From the NCBI GenBank assembly GCA_030655775.1, contig JAUSPI010000022.1:1-45796 (forward strand): 45,796 nucleotides of DNA, given 5' to 3'. A model generated the notes under the pieces. That model made no database searches, was not told where the DNA came from, and saw only the letters and a list, made by a program, of their open reading frames with translations. Numbering within the stretch: position 1 is the first letter of the stretch; each line of letters begins with the position of its first letter. Below, one piece after another: positions 1 to 45,796 of this stretch. The position numbers and the translations under genes were made by a program. The stretch comes from Syntrophales bacterium. GTDB taxonomy: Bacteria; Desulfobacterota; Syntrophia; Syntrophales; JADFWA01.

Positions 1-4
1 CCGG

Positions 5-765
5 GTTTCAATCCTTGTTTTAATGGAATCTCCTCTTCAATCATATTAATTCCCCGCTGACCTGTAGCGTTATCTGTGTTTCAATCCTTGTTTTAATGGA
101 ATCTCCTCTTCAATATATGACTTGCTGAATGTTAGTGATATATGTTTGAGTTTCAATCCTTGTTTTAATGGAATCTCCTCTTCAATTGTCTCCTTGTGTT
201 ATAAGGTTAGATACTCGGTTAGTTTCAATCCTTGTTTTAATGGAATCTCCTCTTCAATGCCTATACGTGGTATAGTTTTAGGGAGTTTTTCATGGTTTCA
301 ATCCTTGTTTTAATGGAATCTCCTCTTCAATCCGCTAACACTTGATTACGATCTAAGTCATCTGTTGTTTCAATCCTTGTTTTAATGGAATCTCCTCTTC
401 AATTTACCCGTGTTTCGTAAGCTACGAGGGATATTTTTGTTTCAATCCTTGTTTTAATGGAATCTCCTCTTCAATGCTGGCGATCAAAGACCTTTATTAA
501 GATCATAAAGGGTTTCAATCCTTGTTTTAATGGAATCTCCTCTTCAATGCCTGAACTTCGGCTTCTGTTACGCCTTCACTCTTGTTTCAATCCTTGTTTT
601 AATGGAATCTCCTCTTCAATCATAATTCAAAGTTCATATCCATTCATACAATTATAGTTTCAATCCTTGTTTTAATGGAATCTCCTCTTCAATCCGGCCG
701 GAAGCACTTTACCCAGCACGGTTTCCACGTTTCAATCCTTGTTTTAATGGAATCTCCTCTTCAAT
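5..765 (-). CRISPR. CRISPR array, 11 repeats and 10 spacers, type I-B associated
   Basis: Eleven 37-bp repeats, identical by eye, start at 5, 78, 150, 222, 295, 367, 439, 512, 584, 657 and 729, separated by spacers of 35-36 bp. On the plus strand the repeat begins GTTTCAATCCTTG and ends CTCTTCAAT. Read on the minus strand it ends ATTGAAAC, the usual 5'-handle sequence of type I and III crRNAs. The array is therefore transcribed on the minus strand, like the cas genes, with its leader on the right. No degenerate terminal repeat is present, and the first repeat lies at the window edge, so the distal end is probably outside. Spacers show no obvious match elsewhere in the window. Two short open frames over the array are artefacts of the repeat. 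Confidence 0.99.
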
Positions 766-918
766 AGTGGATTCCCTGAATCATCATTGAAAAGAAGCAG
801 TTGTAGATTTTTTCATAAACACTTATCCAGACATTCATCACTCTTACACACCTTAAAATCCCCATTTTTCCACCCACCAAAGTACAGTTAAACCCCATGT
901 ATCCTTCTGTTTTTCGCG
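766..918 (-). promoter_or_regulatory. CRISPR leader region
   Basis: This 153-bp AT-rich gap lies between the stop of cas4 and the leader-proximal repeat, on the side expected for the leader given the repeat orientation. It contains no open frame. A promoter for the array could lie here, but no clear -35/-10 pair can be assigned by eye, and read-through from cas4 is also possible. Confidence 0.6.
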
Positions 919-1563
919 CTAAATCACCTTTTCACAAATATTTCCGTAACAGCAATCGCCGCACCGTGCCTTATAGCTCGTCGGTTTTGGGTAAATACCT
1001 CTCTGGATTACACTACGAAGATCACTAATTATAGCATCCAGCTCGCTATACATCTTTTCCGTAATAGTTACCTCGATCAATTTGTTCCGGCTTCGCGTAT
1101 ATATAATGAACCCCTTGTTTACAGGCACGTCGTAATATTCCCGGATTAACCGACCATAAAACGTCAACTGATATTTATGATTCCTGAAGGTTCGAGCTTT
1201 GTATTCAGCATATTTGTAATCAAGAGGTGCTGCAGTTCCATCATCAAGAAACAGAATTTCATCGACAATACCCCTGATACCTCGATCAGATGACAGGTAA
1301 ACCGAACGTTTCCGGTCAGCACACCCTATTTTCTTTCTCAAGTAATCCAGATTTATCTTCTGTTTATCCTCATGAATAGACCGCCCCTTTTGAACCTTGA
1401 AACGTTTTTCCTCATGTTGTGGAATGTCGAGATAATTTTCAAAATAAATAAATCTTGGACAAAAGAGATATTCAAGGATGTCAGACGCGGTTATCGAAGA
1501 CTCAATCCCACTATTGCCAATGTCCGCAATATCCATATTTTCTATAGGTCCATTGTTAGCCAT
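919..1563 (-). CDS. cas4: Cas4, RecB-like exonuclease with iron-sulfur cluster
   Basis: The 214-residue protein has the Cas4 layout: Cys35 in FCPR, His64 in GRSIHE, Asp101 in GIVDEI, Asp115 and Lys117 in PLDYKYAE, Gln132 in YQLTFYG, and a C-terminal cluster CGDCCYGNIC (Cys201, 204, 205, 210). These are the RecB-fold nuclease residues and four-cysteine Fe-S ligands of the family. In type I systems Cas4 trims prespacers and selects PAM and orientation together with Cas1 and Cas2. The gene begins 6 bp after the upstream TPR gene and is the last gene before the array, whereas cas1 and cas2 lie about 10 kb away at the other end of the locus. The first 20 residues before the conserved core are poorly conserved in character, so a slightly later start is possible. 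Confidence 0.95.
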   Translation of the reverse strand: MANNGPIENMDIADIGNSGIESSITASDILEYLFCPRFIYFENYLDIPQHEEKRFKVQKGRSIHEDKQKINLDYLRKKIGCADRKRSVYLSSDRGIRGIVDEILFLDDGTAAPLDYKYAEYKARTFRNHKYQLTFYGRLIREYYDVPVNKGFIIYTRSRNKLIEVTITEKMYSELDAIISDLRSVIQRGIYPKPTSYKARCGDCCYGNICEKVI

Positions 1564-1569
1564 GTAAGC

Positions 1570-2652
1570 TTATCCTTTGTGTTGATTCCTGCTTTCAATG
1601 TACTTCATATATCTGGAAAATAATGAGGAATTCATATCCTTCATCTGCCTGCGAACATCTATGAAATCGATCCCTTTGATAAGTTTCATAAAAGTCTCAT
1701 TATCACAAAGAATGATGGCCCTGATAAATAATTTCGGTTCAAGATCAGGTGTCGGTTCTTTTAAATACGCCTTTCGCAAAGCCATATATTCACCCACAAA
1801 CTTTTTGAGTTCCTCGTTTAGTCTTATAGCTTTGGGCTTGAACAAACCCTGAATATAGGCATAACTTGGAAGCCATTCAGAAGCCAATGATTCATTCATG
1901 TCGAATGTTTCAATGAGTTGATCTCTCAATTTCAGGAGTTGCTTGTCCTTCACATGGCCCCAATCCATATCCGAGGGGCTATTCAAACATGCTTCCAGAT
2001 AACACTGCCTGGCAATGTCCGCTTGGCCTCGTAACATATAAGCATCTCCAAGATAACCATAAATCGTGGCATTTTCCGGTGTTGCGAGAATGCAGGACTG
2101 AAGGGATTTGATGGCCAAGTCATATTTGCCGGTCTGCATATAGACGTAGCCCATAGGAATATTGTCGGAAAGGTAGGGTGCATCGGCCAGATTGCATCGA
2201 TCAACAGATGCAAGCAACTTTTGGAAAAAGGAATTTTTGATTTCCGAAACGATATTGTCAGATTCAAAGCGGATAGATTTTACAAAGTCTTCAAAAGAAT
2301 TCCATAACCCGTACAAATAGGCAGGTTCATCCGGACACGCACCCGGTGCATTCGCAAAACCCTGGATTAAAAAATCGGTGATCTTGAGTTTATCATTAAT
2401 ATCGTCACCGTCTTTATATAAATCCTTATAACGCTGAAAAGCCTTTTTTGCCTCTTCGAGGTTGAGTTTTTTCAGTTCTAATGAGCCGCAATTTAACAGC
2501 ATATACTGATCCTCAAATAGCGGCAATTGTTCACCGACAGTACCCTGATTTGAATCCATCATAAACCCTCTGATATCCATTGCAGGCGTATATGCCTTAT
2601 TTCCCAATACAACAGTAGAAAAACCACCCCATATCTTGTTTAACCATTTCAT
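1570..2652 (-). CDS. TPR-repeat protein embedded in the cas locus, function unknown
   Basis: This 360-residue soluble protein is not a Cas family I recognise. Its middle (about residues 165-235) reads as tetratricopeptide repeats, for example GYVYMQTGKYDLAIKSLQ followed by YGYLGDAYMLRGQADIARQ, with typical alternating small and aromatic positions. The rest looks alpha-helical, with no signal peptide, membrane segment or nuclease motif. It ends 6 bp before cas4 and is very probably co-transcribed with it. A 10-bp inverted repeat overlaps its start codon, and no Shine-Dalgarno is visible. TPR proteins act as protein-interaction scaffolds; a link to adaptation through Cas4 is inference from position only. 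It may instead be an unrelated passenger, since the adjacent segment holds cas6 debris and a toxin-antitoxin pair. Confidence 0.8.
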   Translation of the reverse strand: MKWLNKIWGGFSTVVLGNKAYTPAMDIRGFMMDSNQGTVGEQLPLFEDQYMLLNCGSLELKKLNLEEAKKAFQRYKDLYKDGDDINDKLKITDFLIQGFANAPGACPDEPAYLYGLWNSFEDFVKSIRFESDNIVSEIKNSFFQKLLASVDRCNLADAPYLSDNIPMGYVYMQTGKYDLAIKSLQSCILATPENATIYGYLGDAYMLRGQADIARQCYLEACLNSPSDMDWGHVKDKQLLKLRDQLIETFDMNESLASEWLPSYAYIQGLFKPKAIRLNEELKKFVGEYMALRKAYLKEPTPDLEPKLFIRAIILCDNETFMKLIKGIDFIDVRRQMKDMNSSLFSRYMKYIESRNQHKG

Positions 2653-2680
2653 CGGTTATTATCATGTATTAATAACCGAT
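2651..2680 (-). promoter_or_regulatory. Inverted repeat overlapping the start codon of the TPR gene
   Basis: ATCGGTTATT (2651-2660) and AATAACCGAT (2671-2680) are perfect 10-bp inverted repeats around a 10-nt loop. The arm at 2651 includes two bases of the TPR start codon. In mRNA this would form a hairpin over the initiation region; as DNA it could be an operator. Only the symmetry is seen; the role is inference. Confidence 0.6.
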
Positions 2681-2689
2681 ATGCCTGTT

Positions 2690-2772
2690 TTAAGTCGGTT
2701 CAATCTGGTTCTTAACAACCGTCCCGAATCCCCGTGATACTGATTTGCCGATACCCCAGTGATCGAGGATTT
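2690..2772 (-). pseudogene. Cas6 C-terminal remnant, copy A
   Basis: In one minus-strand frame this segment reads DHWGIGKSVSRGFGTVV and then stops at 2690. That matches the glycine-rich end of the intact Cas6 at 9.1 kb (FWGIGKSSARGYGTVIRG). Upstream the frame closes almost at once, so only about 25 codons survive. It aligns over 64 bp, about 83% identical by eye, with a second remnant at 3416-3479. Both remnants read SVSRGFGT, so they derive from a Cas6 different from the resident one. The two flank the HicBA pair. Confidence 0.75.
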
Positions 2773-2801
2773 AAGTCTCCAGCGGCTTCTTCATTATGGG
2801 T

Positions 2802-3032
2802 TTATACCTCTTTCAGAAGTTCAAAATACTCCTCCCTTGTCATCCCCACCGTCCGCATATTGTTCTTGATAATATCAATATCTATTTCATCATATTCCGG
2901 GATAACAATTGCTCTCTTGGCGCCGGAAAAAGCCAATATGTGATGAGAACCTGCTTTTCTCTTATATTCGCACCCATACAACTGAAATATTTTCAATAGC
3001 GTTTTGTAATCTGTTGGTAAAAGTCTTGTCAT
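2802..3032 (-). CDS. hicA: HicA family mRNA interferase toxin
   Basis: The 76-residue protein beginning MTRLLPTDYK has the HicA double-stranded-RNA-binding-like fold signature: a start resembling the family's KxLLKxLxxxG motif, then KAGSHHILAF, where His30 is the expected catalytic residue, and a C-terminal helix typical of the family. HicA cleaves mRNA and is neutralised by HicB. The ATG at 3032 lies 2 bp after the antitoxin stop. A longer in-frame start at 3119 would overlap HicB by 85 bp and is rejected. The order is antitoxin first, the reverse of the classical hicAB order but common in this family. The pair sits between two Cas6 remnants inside the cas locus. Confidence 0.9.
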   Translation of the reverse strand: MTRLLPTDYKTLLKIFQLYGCEYKRKAGSHHILAFSGAKRAIVIPEYDEIDIDIIKNNMRTVGMTREEYFELLKEV

Positions 3033-3034
3033 TT

Positions 3035-3307
3035 TTAGGCCACCATAACTACCGATTTTTCGAATCCCACAATTTCTTTCTGCGGAATTATGGTATCGCC
3101 GCTTACAATGAACCCACATTCGGCAAGGTAATCTTCAAGCGTGTCCATTTTCGTCATCTCTTCAAATTGTATTTTAATTACCTCTAAGAGATTTTTCTTG
3201 GCTTCCTCAAAGGTTTGTCCCTGAGAAATGAAATCCAATTCTGGTGCACTGGCCAAGTACAAGTTGCCCTTTTGCCATATTTCGATAGTCACATTTAATT
3301 TTCTCAT
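3035..3307 (-). CDS. hicB: HicB family antitoxin
   Basis: The 90-residue protein MRKLNVTIEIWQKGNLYLAS has the partial RNase-H fold of HicB antitoxins, with PELDFISQGQTFEEAKKNLLEVI as the characteristic segment, and a short tail without an obvious ribbon-helix-helix domain. It should bind and inhibit the HicA encoded 2 bp downstream. The start has a strong Shine-Dalgarno (AAAGGAGATACGGATG, 7-nt spacing) and a clear sigma-70-type promoter upstream, so the pair is transcribed independently of cas3. Confidence 0.92.
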   Translation of the reverse strand: MRKLNVTIEIWQKGNLYLASAPELDFISQGQTFEEAKKNLLEVIKIQFEEMTKMDTLEDYLAECGFIVSGDTIIPQKEIVGFEKSVVMVA

Positions 3308-3336
3308 TCCGTATCTCCTTTAATTGCGTTCGCTAA

Positions 3337-3364
3337 ATATTAGAATACCTTACTTAGAAGTCAA
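3337..3364 (-). promoter_or_regulatory. Sigma-70-like promoter for hicBA
   Basis: On the minus strand TTGACT (3359-3364) and TAATAT (3337-3342) are separated by 16 bp, with the hicB ATG about 30 bp further on. GTTAGAT occurs twice just upstream and may form part of an autoregulatory operator. Confidence 0.65.
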
Positions 3365-3411
3365 CTTATAAGATCTAACCATTTTATCGATTGTTTTAAT
3401 CTAACACCAAA

Positions 3412-3520
3412 TCATTTCTTGATAATCGTTCCGAACCCCCGTGACACCGACTTGCCGATACCCCAGTAATCGGGGATTTCAAAATTGACGGAAAAAGTGC
3501 CGAGGAAGCCGAGCATGGGG
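3412..3520 (-). pseudogene. Cas6 C-terminal remnant, copy B
   Basis: Directly downstream of cas3, and in frame with it after the TAA stop, this stretch encodes GFLGTFSVNFEIPDYWGIGK followed by SVSRGFGTIIKK and a TGA at 3412. It is clearly homologous to the end of intact Cas6 (AFTGEFKVNFNIPDFWGIGK). No start or N-terminal half is present, so it is the 3' scrap of a second cas6 gene. It pairs with the shorter remnant at 2690-2772, on the other side of HicBA. Confidence 0.8.
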
Positions 3521-3543
3521 GTGCCTTCACAGAAAATTCCATA

Positions 3544-5787
3544 TTAAAAAATCAATAATGAATCTCCGTTTGATTTGAAGACTCCACCAATTTTATCATT
3601 GTAGTCCATTTCACAGAACAAAATCCCTCTTTCTTCAATTTTATGTTTCATGGCGTACCACAGCGGGATCTTTACCTCATACCTTCGCCTTCCCTGCGGT
3701 TTTAATTTTAAAACGTCTTCTTTAAACAGTATTGGAATTACAGAAATAGTTTCATATTTCTGAAGTCTGGTTATTTCCTGATCATCCTCTCCCAGTCGAC
3801 TGTCAAGTATTGCCATTCGGCTCCTCTGACTAAGCTGGTATTGCGTCAGTGCATTGTTATAATGCTCTGTTTCTTCAATTTGGAAGTCTTTGTAAACTTG
3901 ATCGACCACTTGAATTAAATCCTGTTCAGACATGTTATCAGGTGCGTGATTAAATGCGTCAAAAGAACGCTCAAGAATATCTGGATCATTAATAGGACTA
4001 TATATCTTTTCACTCTTTTCCGATGCCCGAAAAATAAAGACACGACTGTTTCTTTCTGGATCACGATAGCGATTTATTCTTCCCGCCCTTTGAGCAATTG
4101 CATCAGGAGGAGCACATTCTGTAAAGAGCAAATCAAAATCAATATCGAGTGAAACTTCCACCACTTGGGTAGCTATGACAAATTGAGCATCTTCAATTTC
4201 CTTTTCTTTCTTTTTTCGATCTCGGAAAATGAAGCGGGAATGATAGCAGATTGGAGAAAAATCAGAGAATCGTTCTGCCAACTCTTGACAGAGCTGGACA
4301 GTGTTAACCACAATCAATACTCTTCGTTTTTTCTTGACCGCTTCTTTAATCTCTTCGGTCGCTTCCTCAATCTGGCGATCTTCCAAATGATAAGTGCTTC
4401 TTTTAGCATTTAACAGGGTATTTTCCCTTATCACCTCCGCACCTTTCAACTCTGATCGCAAAAGGTTAACAAGTGTAGCAGGTAATGTTGCGCTCATAAG
4501 CAAAAATCGAGTTCCCAAACTTGCAAAATGACGAATACAGGAAATAAGCAAACCTAAAGTCCAGCCGTCATAAGAATGAACCTCATCTATTATTATTACC
4601 GCATTGGCAGCGTTAATTTCCTTGAGAACCCATCGTCCGGTATTGAAACCAGCGGTTAAGAGCTGGTCAACTGTTCCCACCGTAACAGGGCTTATAAATG
4701 TTTGAGCAAAAAGAACATTACGGCGGTTCTCCCATAGGTCAGCTTCCTCTTCACCTCTTTTATCTTCTAAAAACAGGCTTGCTGTAGAGTGCGTTAGTCC
4801 AACATTTTCTTGGCCAAAAAACTGGCAGAGTCGATTCCAGATATTGTTGGCTGTGACCATAGTGGGCAAAAGGTATATAATTTTAGCACCACCCATTTCA
4901 TTAGAATTTTTGAGTGCCCAAAGTAGAGAAGCCTCCGTTTTTCCACTTCCAGTTGGTGCGATAGCAATAAGGTGCCCCGAATGTGAACTCATCTGTTCTT
5001 GAAATGGCCTCAACCCATCGAACGATATGCCTTTCCCCCGACAATGTTCGGCTAAGTCTTTAATAAGCGCGTCCGCAGATTTTGTAATTGAATACTTAAC
5101 ACTTGCCCCTCCAGACCCATGCCAATCAGCGTAATGAAGGATGCCCTTTGTCAAAAAATAGAGGGTCCGAATCCTCTCGGGATCTTCCCTATATAATAAC
5201 TTTCCAAAACGGCCATCCCAGCCTATAAGTCCTGCCAGTAAAGAATATGGATTCCGCTTCTCAATCCTATCTGGTAACATCGGCAAGGACCAACCTTCTT
5301 GTAAAAATGCTTCTCTTGCAAAGTTATAAGCTTCGTTTAATCCACCAGCCACAAAATCTGGAAGAGCAGCACTCCCCTCTCTGTCAAATGATGTGAGATC
5401 CGCATTAAGATGCTTGTGGTGCCCAACAACAGCAAGCGCTTCAATGGGAACTTGTGACAAATTTGATAATTGGTTGAACTCCTTCCATGCAGCAACAGCA
5501 AAGGGAAAAGATGCCAATTCATGCCGATAATTCTTCTTCCAGTCTAACTTTTTATCAGTCCGAACAGCATTCATCATATTCTGAAAGGTCTTTGTCATCT
5601 TGCCAATATCATGAAAAACAACAGTTAAAAGTGTGCCCTGCAAAAAGCGCTCTACAGAGAAATTGTATTTTTTAGCCAATCTTTCAATTAGATGGTGTTT
5701 TGCCGTGATTGTCTCTTTCCAGGCAGCATACACCGCCTCAAGATGTTGACGATAGGTTTGATCATGTTTGGCATAGAATACAGTCAT
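3544..5787 (-). CDS. cas3: Cas3, HD nuclease fused to superfamily 2 helicase
   Basis: The 747-residue protein has an N-terminal HD nuclease domain (HD at 59-60 in VVFHDIGKM, a second His pair at 123-124 in GHHKH) and a helicase with Walker A APTGSGKT (277-284), DEVH at 401-404, SATLP, and QRAGRINR. Cas3 is recruited to Cascade-bound DNA, unwinds it 3' to 5' and degrades it. Its ATG overlaps the cas5 stop by 4 bp (ATGA), so the two are translationally coupled in the interference operon. All core motifs are intact. After the stop the frame continues in a Cas6-like remnant, so read-through would append a Cas6 glycine loop; there is no evidence that this happens. Confidence 0.97.
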   Translation of the reverse strand: MTVFYAKHDQTYRQHLEAVYAAWKETITAKHHLIERLAKKYNFSVERFLQGTLLTVVFHDIGKMTKTFQNMMNAVRTDKKLDWKKNYRHELASFPFAVAAWKEFNQLSNLSQVPIEALAVVGHHKHLNADLTSFDREGSAALPDFVAGGLNEAYNFAREAFLQEGWSLPMLPDRIEKRNPYSLLAGLIGWDGRFGKLLYREDPERIRTLYFLTKGILHYADWHGSGGASVKYSITKSADALIKDLAEHCRGKGISFDGLRPFQEQMSSHSGHLIAIAPTGSGKTEASLLWALKNSNEMGGAKIIYLLPTMVTANNIWNRLCQFFGQENVGLTHSTASLFLEDKRGEEEADLWENRRNVLFAQTFISPVTVGTVDQLLTAGFNTGRWVLKEINAANAVIIIDEVHSYDGWTLGLLISCIRHFASLGTRFLLMSATLPATLVNLLRSELKGAEVIRENTLLNAKRSTYHLEDRQIEEATEEIKEAVKKKRRVLIVVNTVQLCQELAERFSDFSPICYHSRFIFRDRKKKEKEIEDAQFVIATQVVEVSLDIDFDLLFTECAPPDAIAQRAGRINRYRDPERNSRVFIFRASEKSEKIYSPINDPDILERSFDAFNHAPDNMSEQDLIQVVDQVYKDFQIEETEHYNNALTQYQLSQRSRMAILDSRLGEDDQEITRLQKYETISVIPILFKEDVLKLKPQGRRRYEVKIPLWYAMKHKIEERGILFCEMDYNDKIGGVFKSNGDSLLIF

Positions 5788-6491
5788 ATTAGAACAATAG
5801 CCTCTTCTTCAATTTGAAAGCCTGGTATCGGATCTCTTAATCGTATCGGGGAACCTACAAAGGTAAAAGACTTTCTCTCACTTACGCGACGCTCTGAACC
5901 ATTAAAGTTGAAAGCTGTCGGAAGAAGATAGACCTGTGGCGCTCTGATAGTTTCTGTAATCGGCACCTTTTCCAGGTCAATTGCCGAATCAAAATTTGCC
6001 GAATAGTCACCAGCTAATACTGTGTTTTTGAATTCCAATAGAGGGACTTCATCAGTATTTTTTACTTCACCTACCTGCTGTATTTTTAGGAGATCGTCAC
6101 TATTCCCGGCACTTAAAGCGTAACATGGGGACAAAAAACTCTCCCTTACATGCCTCACAACATCATCCCTTTGTGAACCAACATACAACGACATTTCGAA
6201 GTTTGTTAAGTACTCTCTTACGAGCACATCCGATATTACCTCACTTGCCTTAATTTTATGGTACTTCCAGAGATCTTTGAACTCCCCCTGATTAGTACCG
6301 ATTATACCAAGCAACAATTCATTATCCTCTCTGAATTTCATCGCATCTTCAAAACGCAGTCCAACAGCAGCACCCACCAAGCCGATCAAGGTGGTTATTG
6401 GTGGTAGGGGAAGTGTCTGCTGGAACGTATGAGATTCAGGTATACGAAACGAAGCGGTAACAGCAAAAGCCTTCAATTTAAAAAGATACAT
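5784..6491 (-). CDS. cas5: Cas5, Cascade subunit (Cas5t type)
   Basis: The 235-residue RAMP protein starts MYLFKLKAFAVTASFRIPES and continues with PLPPITTLIGLVGAAVGL, the signature of the Cas5 N-terminal ferredoxin-like domain. In type I-B Cas5 caps the 5' handle of the crRNA and contacts the large subunit and the first Cas7. It starts 9 bp after cas7 and overlaps cas3 by 4 bp. Length is normal for the family. Confidence 0.95.
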   Translation of the reverse strand: MYLFKLKAFAVTASFRIPESHTFQQTLPLPPITTLIGLVGAAVGLRFEDAMKFREDNELLLGIIGTNQGEFKDLWKYHKIKASEVISDVLVREYLTNFEMSLYVGSQRDDVVRHVRESFLSPCYALSAGNSDDLLKIQQVGEVKNTDEVPLLEFKNTVLAGDYSANFDSAIDLEKVPITETIRAPQVYLLPTAFNFNGSERRVSERKSFTFVGSPIRLRDPIPGFQIEEEAIVLI

Positions 6492-6500
6492 AAGCTCACC

Positions 6501-7382
6501 TCAAGACTTGTAATGCTCATTTACCCATTTTTTCATTGTATTAAATGCTTCACCGATTGTAATCGTACTTTCTGGCAAAGCAGAAAACATATCTTTTCTC
6601 GCACCAAAGACCACTGCCTTGATTTCGTCCTTAAAATCTTTTAAAACTTCTTCCAATATGACGGCATTTACTCCACCATTTTCAGGAATCACTGATTCTA
6701 AAAAAATTGGGTTTTTTGTAGTAAGTATGGCTGCAGCAACAAATTTCGGGGAAATGTCTGCCAGAAAGCGTGTCTGCCTGCCGGATGACCACAAGTTTTT
6801 CATGGCATCAAGCAAGCTGTTAACCCGTTTGGATCTTTCCCGGGAGTTTAGTTCTTCTTTCTTATCCTTGAATCCATCACCACAGCCGACACGGTCAAGT
6901 TCAATAAGTACTGTGCCTCGATAAATACCGGAATGAATCTCCGTTTCAAAGATATTGGGATTACCCCCTGCTTTCACTCCCATATAGTTTGTGCCAAAAT
7001 CCAAATCCCCTTCATATTTGTTAAGCGAAACAAGCGGAGATACCCTGACAGGCGAGGTCCGTGTAGTGGCGGCTTGGCCTTTTACAGTTCCCATAAATCC
7101 GAACAAGTCATCATCTATATACTTGTCGGGTTTCTGTTCAGTTGTGGCAGCGCCCTTCGCAATTTTGGCTGCTTCACCTTCAGACAAAGTCCATCCAAGG
7201 TTTTTCAACTGGTCACGTAATGCCCTGCGAACCCATTGAGAAGAGCCATAGGGAAATTGTTCAGTTCCCCGACTCAATTTCTTGATACTGGAAATGTTTT
7301 CCGCCTCCTTATCGGAACCATTAAGACTGGCAAACGAAACAGGGGTAAGATATGTAATAGTCAAAGCCTTTGCATTTTTCAT
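6501..7382 (-). CDS. cas7: Cas7 backbone subunit, Cst2/DevR family
   Basis: The 293-residue protein begins MKNAKALTITYLTPVSFASL and contains the early Asn-Gly region, the FPYGSSQWVRRALRDQL helix and DDLFGFMGT, all characteristic of the Cst2/DevR branch of Cas7. Several copies polymerise along the crRNA spacer to form the Cascade backbone. The ATG overlaps the cas8 stop by 4 bp. The Cst2-type sequence is one reason to assign subtype I-B of the former Tneap kind rather than I-A or I-C. Confidence 0.95.
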   Translation of the reverse strand: MKNAKALTITYLTPVSFASLNGSDKEAENISSIKKLSRGTEQFPYGSSQWVRRALRDQLKNLGWTLSEGEAAKIAKGAATTEQKPDKYIDDDLFGFMGTVKGQAATTRTSPVRVSPLVSLNKYEGDLDFGTNYMGVKAGGNPNIFETEIHSGIYRGTVLIELDRVGCGDGFKDKKEELNSRERSKRVNSLLDAMKNLWSSGRQTRFLADISPKFVAAAILTTKNPIFLESVIPENGGVNAVILEEVLKDFKDEIKAVVFGARKDMFSALPESTITIGEAFNTMKKWVNEHYKS

Positions 7383-9091
7383 GATTGACCTCCCTTCTGT
7401 GATTTAAATTGTGCAGCATTAAAACTGTTGAGTGCTGGAATCATACAAAATGGCTTGAATTCCTTAAAGTTTTCGTTAGTAAGTTTTCCTTCATATACGC
7501 CTGGTGGAACAGTAAAACTGCTACCGAGTTTAAACTGTAGCCGGTTCAACTGTTCAAGAAAGTCTGTCTTTGTACGGGTTTTTCTCAAGGCATACAAATC
7601 CCCCTTTTTGCCTTCTCCTCCAACTGCCATACCAACGCGCTTACCCAAGGTCACGGCAGTTTCCTGCTCTTCCTTTGTCATATCATCCTCCTTTCGAACT
7701 ATAGATTCATAAATGATCAAAAAATCTAACAAGGGTTTAAAATAGGTTAACTCCGCCCGAAATACATGGGCTTCTGTAAGATCAAGAATGGTCTGTTTTT
7801 TCAAAATCCGTTCGCATACTCTATTGCGGGTTAATGCTTTATTTTCATTTTTCGTTTGAGTGAAATCAACATACAACCGCATAACCTCTCGCACATCAAT
7901 ACCAGTCTGTTCAACTTCATTCATCAATCTAAAAAAGTAGACCGAATCTCTAAAAGGCCAGGCCATTTTGCCCATGGTTGTCTGTCCTTTCGATTCCATG
8001 TGTAGAACAAAAAAATCCAATGGCGCTTTTGAAGTCGTTAGATGAAGCATTTCCTCCCAGTCTAATACGGTATTTTCATCATCCTGTTCAGATCTCTGGT
8101 GCAAGAGTATTTTCCGATATAAAGTATAGAGAAAGGCGAATGTTACCTCAAAAGACCGCTGGAAGTAACCACCCAATGGGTGATCAAAGTTCCTAAACAA
8201 ATTTGGATCTCTGTATTCTGCTTCATGCAAAGGCACAAACACATCCACCATTTTTTCTAAAGACGTCGAATAAGGCAAGAAAGCAAACAGATTTTCTCCC
8301 TGAGAGAGATAAAATCCATTTACGGGAACAAACTTACCCAGAAGGGAACACTTCCAGCATACTTTTTCCGGTTTGCCTCCCAGTGAATTGAAGGAAAGTA
8401 CCCCGCTTGAACCGGTTATGAGAGGGAAAACTGTTTCTTTGATGTCTTCTAATAAATTTGATGGTTCCCCACAGAGATAGCAATTTCCTTTCGAAGCGCC
8501 AGCACCAATTTTAATCGTTACTTTTGGCCGAATTTGATTAGGCCCATCTATCAATAATCCAGAAGTAGTAATGTCTAATCCACGCTTATCCAAAAAGTCA
8601 TCCATTCTTTCTTGAAGAGTCCTATGAGTATCGGGAAGATGGGGACGCGTTCGTTGTATTTTTTTGCCGTTAACACTTATTTCCTTCTTTTGCTTTTTCC
8701 AGTCTTTCTCTTTCCATTTCAAAATACTTACGGAGGGACGAGGTGCTTTGTTATAAACAACAGAGGCAATACCCACTGCTTTTTTCTTTGGAAAGGGAAT
8801 AAACTTATCTTGTACTGTGTCATAATAAAAATTATATGAAGAGGTGTCAGTTTCCTGTTTTTTGGTCGATAGGTTATAGTAATTGGATACTAAAATACTA
8901 TAGGCCTTTTTTATAGACGATTGCAGATTATCTCTTGGACCCCTTAATACAAGTTTATCGTCACTTACGCTAATTTGAATATCAGTTTTAACTTCCTCAA
9001 GCATCTTTACAAGACCAATCAAACCCGAATCCAACCAGAAGTGTCCTGATTTTTTGAAAGTTAATTCAATATCCCTATTTTGCTGCTCCAT
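7379..9091 (-). CDS. cas8b1: Cas8b1 (Cst1) large subunit of Cascade
   Basis: The 570-residue protein carries a split zinc-binding pair, Cys204/Cys207 in CYLC and Cys245/Cys248 in CWKC, as in Cst1-type large subunits, and an N-terminal segment DSGLIGLVKMLEE typical of that family. It sits between cas6 and cas7, the expected place. The large subunit recognises the PAM and triggers R-loop formation and Cas3 recruitment. Large subunits diverge strongly, so the family call rests on the cysteines, length and gene order together. It starts 5 bp after cas6. Confidence 0.88.
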   Translation of the reverse strand: MEQQNRDIELTFKKSGHFWLDSGLIGLVKMLEEVKTDIQISVSDDKLVLRGPRDNLQSSIKKAYSILVSNYYNLSTKKQETDTSSYNFYYDTVQDKFIPFPKKKAVGIASVVYNKAPRPSVSILKWKEKDWKKQKKEISVNGKKIQRTRPHLPDTHRTLQERMDDFLDKRGLDITTSGLLIDGPNQIRPKVTIKIGAGASKGNCYLCGEPSNLLEDIKETVFPLITGSSGVLSFNSLGGKPEKVCWKCSLLGKFVPVNGFYLSQGENLFAFLPYSTSLEKMVDVFVPLHEAEYRDPNLFRNFDHPLGGYFQRSFEVTFAFLYTLYRKILLHQRSEQDDENTVLDWEEMLHLTTSKAPLDFFVLHMESKGQTTMGKMAWPFRDSVYFFRLMNEVEQTGIDVREVMRLYVDFTQTKNENKALTRNRVCERILKKQTILDLTEAHVFRAELTYFKPLLDFLIIYESIVRKEDDMTKEEQETAVTLGKRVGMAVGGEGKKGDLYALRKTRTKTDFLEQLNRLQFKLGSSFTVPPGVYEGKLTNENFKEFKPFCMIPALNSFNAAQFKSQKGGQS

Positions 9092-9096
9092 CGCGT

Positions 9097-9762
9097 TTAC
9101 CCCCTAATGACGGTTCCATAGCCCCGTGCGGAAGATTTCCCAATTCCCCAAAAATCCGGGATGTTAAAATTTACTTTAAATTCGCCAGTAAAGGCTACCA
9201 GTTCCACGTCTCGTTTTATTTCCACCTTTGCGCATTCTTCTAAATCAAGAACGGCTTCAATCTTGTTTTCCACCACATATCTTAATGATTTACACATAGA
9301 AAGAATGTTGCCGACCAGAATCCTCCGCAAAAGATTGCTAACCAGCTCTTTTCTATGTTTAATTCGCATATATTCTACATGATTTCTTTCGTTTAGGCCG
9401 ACCCAGGGAGTTGCAAACCGATAATGGACAGGTTCCGACGTCAGACCACAGGAAACAGTGCTGGGGTGCAATTTTTGCTCTAAGATAGCGTAGTTTTGGT
9501 GGTGGAGTTCGATGTGGTCAAGTTTGGGAACAGCTTTCAACAAATAGGAACCTTCTTTTAATCCCACTATTAGCGCAGATTTCTCAACTATTTTATATTG
9601 AATCAAAGGATGACTGTAAATTAAGTTGTCTCCACTATTATGATGATGAAATTCAGGTCGGTTCCGGTACAAATTTCCAAAGAATCCCCTCAAAGCCTTC
9701 CCATCTGGAAATTCCAATGGTTTTTTACAAGTAATCCATAATTCCGTTTTTTCGATCTTCAT
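9097..9762 (-). CDS. cas6: Cas6 crRNA-processing endoribonuclease
   Basis: The protein (221 residues from ATG 9762) begins with the beta strand KIEKTELWITCKKP and ends with FWGIGKSSARGYGTVIRG, the glycine-rich loop of RAMP-fold Cas6. It fits the Cas6b-type two-domain family. Cas6 cuts pre-crRNA within each repeat to leave the 8-nt handle. A His-rich stretch (EFHHHNSGD) may supply the general acid, but this is not certain. An in-frame TTG at 9789 would add nine residues; ATG 9762 is preferred because it begins just before the first strand, though neither has a convincing Shine-Dalgarno. It is the first gene of the tight cas6-cas8b1-cas7-cas5-cas3 operon. Confidence 0.9.
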   Translation of the reverse strand: MKIEKTELWITCKKPLEFPDGKALRGFFGNLYRNRPEFHHHNSGDNLIYSHPLIQYKIVEKSALIVGLKEGSYLLKAVPKLDHIELHHQNYAILEQKLHPSTVSCGLTSEPVHYRFATPWVGLNERNHVEYMRIKHRKELVSNLLRRILVGNILSMCKSLRYVVENKIEAVLDLEECAKVEIKRDVELVAFTGEFKVNFNIPDFWGIGKSSARGYGTVIRG

Positions 9763-9886
9763 TGGTTTCACTTGTGCATCTCTTTTCAAACCGCTATTCC
9801 CATCCTTATCTCCAGCCTCTTCCTGGGGTTTTTGCTCTGCTTTTTATTTTCAAACCCTCTGAACTTTTGTGATATTGATTGCCAGT

Positions 9887-9967
9887 TCAAAATCCTGCAG
9901 GCTGGCGTCCTTCCCATCTTAAGGTCACAGTTTGTGACCTCAAGATTTCAAACTCATCTTCTGTCAT
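9887..9967 (-). pseudogene. ORF6N-domain gene remnant
   Basis: The minus frame reads MTEDEFEILRSQTVTLRWEG and stops soon after. This resembles the conserved core of ORF6N (KilA-N-related) phage and plasmid regulators, where LTEEEFEILRSQ-VTS is diagnostic. No domain start or end survives. The fragment includes a near-perfect 31-bp palindrome (9916-9946) that is explained by codons for L-R-S-Q-x-V-T. It lies upstream of cas6, so it may incidentally occupy the operon's promoter region. Confidence 0.55.
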
Positions 9968-10035
9968 AACCTTCCGACTGCTAACACTTTTGAACGTTAT
10001 CAAAAATTGCCAAAATTTCATCGTTCATCAGCTTT

Positions 10036-10968
10036 TTATCTCTCATGCCAGCGCCTTTTCATCTCTATCTCATTCACATCCTTAAGTATTTCCCGGCTTT
10101 CATCCAAATCTATCTTAAAATTTCCGGTCAGATCCATAAAGTTGAGCCACAGACTTTCTTCTTTTCGTTGAAAGATAAAATTGTTTTGGCTGTCATAGAT
10201 GAAAAAATATGTTGAGACAGGATTTTCTCTGTTTAAAAGAGCGAACAAGTGGCCGTAAAATCCATGATTATACCGCTGGTAACTGCCGCCGACTCCCCCT
10301 TGTGTATAATAGAAAATGTCATCTTTATCTTTGGCGAAATAATATTGTTGCCACGGGTTTCGTCTGTCCCAGTTATTGAAAGGGGGCGGCATTTCATATT
10401 TGCGGTTGTAGCGGAATTCCTTCCTCGGCTTAAACGGATCTTCCTTTTTCCAGTATTTTTCCCATTCATCTTCATACATAAACTGATATTCTTCCTTTAC
10501 CCGCTCAATCGCTTCGGGGTAAACTTGTTGATTTAAGTCCTCAATAACCCTGTCTCTGAGATCGGAATTATTCATCTTCTTATATTCCGGGTCGTTTTTT
10601 AATAACTCTACCTGTTCACCAATAAGTTTCAGATGTTCCCTTGATCTGCCCCCCCAATATTTTCTGGCTTCCGCTTCTACCAGAGAACAAAGATTTACGT
10701 CCTCTTTATCCATGTAACGACTGTCTTCCCAGAAATCATCTTCAAGAAGCTCCTCAAGAACATATACCGAGAAGAATTTCATGGTTCTGTCGATTTTCTG
10801 GTATACATCATAGAGATTGATATCGGACATAAAAGAGGACAAATCAAAGTGCCTTAATTCGTCGCGTTGCGCTCTTTCTGTTATTTCTGTTATGATTTTC
10901 GGATATTGGGAGTGCATATTCATGTTTCCATTACGGCCGCTGAAGGGGGTTGTTTTCAGAACAAACAT
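10036..10968 (-). CDS. Unrecognised 310-residue protein between cas2 and cas6
   Basis: I do not recognise this family. The protein is strongly charged, rich in Trp, Tyr and Phe, and lacks a signal peptide, membrane helix or visible nuclease motif. The first half looks helical (residues about 30-170). The second half contains GGVGGSYQRYNHGFYGHLFA, which looks like a folded globular core, and an end rich in Asp, Glu and Lys. Internal ATGs at 10923 and 10917 are alternative starts, and no strong Shine-Dalgarno decides between them. It has the same orientation as the cas genes, about 280 bp after cas2 and about 270 bp before cas6, with a 40-bp palindrome upstream. It could be an accessory Cas protein or a cargo gene. 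Confidence 0.7.
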   Translation of the reverse strand: MFVLKTTPFSGRNGNMNMHSQYPKIITEITERAQRDELRHFDLSSFMSDINLYDVYQKIDRTMKFFSVYVLEELLEDDFWEDSRYMDKEDVNLCSLVEAEARKYWGGRSREHLKLIGEQVELLKNDPEYKKMNNSDLRDRVIEDLNQQVYPEAIERVKEEYQFMYEDEWEKYWKKEDPFKPRKEFRYNRKYEMPPPFNNWDRRNPWQQYYFAKDKDDIFYYTQGGVGGSYQRYNHGFYGHLFALLNRENPVSTYFFIYDSQNNFIFQRKEESLWLNFMDLTGNFKIDLDESREILKDVNEIEMKRRWHER

Positions 10969-11046
10969 TTTTGCCGGAATTTATAAATGAATTCATTTAT
11001 ATTTTTCAAAACTTCCAAGGCCGCCCGTTTGATTTGCATTGTATAA

Positions 11047-11084
11047 AATCCCCCCCTGGCCCCCCTTTAGAAAAGGGGGGATAA
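11047..11084. repeat. C-rich/G-rich palindromic repeat, copy 1
   Basis: An AATCCCCCC...CCCCCCTTTAGAAAAGGGGGG element forms a hairpin. The same family recurs at 11549-11584 and, in frame within mqnA, at 43952-44001. It is a dispersed REP-like sequence lying after cas2. Confidence 0.8.
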
Positions 11085-11143
11085 ATTGTTTAAGTGAACA
11101 GTATTGCTTCTAACTCTCTTTAAAAAAGAGGAAAACCTTCGAA

Positions 11144-11183
11144 ATTACATATAGTACCATATGCATATGGTACTATATGTAAT
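11144..11183. promoter_or_regulatory. Perfect 40-bp palindrome upstream of the 310-residue gene
   Basis: ATTACATATAGTACCATATG (11144-11163) is followed directly by its exact reverse complement, giving 20 + 20 bp with no loop and no mismatch. There is no T-run on either side that would make it a terminator. It lies between the cas2 stop (11252) and the start of the next gene (10968). It could be an operator for a dimeric regulator, a cruciform site, or the remains of an element end. Confidence 0.75.
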
Positions 11184-11251
11184 CTGTTTTAAATGGATTC
11201 TGTATCTTTATCGCTCCTATTTGACAGATGAGGTCAAAGCCAACAGATTTC

Positions 11252-11548
11252 TTAAAAGAATTGTGCCAGTACCTCATCATTTACCAGTTTTCTGTCAAAC
11301 CCCTGCCCCATGACCTTGATCTGTCTGAAATCCTCCTGGCAAAATGGAAACAGGTATAAGCTGTCTACATCATCATTTATGAGGTCAAGGCACTTCTCCG
11401 CCAGTTCATCAAAGCGGTTTGCCTTGAGTTTGCCAAGAAATACGCTTTTCTGGACCCGGATGAGGCCGTATTTTTTACATTCTTTGGCGACTTTGTTGCG
11501 GGTTCTGTCGTCTGAGATATCGTAGATGATCCAAATGAGGACGGACAC
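11252..11548 (-). CDS. cas2: Cas2, adaptation complex subunit
   Basis: The 98-residue protein begins MSVLIWIIYDISDDRTRNKV, with the Cas2 ferredoxin-like first strand and Asp10. It continues with FLGKL and a hydrophobic strand SLYLFPFC as in the family. Cas2 dimers bridge two Cas1 dimers in the integrase complex. It lies about 160 bp after cas1, a wider gap than usual, filled with two palindromic repeats. Confidence 0.97.
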   Translation of the reverse strand: MSVLIWIIYDISDDRTRNKVAKECKKYGLIRVQKSVFLGKLKANRFDELAEKCLDLINDDVDSLYLFPFCQEDFRQIKVMGQGFDRKLVNDEVLAQFF

Positions 11549-11642
11549 TATAAATCCCCCTTTATCCCCCTTTAGAAAAGGGGGAATTGTTGTTTTTCCT
11601 TTTTATCCCCCTCCCTCAATCCCTCCCACCAAGGGAGGGAAG
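11549..11642. repeat. Two palindromic repeats between cas1 and cas2
   Basis: The first (about 11551-11584) is another AATCCCCCTTT...AAAGGGGGAATT element. The second (about 11609-11642) pairs TCCCTCCC with GGGAGGGA around CACCAA. Both are dispersed repeats that have widened the cas1-cas2 spacing. They may also act as transcriptional pause or processing structures. Confidence 0.75.
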
Positions 11643-11710
11643 CAATGATAGAACAACCTGTCCAGCAGGAGAGGGAAGATGCAGGCAAAAAGGAATTTGG
11701 TTTGCGTTTT

Positions 11711-12724
11711 CTAAAATTCCTTTATCTCCAGCCAGTCAGGCCTCTTCTCTCCAGTTTCGGCAAGAAGAATATTGGCCATGCGGTGGGCTTCGTGCTGAAT
11801 TATGTGGCGCCGCTTCACATTCCTGCGGCGGTACCGTATCGATTCATCAAGATGCCTGTTCATCGCCTCAACCACAACAGGTTTACCCTTCTGATTCAGA
11901 GATACCGCTTGATCGCTGAAGTCAAAAAACTCATCTCTCATCTTTTTACCTGTAAAGAGATAAGCCGCTGTTTGCTCACCATATATACGAAAAGGTTCAA
12001 TGAGGTCAAAGACAAGAGATTTCTTGTTGTAATTGTCCGTATGGAGAAAACCGACATAGGGATCAAGGCCGGATAAAATACACGCTTTTTCAACAAGAGA
12101 ATACAGGATGCCATAACAATAGTTTAGACATGCGTTAAAGGGGTCTTTCGCCGGCATGCGGGAACGTCCTTTGAACTGATACTTTTCAGGAAGTAAAGCG
12201 GACATGCATTGAAAGTAACTCCTTCCCGCGGTTCCTTCGAGTCCCATAATTCGGCCGCGAACGATCCCCAAATCCGTATTGTCAGAGGAAAGTTTAGTTT
12301 TGGCCTGTTCAATGGTCTGTATCGATGTTGTAAAATGATCTTCCTTGCCAGGGCGCGCGTGCATCAATTTCTTCAGAAAACGAGCCTGATTGTCCAGTTT
12401 TTGGGTCACCATATCAATGACAAGTTGTAACCCCAGTGGACTATCCATCGCCTCAAGCTGTCTTCTGCGAATCAGGGCAGTACTCCCCATCTTGGAAAAC
12501 CATATTCTTCCGATGGGGTTACCGTAAGAATCCATGAATATTACATCTATGTTATGTTCCAGGGCGAGGACTACTGCTTGCGTGGAAATCATAGCCTGAT
12601 TGGAAATGACAACGCTTTCCACTTTCAAAGGAGAGATGTCGAATACCTTTTCTTTCTGTTTTAGTCGAAAGCATTCATCTTTTTGCGTGATGAAGGTACC
12701 CGGTGTATTGACAACAACCTGCAT
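11711..12724 (-). CDS. cas1: Cas1, spacer integrase
   Basis: The 337-residue protein has the full Cas1 core: an N-terminal beta domain (to about residue 80) and a helical catalytic domain with Glu163 in GLEGTAGRSYF, His228 in GFLHTD and Glu243 in DLIEPFR, the three metal ligands. Cas1 with Cas2 cuts and joins new spacers at the leader end. A minus-strand terminator-like hairpin ends 15 bp before its ATG, so expression may be controlled in the leader. About 133 bp of its coding sequence (12061-12193) is duplicated at 13795-13927. Confidence 0.98.
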   Translation of the reverse strand: MQVVVNTPGTFITQKDECFRLKQKEKVFDISPLKVESVVISNQAMISTQAVVLALEHNIDVIFMDSYGNPIGRIWFSKMGSTALIRRRQLEAMDSPLGLQLVIDMVTQKLDNQARFLKKLMHARPGKEDHFTTSIQTIEQAKTKLSSDNTDLGIVRGRIMGLEGTAGRSYFQCMSALLPEKYQFKGRSRMPAKDPFNACLNYCYGILYSLVEKACILSGLDPYVGFLHTDNYNKKSLVFDLIEPFRIYGEQTAAYLFTGKKMRDEFFDFSDQAVSLNQKGKPVVVEAMNRHLDESIRYRRRNVKRRHIIQHEAHRMANILLAETGEKRPDWLEIKEF

Positions 12725-12738
12725 AGGCGCAACCTGCT

Positions 12739-12782
12739 AAAAAAACAAGACCCCGTCTTTCTTCGATAAGAGGCGGGGTCTT
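12739..12782 (-). terminator. Terminator-like hairpin in the cas1 5' region
   Basis: On the minus strand AAGACCCCG (12782-12774) pairs with CGGGGTCTT (12755-12747), followed by G and seven T residues. The T-run ends 15 bp before the cas1 ATG, leaving no room for a promoter in between. It either ends transcription from the nuclease side or acts as a leader terminator through which cas1 transcripts must read. No T-run follows on the plus strand. Confidence 0.75.
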
Positions 12783-12933
12783 AGTGCAATTCTTTCATGT
12801 TTCCCTCTTAAATAAGGGTTAAGGATATATTATCTTCACATTTTTAGAAGAATATCACAAAATTACATTTTTATGCAATAATATTTATAGAAAAAATACC
12901 CATTTCTGTCATTTAAGGACATTTTTATAAACA

Positions 12934-13045
12934 CTACTGTGTCTTTGTCCAGTAGCTCTTTTTTCCTCTGCCGTGGGATTGTATGATGCCCGCTTTTTTC
13001 AGATCTCTCAGTACTCTCCGGAAAGTCGCTTCGGGGACGTTGGGG
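12934..13045 (-). pseudogene. 3' fragment of an ERCC4-type nuclease gene
   Basis: The minus frame reads FPNVPEATFRRVLRDLKKAG, then HGRGKKSYWTKTQ and a stop at 12934. The intact nuclease at 14144-15223 ends FPDVPKSTLQRVLRDLKKEG, then HGRGKKSYWSKT. Only the last 35 codons of this diverged copy survive. Similarity ends near 13045, exactly where a 27-bp repeat shared with 32252-32278 begins. Confidence 0.85.
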
Positions 13046-13068
13046 AATTCGCTCGCTGTTCAGTTCAC
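13042..13068. repeat. 27-bp repeat at a rearrangement joint
   Basis: GGGGAATTCGCTCGCTGTTC plus seven further bases recurs at 32252-32278 with one difference (T at 13049, A there). It spans the junction between the nuclease fragment and the vapC stop codon, suggesting that it took part in the rearrangement or marks an inserted end. Confidence 0.65.
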
Positions 13069-13481
13069 AGGGATTCAGTAACCGCTTTCAGTTTTTTCAT
13101 ATCACTGTCAAAAGAAACAACTGCCCTTGATTCGGTAGATGCTGCGGCGAGGATACAGTCGACTATATCTGCATTTGTAGCTTCATATTTCAGGAGGGCA
13201 CTGAGGACTTGTGATTTAGCCGTGTTCACAATACCCTGGAAATTTAAAATCCCGCTTAACTTGGCCGCGATCTCGGCCTTCGGAATCCCGTAATATTTTT
13301 CCATGACATACACGCATTCCACGATAACTACATCAAGTATCTCTGCCTTTTTTACGCCTTTATATACATCTTGAAAGAAGGCGTCGGCACGGGGACTGAA
13401 TTCCGGGTGATCCCCCAGCAGATACCTGAGGACTACATTCGTATCAGCGAGATAGGTCTTCGCCGGCGATTTCATCGGCAA
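13065..13481 (-). CDS. vapC: PIN-domain toxin, VapC family
   Basis: The 138-residue PIN-fold protein has the acidic residues of VapC ribonucleases: Asp in YLADTNVVLRYLL, Glu in VIVECVYVMEKYY, Asp residues in ATNADIVDCILAA and SFDSDMKKL. It should cleave tRNA or rRNA and be held inactive by the AbrB-fold antitoxin encoded directly upstream, with which it overlaps by 38 bp. A second start two codons in (13475) is possible. The module sits between fragments of the nuclease gene and cas1. Confidence 0.88.
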   Translation of the reverse strand: MPMKSPAKTYLADTNVVLRYLLGDHPEFSPRADAFFQDVYKGVKKAEILDVVIVECVYVMEKYYGIPKAEIAAKLSGILNFQGIVNTAKSQVLSALLKYEATNADIVDCILAAASTESRAVVSFDSDMKKLKAVTESL

Positions 13482-13707
13482 TCCTTCCCTGAACCGCTTT
13501 CCTTACCTTTTTTAGAGGGACATATTCCCTGGCATACTTTTTCAGGGATCCCGCCAGGTGGTCCGACGGAGAGCCCGGAACTCCCCTGAGTTTTATCTCA
13601 TCATCCTCGATCAGAAAAAGGACACCACTCTCTTTTTCTATGTTCAATTTTTTACGTATGTTTTTCGGAATGGTAACCTGCCCCTTGCTTGATACTCTAG
13701 CATACAT
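13444..13707 (-). CDS. vapB: AbrB/SpoVT-type antitoxin paired with VapC
   Basis: The 87-residue protein from ATG 13707 begins MYARVSSKGQVTIPKNIRKK, the swapped-hairpin AbrB DNA-binding motif, followed by an acidic and basic C-terminal tail expected to bind the toxin. An in-frame start at 13752 would add 15 residues without conserved character. It overlaps vapC by 38 bp in another frame, so the two are coupled. Antitoxins of this kind usually repress their own promoter. Confidence 0.88.
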   Translation of the reverse strand: MYARVSSKGQVTIPKNIRKKLNIEKESGVLFLIEDDEIKLRGVPGSPSDHLAGSLKKYAREYVPLKKVRKAVQGRIADEIAGEDLSR

Positions 13708-13794
13708 TTCTAAATTAACCTGCCCTTTCAAGTATTCTTTACATAGAAGCATATTCCTACTTTATCTGTTTGTCAAACTAATTCTGTATGTCAG

Positions 13795-13929
13795 GATCAA
13801 GGCCAGAGAAAATACACGCCTTTTCAACAAGAGAATACAGGATGCCGTAACAATAGTTTAGACATGCGTTAAAGGGGTCTTTCGCCGGTTGCCGGGAACG
13901 TCCTTTGAACTGATACGTTTCAGGAAGGG
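13795..13929 (-). pseudogene. Internal cas1 fragment
   Basis: About 133 bp align without gaps to 12061-12193 of cas1, roughly 92% identical by eye. In frame it reads YQFKGRSRQPAKDPFNACLN and continues to ACIFSGLDP, matching cas1 residues about 178-221. Neither catalytic Glu163 nor His228 is included. The fragment has no start of its own, although a fortuitous ATG at 13996 opens a 72-codon frame through it. Confidence 0.92.
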
Positions 13930-13977
13930 ATATAATAAATCTGTCCCCATTAATCATCTCATAACATATCGACAATT

Positions 13978-14014
13978 CACAAGATTGCCACGGCACTTTG
14001 TGCCTCGCAATGAC
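13978..14014. repeat. REP-like palindrome
   Basis: AGATTGCCACGGCACTTTGT and the following TGCCTCGCAATGAC form a GC-rich inverted repeat of a kind widely dispersed in this group's genomes. It is seen once here, just left of the partial MITE. Confidence 0.65.
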
Positions 14015-14036
14015 TAAAATTGTAGTTTTGCAAAGG

Positions 14037-14122
14037 TCTGAACTTGTTTCAGCATCTAATTATTTCAGCAAGTTAGAGACCCTGAAATAAATTCAGGGTG
14101 ACAAAAAAGGACTTTTTACGAG
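14037..14122. mobile_element. Partial MITE-like element, copy A
   Basis: The sequence from TCTGAACTTGTTTCAGCATC to the end ACTTTTTACGAG matches, in reverse orientation, the complete copy at 45557-45678. One terminal inverted repeat is missing and an internal hairpin (ACCCTGAAATAAATTCAGGGT) is kept. No transposase is encoded, so movement would need an enzyme from elsewhere. Confidence 0.75.
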
Positions 14123-14143
14123 ACTATCAAGCTTAATCTCCCT

Positions 14144-15223
14144 TTAATCAGCATCAATCAGGGTTTTCGACCAGTAGCTCTTTTTTCCTCTGCCGTGGGG
14201 TTGTACGGTTCCTTCTTTTTTAAGATCCCGCAATACACGTTGTAACGTCGATTTCGGAACATCGGGGAAGGTTTCTCGCATCATTGCAATGGTGAATTCT
14301 TGTGGAAATTCGGTTTCTATGTTTTCTCTTATCTCGTAGTAACTGCCGCCGCTTGTTTCGGGCGTTTTTCCGTAACGGGCTATGACTTCGGAGACTTTAC
14401 GATGCGGCGTGTCTTCTTCGTGGGCTGTAATTGCGGAAAAGAATTGATGTGTCCATTCCTGGCCAAGTTTGCGGTTGCCGGTAAAGACAATTGGTAAATT
14501 TGGGTGAAATGTATGCAGTTCAGCGATTGCTTTTGCTGAAAAAGCGGGTGGATAAAATTTCATCTTGCCTGGATTTAAAAAGTCGGAATAATTGGCCTCG
14601 ATGACAAGTGCCGAATTCCGGTATGCCTCAAGCTCACTCAACTGCTGGTGGAAGATACTCATCCTGCCGAATTCGGCAACGATATTATCAAGTGTCTTTC
14701 GCTCCACCACTGCGGTGATTCTGTTGCCTTCTTTTAATGCGTAATCGCCGACGGGAAGCTGTTCTCTCGTTATGGTGTCATTTGGAAATCGCCAAGGGTA
14801 ACGTTCAGCGGAGTCGATTGTAATTGTGAGTTCACTCTTCGTGTAAGTCGAGAGTTTGACCCTGGGTTTTCGTTCCTTTAATCCACGTTCGGTTCGCCAG
14901 AATATCTGTTCGTATTCGCCCTCTTTGGATTTGTATTTTTTAGTGAGGAAAAGAAAATCGCAACGCTTGTTCTTCGGTCTGTCGAGGACAACAGCGAGGC
15001 GTTTTCCGTATCGCTTTAGTGAAACGACTGGCACACGCTGAACTTCTTCAATAATCCGGTGTAATCCTTCATCCTCTTCACGTATGCAGAACACATGCCC
15101 CTTCTGCCCGGGCCATCGTTCCTGCACACGCAGACGAAGAAGCGTCCTTCCATCCTGCCTAATGGTCAGTAGGTAAGGAAATTTTGGATTGTCGGTTGAT
15201 TCAAGTATCCAGAGCGTGTTCAT
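14144..15223 (-). CDS. ERCC4-fold nuclease with C-terminal winged-helix-like domain
   Basis: The 359-residue protein contains an XPF/ERCC4-type nuclease core: TITIDSAERYPW (Asp137), LPVGDYAL (Gly159-Asp160), VVERKTLDNI (Glu174, Arg175, Lys176, Asp179). The C-terminal 50 residues read as a helix-turn-helix ending HGRGKKSYWSK. Such proteins cut branched or single-strand/double-strand junction DNA; here there is no helicase domain. Its ATG overlaps the glycosyltransferase stop by 4 bp. A diverged 3' fragment of the same gene lies on the other side of VapBC next to cas1, so this nuclease-cas1 adjacency existed in at least two copies. A role in CRISPR function is unproven. Confidence 0.82.
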   Translation of the reverse strand: MNTLWILESTDNPKFPYLLTIRQDGRTLLRLRVQERWPGQKGHVFCIREEDEGLHRIIEEVQRVPVVSLKRYGKRLAVVLDRPKNKRCDFLFLTKKYKSKEGEYEQIFWRTERGLKERKPRVKLSTYTKSELTITIDSAERYPWRFPNDTITREQLPVGDYALKEGNRITAVVERKTLDNIVAEFGRMSIFHQQLSELEAYRNSALVIEANYSDFLNPGKMKFYPPAFSAKAIAELHTFHPNLPIVFTGNRKLGQEWTHQFFSAITAHEEDTPHRKVSEVIARYGKTPETSGGSYYEIRENIETEFPQEFTIAMMRETFPDVPKSTLQRVLRDLKKEGTVQPHGRGKKSYWSKTLIDAD

Positions 15224-16491
15224 TTTGGCTTCTTGTTTAAATGGTTGGAATAGATGTCTCCCTTCATCAGGTAGAGACCGAGCAGATAGGGTTTCTGGGA
15301 TAAAAAGGCCATGGCATCACTTTTTATGTTTTTTTCGGCATAGGCGATGCTACAGCGCCAGGTCTGATAGTCAAATGTGATGCTTCGAGCAAAATAAAGG
15401 GGCTTGAGTACATTTATAATCTCTTTTTTTGTCTCTTCAGTACCTTTATCGAAAAGGTAAAGAAGATTATAGACGATCTGAGACCAGAACATAATGTCTA
15501 CATCGTAATTATCCATCAAGAACATGTTATGAAGTTTCTGGTAACCGTAAGGGCTCAGGTACCATCTAACGAGGTCGTGATATCTCTCATATTCAACCCG
15601 ACAATCTTTCTTAAGTTCCCTAATGTCTATTTCAAGTGATTGGGGCTCCTCCATCTTCTTCGGGCCATAGCACTTAACCTCACGGGGCTCGGTCTGCCAC
15701 AGGGTCTTCTGTCCCGGCTGTAACCAGGTCTCCATCCATTTCGGCCGATTTGCAGCTATGATTGAGTAGAGGGTATAGACTACCTCTTCAAACATCTGAC
15801 CAAGCTTAGCAGCACTGGCATTGTGGATCTTGGCACCGAGGCCGGCCTGGCAAACCTTGAAGCCGCCAAACAGGGAATTGAGAGTCATAAAGATGTCAAT
15901 GCCGTATTGACGAGTCATATCATTCCACGGCTGCTTCAGCCAGTAGGAACAGAGCTCTGGTGAAAAGGCAAATTCCCCCCCTATCGGCTGTCGTATATCG
16001 AACCCGGTCAGGGAAAAGACAAGCGGATAACAGAGGTGATTTGTAATAGTCCCATCGAACTGGTGTCTCGAATAGAGAGGAGTGACAAAATCGTACCCGT
16101 CCTGGATGGGACACCCAAGATGCTTGATCCATTCCGGCTTGATTGAACGGAGGTCTGCATCAACAACGATTATAACCTTGGCATCCACCTCTTTGCAAAA
16201 ATTGAAGAGGTTCCAGAAATTGTTTCCCTTTCCCTTTACTCCCTCGGCTGTGGAAATGTATTTTTTGGGGACAGTGGTTTCAGCAGAAAGAAACGCTCCT
16301 TTGGTATCGTCTGGACTATTATTGTCACAGTTGACAATGATGCTTCTTGCGTCAGGAAAGTATTTAGAAAGGCCCTGACCCGCTACCTTGACCACATGGC
16401 CAATGGTCCTGGCTTCATTATAAGATGGAATACCAACAACCACATCGTATTTTTCTCCCATATACTTTTTTTCATTCACCCTTTTCACCAA
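15220..16491 (-). CDS. GT-A family glycosyltransferase, glucosyl/mannosylglycerate-synthase-like
   Basis: The 423-residue protein has a GT-A fold start VVVGIPSYNEARTIGHVVK, a DxD-type motif in VVDADLRSIKPEW, and TPLYSRHQFDGTITNHLCYP, which resembles GT81-like glucosyl- or mannosylglycerate synthases. These make compatible solutes from NDP-sugar and (phospho)glycerate; the exact substrate cannot be read here. No membrane segment is evident. The ORF opens at a TTG (16491); ATG 16461 (MGEKYDVVVG) is an equally likely start and fits the conserved core better. It overlaps the nuclease gene by 4 bp. Confidence 0.8.
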   Translation of the reverse strand: MVKRVNEKKYMGEKYDVVVGIPSYNEARTIGHVVKVAGQGLSKYFPDARSIIVNCDNNSPDDTKGAFLSAETTVPKKYISTAEGVKGKGNNFWNLFNFCKEVDAKVIIVVDADLRSIKPEWIKHLGCPIQDGYDFVTPLYSRHQFDGTITNHLCYPLVFSLTGFDIRQPIGGEFAFSPELCSYWLKQPWNDMTRQYGIDIFMTLNSLFGGFKVCQAGLGAKIHNASAAKLGQMFEEVVYTLYSIIAANRPKWMETWLQPGQKTLWQTEPREVKCYGPKKMEEPQSLEIDIRELKKDCRVEYERYHDLVRWYLSPYGYQKLHNMFLMDNYDVDIMFWSQIVYNLLYLFDKGTEETKKEIINVLKPLYFARSITFDYQTWRCSIAYAEKNIKSDAMAFLSQKPYLLGLYLMKGDIYSNHLNKKPK

Positions 16492-16530
16492 TGACGGATT
16501 TAATCATTCATGGACAGGTCATGTTCAAGG

Positions 16531-17226
16531 CTACTTGGCAGACATTTTCAAGTGCAATGCTGTTTTTATAACATCCACAGCAGCATCGACACTCAAATTT
16601 GCGGTATTTAGCACAAGATCGTAATGCATCGGATCCGCCACATTAACGTTGAAGTATTTTTTCATGAAGGCCTTTCGTTCAGATTTCACATTCATTATGC
16701 GCAGCTTCGCTTCTGTTTTAGAAATACCTAATTCACTTGCTATATTCTTAATCTTAACCTTATCCGGAGCGATAATTCTGACTTTGAGGGTTGTATCAGA
16801 CGGCAGGATGAAATTCGCCCCTCTGCCCAATATAACTGCGCGGCCATGTTTTCCTATGGTACCTAAAACCTTGGTGAGATGATTCAGATACTGATGATCC
16901 CACAGATGTCGTTCTTTTTCCAGTGTATTTACAAGCTCGTCCAGAAGGGAACGCCCTTTTTCGTCAAGAGTCCTGACCACTCTTTCACTCATTTTGGCGC
17001 TTTTTGCCACTTCATTAATGATATTGACGTCAAACAGATCAAGGTCCAGTTGCCTGGCAAGTTCCATGGCTATCAGATGACCATTACTTCCGGGTTCTCT
17101 TGAAACTGTTATCACAGGGGAAGGTATTTTCTTTTTACTCTCTTCTTTTTTCCTCATTTCCCACTTTCGAAACTGCTCTTCGACCAACTGCTTAATCGAT
17201 TGTGATGACTGTGACCTGACATTCAT
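16531..17226 (-). CDS. Cytidylate-kinase-like protein
   Basis: The 231-residue protein contains ITVSREPGSNGHLIAMELAR, a P-loop-like motif of the cytidylate kinase-like family, then GRGANFIL and the sequence RIIAPDKVKIKNIA. The glycine loop GSNGH departs from the usual GSGG form, as in this family. It probably binds a nucleotide, but its substrate is unknown; true Cmk enzymes differ. The first 35 residues are charged and coiled-coil-like. ATG 17226 follows an AAAGGAGAAAGG ribosome site. Confidence 0.85.
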   Translation of the reverse strand: MNVRSQSSQSIKQLVEEQFRKWEMRKKEESKKKIPSPVITVSREPGSNGHLIAMELARQLDLDLFDVNIINEVAKSAKMSERVVRTLDEKGRSLLDELVNTLEKERHLWDHQYLNHLTKVLGTIGKHGRAVILGRGANFILPSDTTLKVRIIAPDKVKIKNIASELGISKTEAKLRIMNVKSERKAFMKKYFNVNVADPMHYDLVLNTANLSVDAAVDVIKTALHLKMSAK

Positions 17227-17321
17227 AACCTTTCTCCTTTGATCTCTTGATTATCTTAATTGAATTTGGGATATCACGGAAGTAGCGTGCCAATCAACAA
17301 AAAAACATTGCTTGCAGTAAA

Positions 17322-17885
17322 TTATTCTTTAACACGGGTGACATACTCCCCTGTACGCGTATCAACCCTTATTTTTTCTCCTTCCTCGATAAACGGAGGC
17401 GCCTGTAGCTGATAATCTGTTTCCAGGACAACAGGTTTGGTATTTCCCGATACTGAATCACCCTTAACCCACGGATCGGCCTTGACGACGGTAAGATCGA
17501 CAAAATTAGGGATGGTAATTCCGATCGGTTTCCCCCCGAAAAAGAGGGTTTCTACCTCAAGGTTATCAATAAGGAAACTTCTGGCATCCCCCACCTGTTC
17601 GGTAGTCAGAAAAATCTGTTCATAATTTTCCACATCCATAAAGCAATATTTGTCCTCCTCGGCGTACAGGTACTGCATCTTTTTCTCCTCCAGATCGGCA
17701 GGCTGGAAGGTATCCGCCGAGCGAAAGCTTCGATCAAGCTGAGTCCCTTTTATCATGTTACGGAGCTTACACTTATATACAGGCTGTCCCTTGCCCGGCT
17801 TGAGGAAAGAAAAATCAACAATATTGTAAGGTTCGCCATCAATTTGAATCTTTAAACCCTTCTTTAAATCACTGGCACTATACAT
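17322..17885 (-). CDS. efp: Translation elongation factor P
   Basis: The 187-residue protein has the three-domain EF-P layout. The loop FLKPGKGQPVYKCKLRN carries Lys32, the position usually modified, and the family C-terminal pattern GDSVSGNTKPV...VDTRTGEYVTRV is present. EF-P rescues ribosomes stalled at polyproline. No modification enzyme is encoded in the window. The gene is divergent from the aromatic operon, with about 200 bp between efp and the leader peptide. Confidence 0.97.
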   Translation of the reverse strand: MYSASDLKKGLKIQIDGEPYNIVDFSFLKPGKGQPVYKCKLRNMIKGTQLDRSFRSADTFQPADLEEKKMQYLYAEEDKYCFMDVENYEQIFLTTEQVGDARSFLIDNLEVETLFFGGKPIGITIPNFVDLTVVKADPWVKGDSVSGNTKPVVLETDYQLQAPPFIEEGEKIRVDTRTGEYVTRVKE

Positions 17886-18038
17886 ATCAAATCACTCCCA
17901 TTTTTTTATATAACCCTGACCTTCACTTAAAAAGAAGTGTTTTACAGGTTTCTAAAGAGCTTTCTTAATCTATTTGCAGTGTTATGTCAAAACAATATTA
18001 ACTTCTTTCATAGTCAAACAAGAAATTCTATTTTTTTC

Positions 18039-18068
18039 TTGACATCGGTATAAAGTTATGGTTTTAGT
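18039..18068 (+). promoter_or_regulatory. Probable promoter of the aromatic amino acid operon
   Basis: TTGACA at 18039-18044 is a consensus -35 box. A weaker -10 (TTTTAG or TTTAGT) follows at 17-18 bp spacing near 18062-18068. The leader peptide starts about 36 bp later. Confidence 0.55.
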
Positions 18069-18103
18069 AACTCCAATAATTAAGAGGAGTTTTTCAGGTC
18101 ATA

Positions 18104-18202
18104 ATGGACAGACAAAAAATCAATGCAAACACAAATTTTAACGGCTGGTTTAGTTATTATTACTATTTTGCATTGGTCTGCCCATTGATCAGGAGGTCCT
18201 AA
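18104..18202 (+). CDS. Attenuator leader peptide rich in Trp, Phe and Tyr
   Basis: A 32-codon ORF (ATG 18104, TAA 18200) begins MDRQKINANT and contains the run WFSYYYYF at codons 15-22, that is one Trp, two Phe and four Tyr in eight codons. An AGGAG sits 14 nt upstream of the ATG. The peptide precedes a DAHP synthase operon and is followed by tandem hairpins, so ribosome stalling at aromatic codons should control read-through. The codons lie in the loop of a strong mRNA stem: CAATGCAAA (18120-18128) pairs perfectly with TTTGCATTG, and flanking GGACAGAC pairs with GTCTGCCC at 7 of 8 positions. Confidence 0.85.
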   Translation: MDRQKINANTNFNGWFSYYYYFALVCPLIRRS

Positions 18203-18221
18203 AGTAAACTAAAAAGACATT

Positions 18222-18306
18222 CAGGCCATGGGTAGATCGAACGATTCTACACCATGGTTTTTTTGTTTTCAGGCCATGGTAGCGAATTTTACCATGGCCT
18301 TTTTTT
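18222..18306 (+). terminator. Attenuator: tandem hairpins with terminal U-run
   Basis: Four mutually complementary segments occur. CCATGGGTAGA (from 18225) pairs with TCTACACCATGG, followed by seven T residues. AGGCCATGGTA (18271-18281) pairs with TACCATGGCCT (18290-18300), followed by a second T-run to 18306. The middle segments, ACCATGG near 18251 and CCATGGT near 18274, can pair with each other instead, which would break the final terminator. This is the terminator/antiterminator arrangement of amino acid attenuators. Confidence 0.85.
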
Positions 18307-18330
18307 GGAGGAAAAACAGGAGGACAAAAA

Positions 18331-19350
18331 ATGATTATCGTAATGAAAAGAAATGCAACGAAGGCACAGATTGATCATGTTATGAAGTGGGTTGAGTCGG
18401 TAGGTTACAAGTCACATCCCTCCTATGGTGTTGAACGGACAATCATAGGTGTAGTTGGAGACGACAGGGACAAAGCACATTTAAAACAAGCTGAATCCCT
18501 GTCAGGTGTGGAAAATACAATGCCAATCCTGAAACCATATAAACTGGCAAGCCGTGAAGCAAAAGAAGGAAACACGACTATCCGAATAAAAGACATTGAA
18601 ATCGGCGGGCCGCAATTTATCGTCATGGCCGGTCCCTGTTCAATCGAAAGCGAAGAACAGCTGATGGAAAGCGCCTACATTGTCAAAAAGGGAGGTGGCG
18701 ACATACTCAGAGGAGGAGCATTCAAGCCAAGAACCTCTCCGTACAGTTTCCAGGGAATGGAAGAAGAGGGCCTGAAGCTTTTAAAAAAGGCCGGTGAGGC
18801 GGTTGATATTCCCGTCATCACCGAGGTACTCAACACATCTGATGTGGATCTGGTAGAAGAATATGCCGACATCCTGCAGATCGGGGCACGAAATGTACAG
18901 AACTTTGCTCTCCTCAAAAAGGTAGGAGGCGCCGGCAAACCGGTAATGCTGAAGCGGGGATTAATGACTACTATCGAAGAACTCCTGATGTCAGCAGAAT
19001 ACATCATTTCTTCGGGAAATGACAATGTCATACTTTGCGAGCGGGGTATCCGTACATTTGAAACAGCAACTCGAAATACCCTTGACATCAGTGCGGTGCC
19101 TGTTTTGAAAGAGTTGACCCATCTTCCTGTTATCGTTGATCCTTCTCACGCAGCCGGTCACTGGAAATACATTATCCCATTGACACGGGCCGCCGTGGCC
19201 GTGGGAGCAGACGGAGTCATGGTTGAAGTTCATCCGGAACCTGAAAAGGCTTTTTCGGACGGGATGCAGTCGCTCAAACCGGCAAAGTTTTATCAACTGA
19301 TGGAGGAAGTAAAAATCCTCGAAAAAACAATGCGAGAGATATACAGGTGA
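18331..19350 (+). CDS. aroF: 3-deoxy-7-phosphoheptulonate synthase (DAHP synthase)
   Basis: The 339-residue class I enzyme has an N-terminal ferredoxin-like regulatory domain (about residues 1-70) and a TIM barrel with [40 protein letters not shown] and [11 protein letters not shown]. It condenses phosphoenolpyruvate and erythrose 4-phosphate, the first step of the shikimate pathway. The N-terminal domain type is associated with tyrosine or phenylalanine feedback control in related enzymes. ATG 18331 follows a good AGGAGG site. It is the first structural gene after the aromatic attenuator, fitting control of pathway entry. Confidence 0.97.
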
Positions 19351-19354
19351 TACA

Positions 19355-20449
19355 ATGAATAAAATAAAAGTAAATCTTGATAGAAAAATATCAGCTTCAT
19401 ATGAGATCTGCATAGGCCATAACATTGGTGATCGCATCGAGATGATAATTGCCAAAAATAACTGTGCTTCCCGATATGTCGTTGTTACAGACTCCAACGT
19501 ATCTGCTCTGCACGGAGAAAGGTTTTTAACAACACTCAAATCAATGGGGCTTACTGTAGATATGATAGAAATCCCTGAGGGAGAGACCTCAAAAAATATC
19601 AATACCGTTCTTGATATCACCAAAAAGCTGATAAAAATGGGTATTGACAGGAAATCGGCTCTGATCGCACTGGGCGGCGGTGTGGTAGGTGATGTCGTCG
19701 GGTTTGTTGCATCCATATACATGAGGGGCATTCCATACTACCAGATCCCAACCACTCTTCTGGCCCAGGTGGACAGCAGCATAGGCGGAAAGACAGCAAT
19801 AGACCTGCCCGAGGGGAAAAATCTGCTGGGAACGTTCTACCAGCCCAAGGAGGTCTTCATCGATCTGTCGTTTTTGGATACATTGCCGTCCCGTGAATTC
19901 AAAAACGGCATGGCGGAGATTATCAAATATGGAATAATTGAAGATACTGAACTGTTCAGCCTGCTGGAAAGCGAGGCGAAGGCAATCATGGACAGGGATA
20001 TGGCGATCCTTTCGTCAATCATCGGAAAATCATGTAGAATAAAAAAACGCATTATCGAAATCGATGAGAAAGACAACGGGCTCCGCCGTATTCTTAACTT
20101 TGGCCATACGATCGGCCATGCGATCGAAGCGCAGTCGGATTACTCGATTTCCCATGGAGATGGAGTATCAATCGGCATGATTGCTGCGGCCAGAATATCC
20201 GAAAAGTTAAAACACCTGTCCGGGCAGGACAGGGAGAAGATAGAAAACCTGATAACGACCTACGATCTTCCCTGCCGCATACCCCGGTCTATCGGAACAG
20301 AGGGAATCGTGTCACAATTAAGGGTTGACAAAAAGAAAGAAGGTGAAACCGTTAAATTTGTATTACTGAAAAAACTCGGCATGCCCTTTGTCAACGGCGG
20401 GGTGTCGGAAGCGGTAATTGAGGAAACAATCAGAGAATTGAAAGGTTAG
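19355..20449 (+). CDS. aroB: 3-dehydroquinate synthase
   Basis: The 364-residue NAD-dependent enzyme shows ALGGGVVGDVVGFVAS, PTTLLAQVDSSIGGKTAID, NGMAEIIKYG and LNFGHTIGHAIE, covering the NAD site and the zinc ligands (Glu and His residues). It cyclises DAHP to 3-dehydroquinate, pathway step two. It starts 4 bp after aroF. Length is normal and all motifs are intact. Confidence 0.98.
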   Translation: MNKIKVNLDRKISASYEICIGHNIGDRIEMIIAKNNCASRYVVVTDSNVSALHGERFLTTLKSMGLTVDMIEIPEGETSKNINTVLDITKKLIKMGIDRKSALIALGGGVVGDVVGFVASIYMRGIPYYQIPTTLLAQVDSSIGGKTAIDLPEGKNLLGTFYQPKEVFIDLSFLDTLPSREFKNGMAEIIKYGIIEDTELFSLLESEAKAIMDRDMAILSSIIGKSCRIKKRIIEIDEKDNGLRRILNFGHTIGHAIEAQSDYSISHGDGVSIGMIAAARISEKLKHLSGQDREKIENLITTYDLPCRIPRSIGTEGIVSQLRVDKKKEGETVKFVLLKKLGMPFVNGGVSEAVIEETIRELKG

Positions 20450-20462
20450 AGGGCTCTTTTAA

Positions 20463-21551
20463 ATGAAAGAAACTTCTTTAAAAAAACTCAGAAATAAATT
20501 GCAGGAAAAGGATAAAACCATCATCAAGCTCCTCAACGAGAGGGCAGACATATCCATTGAAGTGGGAAAGATAAAAAATGAACAGGGTTTGGATATTTAC
20601 GACCCCTTACAAGAAAACAAAGTTAACAATTATCTATCAGAGCTGAATGAGGGGCCGCTGCCGGATGATGCCCTGAAAAACATCTTCAGGGAAATTATAT
20701 CCGCCTCCCGTGCCATGCAGGCCCCGACAACAGTGGCATACTTCGGGCCTGAGGCGTCATTCACGCACCTGGCCGCTCAGTCGCATTTTGGGAAAAGCGT
20801 CAACTTTCTCCCTCAATCGACTATTGCTGATGTCTTCGACGAAGTAGAAATGGAGAGGATCGATTACGGCGTCGTGCCTGCAGAAAATTCTTCAGAGGGC
20901 TCCGTCAATATTACTATGGACAGGTTAATCTCAACCCCTTTGAATATTCGTGCCGAGATTTTCCTCAGGATTAATCATTTTCTTATCTCTACACGTAAAG
21001 AAATAGATGGCATAAAGAGGGTTTACTCTCATCCGCAGGCCCTTGCCCAGTGCCAGCACTGGCTGCGTAAAAACCTGCTTCACTGTTCCCTCTGTGAGGT
21101 GGAAAGTACCTCGGCAGCCACCCAGAGGGTCCTGGAAGACAAAGAGGGTGCCGCTATCGGAAGCAATCTCGCCGCATCCACCTATGGTCTTACGATCATC
21201 GCAGAGGGTATTGAAGACAGTTCGTCGAATACAACACGATTTCTAATAATCGGGAAGGGCAAAAATGAACCATCGGGAAAAGATAAAACCTCTATACTTT
21301 TCGGAACACCCCATGCGCCGGGCGCTCTGCATGATGCCCTGGAACCTTTTGCCAGGGAACATATCAATCTTGTTAAGATTGAATCCCATCCGGTGAAGGA
21401 CAGAATGTGGGAGTATCTGTTCTTTGTAGACTTTGACGGACATCTGGAAGATGATAAGATAAAGAAGTGCCTTAAAGACCTGAGGGAACGGGCATCTTTT
21501 GTCAAGATGCTCGGTTCGTATCCACGAGGGGAGGTAACGACTCAGTCATGA
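20463..21551 (+). CDS. pheA: Bifunctional chorismate mutase/prephenate dehydratase
   Basis: The 362-residue protein joins an AroQ-type chorismate mutase (about residues 1-85, with LLNERADISIEVGKIK), a prephenate dehydratase domain (from TVAYFGPEASFTHLAA, with VPAENSSEGSVN, SHPQALAQC and NTTRFLIIG) and a C-terminal ACT domain (PGALHDALEPFAREHINLVK, with ESHP). It converts chorismate to phenylpyruvate, and the ACT domain is the usual site of phenylalanine feedback inhibition. Its stop overlaps the aroD start by 4 bp. Its presence makes phenylalanine an operon-specific end product, matching the Phe codons in the leader peptide. Confidence 0.97.
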   Translation: MKETSLKKLRNKLQEKDKTIIKLLNERADISIEVGKIKNEQGLDIYDPLQENKVNNYLSELNEGPLPDDALKNIFREIISASRAMQAPTTVAYFGPEASFTHLAAQSHFGKSVNFLPQSTIADVFDEVEMERIDYGVVPAENSSEGSVNITMDRLISTPLNIRAEIFLRINHFLISTRKEIDGIKRVYSHPQALAQCQHWLRKNLLHCSLCEVESTSAATQRVLEDKEGAAIGSNLAASTYGLTIIAEGIEDSSSNTTRFLIIGKGKNEPSGKDKTSILFGTPHAPGALHDALEPFAREHINLVKIESHPVKDRMWEYLFFVDFDGHLEDDKIKKCLKDLRERASFVKMLGSYPRGEVTTQS

Positions 21552-22225
21552 TCTGCATTCCAATTATTGCCGCGACCAATGAAGAGGCATTACTGAAGAT
21601 GAAAAAAAGTGCTCTTCTGGCCGATGTTATAGAACTGAGGGCTGATTATATCAGGGATATATCGCTCGGCGAACTGATAGGTGCCAAAGAAGGAAAGCTC
21701 CTGATAACCAACAGAAAAATGGACGAGGGGGGACGATTCGAAGGCAGTGAAAGGGAAAGAGTCGCCCTGCTGAAAGAGGCTGTAGAGCTTGGCGCTGAAT
21801 ATATTGACATTGAATTAAGTACGGAAGATGCATTGATAGAAGAATTGTTGCTGAAAATACGGGGCAATGATAATCGGACAAAATTGATTATTTCTCATCA
21901 CGATTTCAATAAAACACCACCGGAAAGCGAATTAAAAAAACTGTTCGATGAGTGCCTCGGAGCCGGTGCCGATATCGTAAAGATCGTTACTTATGCCAAC
22001 TCTGTGGAAGATAATCTCAGGGTTTTAAATCTTATTCCCTATGCTAAAGGGGGAAATAAGGAAATAATTGCCTTCTGCATGGGCAATTCAGGGCGGATCA
22101 GCAGGGCTGCGGCACCTCTTCTCGGCTCTTATCTCAGCTTTGCGTCTCTGGAAAGGGGAGATGAATCAGTCCCGGGTCAAATGACCGCCAGTGAAATGAA
22201 GGAGATTTTAAGGATTTTAAGATGA
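21548..22225 (+). CDS. aroD: Type I 3-dehydroquinate dehydratase
   Basis: The 225-residue TIM-barrel enzyme has IELRADYI, the catalytic His in IISHHDFNKTP and the Schiff-base Lys in DIVKIVTYA, with SFASLERGDESVPGQM near the end. It removes water from dehydroquinate to give dehydroshikimate. Start and stop overlap its neighbours (ATGA at both ends), indicating translational coupling. Confidence 0.97.
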   Translation: MICIPIIAATNEEALLKMKKSALLADVIELRADYIRDISLGELIGAKEGKLLITNRKMDEGGRFEGSERERVALLKEAVELGAEYIDIELSTEDALIEELLLKIRGNDNRTKLIISHHDFNKTPPESELKKLFDECLGAGADIVKIVTYANSVEDNLRVLNLIPYAKGGNKEIIAFCMGNSGRISRAAAPLLGSYLSFASLERGDESVPGQMTASEMKEILRILR

Positions 22226-23022
22226 AAATATTTGCCCTTTTCGGAAATCCGACAGGACACAGTCTTTCTCCACTGATGCACAATGCCGCCTATTCAAAAA
22301 TGGGGATCGATGCCCATTATGTCTCTTTTTGTGTGGATGACATAGAAAGCGCTGTCAGGGGAATCCGGGGATCAAATATCTGCGGGGCCAGTATCACAAT
22401 CCCGTTTAAATCCACTGTAATGAAATGCTTAGATGCAGTAGATGATAGTGCGCTCAAAATCGGGGCTGTAAATACTGTCTTAAACCAGAACGGAAGATTG
22501 ACGGGCAATAATACCGACTGGATGGGGCTCACTATCGCTCTTAAAGAAAAAATGGAAATTGAGGGGAAAACCTTTGTCATTCTGGGTGCCGGGGGCACTG
22601 CGCGATCCGCAGTATATGCCGTACAAAAGGAGGGAGGAACCCCTATCATCCTGAACAGGACAGCAGAAAAGGGCGGTGAGCTGGCCGCTGAGTTTGGCTG
22701 CAAGTCTTATCATATAGATAATATAGAAAAGATCAGGGCGGACTGCCTGATCAATACCACACCGGTGGGTATGAACCCGGATACCAAAAAATCACTTGTC
22801 GGGAGCATTGTACTGACACGCTTCAGCCATGTGATGGATGTTATCTATAACCCCCTCAGGACAAAGCTTATGAGGAATGCTGAAAAGGCGGGCTGTACGG
22901 TGCTTTCCGGTCTTGATATGTTTGTCCATCAGGGGGCGGAACAAATAAAAATCTGGACAGGGATGGAACCCCCGAGGGAGTTGATGAGGCAAATCGTTCT
23001 TGAAAAACTTAAAACCTTTTAG
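22222..23022 (+). CDS. aroE: Shikimate dehydrogenase
   Basis: The 266-residue enzyme has GNPTGHSLSPLMHNAAY (shikimate binding), GASITIPFKSTV with the catalytic Lys, NNTDWMGL and the NADPH-binding GAGGTARSAVYA. It reduces dehydroshikimate to shikimate. ATG 22222 overlaps the aroD stop. No aroK (shikimate kinase) or aroC follows in the window; those steps must be encoded elsewhere. Confidence 0.97.
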   Translation: MKIFALFGNPTGHSLSPLMHNAAYSKMGIDAHYVSFCVDDIESAVRGIRGSNICGASITIPFKSTVMKCLDAVDDSALKIGAVNTVLNQNGRLTGNNTDWMGLTIALKEKMEIEGKTFVILGAGGTARSAVYAVQKEGGTPIILNRTAEKGGELAAEFGCKSYHIDNIEKIRADCLINTTPVGMNPDTKKSLVGSIVLTRFSHVMDVIYNPLRTKLMRNAEKAGCTVLSGLDMFVHQGAEQIKIWTGMEPPRELMRQIVLEKLKTF

Positions 23023-23027
23023 ATGGT

Positions 23028-23050
23028 AGGACAGGCGTCTCGCCTGTCCT
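23028..23050. repeat. Perfect hairpin between aroE and aroA
   Basis: AGGACAGGCG (23028-23037) and CGCCTGTCCT (23041-23050) pair perfectly around TCT. No T-run of terminator length follows, so it is more likely a REP-like element or an mRNA-processing or stability structure than a stop signal. Confidence 0.75.
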
Positions 23051-23066
23051 TATTAAGGCGGAATTT

Positions 23067-24323
23067 ATGGAAATTAAGCCAATCAAAAACCTGGATGCGG
23101 AAGTAGTAATCCCCGGCTCAAAGAGCTACACCCAGAGGGCACTTATCATAGCATCACTCGCCCATGGAAAATCTTTTCTGCGGAACTATCTGATATCCGA
23201 TGACACGGAATATTTGACCGAAGGACTCCGTTCTTTAGGCTCAGAAATCCTGAAAACCGGCGAAGATATCATCGTAACCGGAACCGGCGGGAATATAACC
23301 AATCCGGGAAGGGAAATTTACCTTGGCAACAACGGTACCGCCACGAGGTTTCTCACCAGCATTGTATCCCTGGGAAAAGGAGAGTTTGTCATTAGCGGAG
23401 ACAGCCGCCTCTGCGAAAGACCGATTAAACCACTCCTTGATGCCTTGAGCGGACTGGGAGTTGACGCGCGCAGCAAAAACAAAAATGGCTGTCCTCCTGT
23501 CATCATAAATGCAAACGGTATCAAAGGCGGCAGCGTAACCTTTACCAATGTGGATAGCAGCCAGTATATCTCATCCGTCCTGATATGCTCCCCATTTGCC
23601 AAAACGGATATAGAAATAAAACTGAAGGGAAGCAAGGTCTCCCTCCCCTATGTCGATATGACGATTGAGACGATGAAGCAATTCGGTGTGGAGGTTGTCA
23701 GGAAAAATGAAGATCACTATATCATAAAAAACAATCAGCAATATATTGGTCATAGATACATGGTAGAGGGAGACGTCTCCAATGCCTCCTATTTCTTTCT
23801 GGCTGCTGCTCTGTGCAGGGGCAATGTAAAGGTTATGAATATCAACCCCGGAACCCTTCAGGGGGATATCGGTCTCCTTGATATCATGGAAACGCTCGGT
23901 ATCTCCGTAATAAGGGGGGATGACTGGGTGAAGGTCATAGGCAAAGAAATGAATAGCGGGGAATATGTCTTCGATATGGGGGATATGCCCGATGTGGTGC
24001 CGACGCTTGCAGTGCTGGCAGCAATAAGACCGGGACGAACCGTCATAAAAAACGTTTCACATCTCCGAGTAAAGGAGAGCGACCGGATAGCAGCAGTGGT
24101 TACCGAATTGGTAAGGACCGGTATCAGAGCTGAAGAGACGGATGACGGACTGATTATTGACGGAGGAATGCCCCATGGTGCTGAGATAGAAACCTACAAC
24201 GACCACAGGATAGCGATGAGCTTCGCCATGCTCGGCCTCGCTATTCCGGGCATAAAGATTAAAGACAGAGACTGCGTCAACAAATCCTTCCCCCTTTTCT
24301 GGGATGAACTGGAAAAACTCTAA
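23067..24323 (+). CDS. aroA: 5-enolpyruvylshikimate-3-phosphate synthase
   Basis: The 418-residue enzyme has GSKSYTQRALI, LGNNGTATRFLTS, SRLCERPIKPLLDAL, DMPDVVPTLAVLAA and LRVKESDRIAAV, the motif set of EPSP synthase. It transfers enolpyruvate from PEP to shikimate 3-phosphate. The sequence around GNNGTATR differs from the GNAGTAMR of class I enzymes, so sensitivity to glyphosate cannot be assumed. It is the last gene of the operon, 44 bp after aroE, and is followed by a GC-rich hairpin. Confidence 0.97.
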   Translation: MEIKPIKNLDAEVVIPGSKSYTQRALIIASLAHGKSFLRNYLISDDTEYLTEGLRSLGSEILKTGEDIIVTGTGGNITNPGREIYLGNNGTATRFLTSIVSLGKGEFVISGDSRLCERPIKPLLDALSGLGVDARSKNKNGCPPVIINANGIKGGSVTFTNVDSSQYISSVLICSPFAKTDIEIKLKGSKVSLPYVDMTIETMKQFGVEVVRKNEDHYIIKNNQQYIGHRYMVEGDVSNASYFFLAAALCRGNVKVMNINPGTLQGDIGLLDIMETLGISVIRGDDWVKVIGKEMNSGEYVFDMGDMPDVVPTLAVLAAIRPGRTVIKNVSHLRVKESDRIAAVVTELVRTGIRAEETDDGLIIDGGMPHGAEIETYNDHRIAMSFAMLGLAIPGIKIKDRDCVNKSFPLFWDELEKL

Positions 24324-24337
24324 CGGGAGAGTGACTT

Positions 24338-24358
24338 GCCCCGCCTGCAGGGCGGGGC
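24338..24358. terminator. GC-rich hairpin after aroA
   Basis: GCCCCGCC (24338-24345) and GGCGGGGC (24351-24358) pair around TGCAG between the convergent aroA and sbcC genes. Only TT follows, so it is a weak intrinsic terminator or a REP-like element. Confidence 0.5.
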
Positions 24359-24413
24359 TTGCGGGTGCGCTCCCGGTCAAGGGCTGACCCGATGTAATTC
24401 CCTTGGATGCCTC

Positions 24414-27400
24414 TTAATTTCTCCGGCATCCGGGGCCGCTCAAGCTGCTTCGTCCCCCTGTTTCGGGGATCACCTGTATCTGTGTGCCGATGCGCTCCTT
24501 GAGCGCAGTGACATGGGATATAACACCGATGAGCTTGCCGTCCTGCTGCAGTCCCGCAAGAGTTTCCAAGGCTGTTTCGAGGGCGTCGTCGTCGAGCGTT
24601 CCGAATCCTTCATCGAGAAAGAGCGAATCAACCCGTACATTTCGGCTGGCCATCTGAGAAAGACCAAGCGCCAAAGCAAGGCTCACGATAAAGCTTTCGC
24701 CACCGGAGAGGTTTTTCGTAGATCGGATTTCTCCTGCCTGATAATTATCGATGACATTCAGTTCCAGCGGTTGTGATACGTCACGTATGAGCAGATAGCG
24801 GTCCGTCATTTTCCTGAGTTGGCGGTTGGCATGTGTTGTCATCATCTCGAACGTCAGTCCCTGTGCAAAGTTCCGGAATTTTTTTCCATCGGCCGAACCG
24901 ATGAGTTGATGCAGGTCATCCCACCGTGCGCATTCCTTTTTCTGAGCTTCAATGTTCTTTATGCGAACCTGCTGCTTTTCCCTTTGTTTTTCGTTTTCGC
25001 TCAAGATCTTTATCATGCCTCCGATGTCGATCCTTATCCGTTTCAAGTCCGAATCACAGATATCGATATCTTTCTTGACCGTTTCCAGGGTTTGATCCGT
25101 CAGGTGTTTCTCACGCTCAGCCGCAAGGGCTGCCGTCTTATCCTTCCTGCGGGTGTCCAGTTCTGTTTTTTCCCTGATCAGGGCCTTCTCTAATTCCCCA
25201 AGCCTTTCCCGTTCTTCTTCGTTCAGGCAGGCAGATAAATAGTCGGACTCATCTTCGAACCCGGCTTTATTTATCCGCTCAGTCAGATTTTTTTCAGCCT
25301 GTGACAGTTCAATTGCCCGTTTGCGTGTCTTGTTTTCAAAATCGTCTATCTTCTCTTTCAGGGCGCTGAGCTCTTTCTCCATCTGAGCGTGTTCTTCACG
25401 TGCTTTTTCAAAGGCCTTACTCGCCTGATACACTACGTCAGCCAGGCGTTTCTCCTCCTGGTCGGGGTTTTTCTCACCATACAATTCGCGGCGTGAAGCG
25501 CTCTGGGATTCATACTGCCGCATCATGTTTTCACGATCCTTGCGGCTCTCCTTCAGATCATGTTCGAGCTTTTCCAGCAGGGCCTTGTCCTTATCAATCG
25601 AGGCTTTCAATTTATGGATCTCTTTTTCAAGACCGGTTCTCTCATCCAGCTTTGCCTGCCAGATATCTCTGCGCTCCGTAAGGTCTTTCAATATGGTGTC
25701 GAGATCGGTTGATGGTATCTGTCTGATACCAAAGGGTACAACATCCTTCAGAACAACCGCATGGGCCTTCTCAAGCTCCACCCCAAGTGCCTCGACCTCC
25801 TTAATCAGCCGCTCATGCTCACGACCGGCTGTCTCAACTTTATGCCTGGCGTCTTGTAAGGCCTTGCCTGAACCTTCCAGGAGCGTCCTTAATTTCTGCA
25901 GGGCATCTTGTGCCGCCTTCTCCTTTCGGTTCATTTCTTCGGCGGTGACAATAATACCGGATATTTCAGCGATCTTCGTTTGAGCGTCTGCAATCTCTTC
26001 ACGTACTTTCCCTGCTCGTTCTTCAGGACCGGCTTTGATATTCAGTTTCAGCATGTTGTCGGCACATTGTTTATCATCGGCGTCCAGCGCAAACTTCTTT
26101 TCATCTCTGTCTTTTTCAACATGTTCAACTTTCACCAGCATCTTCGCTTGCTCGGCTTCCAGCTTGCTCAACTTCTCAGATACTTGTTTGAACTCAGCCT
26201 TGGCATCCTTCAACTCTTTTTCCGCCTTGTTTAATTCAGGGACATTGCCTTTTGCATAAGGATGGTCGAGCGCACCGCACAGAGGGCATGGTGTGCCGTC
26301 TTCAAGTCGTTTTCTGTCTTCCTCAAGGTCGCGGATACGGCTCAGGAGAACAACTTGTGTCTCCATATTTTCGATATCTTTTCCCAGAAGCGATTTTTTA
26401 TCTGCGACTAATTTAATATCATCCAAAAGTTTCTCATGACCAGCCTTCATTGTTTCAAGGCTTTTGCCGAGGTTGTCCAGCGCTGTGCTTGTCTTATCAA
26501 TCCGCTCAATGGCTTCACTAGTCTGAACCAGAAGACGCTGGCGTTCTTTAATAGCGTCCGTTTCACTTCGCCACTCGCTGATCTCGCGCCCTTTGAGTAT
26601 GGTGCATATCTCCGCTGCCATCCGTTTAAGCTCGCTTTGATCTTTTTCAAATTCCTTACGAAGATTTTCGTGATCAATCTCTATCTGTTTGTGTGCGGCA
26701 ATGGCAGTCTCTTTTTCCTTGAAAGCTGCGGCACGCGTTTCTTGAACCTTGATATGCCTTTCTTCAAGTCCACAAAGTGAGGCAAATACTCTGGAGATTG
26801 CAGCCAGGTTGGTCAGCAGCGCTGCATCGACTGCGTGCTCTGCCTGGTAGTCCTGGACGATTTTCAGGCCATCCTGTGATTTGTTCAGGATCTGCGAAGC
26901 CTTATCGATATTCACGGTATATGCTTTGCCCTGCTTCTCCGCAAATGATATCGACTTATCCTTCTCCTCGATCTGCTTTTTCTGCTCGCTCAGTCTGGCA
27001 TCAAGGTCGCGGACCTTTTTGATAACATCCGCTTCGGATTGCTGCCGTTTTCGTGCCTCATCAAAACCGGTCTCAGCGGTCTTTTTGATAGTCAACGCAT
27101 TTTCACAGGCCTTGTCCTTTAGCGGCAGGGCCGCGAGAGCGTCATGAATTTCCTTTGTCTCATTTTTCTGCAGATCGCGTAACGCGACCAATCCCCGGTA
27201 ATCACCCTCCAGACCGAGGGCATTTCGTGATTTTTCCAGCCGTATTCCCTCCGGCTCGAACATCCGCTGGCGTATCTCAAAATCCTTGTTGAGTTTATCC
27301 AGTTCGCAGATCCCCTTTTCCAGCGCAGCTACGGTTTCAAGCCAGGTAGCAGCCTTTCGAAGGCCTTCGAGCGGAGCGCCAAGCGCTGCTTCATGTAACT

Positions 27401-28085
27401 GCTTTTCCTCCAGGCCCGCTCGCAGGTCACTTTCCTCATCTGCGCTTAATACCTGGATTCCTTTCAGTTCAGACTGCAATAATTCCAGCTTTTCACGTTC
27501 TTCTCTACTGCGTTCATGCACTTTTACGGATATATGACTGTAAATTTCGGTGCCGGTAATTTGCTCAAGGATGGGAGCTCGCTTATCTGGGGAGGCCTGA
27601 AGAAAGGCTGCAAATCCGCCCTGGGCGAGCAGCATCGAACGGGTAAAACGCTCAAAGTCCATACCCGTGGCATTCTCGATAAATTCATTAACCTGGGTTA
27701 TTCTTGATTCCAGGACTGTCCCGTTTTCTGCATCGGCTATTTCATGCTTTGCCTGTTGTAACTCGCCATCAGGCCTTTTCCGGGCACGGTGCTGACTCCA
27801 GTGGCAACGGTAACGGCCCTTCTGTGTCTCAAATGCAACTTCCGCAAAGCATTCGCCTGTCTGGCGTGACATGATCTCGTTGCTGCTTTTCGTAACCTTG
27901 TCAAGGCGGGGCGTCCTTCCGTAAAGCCCGAGGCATATAGCGTCCATAATGGTCGTCTTTCCTGCGCCGGTAGGGCCTGTGATAGCGAATATGCCGTCGG
28001 ACAAATACTCCGGGTGGGTGAAATCGATATTCCATTCCCCTATGAGAGAATTAAGATTCTTAAATCGAACACCAAGTATCCTCAT
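24414..28085 (-). CDS. sbcC: SbcC nuclease subunit, SMC-like ATPase
   Basis: The 1223-residue protein has an N-terminal ABC half with Walker A GPTGAGKTT, two long coiled coils, a zinc hook CPLCG (about residues 600-603), and a C-terminal half with signature NLSGGESFIVSLALALG and Walker B DSLFLDEGFGTLD. With SbcD it forms the Mre11-Rad50-like complex that opens hairpins and processes blocked DNA ends and palindromes. It starts 11 bp after sbcD. The many hairpin-forming repeats in this window are the kind of structure this complex can attack. Confidence 0.98.
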   Translation of the reverse strand: MRILGVRFKNLNSLIGEWNIDFTHPEYLSDGIFAITGPTGAGKTTIMDAICLGLYGRTPRLDKVTKSSNEIMSRQTGECFAEVAFETQKGRYRCHWSQHRARKRPDGELQQAKHEIADAENGTVLESRITQVNEFIENATGMDFERFTRSMLLAQGGFAAFLQASPDKRAPILEQITGTEIYSHISVKVHERSREEREKLELLQSELKGIQVLSADEESDLRAGLEEKQLHEAALGAPLEGLRKAATWLETVAALEKGICELDKLNKDFEIRQRMFEPEGIRLEKSRNALGLEGDYRGLVALRDLQKNETKEIHDALAALPLKDKACENALTIKKTAETGFDEARKRQQSEADVIKKVRDLDARLSEQKKQIEEKDKSISFAEKQGKAYTVNIDKASQILNKSQDGLKIVQDYQAEHAVDAALLTNLAAISRVFASLCGLEERHIKVQETRAAAFKEKETAIAAHKQIEIDHENLRKEFEKDQSELKRMAAEICTILKGREISEWRSETDAIKERQRLLVQTSEAIERIDKTSTALDNLGKSLETMKAGHEKLLDDIKLVADKKSLLGKDIENMETQVVLLSRIRDLEEDRKRLEDGTPCPLCGALDHPYAKGNVPELNKAEKELKDAKAEFKQVSEKLSKLEAEQAKMLVKVEHVEKDRDEKKFALDADDKQCADNMLKLNIKAGPEERAGKVREEIADAQTKIAEISGIIVTAEEMNRKEKAAQDALQKLRTLLEGSGKALQDARHKVETAGREHERLIKEVEALGVELEKAHAVVLKDVVPFGIRQIPSTDLDTILKDLTERRDIWQAKLDERTGLEKEIHKLKASIDKDKALLEKLEHDLKESRKDRENMMRQYESQSASRRELYGEKNPDQEEKRLADVVYQASKAFEKAREEHAQMEKELSALKEKIDDFENKTRKRAIELSQAEKNLTERINKAGFEDESDYLSACLNEEERERLGELEKALIREKTELDTRRKDKTAALAAEREKHLTDQTLETVKKDIDICDSDLKRIRIDIGGMIKILSENEKQREKQQVRIKNIEAQKKECARWDDLHQLIGSADGKKFRNFAQGLTFEMMTTHANRQLRKMTDRYLLIRDVSQPLELNVIDNYQAGEIRSTKNLSGGESFIVSLALALGLSQMASRNVRVDSLFLDEGFGTLDDDALETALETLAGLQQDGKLIGVISHVTALKERIGTQIQVIPETGGRSSLSGPGCRRN

Positions 28086-28096
28086 ACCATGTTCTC

Positions 28097-29326
28097 CTAT
28101 TCAGCCATCGGGTCCGCTTCGTTCAGAGTTACAATGATTTCCCGATATGCGCTCAAAAGCACCGGGCGCTGATCGTCTGGTATTTCATGCGATTCCAGGC
28201 AGCGCGTGAACACGTCCGTTACGTCCAGATCATCGAGTGTTTCTTCCGCATCCATCCCACTCAGAGCCCGTTCCAGCACACGGATGTTCTTAACGCGGAG
28301 GATCTCCAAGCCGGTTTTTTCGATTGCCTCATCCAACCGCTCGCGTAAATCACCGGCTATCTCGTCTCCATCATATACGATCTCCAGCCAGGCATTGCTT
28401 CCCTCGGACTTCAATATGTCGATGTTCCGTGCAATAGTTTGCCAATCCCCGTGCAGAGTCTTCAATTCCTGGAATCGGGGCACTGAAATATTTGTGACAA
28501 TGGGTGCATTGCTCGAAAACTCCACAAGGACCACGCTCTTTTTCTGCCCGGCTTCCCCGAAGCCAATGGGAAGAGGTGAACCCGCATAGCGTATAAAATC
28601 AGAACCGCCAACCCTTTGCGGAATATGAAGATGCCCGAGTGCAACGTAGTCGATACATTCGGGGAACACATCCCTTCTGACTTGCGCAAGAGAGCCGATA
28701 TACAGTTCACGCACCCCGTCACCGTCGATGGTCTCGCCGCCCGCGGCAAACAAATGTCCCATGGCGACGATCGGGACAGGCTTTTTCAGCAGATCGCGCG
28801 TCTGTTCGGCCAATTCACAGACCGTCCGGTAATGAGTCCTGATTCCCTCGATGATCTTCCGTTCCTTGTCCTCAACGCTCTCTCCGGCTTCAGCCGTGCG
28901 TATATCGCGGTCTCTGAGATACGGGACGGCGCAGACAATAAGAGCGGGCTCCTGGTCCGGCCCGGGCAGCACGATCAGTTCATCCTCCGGAGAGTCGGAT
29001 GCGCTTCCCACGACATGGACATTCAGAAATTTCAGAAGCTCCTTGGGCGCATTCAAGAAAGACGGCGAATCATGATTCCCTGCCGTCACCACCACATGGC
29101 GTTTTGGTGAGGCAGCTACGCGGCAGAGGAACCGGTAATAGAGTTCCTGTGCACGATTGCTTGGGGTGCTGTTGTCAAACACGTCCCCTGCCACAAGCAG
29201 CACATCTATATCTTCGTCATCAATAAGACCGGCCAGCCAGTTCAGGAATGCTTCGAACTCCTCGTATCGCTTGCGACCATATAGGGTACGGCCAATGTGC
29301 CAGTCGGATGTGTGTAGTATTTTCAT
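28097..29326 (-). CDS. sbcD: SbcD, Mre11-like nuclease
   Basis: The 409-residue metallophosphoesterase shows all family motifs: HTSDWHIGRTLYGR, LLVAGDVFDNSTPS, VVTAGNHDSP, VAMGHLF and VALGHLHIPQ. It is the manganese-dependent exo- and endonuclease subunit of SbcCD and is the promoter-proximal gene of the pair. The C-terminal 100 residues are the SbcC-binding region. Confidence 0.98.
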   Translation of the reverse strand: MKILHTSDWHIGRTLYGRKRYEEFEAFLNWLAGLIDDEDIDVLLVAGDVFDNSTPSNRAQELYYRFLCRVAASPKRHVVVTAGNHDSPSFLNAPKELLKFLNVHVVGSASDSPEDELIVLPGPDQEPALIVCAVPYLRDRDIRTAEAGESVEDKERKIIEGIRTHYRTVCELAEQTRDLLKKPVPIVAMGHLFAAGGETIDGDGVRELYIGSLAQVRRDVFPECIDYVALGHLHIPQRVGGSDFIRYAGSPLPIGFGEAGQKKSVVLVEFSSNAPIVTNISVPRFQELKTLHGDWQTIARNIDILKSEGSNAWLEIVYDGDEIAGDLRERLDEAIEKTGLEILRVKNIRVLERALSGMDAEETLDDLDVTDVFTRCLESHEIPDDQRPVLLSAYREIIVTLNEADPMAE

Positions 29327-29783
29327 AAATTCCTTATGGTAGAAGATATCAAACTGTAGTGTTATAACTCATTTTGCTGATGAGTGTAAAATGGATAGTG
29401 CTATTGATTTTGCCTTTTCAGTAAATCCGAAACTATCTTACAGGTCTTTTGCGTTATCCGCAGTTTATATGGTCAACAACGATAGGCGCTGGGCACTGTA
29501 AAAAACAGGTATAGGTGTCAAGGTTCAAGGTGTGGTGGGAGCACGATCTTTTTTCGCAGAGAATTTCTTAGAACACCCAATTTTGATGCTGAAATGGTGC
29601 CTCTAAGGGTAAAATTGGCCCTGTTTTCAGGGACAATTTTATGGATTACAGACGATTATCTTGGTCCGACCCCATTATTCAATCTCACCAATCCGCCCCC
29701 CCTCCTTCCACTTTTACTGCCTTCTTGACACACAAAAGCATTATCCCCTATACTTGATCTGTCAATCAGGGGAAGGTGCTGCC
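29327..29783. other. Gene-free gap upstream of sbcD
   Basis: This 457-bp stretch separates the divergent sbcD and dnaJ-like genes. I see no coding frame with family character. The segment ACCCAATTTTGATGCTGAAATG to GACAATTTTATGG (about 29575-29643) looks like debris of an element but cannot be named. Promoters for both genes should lie here. Confidence 0.5.
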
Positions 29784-30098
29784 ATGAATTCTTTCAACGA
29801 AGACCCTTATGTGATTCTTGGCCTTTTACCGGGCGCGTCAGAAAAAAAGATCAGGAAGGCTTACCGCCGTCTTGCCAAGAGATACCATCCGGACAAGAAC
29901 CCGGATGACCCTGAGGCGGAAAAGAAATTCAAACAGGTACAGCGGGCATACGAGAGACTAAGGCAGGATGAGAACCTAAAGGATGTTCGAGCAGGCGCCG
30001 GCCAGAAGCGGAAGCCCTCCGGGGATTCAGCAGATCCATTTTTCAGCTTCTTTACGGCCATGAAGTCTCATTACTCGAAGTGGAAAGAGGGTAAGTGA
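29784..30098 (+). CDS. Short J-domain protein
   Basis: The 104-residue protein from ATG 29784 consists of a J domain (residues about 5-70) with HPD in [11 protein letters not shown] and a short basic tail. It lacks the Gly/Phe region, zinc fingers and C-terminal domains of DnaJ, so it is a class III co-chaperone that would stimulate a DnaK ATPase. A strong AGGGGAAGG ribosome site precedes this ATG. An upstream extension to 29661 is not supported. Confidence 0.9.
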
Positions 30099-30268
30099 GT
30101 CGAAGGGTAGGCTTGAACCCTTCACCTTGTTCCATAGTTGGTCTTTAATAAAAAAACAAGGCCTACCTCCTTCATGTTTATTGCTCCCTATTTATCGGAA
30201 ACCTATTGACAGGTCAGAATTACCCTGCTACTTTCCCTACAGTAAAATCGATTGGAGTATATGTTAAA

Positions 30269-30712
30269 ATGAAACTTTATACTATCGGGTATGAAGGTAT
30301 TGATATAGACCGATTTATGAAATGTATGCATTTTTTTAAAATATCCACAGTTGTTGATGTAAGAGAAAGAACGTCAAGTCGGAAAAAAGATTTTTGTAAA
30401 AACAATATTACCAACACACTGATGGAAAAAGGTATAAATTATATCAACATCAAAGAACTTGGAACTCCCAAAAAAATGCGAGATCAATTGCATAAAACAC
30501 GAAATTATGAGAAATTCTTCAATGAGTATCGTGATATTTTAAAAGAAAAAACACACCTTTTACTTGAAATATCGGGGCTAATTCATAAAAACCATAACGT
30601 AGCCTTGATGTGTTATGAGAAAGATCACAATAAATGCCATAGAAAGATAATCGCTGAAGAAATAAAAAAAATAGGTGACAATGGTCTCGAAGTAAAACCA
30701 ATGTTATTCTAA
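30269..30712 (+). CDS. DUF488 family protein
   Basis: The 147-residue protein starts MKLYTIGYEGIDIDRFMKCM and ends with CYEKDHNKCHRKIIAEEI, the two hallmark motifs of DUF488 (TIGYEG and C-x-CHR). The function of the family is not established. A TTGGAG precedes ATG 30269; the 21-codon upstream extension is rejected. It is convergent with, and overlaps by 3 bp, a broken gene whose intact homologues I recall lying beside DUF488 genes. Confidence 0.9.
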   Translation: MKLYTIGYEGIDIDRFMKCMHFFKISTVVDVRERTSSRKKDFCKNNITNTLMEKGINYINIKELGTPKKMRDQLHKTRNYEKFFNEYRDILKEKTHLLLEISGLIHKNHNVALMCYEKDHNKCHRKIIAEEIKKIGDNGLEVKPMLF

Positions 30713-31409
30713 TCAAATAGTGATAATTGTTTTTCCTCGGGTGGCCAGAAAAGCCCCAAAATACAGAAAACATTTCGCCTCCTGGCCATGTTTCCCATTA
30801 TCAAGTATGTATCTCTTTTGTCCGAGAATATTTCGGTAATAATTTTGAATTTAATCTTTTCTTTCCAATCAGACTTTTTCCTTACTTTCCGATATAGTTC
30901 AGCTAATTCCCAATCGAGAATACTAATCTCGTGGCCGCTACATTCTGAATCGTTACATGAAAACTGCAAAAGAAACTTTACTGGCAATATATCCAAATCA
31001 ATTTTTCTCTGAACATATCAAGCTGATTCATAATCGCTTTTTTCTTTGACAGAGCCTCATTTAATTCATCTTTGGTTTTATTGCGAATTATGCAACCTTT
31101 AATATGTTTTGGTTTGATGATCCCCATTGATATTTCATCTGCATCCCTCGCTTTCATCATGGATTCGAGTGACTTAAACATGTTAGATTTATTTAGTATC
31201 CATTTTTTCCTTTCATTCCATCCATCAACTGGTGAAATAATGTCGAGGAGTTGGATGCTATCGTACTTAACTTTGTAACTTTCAGGACGAATATCAGATT
31301 CATTCTTCTGAATTTTGGCTTTGATCCACTGATACTTACTAAATTGTTTATCACCATCAAGGTATCTGAAGGTTATCGGGTATAACCTAATCAGCTCCTT
31401 GCTTGTCAA
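30709..31409 (-). pseudogene. DUF488-neighbour gene, frameshifted and 5'-truncated
   Basis: Two overlapping minus frames make one protein. Frame one (31409-30978) contains LIRLYPITFRYLDGDKQFSK and YQWIKAKIQKNESDIRPESY. Frame two (about 31010-30709) continues with LDILPVKFLLQFSCNDSECS, then ISILDWELAELYRK and IMGNMARRRNVFCILGLFWP. The switch lies near 30985-31015, so a single indel has broken the gene. The N-terminal 30-40 residues expected before WIRLYP are missing exactly where IS21-like terminal sequence begins (about 31410). From memory, family members pair with DUF488; function unknown. A sequencing error could explain the shift but not the truncation. Confidence 0.75.
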
Positions 31410-31885
31410 GGGCCAAGGTTATTCCCCACCCCTGGGGTCAAGGTAATTCCCCACTTTTGCCATAAGAGGGACAAAATTTTAGTTGGAATAAGTGGGCTTC
31501 AATTTCTTTCTGTAAGAATCACCTCCTTCTATAATAATATGATGAGCGTGATGGGCCAAACGGTCCAATGCTGAGTTGGCCATGACCGGATCCGGGAATA
31601 GAGGAATCCAGTCTTGAGGTGGCCTGTTACTGGTAATAATGAGAGAAGACTTTAAATGTCTTTCAGTTACGATCTCGTAGAAGTCTTCAGCTTGAGTATG
31701 AGTGAGGGCAGCAAGGCCGAAGTCATCGATAATCAGGAGGTCTGGTCTGAGGAACTTTTTAATCTTCTTCTCCCAGGAATGATCTGCTCTGGCAGACAGA
31801 AGAGTTCGGAGCATTTTAACGGACTTAACAAAAAGAACATCGTAGCCTCTGAGAAAATCGGTGTCAGGTATTGCTTTTTGCCATC
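31410..31885 (-). mobile_element. istB: IS21-family remnant with truncated istB
   Basis: The minus frame encodes the C-terminal part of an IstB ATPase: Walker B LLIIDDFGLAAL, sensor SLIITSNRPPQDW and the tail SALDRLAHHAHHIIIEGGDS, ending at 31479. The frame extends upstream of the ATG at 31814 through GYDVLFVKSVK to about 31880, where it merges into a 218-bp repeat; the P-loop and all of istA are missing. Between 31410 and 31450 two GGTTATTCCCCAC/GGTAATTCCCCAC motifs look like the multiple end repeats of IS21 elements. The element is not autonomous. Confidence 0.85.
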
Positions 31886-32071
31886 TATCCAGCTTACCAA
31901 TCCCCCAAACAAAAAACCCCGCTTCCTTTTTCTAAGAAACGGGGTTTTATCTTCAATCACTCCACGGCTCCCTCCTTTGTCGGGTGCGGGTGAAACGTAC
32001 TGCCTTTTAAATTGTTGTCCTACCTTCTTGAACTGATTGGAAAAAATACACCCTTAAACGAAAATGTCAAG
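31854..32071. repeat. 218-bp direct repeat, copy 1
   Basis: The segment from AAAATCGG (31854) to AATGTCAAG (32071) recurs at 32967-33185, with long blocks identical. It contains a terminator-like hairpin, AACCCCG...CGGGGTTTT, near 31915-31948. A further scrap (AAAAACCCCGCTTCCTTTTC) appears near 34163. The two full copies bracket the SYLF lipoprotein gene. Confidence 0.9.
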
Positions 32072-32149
32072 AAAAAACATTTGTGGCAGGCAGAGGCCAG
32101 CAACAGGTACAAGGATCCGGGAGCAAGGGTCAAACGGCGCTTGCCCTCT

Positions 32150-32279
32150 TTGTTCACTTTATTGAAGCTCCCCGCAGCAAGCTGCGGGGAATCTCCGACT
32201 GTTAATGAAATTTGTTGATTTTATTCGCTCGCTAACCCCGCTGCAAGCAACGGGGAATACGCTCGCTGTTCAGTTCACC
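32150..32279. repeat. REP-like hairpins and 27-bp repeat
   Basis: CCCCGCAG-CAAG-CTGCGGGG (about 32171-32190) is a perfect hairpin, and ACCCCGCTGCAAGCAACGGGG (about 32235-32255) is a related imperfect one. The segment 32252-32278 repeats 13042-13068 with one difference. No gene is visible here. Confidence 0.75.
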
Positions 32280-32360
32280 TTGAAAGTTGACATCACTCCT
32301 CTGTGTAAGGTATTCTACGAAGCATTACGCGACAAGTTATAATAAAAAAGGAGGTCAACC

Positions 32361-32924
32361 ATGAATCGTAAAGCGTTAGTACTGTACATGATACTCGCAT
32401 TAATCATCGGGGGGTGCGCTACTATGGGCGATAAAACGCCAGCGCAAAAGCAACAGTCGGTTCTCGATATGAAAAACCAGACGCTGTCGGATCTCTATAA
32501 AGTAAAGCCCGACGTTAAAGCGCAAATTTCCAGTGCCCCAGGGTATGCCGTATTCAGCAACATCAATGTCAATATTATTTTTGCCAGTTTCGGCGGCGGA
32601 TATGGTGTCGTCACAAATAACAGCACCGGCAAACACACGTATATGAAAATGGGAGAGGTTGGCATCGGTGTGGGCCTCGGCGCCAAAGACTTTCGTGTCG
32701 TGTTTGTGTTCCATAGCGCCGATACCATGAACCGTTTTATCAAACATGGCTGGGCGTTCGGAGCTCAGGCCGATGCGGCGGCCAAGGCGAGTGACAAGGG
32801 AGCGGCTGTCGGCGGTGAGGCCACGGTCGATAATATCACGATATATCAGTTAACGGAGACCGGGTTAGCCCTTCAGGCAACGGTGAAAGGAACGAAATAC
32901 TGGAAGGACGATTCGTTAAATTAA
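32361..32924 (+). CDS. SYLF-domain lipoprotein (YSC84-like)
   Basis: The 187-residue protein has a lipoprotein signal peptide with lipobox LIIGGCAT (Cys19) and a SYLF/YSC84-type domain (PGYAVFSNINVNIIFASFGG, then GAKDFRVVFVFHS). Related domains bind lipids; the bacterial role is unclear, though such proteins are commonly periplasmic and envelope-linked. A strong AAAGGAGGT precedes ATG 32361. It is a single-gene unit between the two copies of the 218-bp repeat. Confidence 0.9.
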   Translation: MNRKALVLYMILALIIGGCATMGDKTPAQKQQSVLDMKNQTLSDLYKVKPDVKAQISSAPGYAVFSNINVNIIFASFGGGYGVVTNNSTGKHTYMKMGEVGIGVGLGAKDFRVVFVFHSADTMNRFIKHGWAFGAQADAAAKASDKGAAVGGEATVDNITIYQLTETGLALQATVKGTKYWKDDSLN

Positions 32925-32966
32925 CGTATTGTCAAGCCCCCGCCACAGGGCGTCTCAAAAATCGGC

Positions 32967-33185
32967 AAAAATCGGGGTCAGGTCTTGCTTTTTGCCATCT
33001 GCCCATTTTGCCAATCCCCCAAACAAAAAACCCCGCTTCCTTTTTCTAAGAAACGGGGTTTTATTTTCGATCACTCCACGGCTCCCTCCTGTTACAGGGA
33101 TGGGATGAAACGTACTGACTTTTAAATTGTTGTCCTACCTTCTTGAACTGATTGAAAACAATACATTCCCTAACAAAATTGTCAA
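32967..33185. repeat. 218-bp direct repeat, copy 2
   Basis: This second copy of 31854-32071 is in the same orientation and includes the AACCCCGCTT...AACGGGGTTTT hairpin (about 33030-33062), which can serve as terminator for the lipoprotein gene. It ends just upstream of the LpxA homologue. Confidence 0.9.
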
Positions 33186-33277
33186 GGGTTTTTATTGAGG
33201 TGTCAATAGCATTTCAACTGCTTTATCTTGACGCGGGGGGAATTTTACTCTATGTTTTCCTCCCAAGAGGAGAAATC

Positions 33278-34051
33278 ATGATTCATAAAACTGCGGTAAT
33301 TGGCCCCGATGTAAAGCTGGGGGAAAATATACATGTTGGCCCTTACACGGTAATCGAGGATGAAGTAACCATAGGCGATGGATGCCGTATTGGTCCCCGC
33401 GTCCATATCAACGGCTGGACCACCATAGGCAATAATGTCAAGATTCACGCAAACGTCGTTGTCGGCGATGAGCCGCAGGACTATCACTATAATGGCGAAA
33501 AGAGCTACTGCCGGGTAGGCGACAACACGATCATCCGCGAGTACGTCACCATCCATCGAGGAGAGGGGGAAGGTACGGAGACCTTAATTGGTAGCAACTG
33601 CATGCTCATGGCCTTTGTTCATGTGGGGCATAACGTCAAAATGGGCAATAACTGCACACTGGGCAATCATGCCGTACTTTCTGGTCATGTCACAGTGGAA
33701 GACCGCGCTAATCTCAGCGGTTACATCGGTGTCCACCAGTTCTCCAATGTAGGCACACTCTCAATGACGGGACCGTACTCGAAAGTAACGCATGACGTTC
33801 CTCCCTACTGTCTCGTCATTGATGGCACCGTCTTCGGTCTCAACTTCGTTGGACTGAAGCGGGCCGGCATTTCCTCCGAAACCAGAAATGCATTGAGAAA
33901 GGCGGTGCAAACCATCTTTTTTTCGAAACTTATACGAAAAGATGCGCTGGCAAAGGTGGAAGCAGAATTAGGAGAAATACCGGAGGTTGCCTATCTGATC
34001 GAATTCATTCGAAAGAGCAAACGAGGCCTGCTCCCGGGCCACCGTGACTAA
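33278..34051 (+). CDS. lpxA: Acyl-ACP--UDP-N-acetylglucosamine O-acyltransferase homologue
   Basis: The 257-residue protein is a left-handed beta-helix hexapeptide acyltransferase with the LpxA order: IHKTAVIGPDVKLGENI, VVVGDEPQDYHY (compare the IGxxPQDxKY of LpxA), FVHVGHNVKMGNN with the catalytic-type His, and HDVPPYCLVIDG, then a helical C-terminus. LpxA starts lipid A synthesis by acylating UDP-GlcNAc. It stands alone, without lpxD, fabZ or lpxB, so it may be a paralogue. ATG 33278 follows AAGAGGAG; the in-frame extension to 33152 runs back into the 218-bp repeat and is rejected. Confidence 0.85.
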   Translation: MIHKTAVIGPDVKLGENIHVGPYTVIEDEVTIGDGCRIGPRVHINGWTTIGNNVKIHANVVVGDEPQDYHYNGEKSYCRVGDNTIIREYVTIHRGEGEGTETLIGSNCMLMAFVHVGHNVKMGNNCTLGNHAVLSGHVTVEDRANLSGYIGVHQFSNVGTLSMTGPYSKVTHDVPPYCLVIDGTVFGLNFVGLKRAGISSETRNALRKAVQTIFFSKLIRKDALAKVEAELGEIPEVAYLIEFIRKSKRGLLPGHRD

Positions 34052-34310
34052 CGTAACACGATGTTGAATGATTGCTTAAGCGGGCCAAGCCTACGTTTGA
34101 CTTATTTCACTCAATAATTCTGACCGCCCTCCATGATTGTTGTTACACTTGACCTCCAAAACAAAAACCCCGCTTCCTTTTCGCTTAGTCGGGATAGGGT
34201 CAGGGAGACTGCTAATTCACTTGACACACTACTTTCCGTTCTATATTGTTTTTTACCTGAAAGGGTATGAAATTTAAAAAACATCTTTGATTTCAGGGGG
34301 GTTATTCAAA
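34052..34310. other. Gap with a scrap of the 218-bp repeat
   Basis: About 34158-34180 matches the AAAAACCCCGCTTCCTTTT core of the 218-bp repeat. TTGACACACTACTTTCCGTT (from 34221) followed by TATTGT supplies a plausible -35/-10 pair for the downstream secreted-protein gene. Confidence 0.5.
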
Positions 34311-34970
34311 ATGAGAAAAAAAGCTAAATTATTGTGTGTTCTTATATTGTCCGTAACAATATTATTTGCTGCCTTTACCTATTCTTTTGGTGACATGAAA
34401 GTTTTCTTAAAGGATGGTCGTGTAGTCAACGTTCCCCTCAACAAAGACGATATTCTGAGTATTTCTTTTGAAGAAGCTCCGCAATCGGTCTTGGGTATTA
34501 ACTGGAATTTTGAATTGGGCAATCTTGACGGCTGGAAAAGTACAGGGAATGCCTTTAATACTCAGCCTACTTATGGGGACAATCCCACAGCACGTCACCG
34601 GGGTCAACCGTCGCACCACCAGGGTAACTTTTGGATTGGTGGATTTGAGAATCGCCCTGCCCCGTTTGATCCTCCCGGAAGGATACAGGGTGATGGACCC
34701 CAGGGAACTCTTACTTCCGAACCCTTCACTATAACCGGACCAACAATCAGTTTTCTGATTGGCGGCGGATGTGACATTAAAACTGAAAGGGTGGAACTCA
34801 TAATTGATGGACAAGTTGTTTTGCAAGCTACGGGAAAATGCACAGAGACAATGGAACAATTAAGGTGGGATGTGTCTCAGTACATAGGAAGAACTGCCCA
34901 GATTAGGATTATAGATGCTTCAAGCGGTGGATGGGGCCATATCAACTTTGATGATTTAAAATTAGAATAA
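34311..34970 (+). CDS. Secreted protein with lectin-like beta-sandwich
   Basis: The 219-residue protein from ATG 34311 has a Sec signal peptide (basic MRKKAKLLCVL, hydrophobic core, likely cleavage after YSFG or nearby). Its mature part contains NFELGNLDGWKSTGNAF, GQPSHHQGNFWIGG, LTSEPFTITGPTISFLIGGG and a closing GWGHINFDDLKLE. This pattern resembles the jelly-roll C-terminal module seen beside GH32 and other carbohydrate-active domains. No catalytic domain is present. The upstream in-frame start at 34287 is less likely because GGGGGG precedes ATG 34311. Confidence 0.75.
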   Translation: MRKKAKLLCVLILSVTILFAAFTYSFGDMKVFLKDGRVVNVPLNKDDILSISFEEAPQSVLGINWNFELGNLDGWKSTGNAFNTQPTYGDNPTARHRGQPSHHQGNFWIGGFENRPAPFDPPGRIQGDGPQGTLTSEPFTITGPTISFLIGGGCDIKTERVELIIDGQVVLQATGKCTETMEQLRWDVSQYIGRTAQIRIIDASSGGWGHINFDDLKLE

Positions 34971-35130
34971 TGTGAAATAGCTCAAGATACTTTCCCATAA
35001 GGAGGCGGTACGGGGCTTAGTTCCGTTGGGGATACAAATTTAAGGGCGCTGGGGATTATGTCGGACTCCATTTGCGGGTCAGCAACAGAGCGTCGAGGGC
35101 AATAAAAAACAAGTCTTGATCCTTTCTGTT

Positions 35131-35955
35131 ATGCGTATGATATGGTCAATAATTTCAATAGCCGTTTTGTCGTATTTAGGCCTTATGGGCGTTATTTTTG
35201 TCGCACAACCCGGCTTTATTTACTTTCCGGAGAAGGCCTTTTTCGAAACGCCTGACCAGACGGGGCTTTCATACGAAGACGTCTCTTTCGAAACCGTTGA
35301 TAATGTAAAGCTTTCCGGCTGGTTTATCCCCGCTGAAAAACCGCGTGGGGTTGTTCTCTTTTTCCACGGCAATGCGGGCAATATCTCCCACCGTATGGCT
35401 TCGATCCATATTTTCCACCGTCTCGGTTTCAGCACGTTTATTTTTGATTACCGGGGCTACGGAAAAAGCGAGGGGAAACCCACCGAAAAGGGAACCTATC
35501 TGGATGCCGAGGCGGCGTGGCTCTACCTGACTGAGGAGCTGCACGTCCCCCCGGAAGAAATCATCTTCTTTGGTCGGTCGCTCGGCGGGGCAATTGCCGC
35601 ACGGCTCGCACAGAATTACACTCCGAAAGCACTTCTCATTGAGTCCACGTTCACCTCCGTCCCTGATATAGCGGCTGACATCTATCCGTTTCTGCCGGTT
35701 AGACTGCTCTCACGCTTTGACTACAACGCCGGCGAATATATAAGACGGGTCAATTGTCCCATCCTTGTCATACACAGCGTAAACGACGACATCATACCCT
35801 TCAGTCACGGCCGTCAATTATTCGAAGCGGCACAGGAACCGAAGGAATTTCTCGAAATTACAGGCACCCACAACGAGGGATTTATGACATCGGGAAAACG
35901 TTATGAAGAGGGTCTCGATGCCTTTATCTCCCGACATCCTGGAACTAAGTTTTAA
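35131..35955 (+). CDS. Membrane-anchored alpha/beta hydrolase (BEM46/ABHD-like)
   Basis: The 274-residue protein from ATG 35131 has one N-terminal transmembrane helix (MIWSIISIAVLSYLGLMGVI) and a serine hydrolase fold: oxyanion region FFHGNAGN, FDYRGYGKSEG, nucleophile elbow FFGRSLGGA (Ser in GRSLG), acid in HSVNDDIIP and His in TGTHNEGF. The substrate is unknown; relatives are thioesterases or lipases. No strong ribosome site is visible; a TTG at 35116 is an alternative start. Confidence 0.9.
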   Translation: MRMIWSIISIAVLSYLGLMGVIFVAQPGFIYFPEKAFFETPDQTGLSYEDVSFETVDNVKLSGWFIPAEKPRGVVLFFHGNAGNISHRMASIHIFHRLGFSTFIFDYRGYGKSEGKPTEKGTYLDAEAAWLYLTEELHVPPEEIIFFGRSLGGAIAARLAQNYTPKALLIESTFTSVPDIAADIYPFLPVRLLSRFDYNAGEYIRRVNCPILVIHSVNDDIIPFSHGRQLFEAAQEPKEFLEITGTHNEGFMTSGKRYEEGLDAFISRHPGTKF

Positions 35956-36126
35956 AGTTCGCACCTTCAGTCAAATCGCTGTTGCATGTTTTTAACATTA
36001 AGTCCATGATACCGTTACAATACAGCATACCTAATTAAGGCTCATCATAAAAAATATTTGTCCACACAGCTTACAAGCAGTAAAGTACAATAGTATAGTA
36101 ATTTAATTACTAAGGCGGAGACAATC

Positions 36127-36219
36127 ATGTCGGTTGTATGGGAAAAGGGTTGCCGGCAGGCTGACGCAGGACAAACCGTTTCTCACGAAGAAGCTAAAAA
36201 GCGGCTCCACTTGGCTTAA
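36127..36219 (+). CDS. 30-residue antitoxin-tail-like micro-ORF
   Basis: ATG 36127 follows AAGGCGGAG and opens 30 codons reading MSVVWEKGCRQADAGQTVSH and EEAKKRLHLA. The segment AGxTVSHEEAKKRL is typical of the C-terminal helix of small antitoxins, but the DNA-binding part is missing. It may be a truncated antitoxin or a real short peptide in tandem with the next gene 23 bp downstream. Confidence 0.45.
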   Translation: MSVVWEKGCRQADAGQTVSHEEAKKRLHLA

Positions 36220-36242
36220 CCATTATCTTTTGAGAGGATGTT

Positions 36243-36689
36243 ATGGAAATCAACTTTACAAAAAAAGAGTATCGGGCTCTGTTGGATATTCTGACAATTG
36301 CCGATTGGGTTCTTAACGCAAACAAAGTGGAAAAAGATCCCGAAACAGAAGAATATAGATTGCTGGAACATAAATTATTTTCCCATGCAGAGAAGATGGG
36401 TTTTGAAAACCTTATTGAATATGATCCTAAACTCGAACGTTACTTCCCGACACAAGAATATGATGAAACAAGTAAGGCAATGGATTTCATAGATGAATTT
36501 GAAAATGATTCATTTTGGGAAGAATTAATACATCGTCTGGTTGAAAGAGACATAGTAAAACAAGAAGGCGGAATTGAAAATGTTGTGAAACTGTCCCTGG
36601 AAGAACGGCTAACAAAAGAAGCACCATTAGAGGAAATGTATGCTAAAGAACTTGAAATTAACGGACTAAATAACCTCAAAATCGATTGA
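36243..36689 (+). CDS. Conserved-looking acidic protein, function unknown
   Basis: I do not recognise this 148-residue protein. It is soluble, acidic and probably helical, beginning MEINFTKKEYRALLDILTIA, with no cysteine pairs, signal peptide or enzymatic motif. A GAGAGGATGTT site precedes ATG 36243. It follows the micro-ORF and precedes mqnD by 55 bp, and may be co-transcribed with either. Confidence 0.75.
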   Translation: MEINFTKKEYRALLDILTIADWVLNANKVEKDPETEEYRLLEHKLFSHAEKMGFENLIEYDPKLERYFPTQEYDETSKAMDFIDEFENDSFWEELIHRLVERDIVKQEGGIENVVKLSLEERLTKEAPLEEMYAKELEINGLNNLKID

Positions 36690-36744
36690 GTAAGTATAAC
36701 AACTGAACACAAATATATCATAATAAGGAGTTTGCAGATAAAAA

Positions 36745-37563
36745 ATGAGGAAACTGAGCGTTGCACACACACCGGATGCGGACGACGCATTTATGTTCTA
36801 TGGGATGGTAAGCGGGAAGGTCGCAAAAAATTTTGAAATTATCAATGTTATTGAAGATATAGAAACGCTGAACCGGAAGGCATTTAACGCTGAAAATGAT
36901 GTCACCGCTCTCTCAGCCCATGCCTATGCATTTCTTAGTGAGAAATATCGAATTCTGTCTACCGGCGCAAGCATAGGTGATGGATATGGCCCGATAATAG
37001 TTGCCAAAAAGGATATGACAATCGAAGGCAAAAAAATAGCAATTCCAGGAAAACTTACATCGGCAAATCTCCTGCTTATGCTGGCATGTGATGACTTTCA
37101 GCCTGTTGAAATGAAATTTGATGAGATTATCGGAGCGGTGCAGAAGGGAGAGGTTGATGCCGGGCTTCTTATCCATGAAGGACAGATAACCTATTCTCAG
37201 CACAATCTTGTAAAAGTCTTCGATCTCTGGGATTGGTGGTATGAAAAAACGGGTTTACCAATGCCACTTGGCATCAATACAATTAAAAGGGATATCCCGG
37301 AAGATCTTCAGCGGAATTTTCTCGGGGTTATGCGTGAAAGCACAAAATATGCCCTGGAGAATGTTGATGAGGCTATGCAGTATGCAATGCAGTATTCACG
37401 GGGAATGGATGAGAAGCTTATAACAGAATTCGCACTGATGTATGTAAATGACTATACGTATGAAATGCCTGAAACGGTTAGAAAAGCACTCGACACACTT
37501 TACAAGATGGGTGAGGAGAAAGGTTTTTTTGAAATGCCCCCACTGGACATTCTTTATCCGTAA
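36745..37563 (+). CDS. mqnD: 1,4-dihydroxy-6-naphthoate synthase of the futalosine pathway
   Basis: The 272-residue periplasmic-binding-protein-like enzyme begins LSVAHTPDADDAFMFYGMVS and contains IETLNRKAF, GDGYGPIIVAKK and LLIHEGQITYSQ, motifs of MqnD, which converts cyclic dehypoxanthine futalosine to dihydroxynaphthoate. The other futalosine genes, mqnE, mqnA and mqnC, lie 5 kb away on the opposite strand. The last 44 bp of the coding sequence (37516-37559) are duplicated beside mqnC at 42532-42575, so this gene was once adjacent and convergent to mqnC. It now ends DILYP and a stop; the remnant ends DILYPQG and a stop. Confidence 0.95.
   Translation: MRKLSVAHTPDADDAFMFYGMVSGKVAKNFEIINVIEDIETLNRKAFNAENDVTALSAHAYAFLSEKYRILSTGASIGDGYGPIIVAKKDMTIEGKKIAIPGKLTSANLLLMLACDDFQPVEMKFDEIIGAVQKGEVDAGLLIHEGQITYSQHNLVKVFDLWDWWYEKTGLPMPLGINTIKRDIPEDLQRNFLGVMRESTKYALENVDEAMQYAMQYSRGMDEKLITEFALMYVNDYTYEMPETVRKALDTLYKMGEEKGFFEMPPLDILYP
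37516..37559 (+). repeat. 44-bp direct repeat in the mqnD 3' end, left copy
   Basis: This segment (start GAGAAAGG, end TTCTTTATCC) matches 42532-42575 at 43 of 44 positions; the single difference is T at 37524 against C at 42540. The two copies are in direct orientation and bound the 5-kb insert. Confidence 0.95.
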
Positions 37564-38007
37564 TAGAAAAATAAATAAAGGGAAGAACGGCACTAAGGAT
37601 CGTCTCATTCTACTAAATTGTCAGAAGACTAATTTGAGTTGACAGTTTGATAGAAAAGGTAGTCAGATTGGAAAAATGTGAACCCGTCCCCAAGATTTCA
37701 CTTACCTAATTTGAGCCTGTTCAATACTTATAATATGTGTAAATACAGCCAGTTACAAGGGCATAAAACAAAAGTTAACCCAAATTTATTGCGTTTCCGG
37801 AGGGCAACCCTCGGAAACTGACTGTTTTGAAAAAAGTTAACCCAAAATATCAACACTTGCTGCCCTTTGAAATTAAGGAATATTTGGAAATTCCCTTTAA
37901 ATATCAATTTGTTTGTACTTTTTCTCAGTATTGAACAGCATTATTGCAACAGATATTGATTTTATGGTCTGTTTAGATTCCGCTACAGTTTCTTTGCACG
38001 CTAAATC
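37564..38007. other. Gene-free, structured gap at the left end of the insert
   Basis: No coding frame is apparent. Features seen are: TTGAGCCTGTTCAATA (37711-37726), whose exact reverse complement is at 38013-38028; a hairpin GTTTCCGGAGGG-CAA-CCCTCGGAAAC (37793-37818); and a 13-bp direct repeat AAAAGTTAACCCA at 37770-37782 and 37832-37844 flanking that hairpin. This looks like a small non-coding element of about 320 bp with 16-bp inverted ends. Confidence 0.7.
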
Positions 38008-39051
38008 TTAATTATTGAACAGGCTCAATTTACATAATTGACAGCCAGGATAACACGAGGGGCAGAGCAGATGCATCTCATTACAGAGATAAAAGCTGAG
38101 AACCGGTTGATGGCAGCTTGTACAGATAAGATGCTCCAGCCTGTTATTTATCGGATTCAAGGGTATTTCTATAGGTATCTTGTTTTTACGTTGCTGCAGA
38201 TCCACCCGGAGAACTACAGCCGTCATAAAGATGCGAAGAATATTAATCGGCTCTATCAGAATTTCCATGGCATATTTGTCACGAGCATCACTGATTTTTT
38301 TGCGATATTCTATCTTTGTTGCCTCCAACCGGGACAGCCTCCTGTCAATATCCTCTTTTTTAAGTCCCTTCTTCTTCAGGGTTTTCTCTATCTCTCTGGC
38401 GATCGTACCATAATATTCCTGAAGCCTTTTCAGGTCACGATTAAGCCGTCTATTTAAACTTTTCAAAAAATCCTGATATTCAAGGAGCGCCAGTCTGCCG
38501 GTTATCTCTCTCCCTTTTTCCAGAGACGTTGCTATGTCCGAAGTCCTTTGATCAGGGAGATCGTCCGAAGCGTTTTCCAGTTCACCTTTCAATTTTTCCT
38601 CTATTTCCAATGGGACAGTACCCGTATGTTCATTGAGTACTACAGTTAGAACACGCTCTGTTTTTGTATCTGAAACAGCGCTGACCCTGAAATTCATCAA
38701 CAGATAGCTGAGCTGTTTTATTTCATGATCCACGAAACGGAAGATGCCATTTTGAACAACCAGATTGTCTGTGAGAAGTTTTTCCGGATACTTGATGCGG
38801 GGCTTCAAATGGGGAAGTGATACGGCTGCAAATAATCCTCTCGAAGAAACCAGAGGTCCCAGGGAATCGACAAAGTCACTTTCATAATGATTCCCCTCTC
38901 CACCCTGAAATGCAAAGGTTTCCATCTCACCAACGGAAAGCACCTCCTGAAGTTCTTTGGGAAAGAGTACCTGTACAGTGTTATCAACAGTTGTTTCAAC
39001 GAGACAACCGCGTCTTTGAAGGATTTTTGCAACCAGGTTCTGAAGATCCAT
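38008..39051 (-). CDS. Coiled-coil protein with C-terminal zinc ribbon, SNF2 partner
   Basis: I do not recognise the family of this 347-residue protein. The N-terminal half is mixed alpha/beta. Residues about 195-265 are a charged coiled coil (RRLNRDLKRLQEYYGTIARE). The end is cysteine-rich, with CTSC, a lone Cys, CPSC and CQLC pairs suggesting one or two zinc ribbons. ATG 39051 follows AAGGA and lies 6 bp after the helicase stop, so the two are co-transcribed. The last codons and stop lie in one arm of a 16-bp inverted repeat, so the original 3' end may have been altered by an insertion. A role as a DNA- or target-recognition partner of the helicase is inference. Confidence 0.8.
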   Translation of the reverse strand: MDLQNLVAKILQRRGCLVETTVDNTVQVLFPKELQEVLSVGEMETFAFQGGEGNHYESDFVDSLGPLVSSRGLFAAVSLPHLKPRIKYPEKLLTDNLVVQNGIFRFVDHEIKQLSYLLMNFRVSAVSDTKTERVLTVVLNEHTGTVPLEIEEKLKGELENASDDLPDQRTSDIATSLEKGREITGRLALLEYQDFLKSLNRRLNRDLKRLQEYYGTIAREIEKTLKKKGLKKEDIDRRLSRLEATKIEYRKKISDARDKYAMEILIEPINILRIFMTAVVLRVDLQQRKNKIPIEIPLNPINNRLEHLICTSCHQPVLSFYLCNEMHLLCPSCYPGCQLCKLSLFNN

Positions 39052-39057
39052 CAATCC

Positions 39058-41427
39058 TTAAACCTCATAATCTTCACCAAAGATGATTTCATCCAGTTCT
39101 TTGGTCTTTTCATATGTCTTCTTGGCCGCTACGATGTCCTCACCCAGCCTGTCAAAGTTTGCCTTAAGTTCTGAATCATCTTTTGAACTGACCCATAGGT
39201 TCATGACAATGTTGCTGAAATCATTATCTAATTTGAGGTTGCCGAGAATAGTATCAATCTCTCCTATAACAAGCTCAAACATATTGAGCTTGTCATGCAG
39301 TATTCTCATCATGTAATCCTCAATACTTCCCGACATACAGAGATTGAAAACATAGACGTCGCGCTTCTGGCCGATGCGGTGTAATCTCCCTATCCTCTGC
39401 TCCAGACGCATGGGGTTCCAGGGGAGATCATAGTTGATCAGGGTATTGCAAAACTGGAGGTTTCGACCCTCTCCCCCAGTCTCAGTACTGAGAAGGATGG
39501 GGATATCATCACGAAATGCCGAGATGGATATATCCTTCTCTCGAGGTGTCATGTTTCCACTGAACACTGCAAAAGGATAACCCATGTTACGCAGCAGGCC
39601 GCTCAAATACTCAAGCGTCTTTACATATCTAACAAAGATTATCTTTTTATCTTCATTCTTCCTGATGAGTTGTGTGAGCTGATTCCCTTTGGATGAATCA
39701 TGGTTAATCTCTCTGATCCTGGAAATAATATTCGACAGATGCTTGCGATCACCTGAACGCAGATTGGTATTCTTATCTAATAGATTCTTGATGGATTTCT
39801 CGAGGGCAAGGGGGGAACTTCCGGCAGCCATTTGAAGATTGGTGATTGTAAATTGTTCCCGGCCCCATTTTTCACTGGGAAAGCTTCTTATAAAACTACT
39901 TGTTTCCTGATACACTTCTTTTTCTATGGGCAGCGGTTCCACATAAAAGGTGGTCGCAAAACGTTTTGGCAGTCTCACATCAACCAGCGAGCGGGTATTG
40001 CGGATCATAACATCCCGCAGGAGTTTCCTTAACTTTTCAGGATTATTCGGCACCCTGAGATTCCCCCCTTTTATATACTCCTTCTTGAATTCCGTTTCGG
40101 TGCTGAGGGTTCCCGGTCTGAGAAGGGTAATCAGATTATAAAGTTCGAGGAGATTATTCTGGACAGGGGTTGCACTCAAAAGAAAAATGAACTTCTTCTT
40201 TATGGAGTTGACCAGTTTGTAATTCAGCGTTCTCTTGTTACGCAGGTAATGTGCCTCATCAACGATCAGCAGATCATAGTCTATAGAGGCAATTGTATCA
40301 AAATTTCTCCGGGACTTGGCTGTATTGATAGACGCAACAACGCAATCCTGCCTGTGCCAGAAATCATGAGTGCTCTCACGGTAAAGAATGTCATCCGTTG
40401 TCGAAAACTCAAGGTTAAATTTGGTTCGCATCTCTTCCTGCCATTGAGAAACCAGGGAAGGGGGAGTTAGAATGAGCACCTTCTTTATCATTCCTCTCAT
40501 GGTGTACTCTTTCAGGAGCATGCCGGCCTCAATGGTCTTTCCCAGACCTACCTCGTCAGCCAATAACACCCTTCCTCGAAACCGCTTAAGCACGTTAGAT
40601 ACAGTTTCAATTTGATACCAGTATTTATCAACATTTTGGAGATGTTCCAGACAGAGCAATTCGTCAAATTCTTTTACGAGGTTGAGGCGCTGAAATTGCA
40701 GAAGAAGGTTGTAGTCTTCGAATGGGTCATATTTCTTCCGGGGTATTCTTTCGGAAAAATCTCCGTCTACAGAAATTATCTTAACTTCTACGCTTTGATT
40801 GAGCAGACTCTTATCTTCGAAAGGGGAAATATCTACAGGTATATGGTCTTCCGGTGGGAGTGTTTCTTTTTTCAGAGACCCCCGCTTGTGTGGTTCAATT
40901 ACAGGAGAATTTTGATTTTGTCTCTGGTACTGCAGCGCTAAACTTTTAGCATCAGCATATGATTTTAGAATCCTGGTAGATTCCTTGATCCCGTTTAATG
41001 CGTCTTTCTTAAACGAGCGCAGCCTCTGATCAAGTCGCTTCCCCTTTATCGCATCCAGAAACCCCTGAAAGGCATCAATCGCCTTTTCGTAAGACCCATG
41101 GCGTGTCAGGCTGTATCCTGTGAAGAATCTTGACTCAACATCACCGGGCCGCAGCTTCAACACACTGCGAAACAGCTCCGCCGCCCGGCCAAAGTCATCC
41201 TCATCCATACATATCTGCGCCAGAAGGTGATGAGCCATCAGGTGGTTCGGGTAACAGTTGATGGCCTTTTGCGCATAATGTCTCGCTGTCTTGAGATTGC
41301 CTTCGCTGTATTCACTGCGAGCCCACAAGTAATTATCTTCCGCTTCCCATTTTTTTGTCCGCTCAGACCTGTCAGCCCTGACCTTTTTTTCACGCTTTTT
41401 CTTTTTGAGAAACTTCTTTTCTTTCAT
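39058..41427 (-). CDS. SNF2-family helicase with N-terminal TPR domain
   Basis: The 789-residue protein has a Lys-rich start, TPR-like repeats at about residues 30-130 (AEDNYLWARSEYSEGNLKTA, then FTGYSLTRHGSYEKAIDAF), and a SNF2 ATPase: LLADEVGLGKTIEAG (291-298 core), LLIVDEAHYLRN (DEAH 390-393), LLSATPVQNN, then STETGGEGRNLQ and RLEQRIGRLHRIGQ. SNF2 enzymes of the RapA/HepA kind translocate on double-stranded DNA and remodel bound proteins. The pairing of TPR with SNF2 and a zinc-ribbon partner matches no defence system I can name; it lacks the DrmA, DrmB and DrmC proteins of DISARM. The gene lies in a segment flanked by copies of the mqnD 3' end. Confidence 0.92.
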   Translation of the reverse strand: MKEKKFLKKKKREKKVRADRSERTKKWEAEDNYLWARSEYSEGNLKTARHYAQKAINCYPNHLMAHHLLAQICMDEDDFGRAAELFRSVLKLRPGDVESRFFTGYSLTRHGSYEKAIDAFQGFLDAIKGKRLDQRLRSFKKDALNGIKESTRILKSYADAKSLALQYQRQNQNSPVIEPHKRGSLKKETLPPEDHIPVDISPFEDKSLLNQSVEVKIISVDGDFSERIPRKKYDPFEDYNLLLQFQRLNLVKEFDELLCLEHLQNVDKYWYQIETVSNVLKRFRGRVLLADEVGLGKTIEAGMLLKEYTMRGMIKKVLILTPPSLVSQWQEEMRTKFNLEFSTTDDILYRESTHDFWHRQDCVVASINTAKSRRNFDTIASIDYDLLIVDEAHYLRNKRTLNYKLVNSIKKKFIFLLSATPVQNNLLELYNLITLLRPGTLSTETEFKKEYIKGGNLRVPNNPEKLRKLLRDVMIRNTRSLVDVRLPKRFATTFYVEPLPIEKEVYQETSSFIRSFPSEKWGREQFTITNLQMAAGSSPLALEKSIKNLLDKNTNLRSGDRKHLSNIISRIREINHDSSKGNQLTQLIRKNEDKKIIFVRYVKTLEYLSGLLRNMGYPFAVFSGNMTPREKDISISAFRDDIPILLSTETGGEGRNLQFCNTLINYDLPWNPMRLEQRIGRLHRIGQKRDVYVFNLCMSGSIEDYMMRILHDKLNMFELVIGEIDTILGNLKLDNDFSNIVMNLWVSSKDDSELKANFDRLGEDIVAAKKTYEKTKELDEIIFGEDYEV

Positions 41428-41617
41428 GGCTGTTTTTTGATCGACCTGAATCTATACAGGAAGCATTTAGCAGGAGATTCACAGTATGTCAATAAGATGA
41501 GTTCGATTCCGATGATATGTGTAGTAAATGCTGATTTAATCATGTAAATTTTCCGGTAGTTATGATAATTGCTCTTGCTGTCAGGATAATCACTGCTATT
41601 TGAGCTTAAGGAGAACT

Positions 41618-42477
41618 ATGAAAAATTTGTCTTTAAAAGAGTTTGTTTCTGAGTTGACGGCGCGACTGGACAGATTTACTCATGATGAATTGAAGACTTT
41701 AATCTTAGAGCATGCAGCCTCTATATCGCCTGAAAAACGTCAGACATATCTGAATATCTTTGTTTTACCCGTTAAACCGGAACCCGCAAAGATACAAAAA
41801 GCAGAGGGGGACCGCCTTTTACGGGAGATAGCGGCTTTCGGGAAACGGGCTGCGAACTATGAGTATACAGATGGCTGGGGATGGGATAATGAATATGGCG
41901 AAGAAAGGGCCTGGGGGAATGATAGCTGGGTGCCCGAGGTGGACGATCTCGTTGAACAGATCGATGAGTTTTATGATGCTGGCGATTACCGCCTTGCAAG
42001 ACAGACTTACGAAAACCTGCTGGACATTTACAATGGGGGAAACGAAGAAGGCCAGTTCTCCGGATATGACCATAATGAGATGCTCGAAACAGACATTGAT
42101 GAGGCCGCGCTGCGATACCTGCGCTGCATCTATCTTACAGAAAAGCCGCCATCCCGGCCAGATGCCCTGTTTGATGCGATATCCAGGCGTTATTATTACC
42201 ATGATAATCTCAACATCCATGGTATGATCAACGTATCGCTTGAAGAACTCCCGGAGTTGAATCAATTTGGGAAAGAGTGGGTGGCAAACATAGGAAAAGC
42301 TACTGGAAGGCAGCCATGCTTATACTGGCCATTGCAGAAACATACTGGAGTAACAATGAACAGGATAAGGGTCAGATGCTGATCAACCACTTCAGGGAAA
42401 AATATAACCGCCATTCGGCTTTTATAAGGGAACTCAGGACAATGACAGACAAATCCAGACTGTTTTCGGTAAGGTAA
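41618..42477 (+). pseudogene. Acidic helical protein gene, frameshifted and shortened
   Basis: From ATG 41618 (after AAGGAG) the frame reads MKNLSLKEFVSELTARLDRF, then an acidic, Trp-rich segment (GWGWDNEYGEERAWGNDSWV) and TPR-like helices (YDAGDYRLARQTYENLLDIY) to about 42275. Beyond that the protein-like sequence moves to another frame (SYWKAAMLILAIAETYW, ending at 42477), while the first frame runs to a stop at 42382 with unrelated residues. One indel near 42275-42300 explains this. The product is also cut short just before the mqnD remnant. It is divergent from the helicase gene with 190 bp between them and may have belonged to the same system. A sequencing error is the main alternative. 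Confidence 0.65.
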
Positions 42478-42531
42478 TCTGAATCTGGATTCATCCGTTC
42501 TAATACGACACGGAACCCAGAAAGGGGTAAA

Positions 42532-42585
42532 GAGAAAGGCTTTTTTGAAATGCCCCCACTGGACATTCTTTATCCACAGGGTTAA
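42532..42585 (+). pseudogene. mqnD 3'-end remnant beside mqnC (right direct repeat)
   Basis: The frame reads GKEKGFFEMPPLDILYPQG and a TAA at 42583. The first 44 bp match the end of mqnD at 37516-37559 with one mismatch. Its stop overlaps the mqnC stop on the other strand. This is the scar of an ancestral convergent mqnD-mqnC pair. Confidence 0.93.
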
Positions 42586-43661
42586 AAAGGTCTGATTACT
42601 TCATAAAGTGTGTTTCTTTGTGCCACCGGTCTGCCGACAGATTTTACCGCTTTTACGATATCCTCGACTCCTGCCGGCTCGTACTCCTTTCCAGCAGCCG
42701 TTACAATATTTTCCTCAAGTATTGTGCCGCCAAAGTCGTTCGCACCAAAAAACAAAGCGATCTTGTCCACATCAAAGTCCTGCGTAAGCCATGAAGCCTG
42801 TATGTTTCTTATTGGATGCAGAACAATCCTTGAAATCGCCAATACCTGCAGATATCGCGTCGCTGCTACCGGCTCCTTTATGGTTTCATAAAGTTCCGTA
42901 TTCCCCGGTTGAAATGTCCACGGGATAAATGCGGTGAAGCCTTTCGTTCTGTTCTGCAGATCTCTTATCCTGAAGAGATGTTCCACGATATCTTCATTGC
43001 GTTCAATATGTCCGAACATCATTGTCGCAGTTGTTTTGAGCCCTATGCTGTGCGCCGTCTCCATTACCTCGATCCACCCGTCTGCACTGACCTTATTAGG
43101 ACTGACAATCTGTCGAACTCTATCACTCAGAATCTCCGCCCCCCCTCCCGGGAGAGAATCCAGACCTGCGTTTCTCAATTTTTCAAGCGTTTCTTTTATG
43201 CTTATACCTTCTTTCTTTGCAATGAAATATATCTCAGGTGGAGAAAGACTGTGAATCTGGACACCCGGGAAAGAACGTTTTACAGCCGAAAACATATCCT
43301 CCAGCCAGGCAATCCCGATTCCCGGGTTGAACCCGCCTTGAATAAGAACCTGCGTCCCACCGGCACGGACAGTCTCCTCAACCTTTTCTAAAATCTCCTC
43401 CTTGCTCAGGACATAGCTCTCTTCTTTGCTCCTTGCGTAAAAAGCACAGAACTTACACCTCGACACGCACCAGTTTGTGTAGCTTATATTTCTGTCTCCA
43501 ACGAACGTTACAAGCTCCCCGCACTTTTCCTTCCTTATCTCATCCGCAATTCTGCCGACGACAGGCAAAGGCATCTCGAATAGATGCAGGGCCTCTTTAA
43601 AACTCAGGTCCACACCTTCTAAATTTTGCTCAACATATTCATTCCATTCAGAGCAGGCCAT
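42582..43661 (-). CDS. mqnC: Cyclic dehypoxanthine futalosine synthase (radical SAM)
   Basis: The protein (359 residues from ATG 43661) has the radical-SAM cluster CVSRCKFCAFY, then LIQGGFNPGIG, IHSLSPPEI, LDSLPGGGAEIL, FIPWTFQPGNTELYE and ASWLTQDFD, as in MqnC. It cyclises dehypoxanthine futalosine in the futalosine route to menaquinone. The start at 43661 overlaps mqnA by 14 bp; an in-frame ATG at 43691 would overlap by 44 bp and is less likely. It is the last gene of mqnE-mqnA-mqnC. Confidence 0.96.
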   Translation of the reverse strand: MACSEWNEYVEQNLEGVDLSFKEALHLFEMPLPVVGRIADEIRKEKCGELVTFVGDRNISYTNWCVSRCKFCAFYARSKEESYVLSKEEILEKVEETVRAGGTQVLIQGGFNPGIGIAWLEDMFSAVKRSFPGVQIHSLSPPEIYFIAKKEGISIKETLEKLRNAGLDSLPGGGAEILSDRVRQIVSPNKVSADGWIEVMETAHSIGLKTTATMMFGHIERNEDIVEHLFRIRDLQNRTKGFTAFIPWTFQPGNTELYETIKEPVAATRYLQVLAISRIVLHPIRNIQASWLTQDFDVDKIALFFGANDFGGTILEENIVTAAGKEYEPAGVEDIVKAVKSVGRPVAQRNTLYEVIRPF

Positions 43662-44448
43662 GTTCGCGACATTTCTCCTCAAACAGCTCAAGTCCTCTCA
43701 CTTCTTCTTCTCCCATCCGGTATGTAAGCGATTTAACATACGTTTCAAGAAAATTCTTTGGTAGCTTAAACTTCTTCTCAGCCTCCGTCACAATCATATC
43801 AATATTTTCTTCACCCCACCCGACAGATTTCATAACTTTTCTGTTAACATCGCTCATATCTATATCTTTGGGTGACACAGAGATCCCGAAGACCATTGAA
43901 CTGCCTGTCAATTTATACCATTCCTCGCCGAGATCCATTACTACTTTATATGAAAATCCCCCCTTGCCCCCCTTTGAGAAAGGGGGGATGGGGGGATTTT
44001 CATGCTTCATCCTCGCCTTTATCGCCTCATCACCGATAACGAGTGCATGGTTGCAGTGTTTCAGCAGTTCGTCTGCCCTGCTTTCATTCACGGGTACGAG
44101 CATGTTTTTCATCCTTCTTTCATTCAAGATGATTTTAAGCAGATTGACAGAAGTCATCGTTTGATTTGTTATTGCAATACTTCCATCGTCAAGTTCCCTT
44201 TCTTTTGAAACAACAAGGACACTCAAAACCTTCTCTTTGGAGGCAACACAGAAATCATAGCTTCTCAACCTGTCTTTGTTTTTTAAATAATAAAAGGAAG
44301 GGACGGGGGCAAAATCTATTTTTCCTTTTTCAAACATCTCCGCAAGCTTTGCCGGTGGCGCTTCAATTATCGGAACCCCTTTCTGCTCAAGCCGAAAGTA
44401 GGGCAGAAAATTATTTACCAAACCAAATTTGCCGATTCTAACCTTCAT
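43648..44448 (-). CDS. mqnA: Chorismate dehydratase carrying an in-frame palindromic repeat
   Basis: The 266-residue MqnA converts chorismate to 3-enolpyruvyl-benzoate, the first step of the futalosine pathway. It begins MKVRIGKFGLVNNFLPYF and contains FAPVPSFYYLKNKDRL, ITNQTMTSVNLLKIILNE, NHALVIGDEAI and DLGEEWYKLTG, as expected. Between ALVIGDEAIKAR and DLGEEWY lies ENPPIPPFSKGGKGGFS (about residues 150-166), the direct translation of a dispersed C-rich/G-rich repeat. The reading frame is preserved, so the protein probably carries an extra surface loop. Its substrate chorismate is made by the shikimate pathway, most of which is in the operon at 18-24 kb. ATG overlaps the mqnE stop by 4 bp. 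Confidence 0.95.
   Translation of the reverse strand: MKVRIGKFGLVNNFLPYFRLEQKGVPIIEAPPAKLAEMFEKGKIDFAPVPSFYYLKNKDRLRSYDFCVASKEKVLSVLVVSKERELDDGSIAITNQTMTSVNLLKIILNERRMKNMLVPVNESRADELLKHCNHALVIGDEAIKARMKHENPPIPPFSKGGKGGFSYKVVMDLGEEWYKLTGSSMVFGISVSPKDIDMSDVNRKVMKSVGWGEENIDMIVTEAEKKFKLPKNFLETYVKSLTYRMGEEEVRGLELFEEKCREHGLL
43952..44001. repeat. Palindromic repeat inserted in frame within mqnA
   Basis: GAAAATCCCCCC (43952-43963) and GGGGGGATTTTC (43990-44001) are the inverted ends of a 50-bp element of the same family as 11047-11084 and 11549-11584. Here it is read as coding sequence without a stop. Confidence 0.92.
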
Positions 44449-45500
44449 GAATAGGTCCTCAAAATATTGTAAAAGGTATCCCTTTCAGCAGGCACTTTAC
44501 CGGCGCTTCTTGCAATGTTTGAAATTTTATCTATGGGGAGAGATAGAGGAGTTCCGGCTCCAGCGGAATGCGCTATTCTTTCTTCCATAAGCGTTCCATC
44601 CAGATCATTAGCCCCGTAATTTATGGCTACCTGGGCGATCTTTTCGCCGAGCACGACCCAGTAAGCCCTTACGCTCTTGAAATTCTGCAGAACGATTCTC
44701 GAAACAGCGATCGTCTTTAGAATATCGACAGGATCTGTTTTATCCTCAACGAGCTTCAAACCTTTAAGTTTTGTATTTTCCGGAAGAAAAAGAAGGGGAA
44801 TAAAGGAAACAAAGCCCCCTGTCTTTTCCTGCAACTTCCAGAGCCTGTACAGATGGATCGCTCTATGTTTTTCCTTTTCAATATGACCGAAAAGCATCGT
44901 TGCGTTGCTTTTTATTCCCATGCCGTGGGCTGTCTCCATTATGCGGAGCCATTCATCAGATTTAATCTTGTTCGGACAAATCACTTCTCTTATTTCATCG
45001 TCGAGGATTTCCGCACCTCCTCCCGGCATCGCCTGCAGCCCGGCATCTTTCAATCTCGAAAGGACTTCCTCAATGCTCATCTCTTCTATTTCAGAAAGGA
45101 AGCGGATTTCCGTTGCAGTCAAGGCTTTAATAACGACTTGCGGGAATCTCTTCTTTATCTTCCTGAAAAGCTCGTCAAAGTATTTCAGACGCACATCGGG
45201 GTTGAGGGAGCCTACTATATGGAGCTCCGATGCCCCCATTTGTACGGCTTCTTCAGATTTTTTGACTGCCTCCTCAATGCTCATAAGATATGCGTCGTCA
45301 TCTTCGGCGTCTCTGTAAAAGGCGCAGAGGGGGCATTTTGAGACGCATATATTGGAATAATTTATATGCCGGTTGATAACGAACGTTACAATGTTTCCGT
45401 TTTTACGGTTGATGGAATCCGCAATTTCCCCGAGCTCATGAAAATTCAATTCAAAAAGCGCCGCAATCTTTTCTTCTGTCCAATTTTCCTTAAATTCCAT
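44445..45500 (-). CDS. mqnE: Aminodeoxyfutalosine synthase (radical SAM)
   Basis: The protein (351 residues from ATG 45500) has RHINYSNICVSKCPLCAFYR with the cysteine triplet, LHIVGSLNPD, IKALTATEIRFLSEI, LQAMPGGGAEIL and GANDLDGTLMEERI, the MqnE set. It joins the MqnA product to SAM-derived adenosine to form aminodeoxyfutalosine. GTAAGGCGTAAA gives a good ribosome site for ATG 45500; an upstream ATG at 45551 lacks one and lies next to a MITE end. First gene of mqnE-mqnA-mqnC. Confidence 0.95.
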   Translation of the reverse strand: MEFKENWTEEKIAALFELNFHELGEIADSINRKNGNIVTFVINRHINYSNICVSKCPLCAFYRDAEDDDAYLMSIEEAVKKSEEAVQMGASELHIVGSLNPDVRLKYFDELFRKIKKRFPQVVIKALTATEIRFLSEIEEMSIEEVLSRLKDAGLQAMPGGGAEILDDEIREVICPNKIKSDEWLRIMETAHGMGIKSNATMLFGHIEKEKHRAIHLYRLWKLQEKTGGFVSFIPLLFLPENTKLKGLKLVEDKTDPVDILKTIAVSRIVLQNFKSVRAYWVVLGEKIAQVAINYGANDLDGTLMEERIAHSAGAGTPLSLPIDKISNIARSAGKVPAERDTFYNILRTYS

Positions 45501-45556
45501 TTTACGCCTTACATGGAACCGTAGTTCAGTTTTTAACTCAAAATCCAACATTGACA

Positions 45557-45678
45557 GACTCGCAAAAAGTCTTTCCTGTCACCCTGAATTTATTTCAGGG
45601 TCTCTAACTCACTGAAATGATTAGATGCTGAAACAAGTTCAGCATGACAAATAACACATTTTGAGACTTTTTACGAGT
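45557..45678. mobile_element. MITE-like element with terminal inverted repeats, copy B
   Basis: ACTCGCAAAAAGTCT (45558-45572) and AGACTTTTTACGAGT (45664-45678) are 15-bp terminal inverted repeats with one mismatch, around an internal ACCCTGAATTTATTTCAGGGT hairpin. A partial reversed copy is at 14037-14122. The element sits in the region expected to hold the mqnE promoter. Confidence 0.85.
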
Positions 45679-45701
45679 GCATCAACATTGATGCCGCTGA
45701 G

Positions 45702-45796
45702 ATGAAAGTTCTGAAGCGTCTAACGAAATATTATCTCACATTGAAGCCTGCGGAAATTAAGGCAGCATTGCAATGTGGGGAGTTAAGGGAGGTGAA
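45702..45796 (+). CDS. Possible partial ORF at the window edge
   Basis: An ATG at 45702 opens a frame (MKVLKRLTKYYLTLKPAEIK) that remains open to the end of the window. No ribosome site is evident and the family cannot be judged from 31 residues. Confidence 0.3.
   Translation, partial: MKVLKRLTKYYLTLKPAEIKAALQCGELREV

Follow-up and report, generated by a model that had tools for sequence, protein, structure and literature searches.

A predicted ribosome-mediated attenuator with Trp, Phe and Tyr control codons upstream of a shikimate operon in Syntrophales

The window, a stretch of 45,796 nucleotides comprising one contig (G000:C22) of a Syntrophales bacterium, carries the shikimate trunk genes in the order aroF-aroB-pheA-aroD-aroE-aroA, and NCBIfam profile matches bear out the operon as it had been read in the original prediction. 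The leader described here sits between the divergent efp gene and aroF, and directly upstream of aroF it combines a short open reading frame rich in aromatic codons with two hairpins that each end in a U-run (Table 1). The closest relatives of this aroF are found in Syntrophales/Syntrophaceae assemblies. At the far end of the window, a CRISPR array of 11 repeats (Rfam CRISPR-DR7) occupies positions 5-765 of the minus strand.

Table 1. Coordinates of the leader elements and neighbouring genes in the window
Feature	Position	Strand	Basis
efp, divergent from aroF	17322..17885	-	window sequence
TTGACA, probable -35 element of the leader promoter	18039..18044	+	position conserved in relatives
AAGAGGAG, possible ribosome-binding site of the leader ORF (spacing 14 nt, long)	18082..18089	+	sequence
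Leader ORF MDRQKINANTNFNGWFSYYYYFALVCPLIRRS, 32 codons	18104..18202	+	window sequence; frame open in relatives
Segment 1, holds the leader start codon, pairs with segment 2	18104..18113	+	pairing across 64 rows
Inner 9-bp stem CAATGCAAA/TTTGCATTG	18121..18129 with 18167..18175	+	perfect in the window
Control codons W F S Y Y Y Y F (W15 F16 S17 Y18-21 F22)	18146..18169	+	W, F and Y together in 79/86 relatives
Segment 2, antiterminator 5' strand TTGGTCTGCCCAT	18173..18185	+	pairing, covariation
AGGAGG, Shine-Dalgarno-like hexamer at the leader ORF end	18191..18196	+	SD-like pentamer in relatives
Terminator T1: hairpin 18225-18258, U-run 18258-18264 (T7)	18225..18264	+	folding; covariation
Segment 3, antiterminator 3' strand, overlaps T1 5' arm and loop	18228..18240	+	pairing, covariation
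Terminator T2: hairpin 18272-18299, U-run 18300-18306 (T7)	18272..18306	+	folding; covariation
aroF, DAHP synthase (type I beta)	18331..19350	+	NCBIfam NF006421, TIGR01361
aroB, 3-dehydroquinate synthase	19355..20449	+	TIGR01357
pheA, chorismate mutase/prephenate dehydratase	20463..21551	+	NF008865 and AroQ-type domain matches
aroD, type I dehydroquinate dehydratase	21548..22225	+	TIGR01093
aroE, shikimate dehydrogenase	22222..23022	+	TIGR00507
aroA, EPSP synthase	23067..24323	+	TIGR01356

The 32-codon leader ORF and its aromatic run were found where they had been predicted. Taken in the window alone, the run is unusual and not extreme, since, when this upstream region of the window was dinucleotide-shuffled 2,000 times, 10 shuffles gave an ORF with 7 aromatic codons in 10 and none exceeded 7; it is conservation across relatives that decides against chance. 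Of 90 distinct sequences upstream of closely related aroF genes, 86 carry a run of aromatic codons in frame immediately ahead of the segment 2 strand; the leader ORF is thus conserved upstream of aroF, a check that had been proposed with the prediction. In these relatives the run ends 2-3 codons before a near-invariant RNA strand, GGTCTGCCC, and the frame is open over the last 16 codons before segment 2 in 85 of the 86 loci, with stops in the other two frames in 34 and 49 loci. The aromatic fraction is likewise specific to the leader frame (0.48, compared to 0.13 and 0.16 in the other frames). Counting back from segment 2, codons -3 to -7 encode an aromatic residue in 66-94% of cases and codon -2 in none (0%), with Tyr and Phe mostly at -3 to -7 and Trp mostly at -8 and -10. 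On average, the 86 leaders contain 1.1 Trp, 2.7 Phe and 3.8 Tyr codons, and Trp is missing from six of them. Because the order of W, F and Y within the run is largely free, the leader would appear to read amino acid supply rather than to present a peptide motif. The leader is absent from a few aroF loci (L025/L071, L080, L099 and L104) and disrupted in two others (L085 and L111). Loci L025 and L071 have lost the leader ORF and retained a T1-like hairpin.

Upstream of the leader, TTGAC recurs at a near-constant distance in 84 of 86 aroF loci, as compared to 7.1 expected by shuffling, which indicates that the leader is very probably transcribed together with the operon. A transcription start downstream of 18202, named at the outset as a finding that would speak against attenuation, is made unlikely by this conserved upstream element. 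No clear -10 element was recognised, and a simple promoter consensus scan of the window did not list the 18039 site. At the other end of the leader ORF, 55 of 86 relatives have an SD-like pentamer in the 36 nt that follow segment 2 (10 expected), and in the window no start codon lies at a suitable distance from AGGAGG. A terminating ribosome may be held there over segment 2.

Both terminators are conserved as structures. Among 64 aligned aroF loci, 89.2% of cells are paired in T1 and 95.6% in T2, with both sides changed in 7 of 12 and 6 of 10 pairs, respectively; together they hold 88 double-change cells, compared to 28.3 +/- 5.9 in shuffles (reached in 0/500). The original prediction described two mutually exclusive hairpins with U-runs. 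The two hairpins and their U-runs are present, but T1 and T2 do not overlap and both appear in the minimum-energy fold, so they were rejected as alternatives to each other and are best read as tandem terminators. What excludes T1 is instead the antiterminator formed by segments 2 and 3. In the same 64 loci, this 2:3 pairing is retained in 89.2% of cells, with 16 double-change cells against 8.1 +/- 2.2 in shuffles (2/500). Covariation of the stems, also proposed beforehand as a check, is thus strong for T1 and T2 and moderate for the antiterminator, where it is modest in the aroF set because segment 2 barely varies. In L035, segment 2 reads ATTCTGCCCAT and segment 3 reads ATGGGTAGAAT, and both partners are altered in two pairs lying beyond the T1 stem.

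Segment 1 pairs with segment 2 (18104-18112 with 18177-18185) in 82.8% of cells across the 64 rows, with a covariation score reached by 1 of 500 shuffles. The pairing contains an A18108-C18181 mismatch in the window, and segment 1 pairs poorly in relatives L023, L063 and L089. Segment 4 can pair with segment 5 in a ladder that would disarm T2; this pairing holds in 94.8% of cells, and covariation on the aligned aroF loci did not rise above shuffles. Among aroF relatives, the duplex energies of a locus's own partners beat those of swapped partners for 1:2, 2:3, 3:4, 4:5 and 5:6, while for the control combinations 1:4, 2:5 and 3:6 own partners were no better than swapped. The inner 9-bp stem fared differently. 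The control codons had been placed in the loop of this stem, which is indeed perfect in the window, but Phe codon 22 lies in its 3' arm, and the stem is paired in just 56.8% of cells across 64 relatives, as opposed to 83% for the outer pairing. The stem was consequently rejected as the element that couples translation to termination, a role it had tentatively been given in view of the gap of about 55 nt between the control codons and the first terminator arm. That gap is no obstacle, as the antiterminator strand starts 2-3 codons past the run.

Cognate control codons, an intrinsic terminator, an antiterminator exclusive with that terminator and a 1:2 stem are all found at this locus, and the conserved leader ORFs and covarying stems support the ribosome-stalling attenuator that was originally proposed. 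From this comparative sequence evidence we consider it highly likely that the leader controls transcription of the shikimate trunk operon by ribosome-mediated attenuation, with Trp, Phe and Tyr supply pooled into one input. With ample charged tRNA for all three amino acids, the ribosome would clear the run and reach the stop codon; segment 2 would then be unavailable, being either base-paired to segment 1 or masked by the ribosome, and T1 would form with T2 as a backup. A shortage of any one of the three would stall the ribosome inside the run, directly ahead of segment 2, leaving that strand free of segment 1, whose start codon the next ribosome can cover. Segment 2 would then pair with segment 3 before segment 4 is made, such that T1 is prevented and RNA polymerase reads on. 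As the start codon lies within segment 1, it may be a queued ribosome that keeps this segment from pairing.

A static folding model is consistent with parts of this scheme. In the ensemble before T1 is complete, 2:3 pairing stands at 0.30 without a ribosome; stalling at Y20 or Y21 raises it to 0.74-0.97, and covering the start codon with a ribosome to ∼0.94. When only a stall at W15-Y18 is imposed it stays at 0.30, compared to 0.94 with a second ribosome over the start codon. Once segment 4 exists, T1 forms at equilibrium in all modelled ribosome states. Switching must consequently be kinetic, a race between the two structures; equilibrium folding by itself does not discriminate the ribosome states or demonstrate switching. 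Kinetic treatments of attenuation have been published (PMC1183508), and there the outcome is likewise a race.

To look beyond aroF, a covariance model, R1, was built from segment 2 to T1 and T2, excluding the control codons, and searched in 247 genomes of the phylum plus the home genome. The search favours elements resembling the one before aroF, and its matches in 124 of the 247 genomes are not a prevalence figure, since generic GCC(A/G)TGGC terminators score too. An aromatic leader was found at 68 of 75 distinct model sites inspected, and 66 of these 68 also have a classified aromatic-related gene. Within the home genome, the mixed leader of aroF (C22) is accompanied by Trp-rich leaders before trpE (C73, NWWWYL), before a TrpB-like gene (trpB2; C241, FYWWWQ) and directly upstream of iorA, the indolepyruvate ferredoxin oxidoreductase alpha gene (L150, C154, FWWWQWIY). 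A Phe leader, FFSFFSFF, precedes a Peripla_BP_6 ABC binding protein (L146 900-2442, C77) and suggests an aromatic amino acid as the substrate of that protein. A second DAHP synthase, 54% identical (L113 4700-5218, G000:C274), follows the leader MRTLTGNQNYFWCWWLNNALKEWAVGI (NYFWCWW) and a terminator; this leader, which the model missed and which was found by hand, is apparently directed to Trp, judging by its codons. Elsewhere, Tyr leaders (YYYYGY) lie upstream of similar ABC binding proteins (L142, L145 and L174) and Phe-rich leaders upstream of the phenylacetate-CoA ligase PaaK (L160, L177 and L180), and in Desulfobacterota an aminotransferase has a Phe-rich leader and ADTH synthase and type I alpha DAHP synthase have mixed aromatic leaders. 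The Trp fraction of aromatic codons is 0.5-1.0 before Trp-related genes versus 0-0.4 before the others (Mann-Whitney p = 2e-10, for loci that are not phylogenetically independent). As the codons are absent from the search model, their match to the downstream gene is independent evidence that they are read.

The antiterminator also changes in step across gene classes. In the aminotransferase leaders segment 2 is replaced by GGCTCACCC, matching GGGTGAGCC in T1, and in the TrpB-like leaders by ATTTGTCC, matched by GGACAAAT or GGGCAAAT. The mean 2:3 energy across classes is -22.6 kcal/mol, as compared to -17.4 +/- 0.4 kcal/mol for swapped partners (0/100), a mean that is weakened by the wrong automatic choice of the T1 arm in several loci (e.g. 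L116, L120, L140, L177 and L181). We mildly favour the view that one ancestral scaffold, with a GGTCTGCCC-like segment 2, a GCC(A/G)TGGG-type T1 and a tandem T2, has been reused across Desulfobacterota for aromatic biosynthesis, transport, transamination and aryl-acid genes by exchange of the control codons alone, giving an aromatic regulon in which leader ribosomes take the place of TyrR/TrpR-like repressors or T-boxes. At L151, a leucine-rich leader (LLLLCLLSL) and a similar terminator were observed upstream of leuA. The scaffold may thus also serve amino acids other than aromatic ones.

The main competing account accepts the attenuator and holds that it responds mainly to Tyr and Phe, the Trp codon being too far upstream to count. 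The position profile given above favours this account, as does the folding model, in which, without a second ribosome, only stalls at Y20-F22 free segment 2. A Trp-rich leader moreover precedes the second DAHP synthase of this genome, and in C. glutamicum the aroR leader (Phe-Tyr-Phe) is described as answering Phe and not Tyr (PMC11802643), such that the presence of a codon is no proof of a response. Against it stands the retention of Trp in nearly all relatives, as a useless rare codon would probably be lost. We therefore regard a Tyr- and Phe-only response as somewhat unlikely, and pooling of all three amino acids as the better reading.

Accounts that dispense with codon reading altogether are far less probable. 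A nascent-peptide arrest leader of the SecM/TnaC type, where stalling depends on the sequence of the emerging peptide, could explain why the C-terminal VCPxLRR is strongly conserved in the aroF set. However, the nonamer GGTCTGCCC is read as VCP, GLP or RSA, all three frames, in different related leaders, which shows that it is conserved as RNA and not as peptide, and the order of the run is free; on the strength of the three frames peptide arrest was rejected, and we give it very little credence. It is similarly improbable that a T-box, riboswitch or RNA-binding protein acts on T1 and T2 independently of the leader. Tandem terminators could serve any sensor, but the aromatic codons are frame-specific and track the downstream gene, and in the Rfam search no leader family, T-box or riboswitch matched at the gathering threshold, with Trp_leader, Phe_leader and T-box absent among matches up to E = 10. 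The least credible account is that T1 and T2 are ordinary insulating terminators next to an incidental aromatic ORF. While GCC(A/G)TGGC terminators are common in these genomes and some model matches are leaderless (L147 and L173), the frame-specific aromatic enrichment, the coevolution of segments 2 and 3 and the promoter upstream of the leader all argue against it.

Read as a pooled attenuator, the leader would let syntrophic bacteria, which are little studied, gauge their overall stock of aromatic amino acids where the shikimate pathway begins. The related leaders would form a natural series, with Trp, Phe, Tyr or mixed control codons set in one RNA scaffold, permitting direct tests of how codon identity and position affect the response. 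The leader codons also suggest functions for downstream genes: Phe and Tyr as the respective substrates of two types of ABC binding protein, and a link to Trp for the indolepyruvate oxidoreductase.

The leader shares much with the trp, his and pheA attenuators of E. coli and Salmonella (for trp and phe, RF00513 Trp_leader and RF01859 Phe_leader), including a leader ORF with control codons, the 1:2, 2:3 and 3:4 logic, a U-run terminator and an upstream promoter. Unlike them, it has codons for three amino acids rather than one, its start codon within segment 1, its control codons between segments 1 and 2, and a second terminator. Leaders that respond to several amino acids are known from ilvGMEDA (Ile/Val/Leu) and thrABC (Thr/Ile), which likewise bring several end products of a shared pathway to one leader, in other pathways and with other RNA sequences. 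Functionally, the closest precedent comes from C. glutamicum, whose aroR leader is likewise a leader peptide with aromatic codons before a DAHP synthase gene, aroF, for which a response to Phe and not Tyr is reported (Neshat et al. 2014 via PMC11802643; PMC4046766). That system is actinobacterial, its motif as reported there has no Trp codon, and the likeness observed is one of codons and gene position. In the old delta-proteobacteria, a putative attenuator was listed in 2005 before the D. vulgaris aroA'-aroB'-pheA-aroF-tyrA-trp supraoperon (Merino database, Table 7, PMC1173090), likewise a predicted terminator/antiterminator before an aromatic trunk operon, and ADTH synthase genes also carry the present module; in its published listing neither a leader peptide nor control codons are given for that attenuator, nor is it connected with further genes. 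A description of a three-aromatic leader, tandem terminators or a shared scaffold was not found in the literature searched, which left most subscription journals outside. The kind of regulation is already known, and it is the pooled input of three amino acids at the trunk, together with an architecture of tandem terminators and a start codon in segment 1, that apparently distinguishes this leader from those described.
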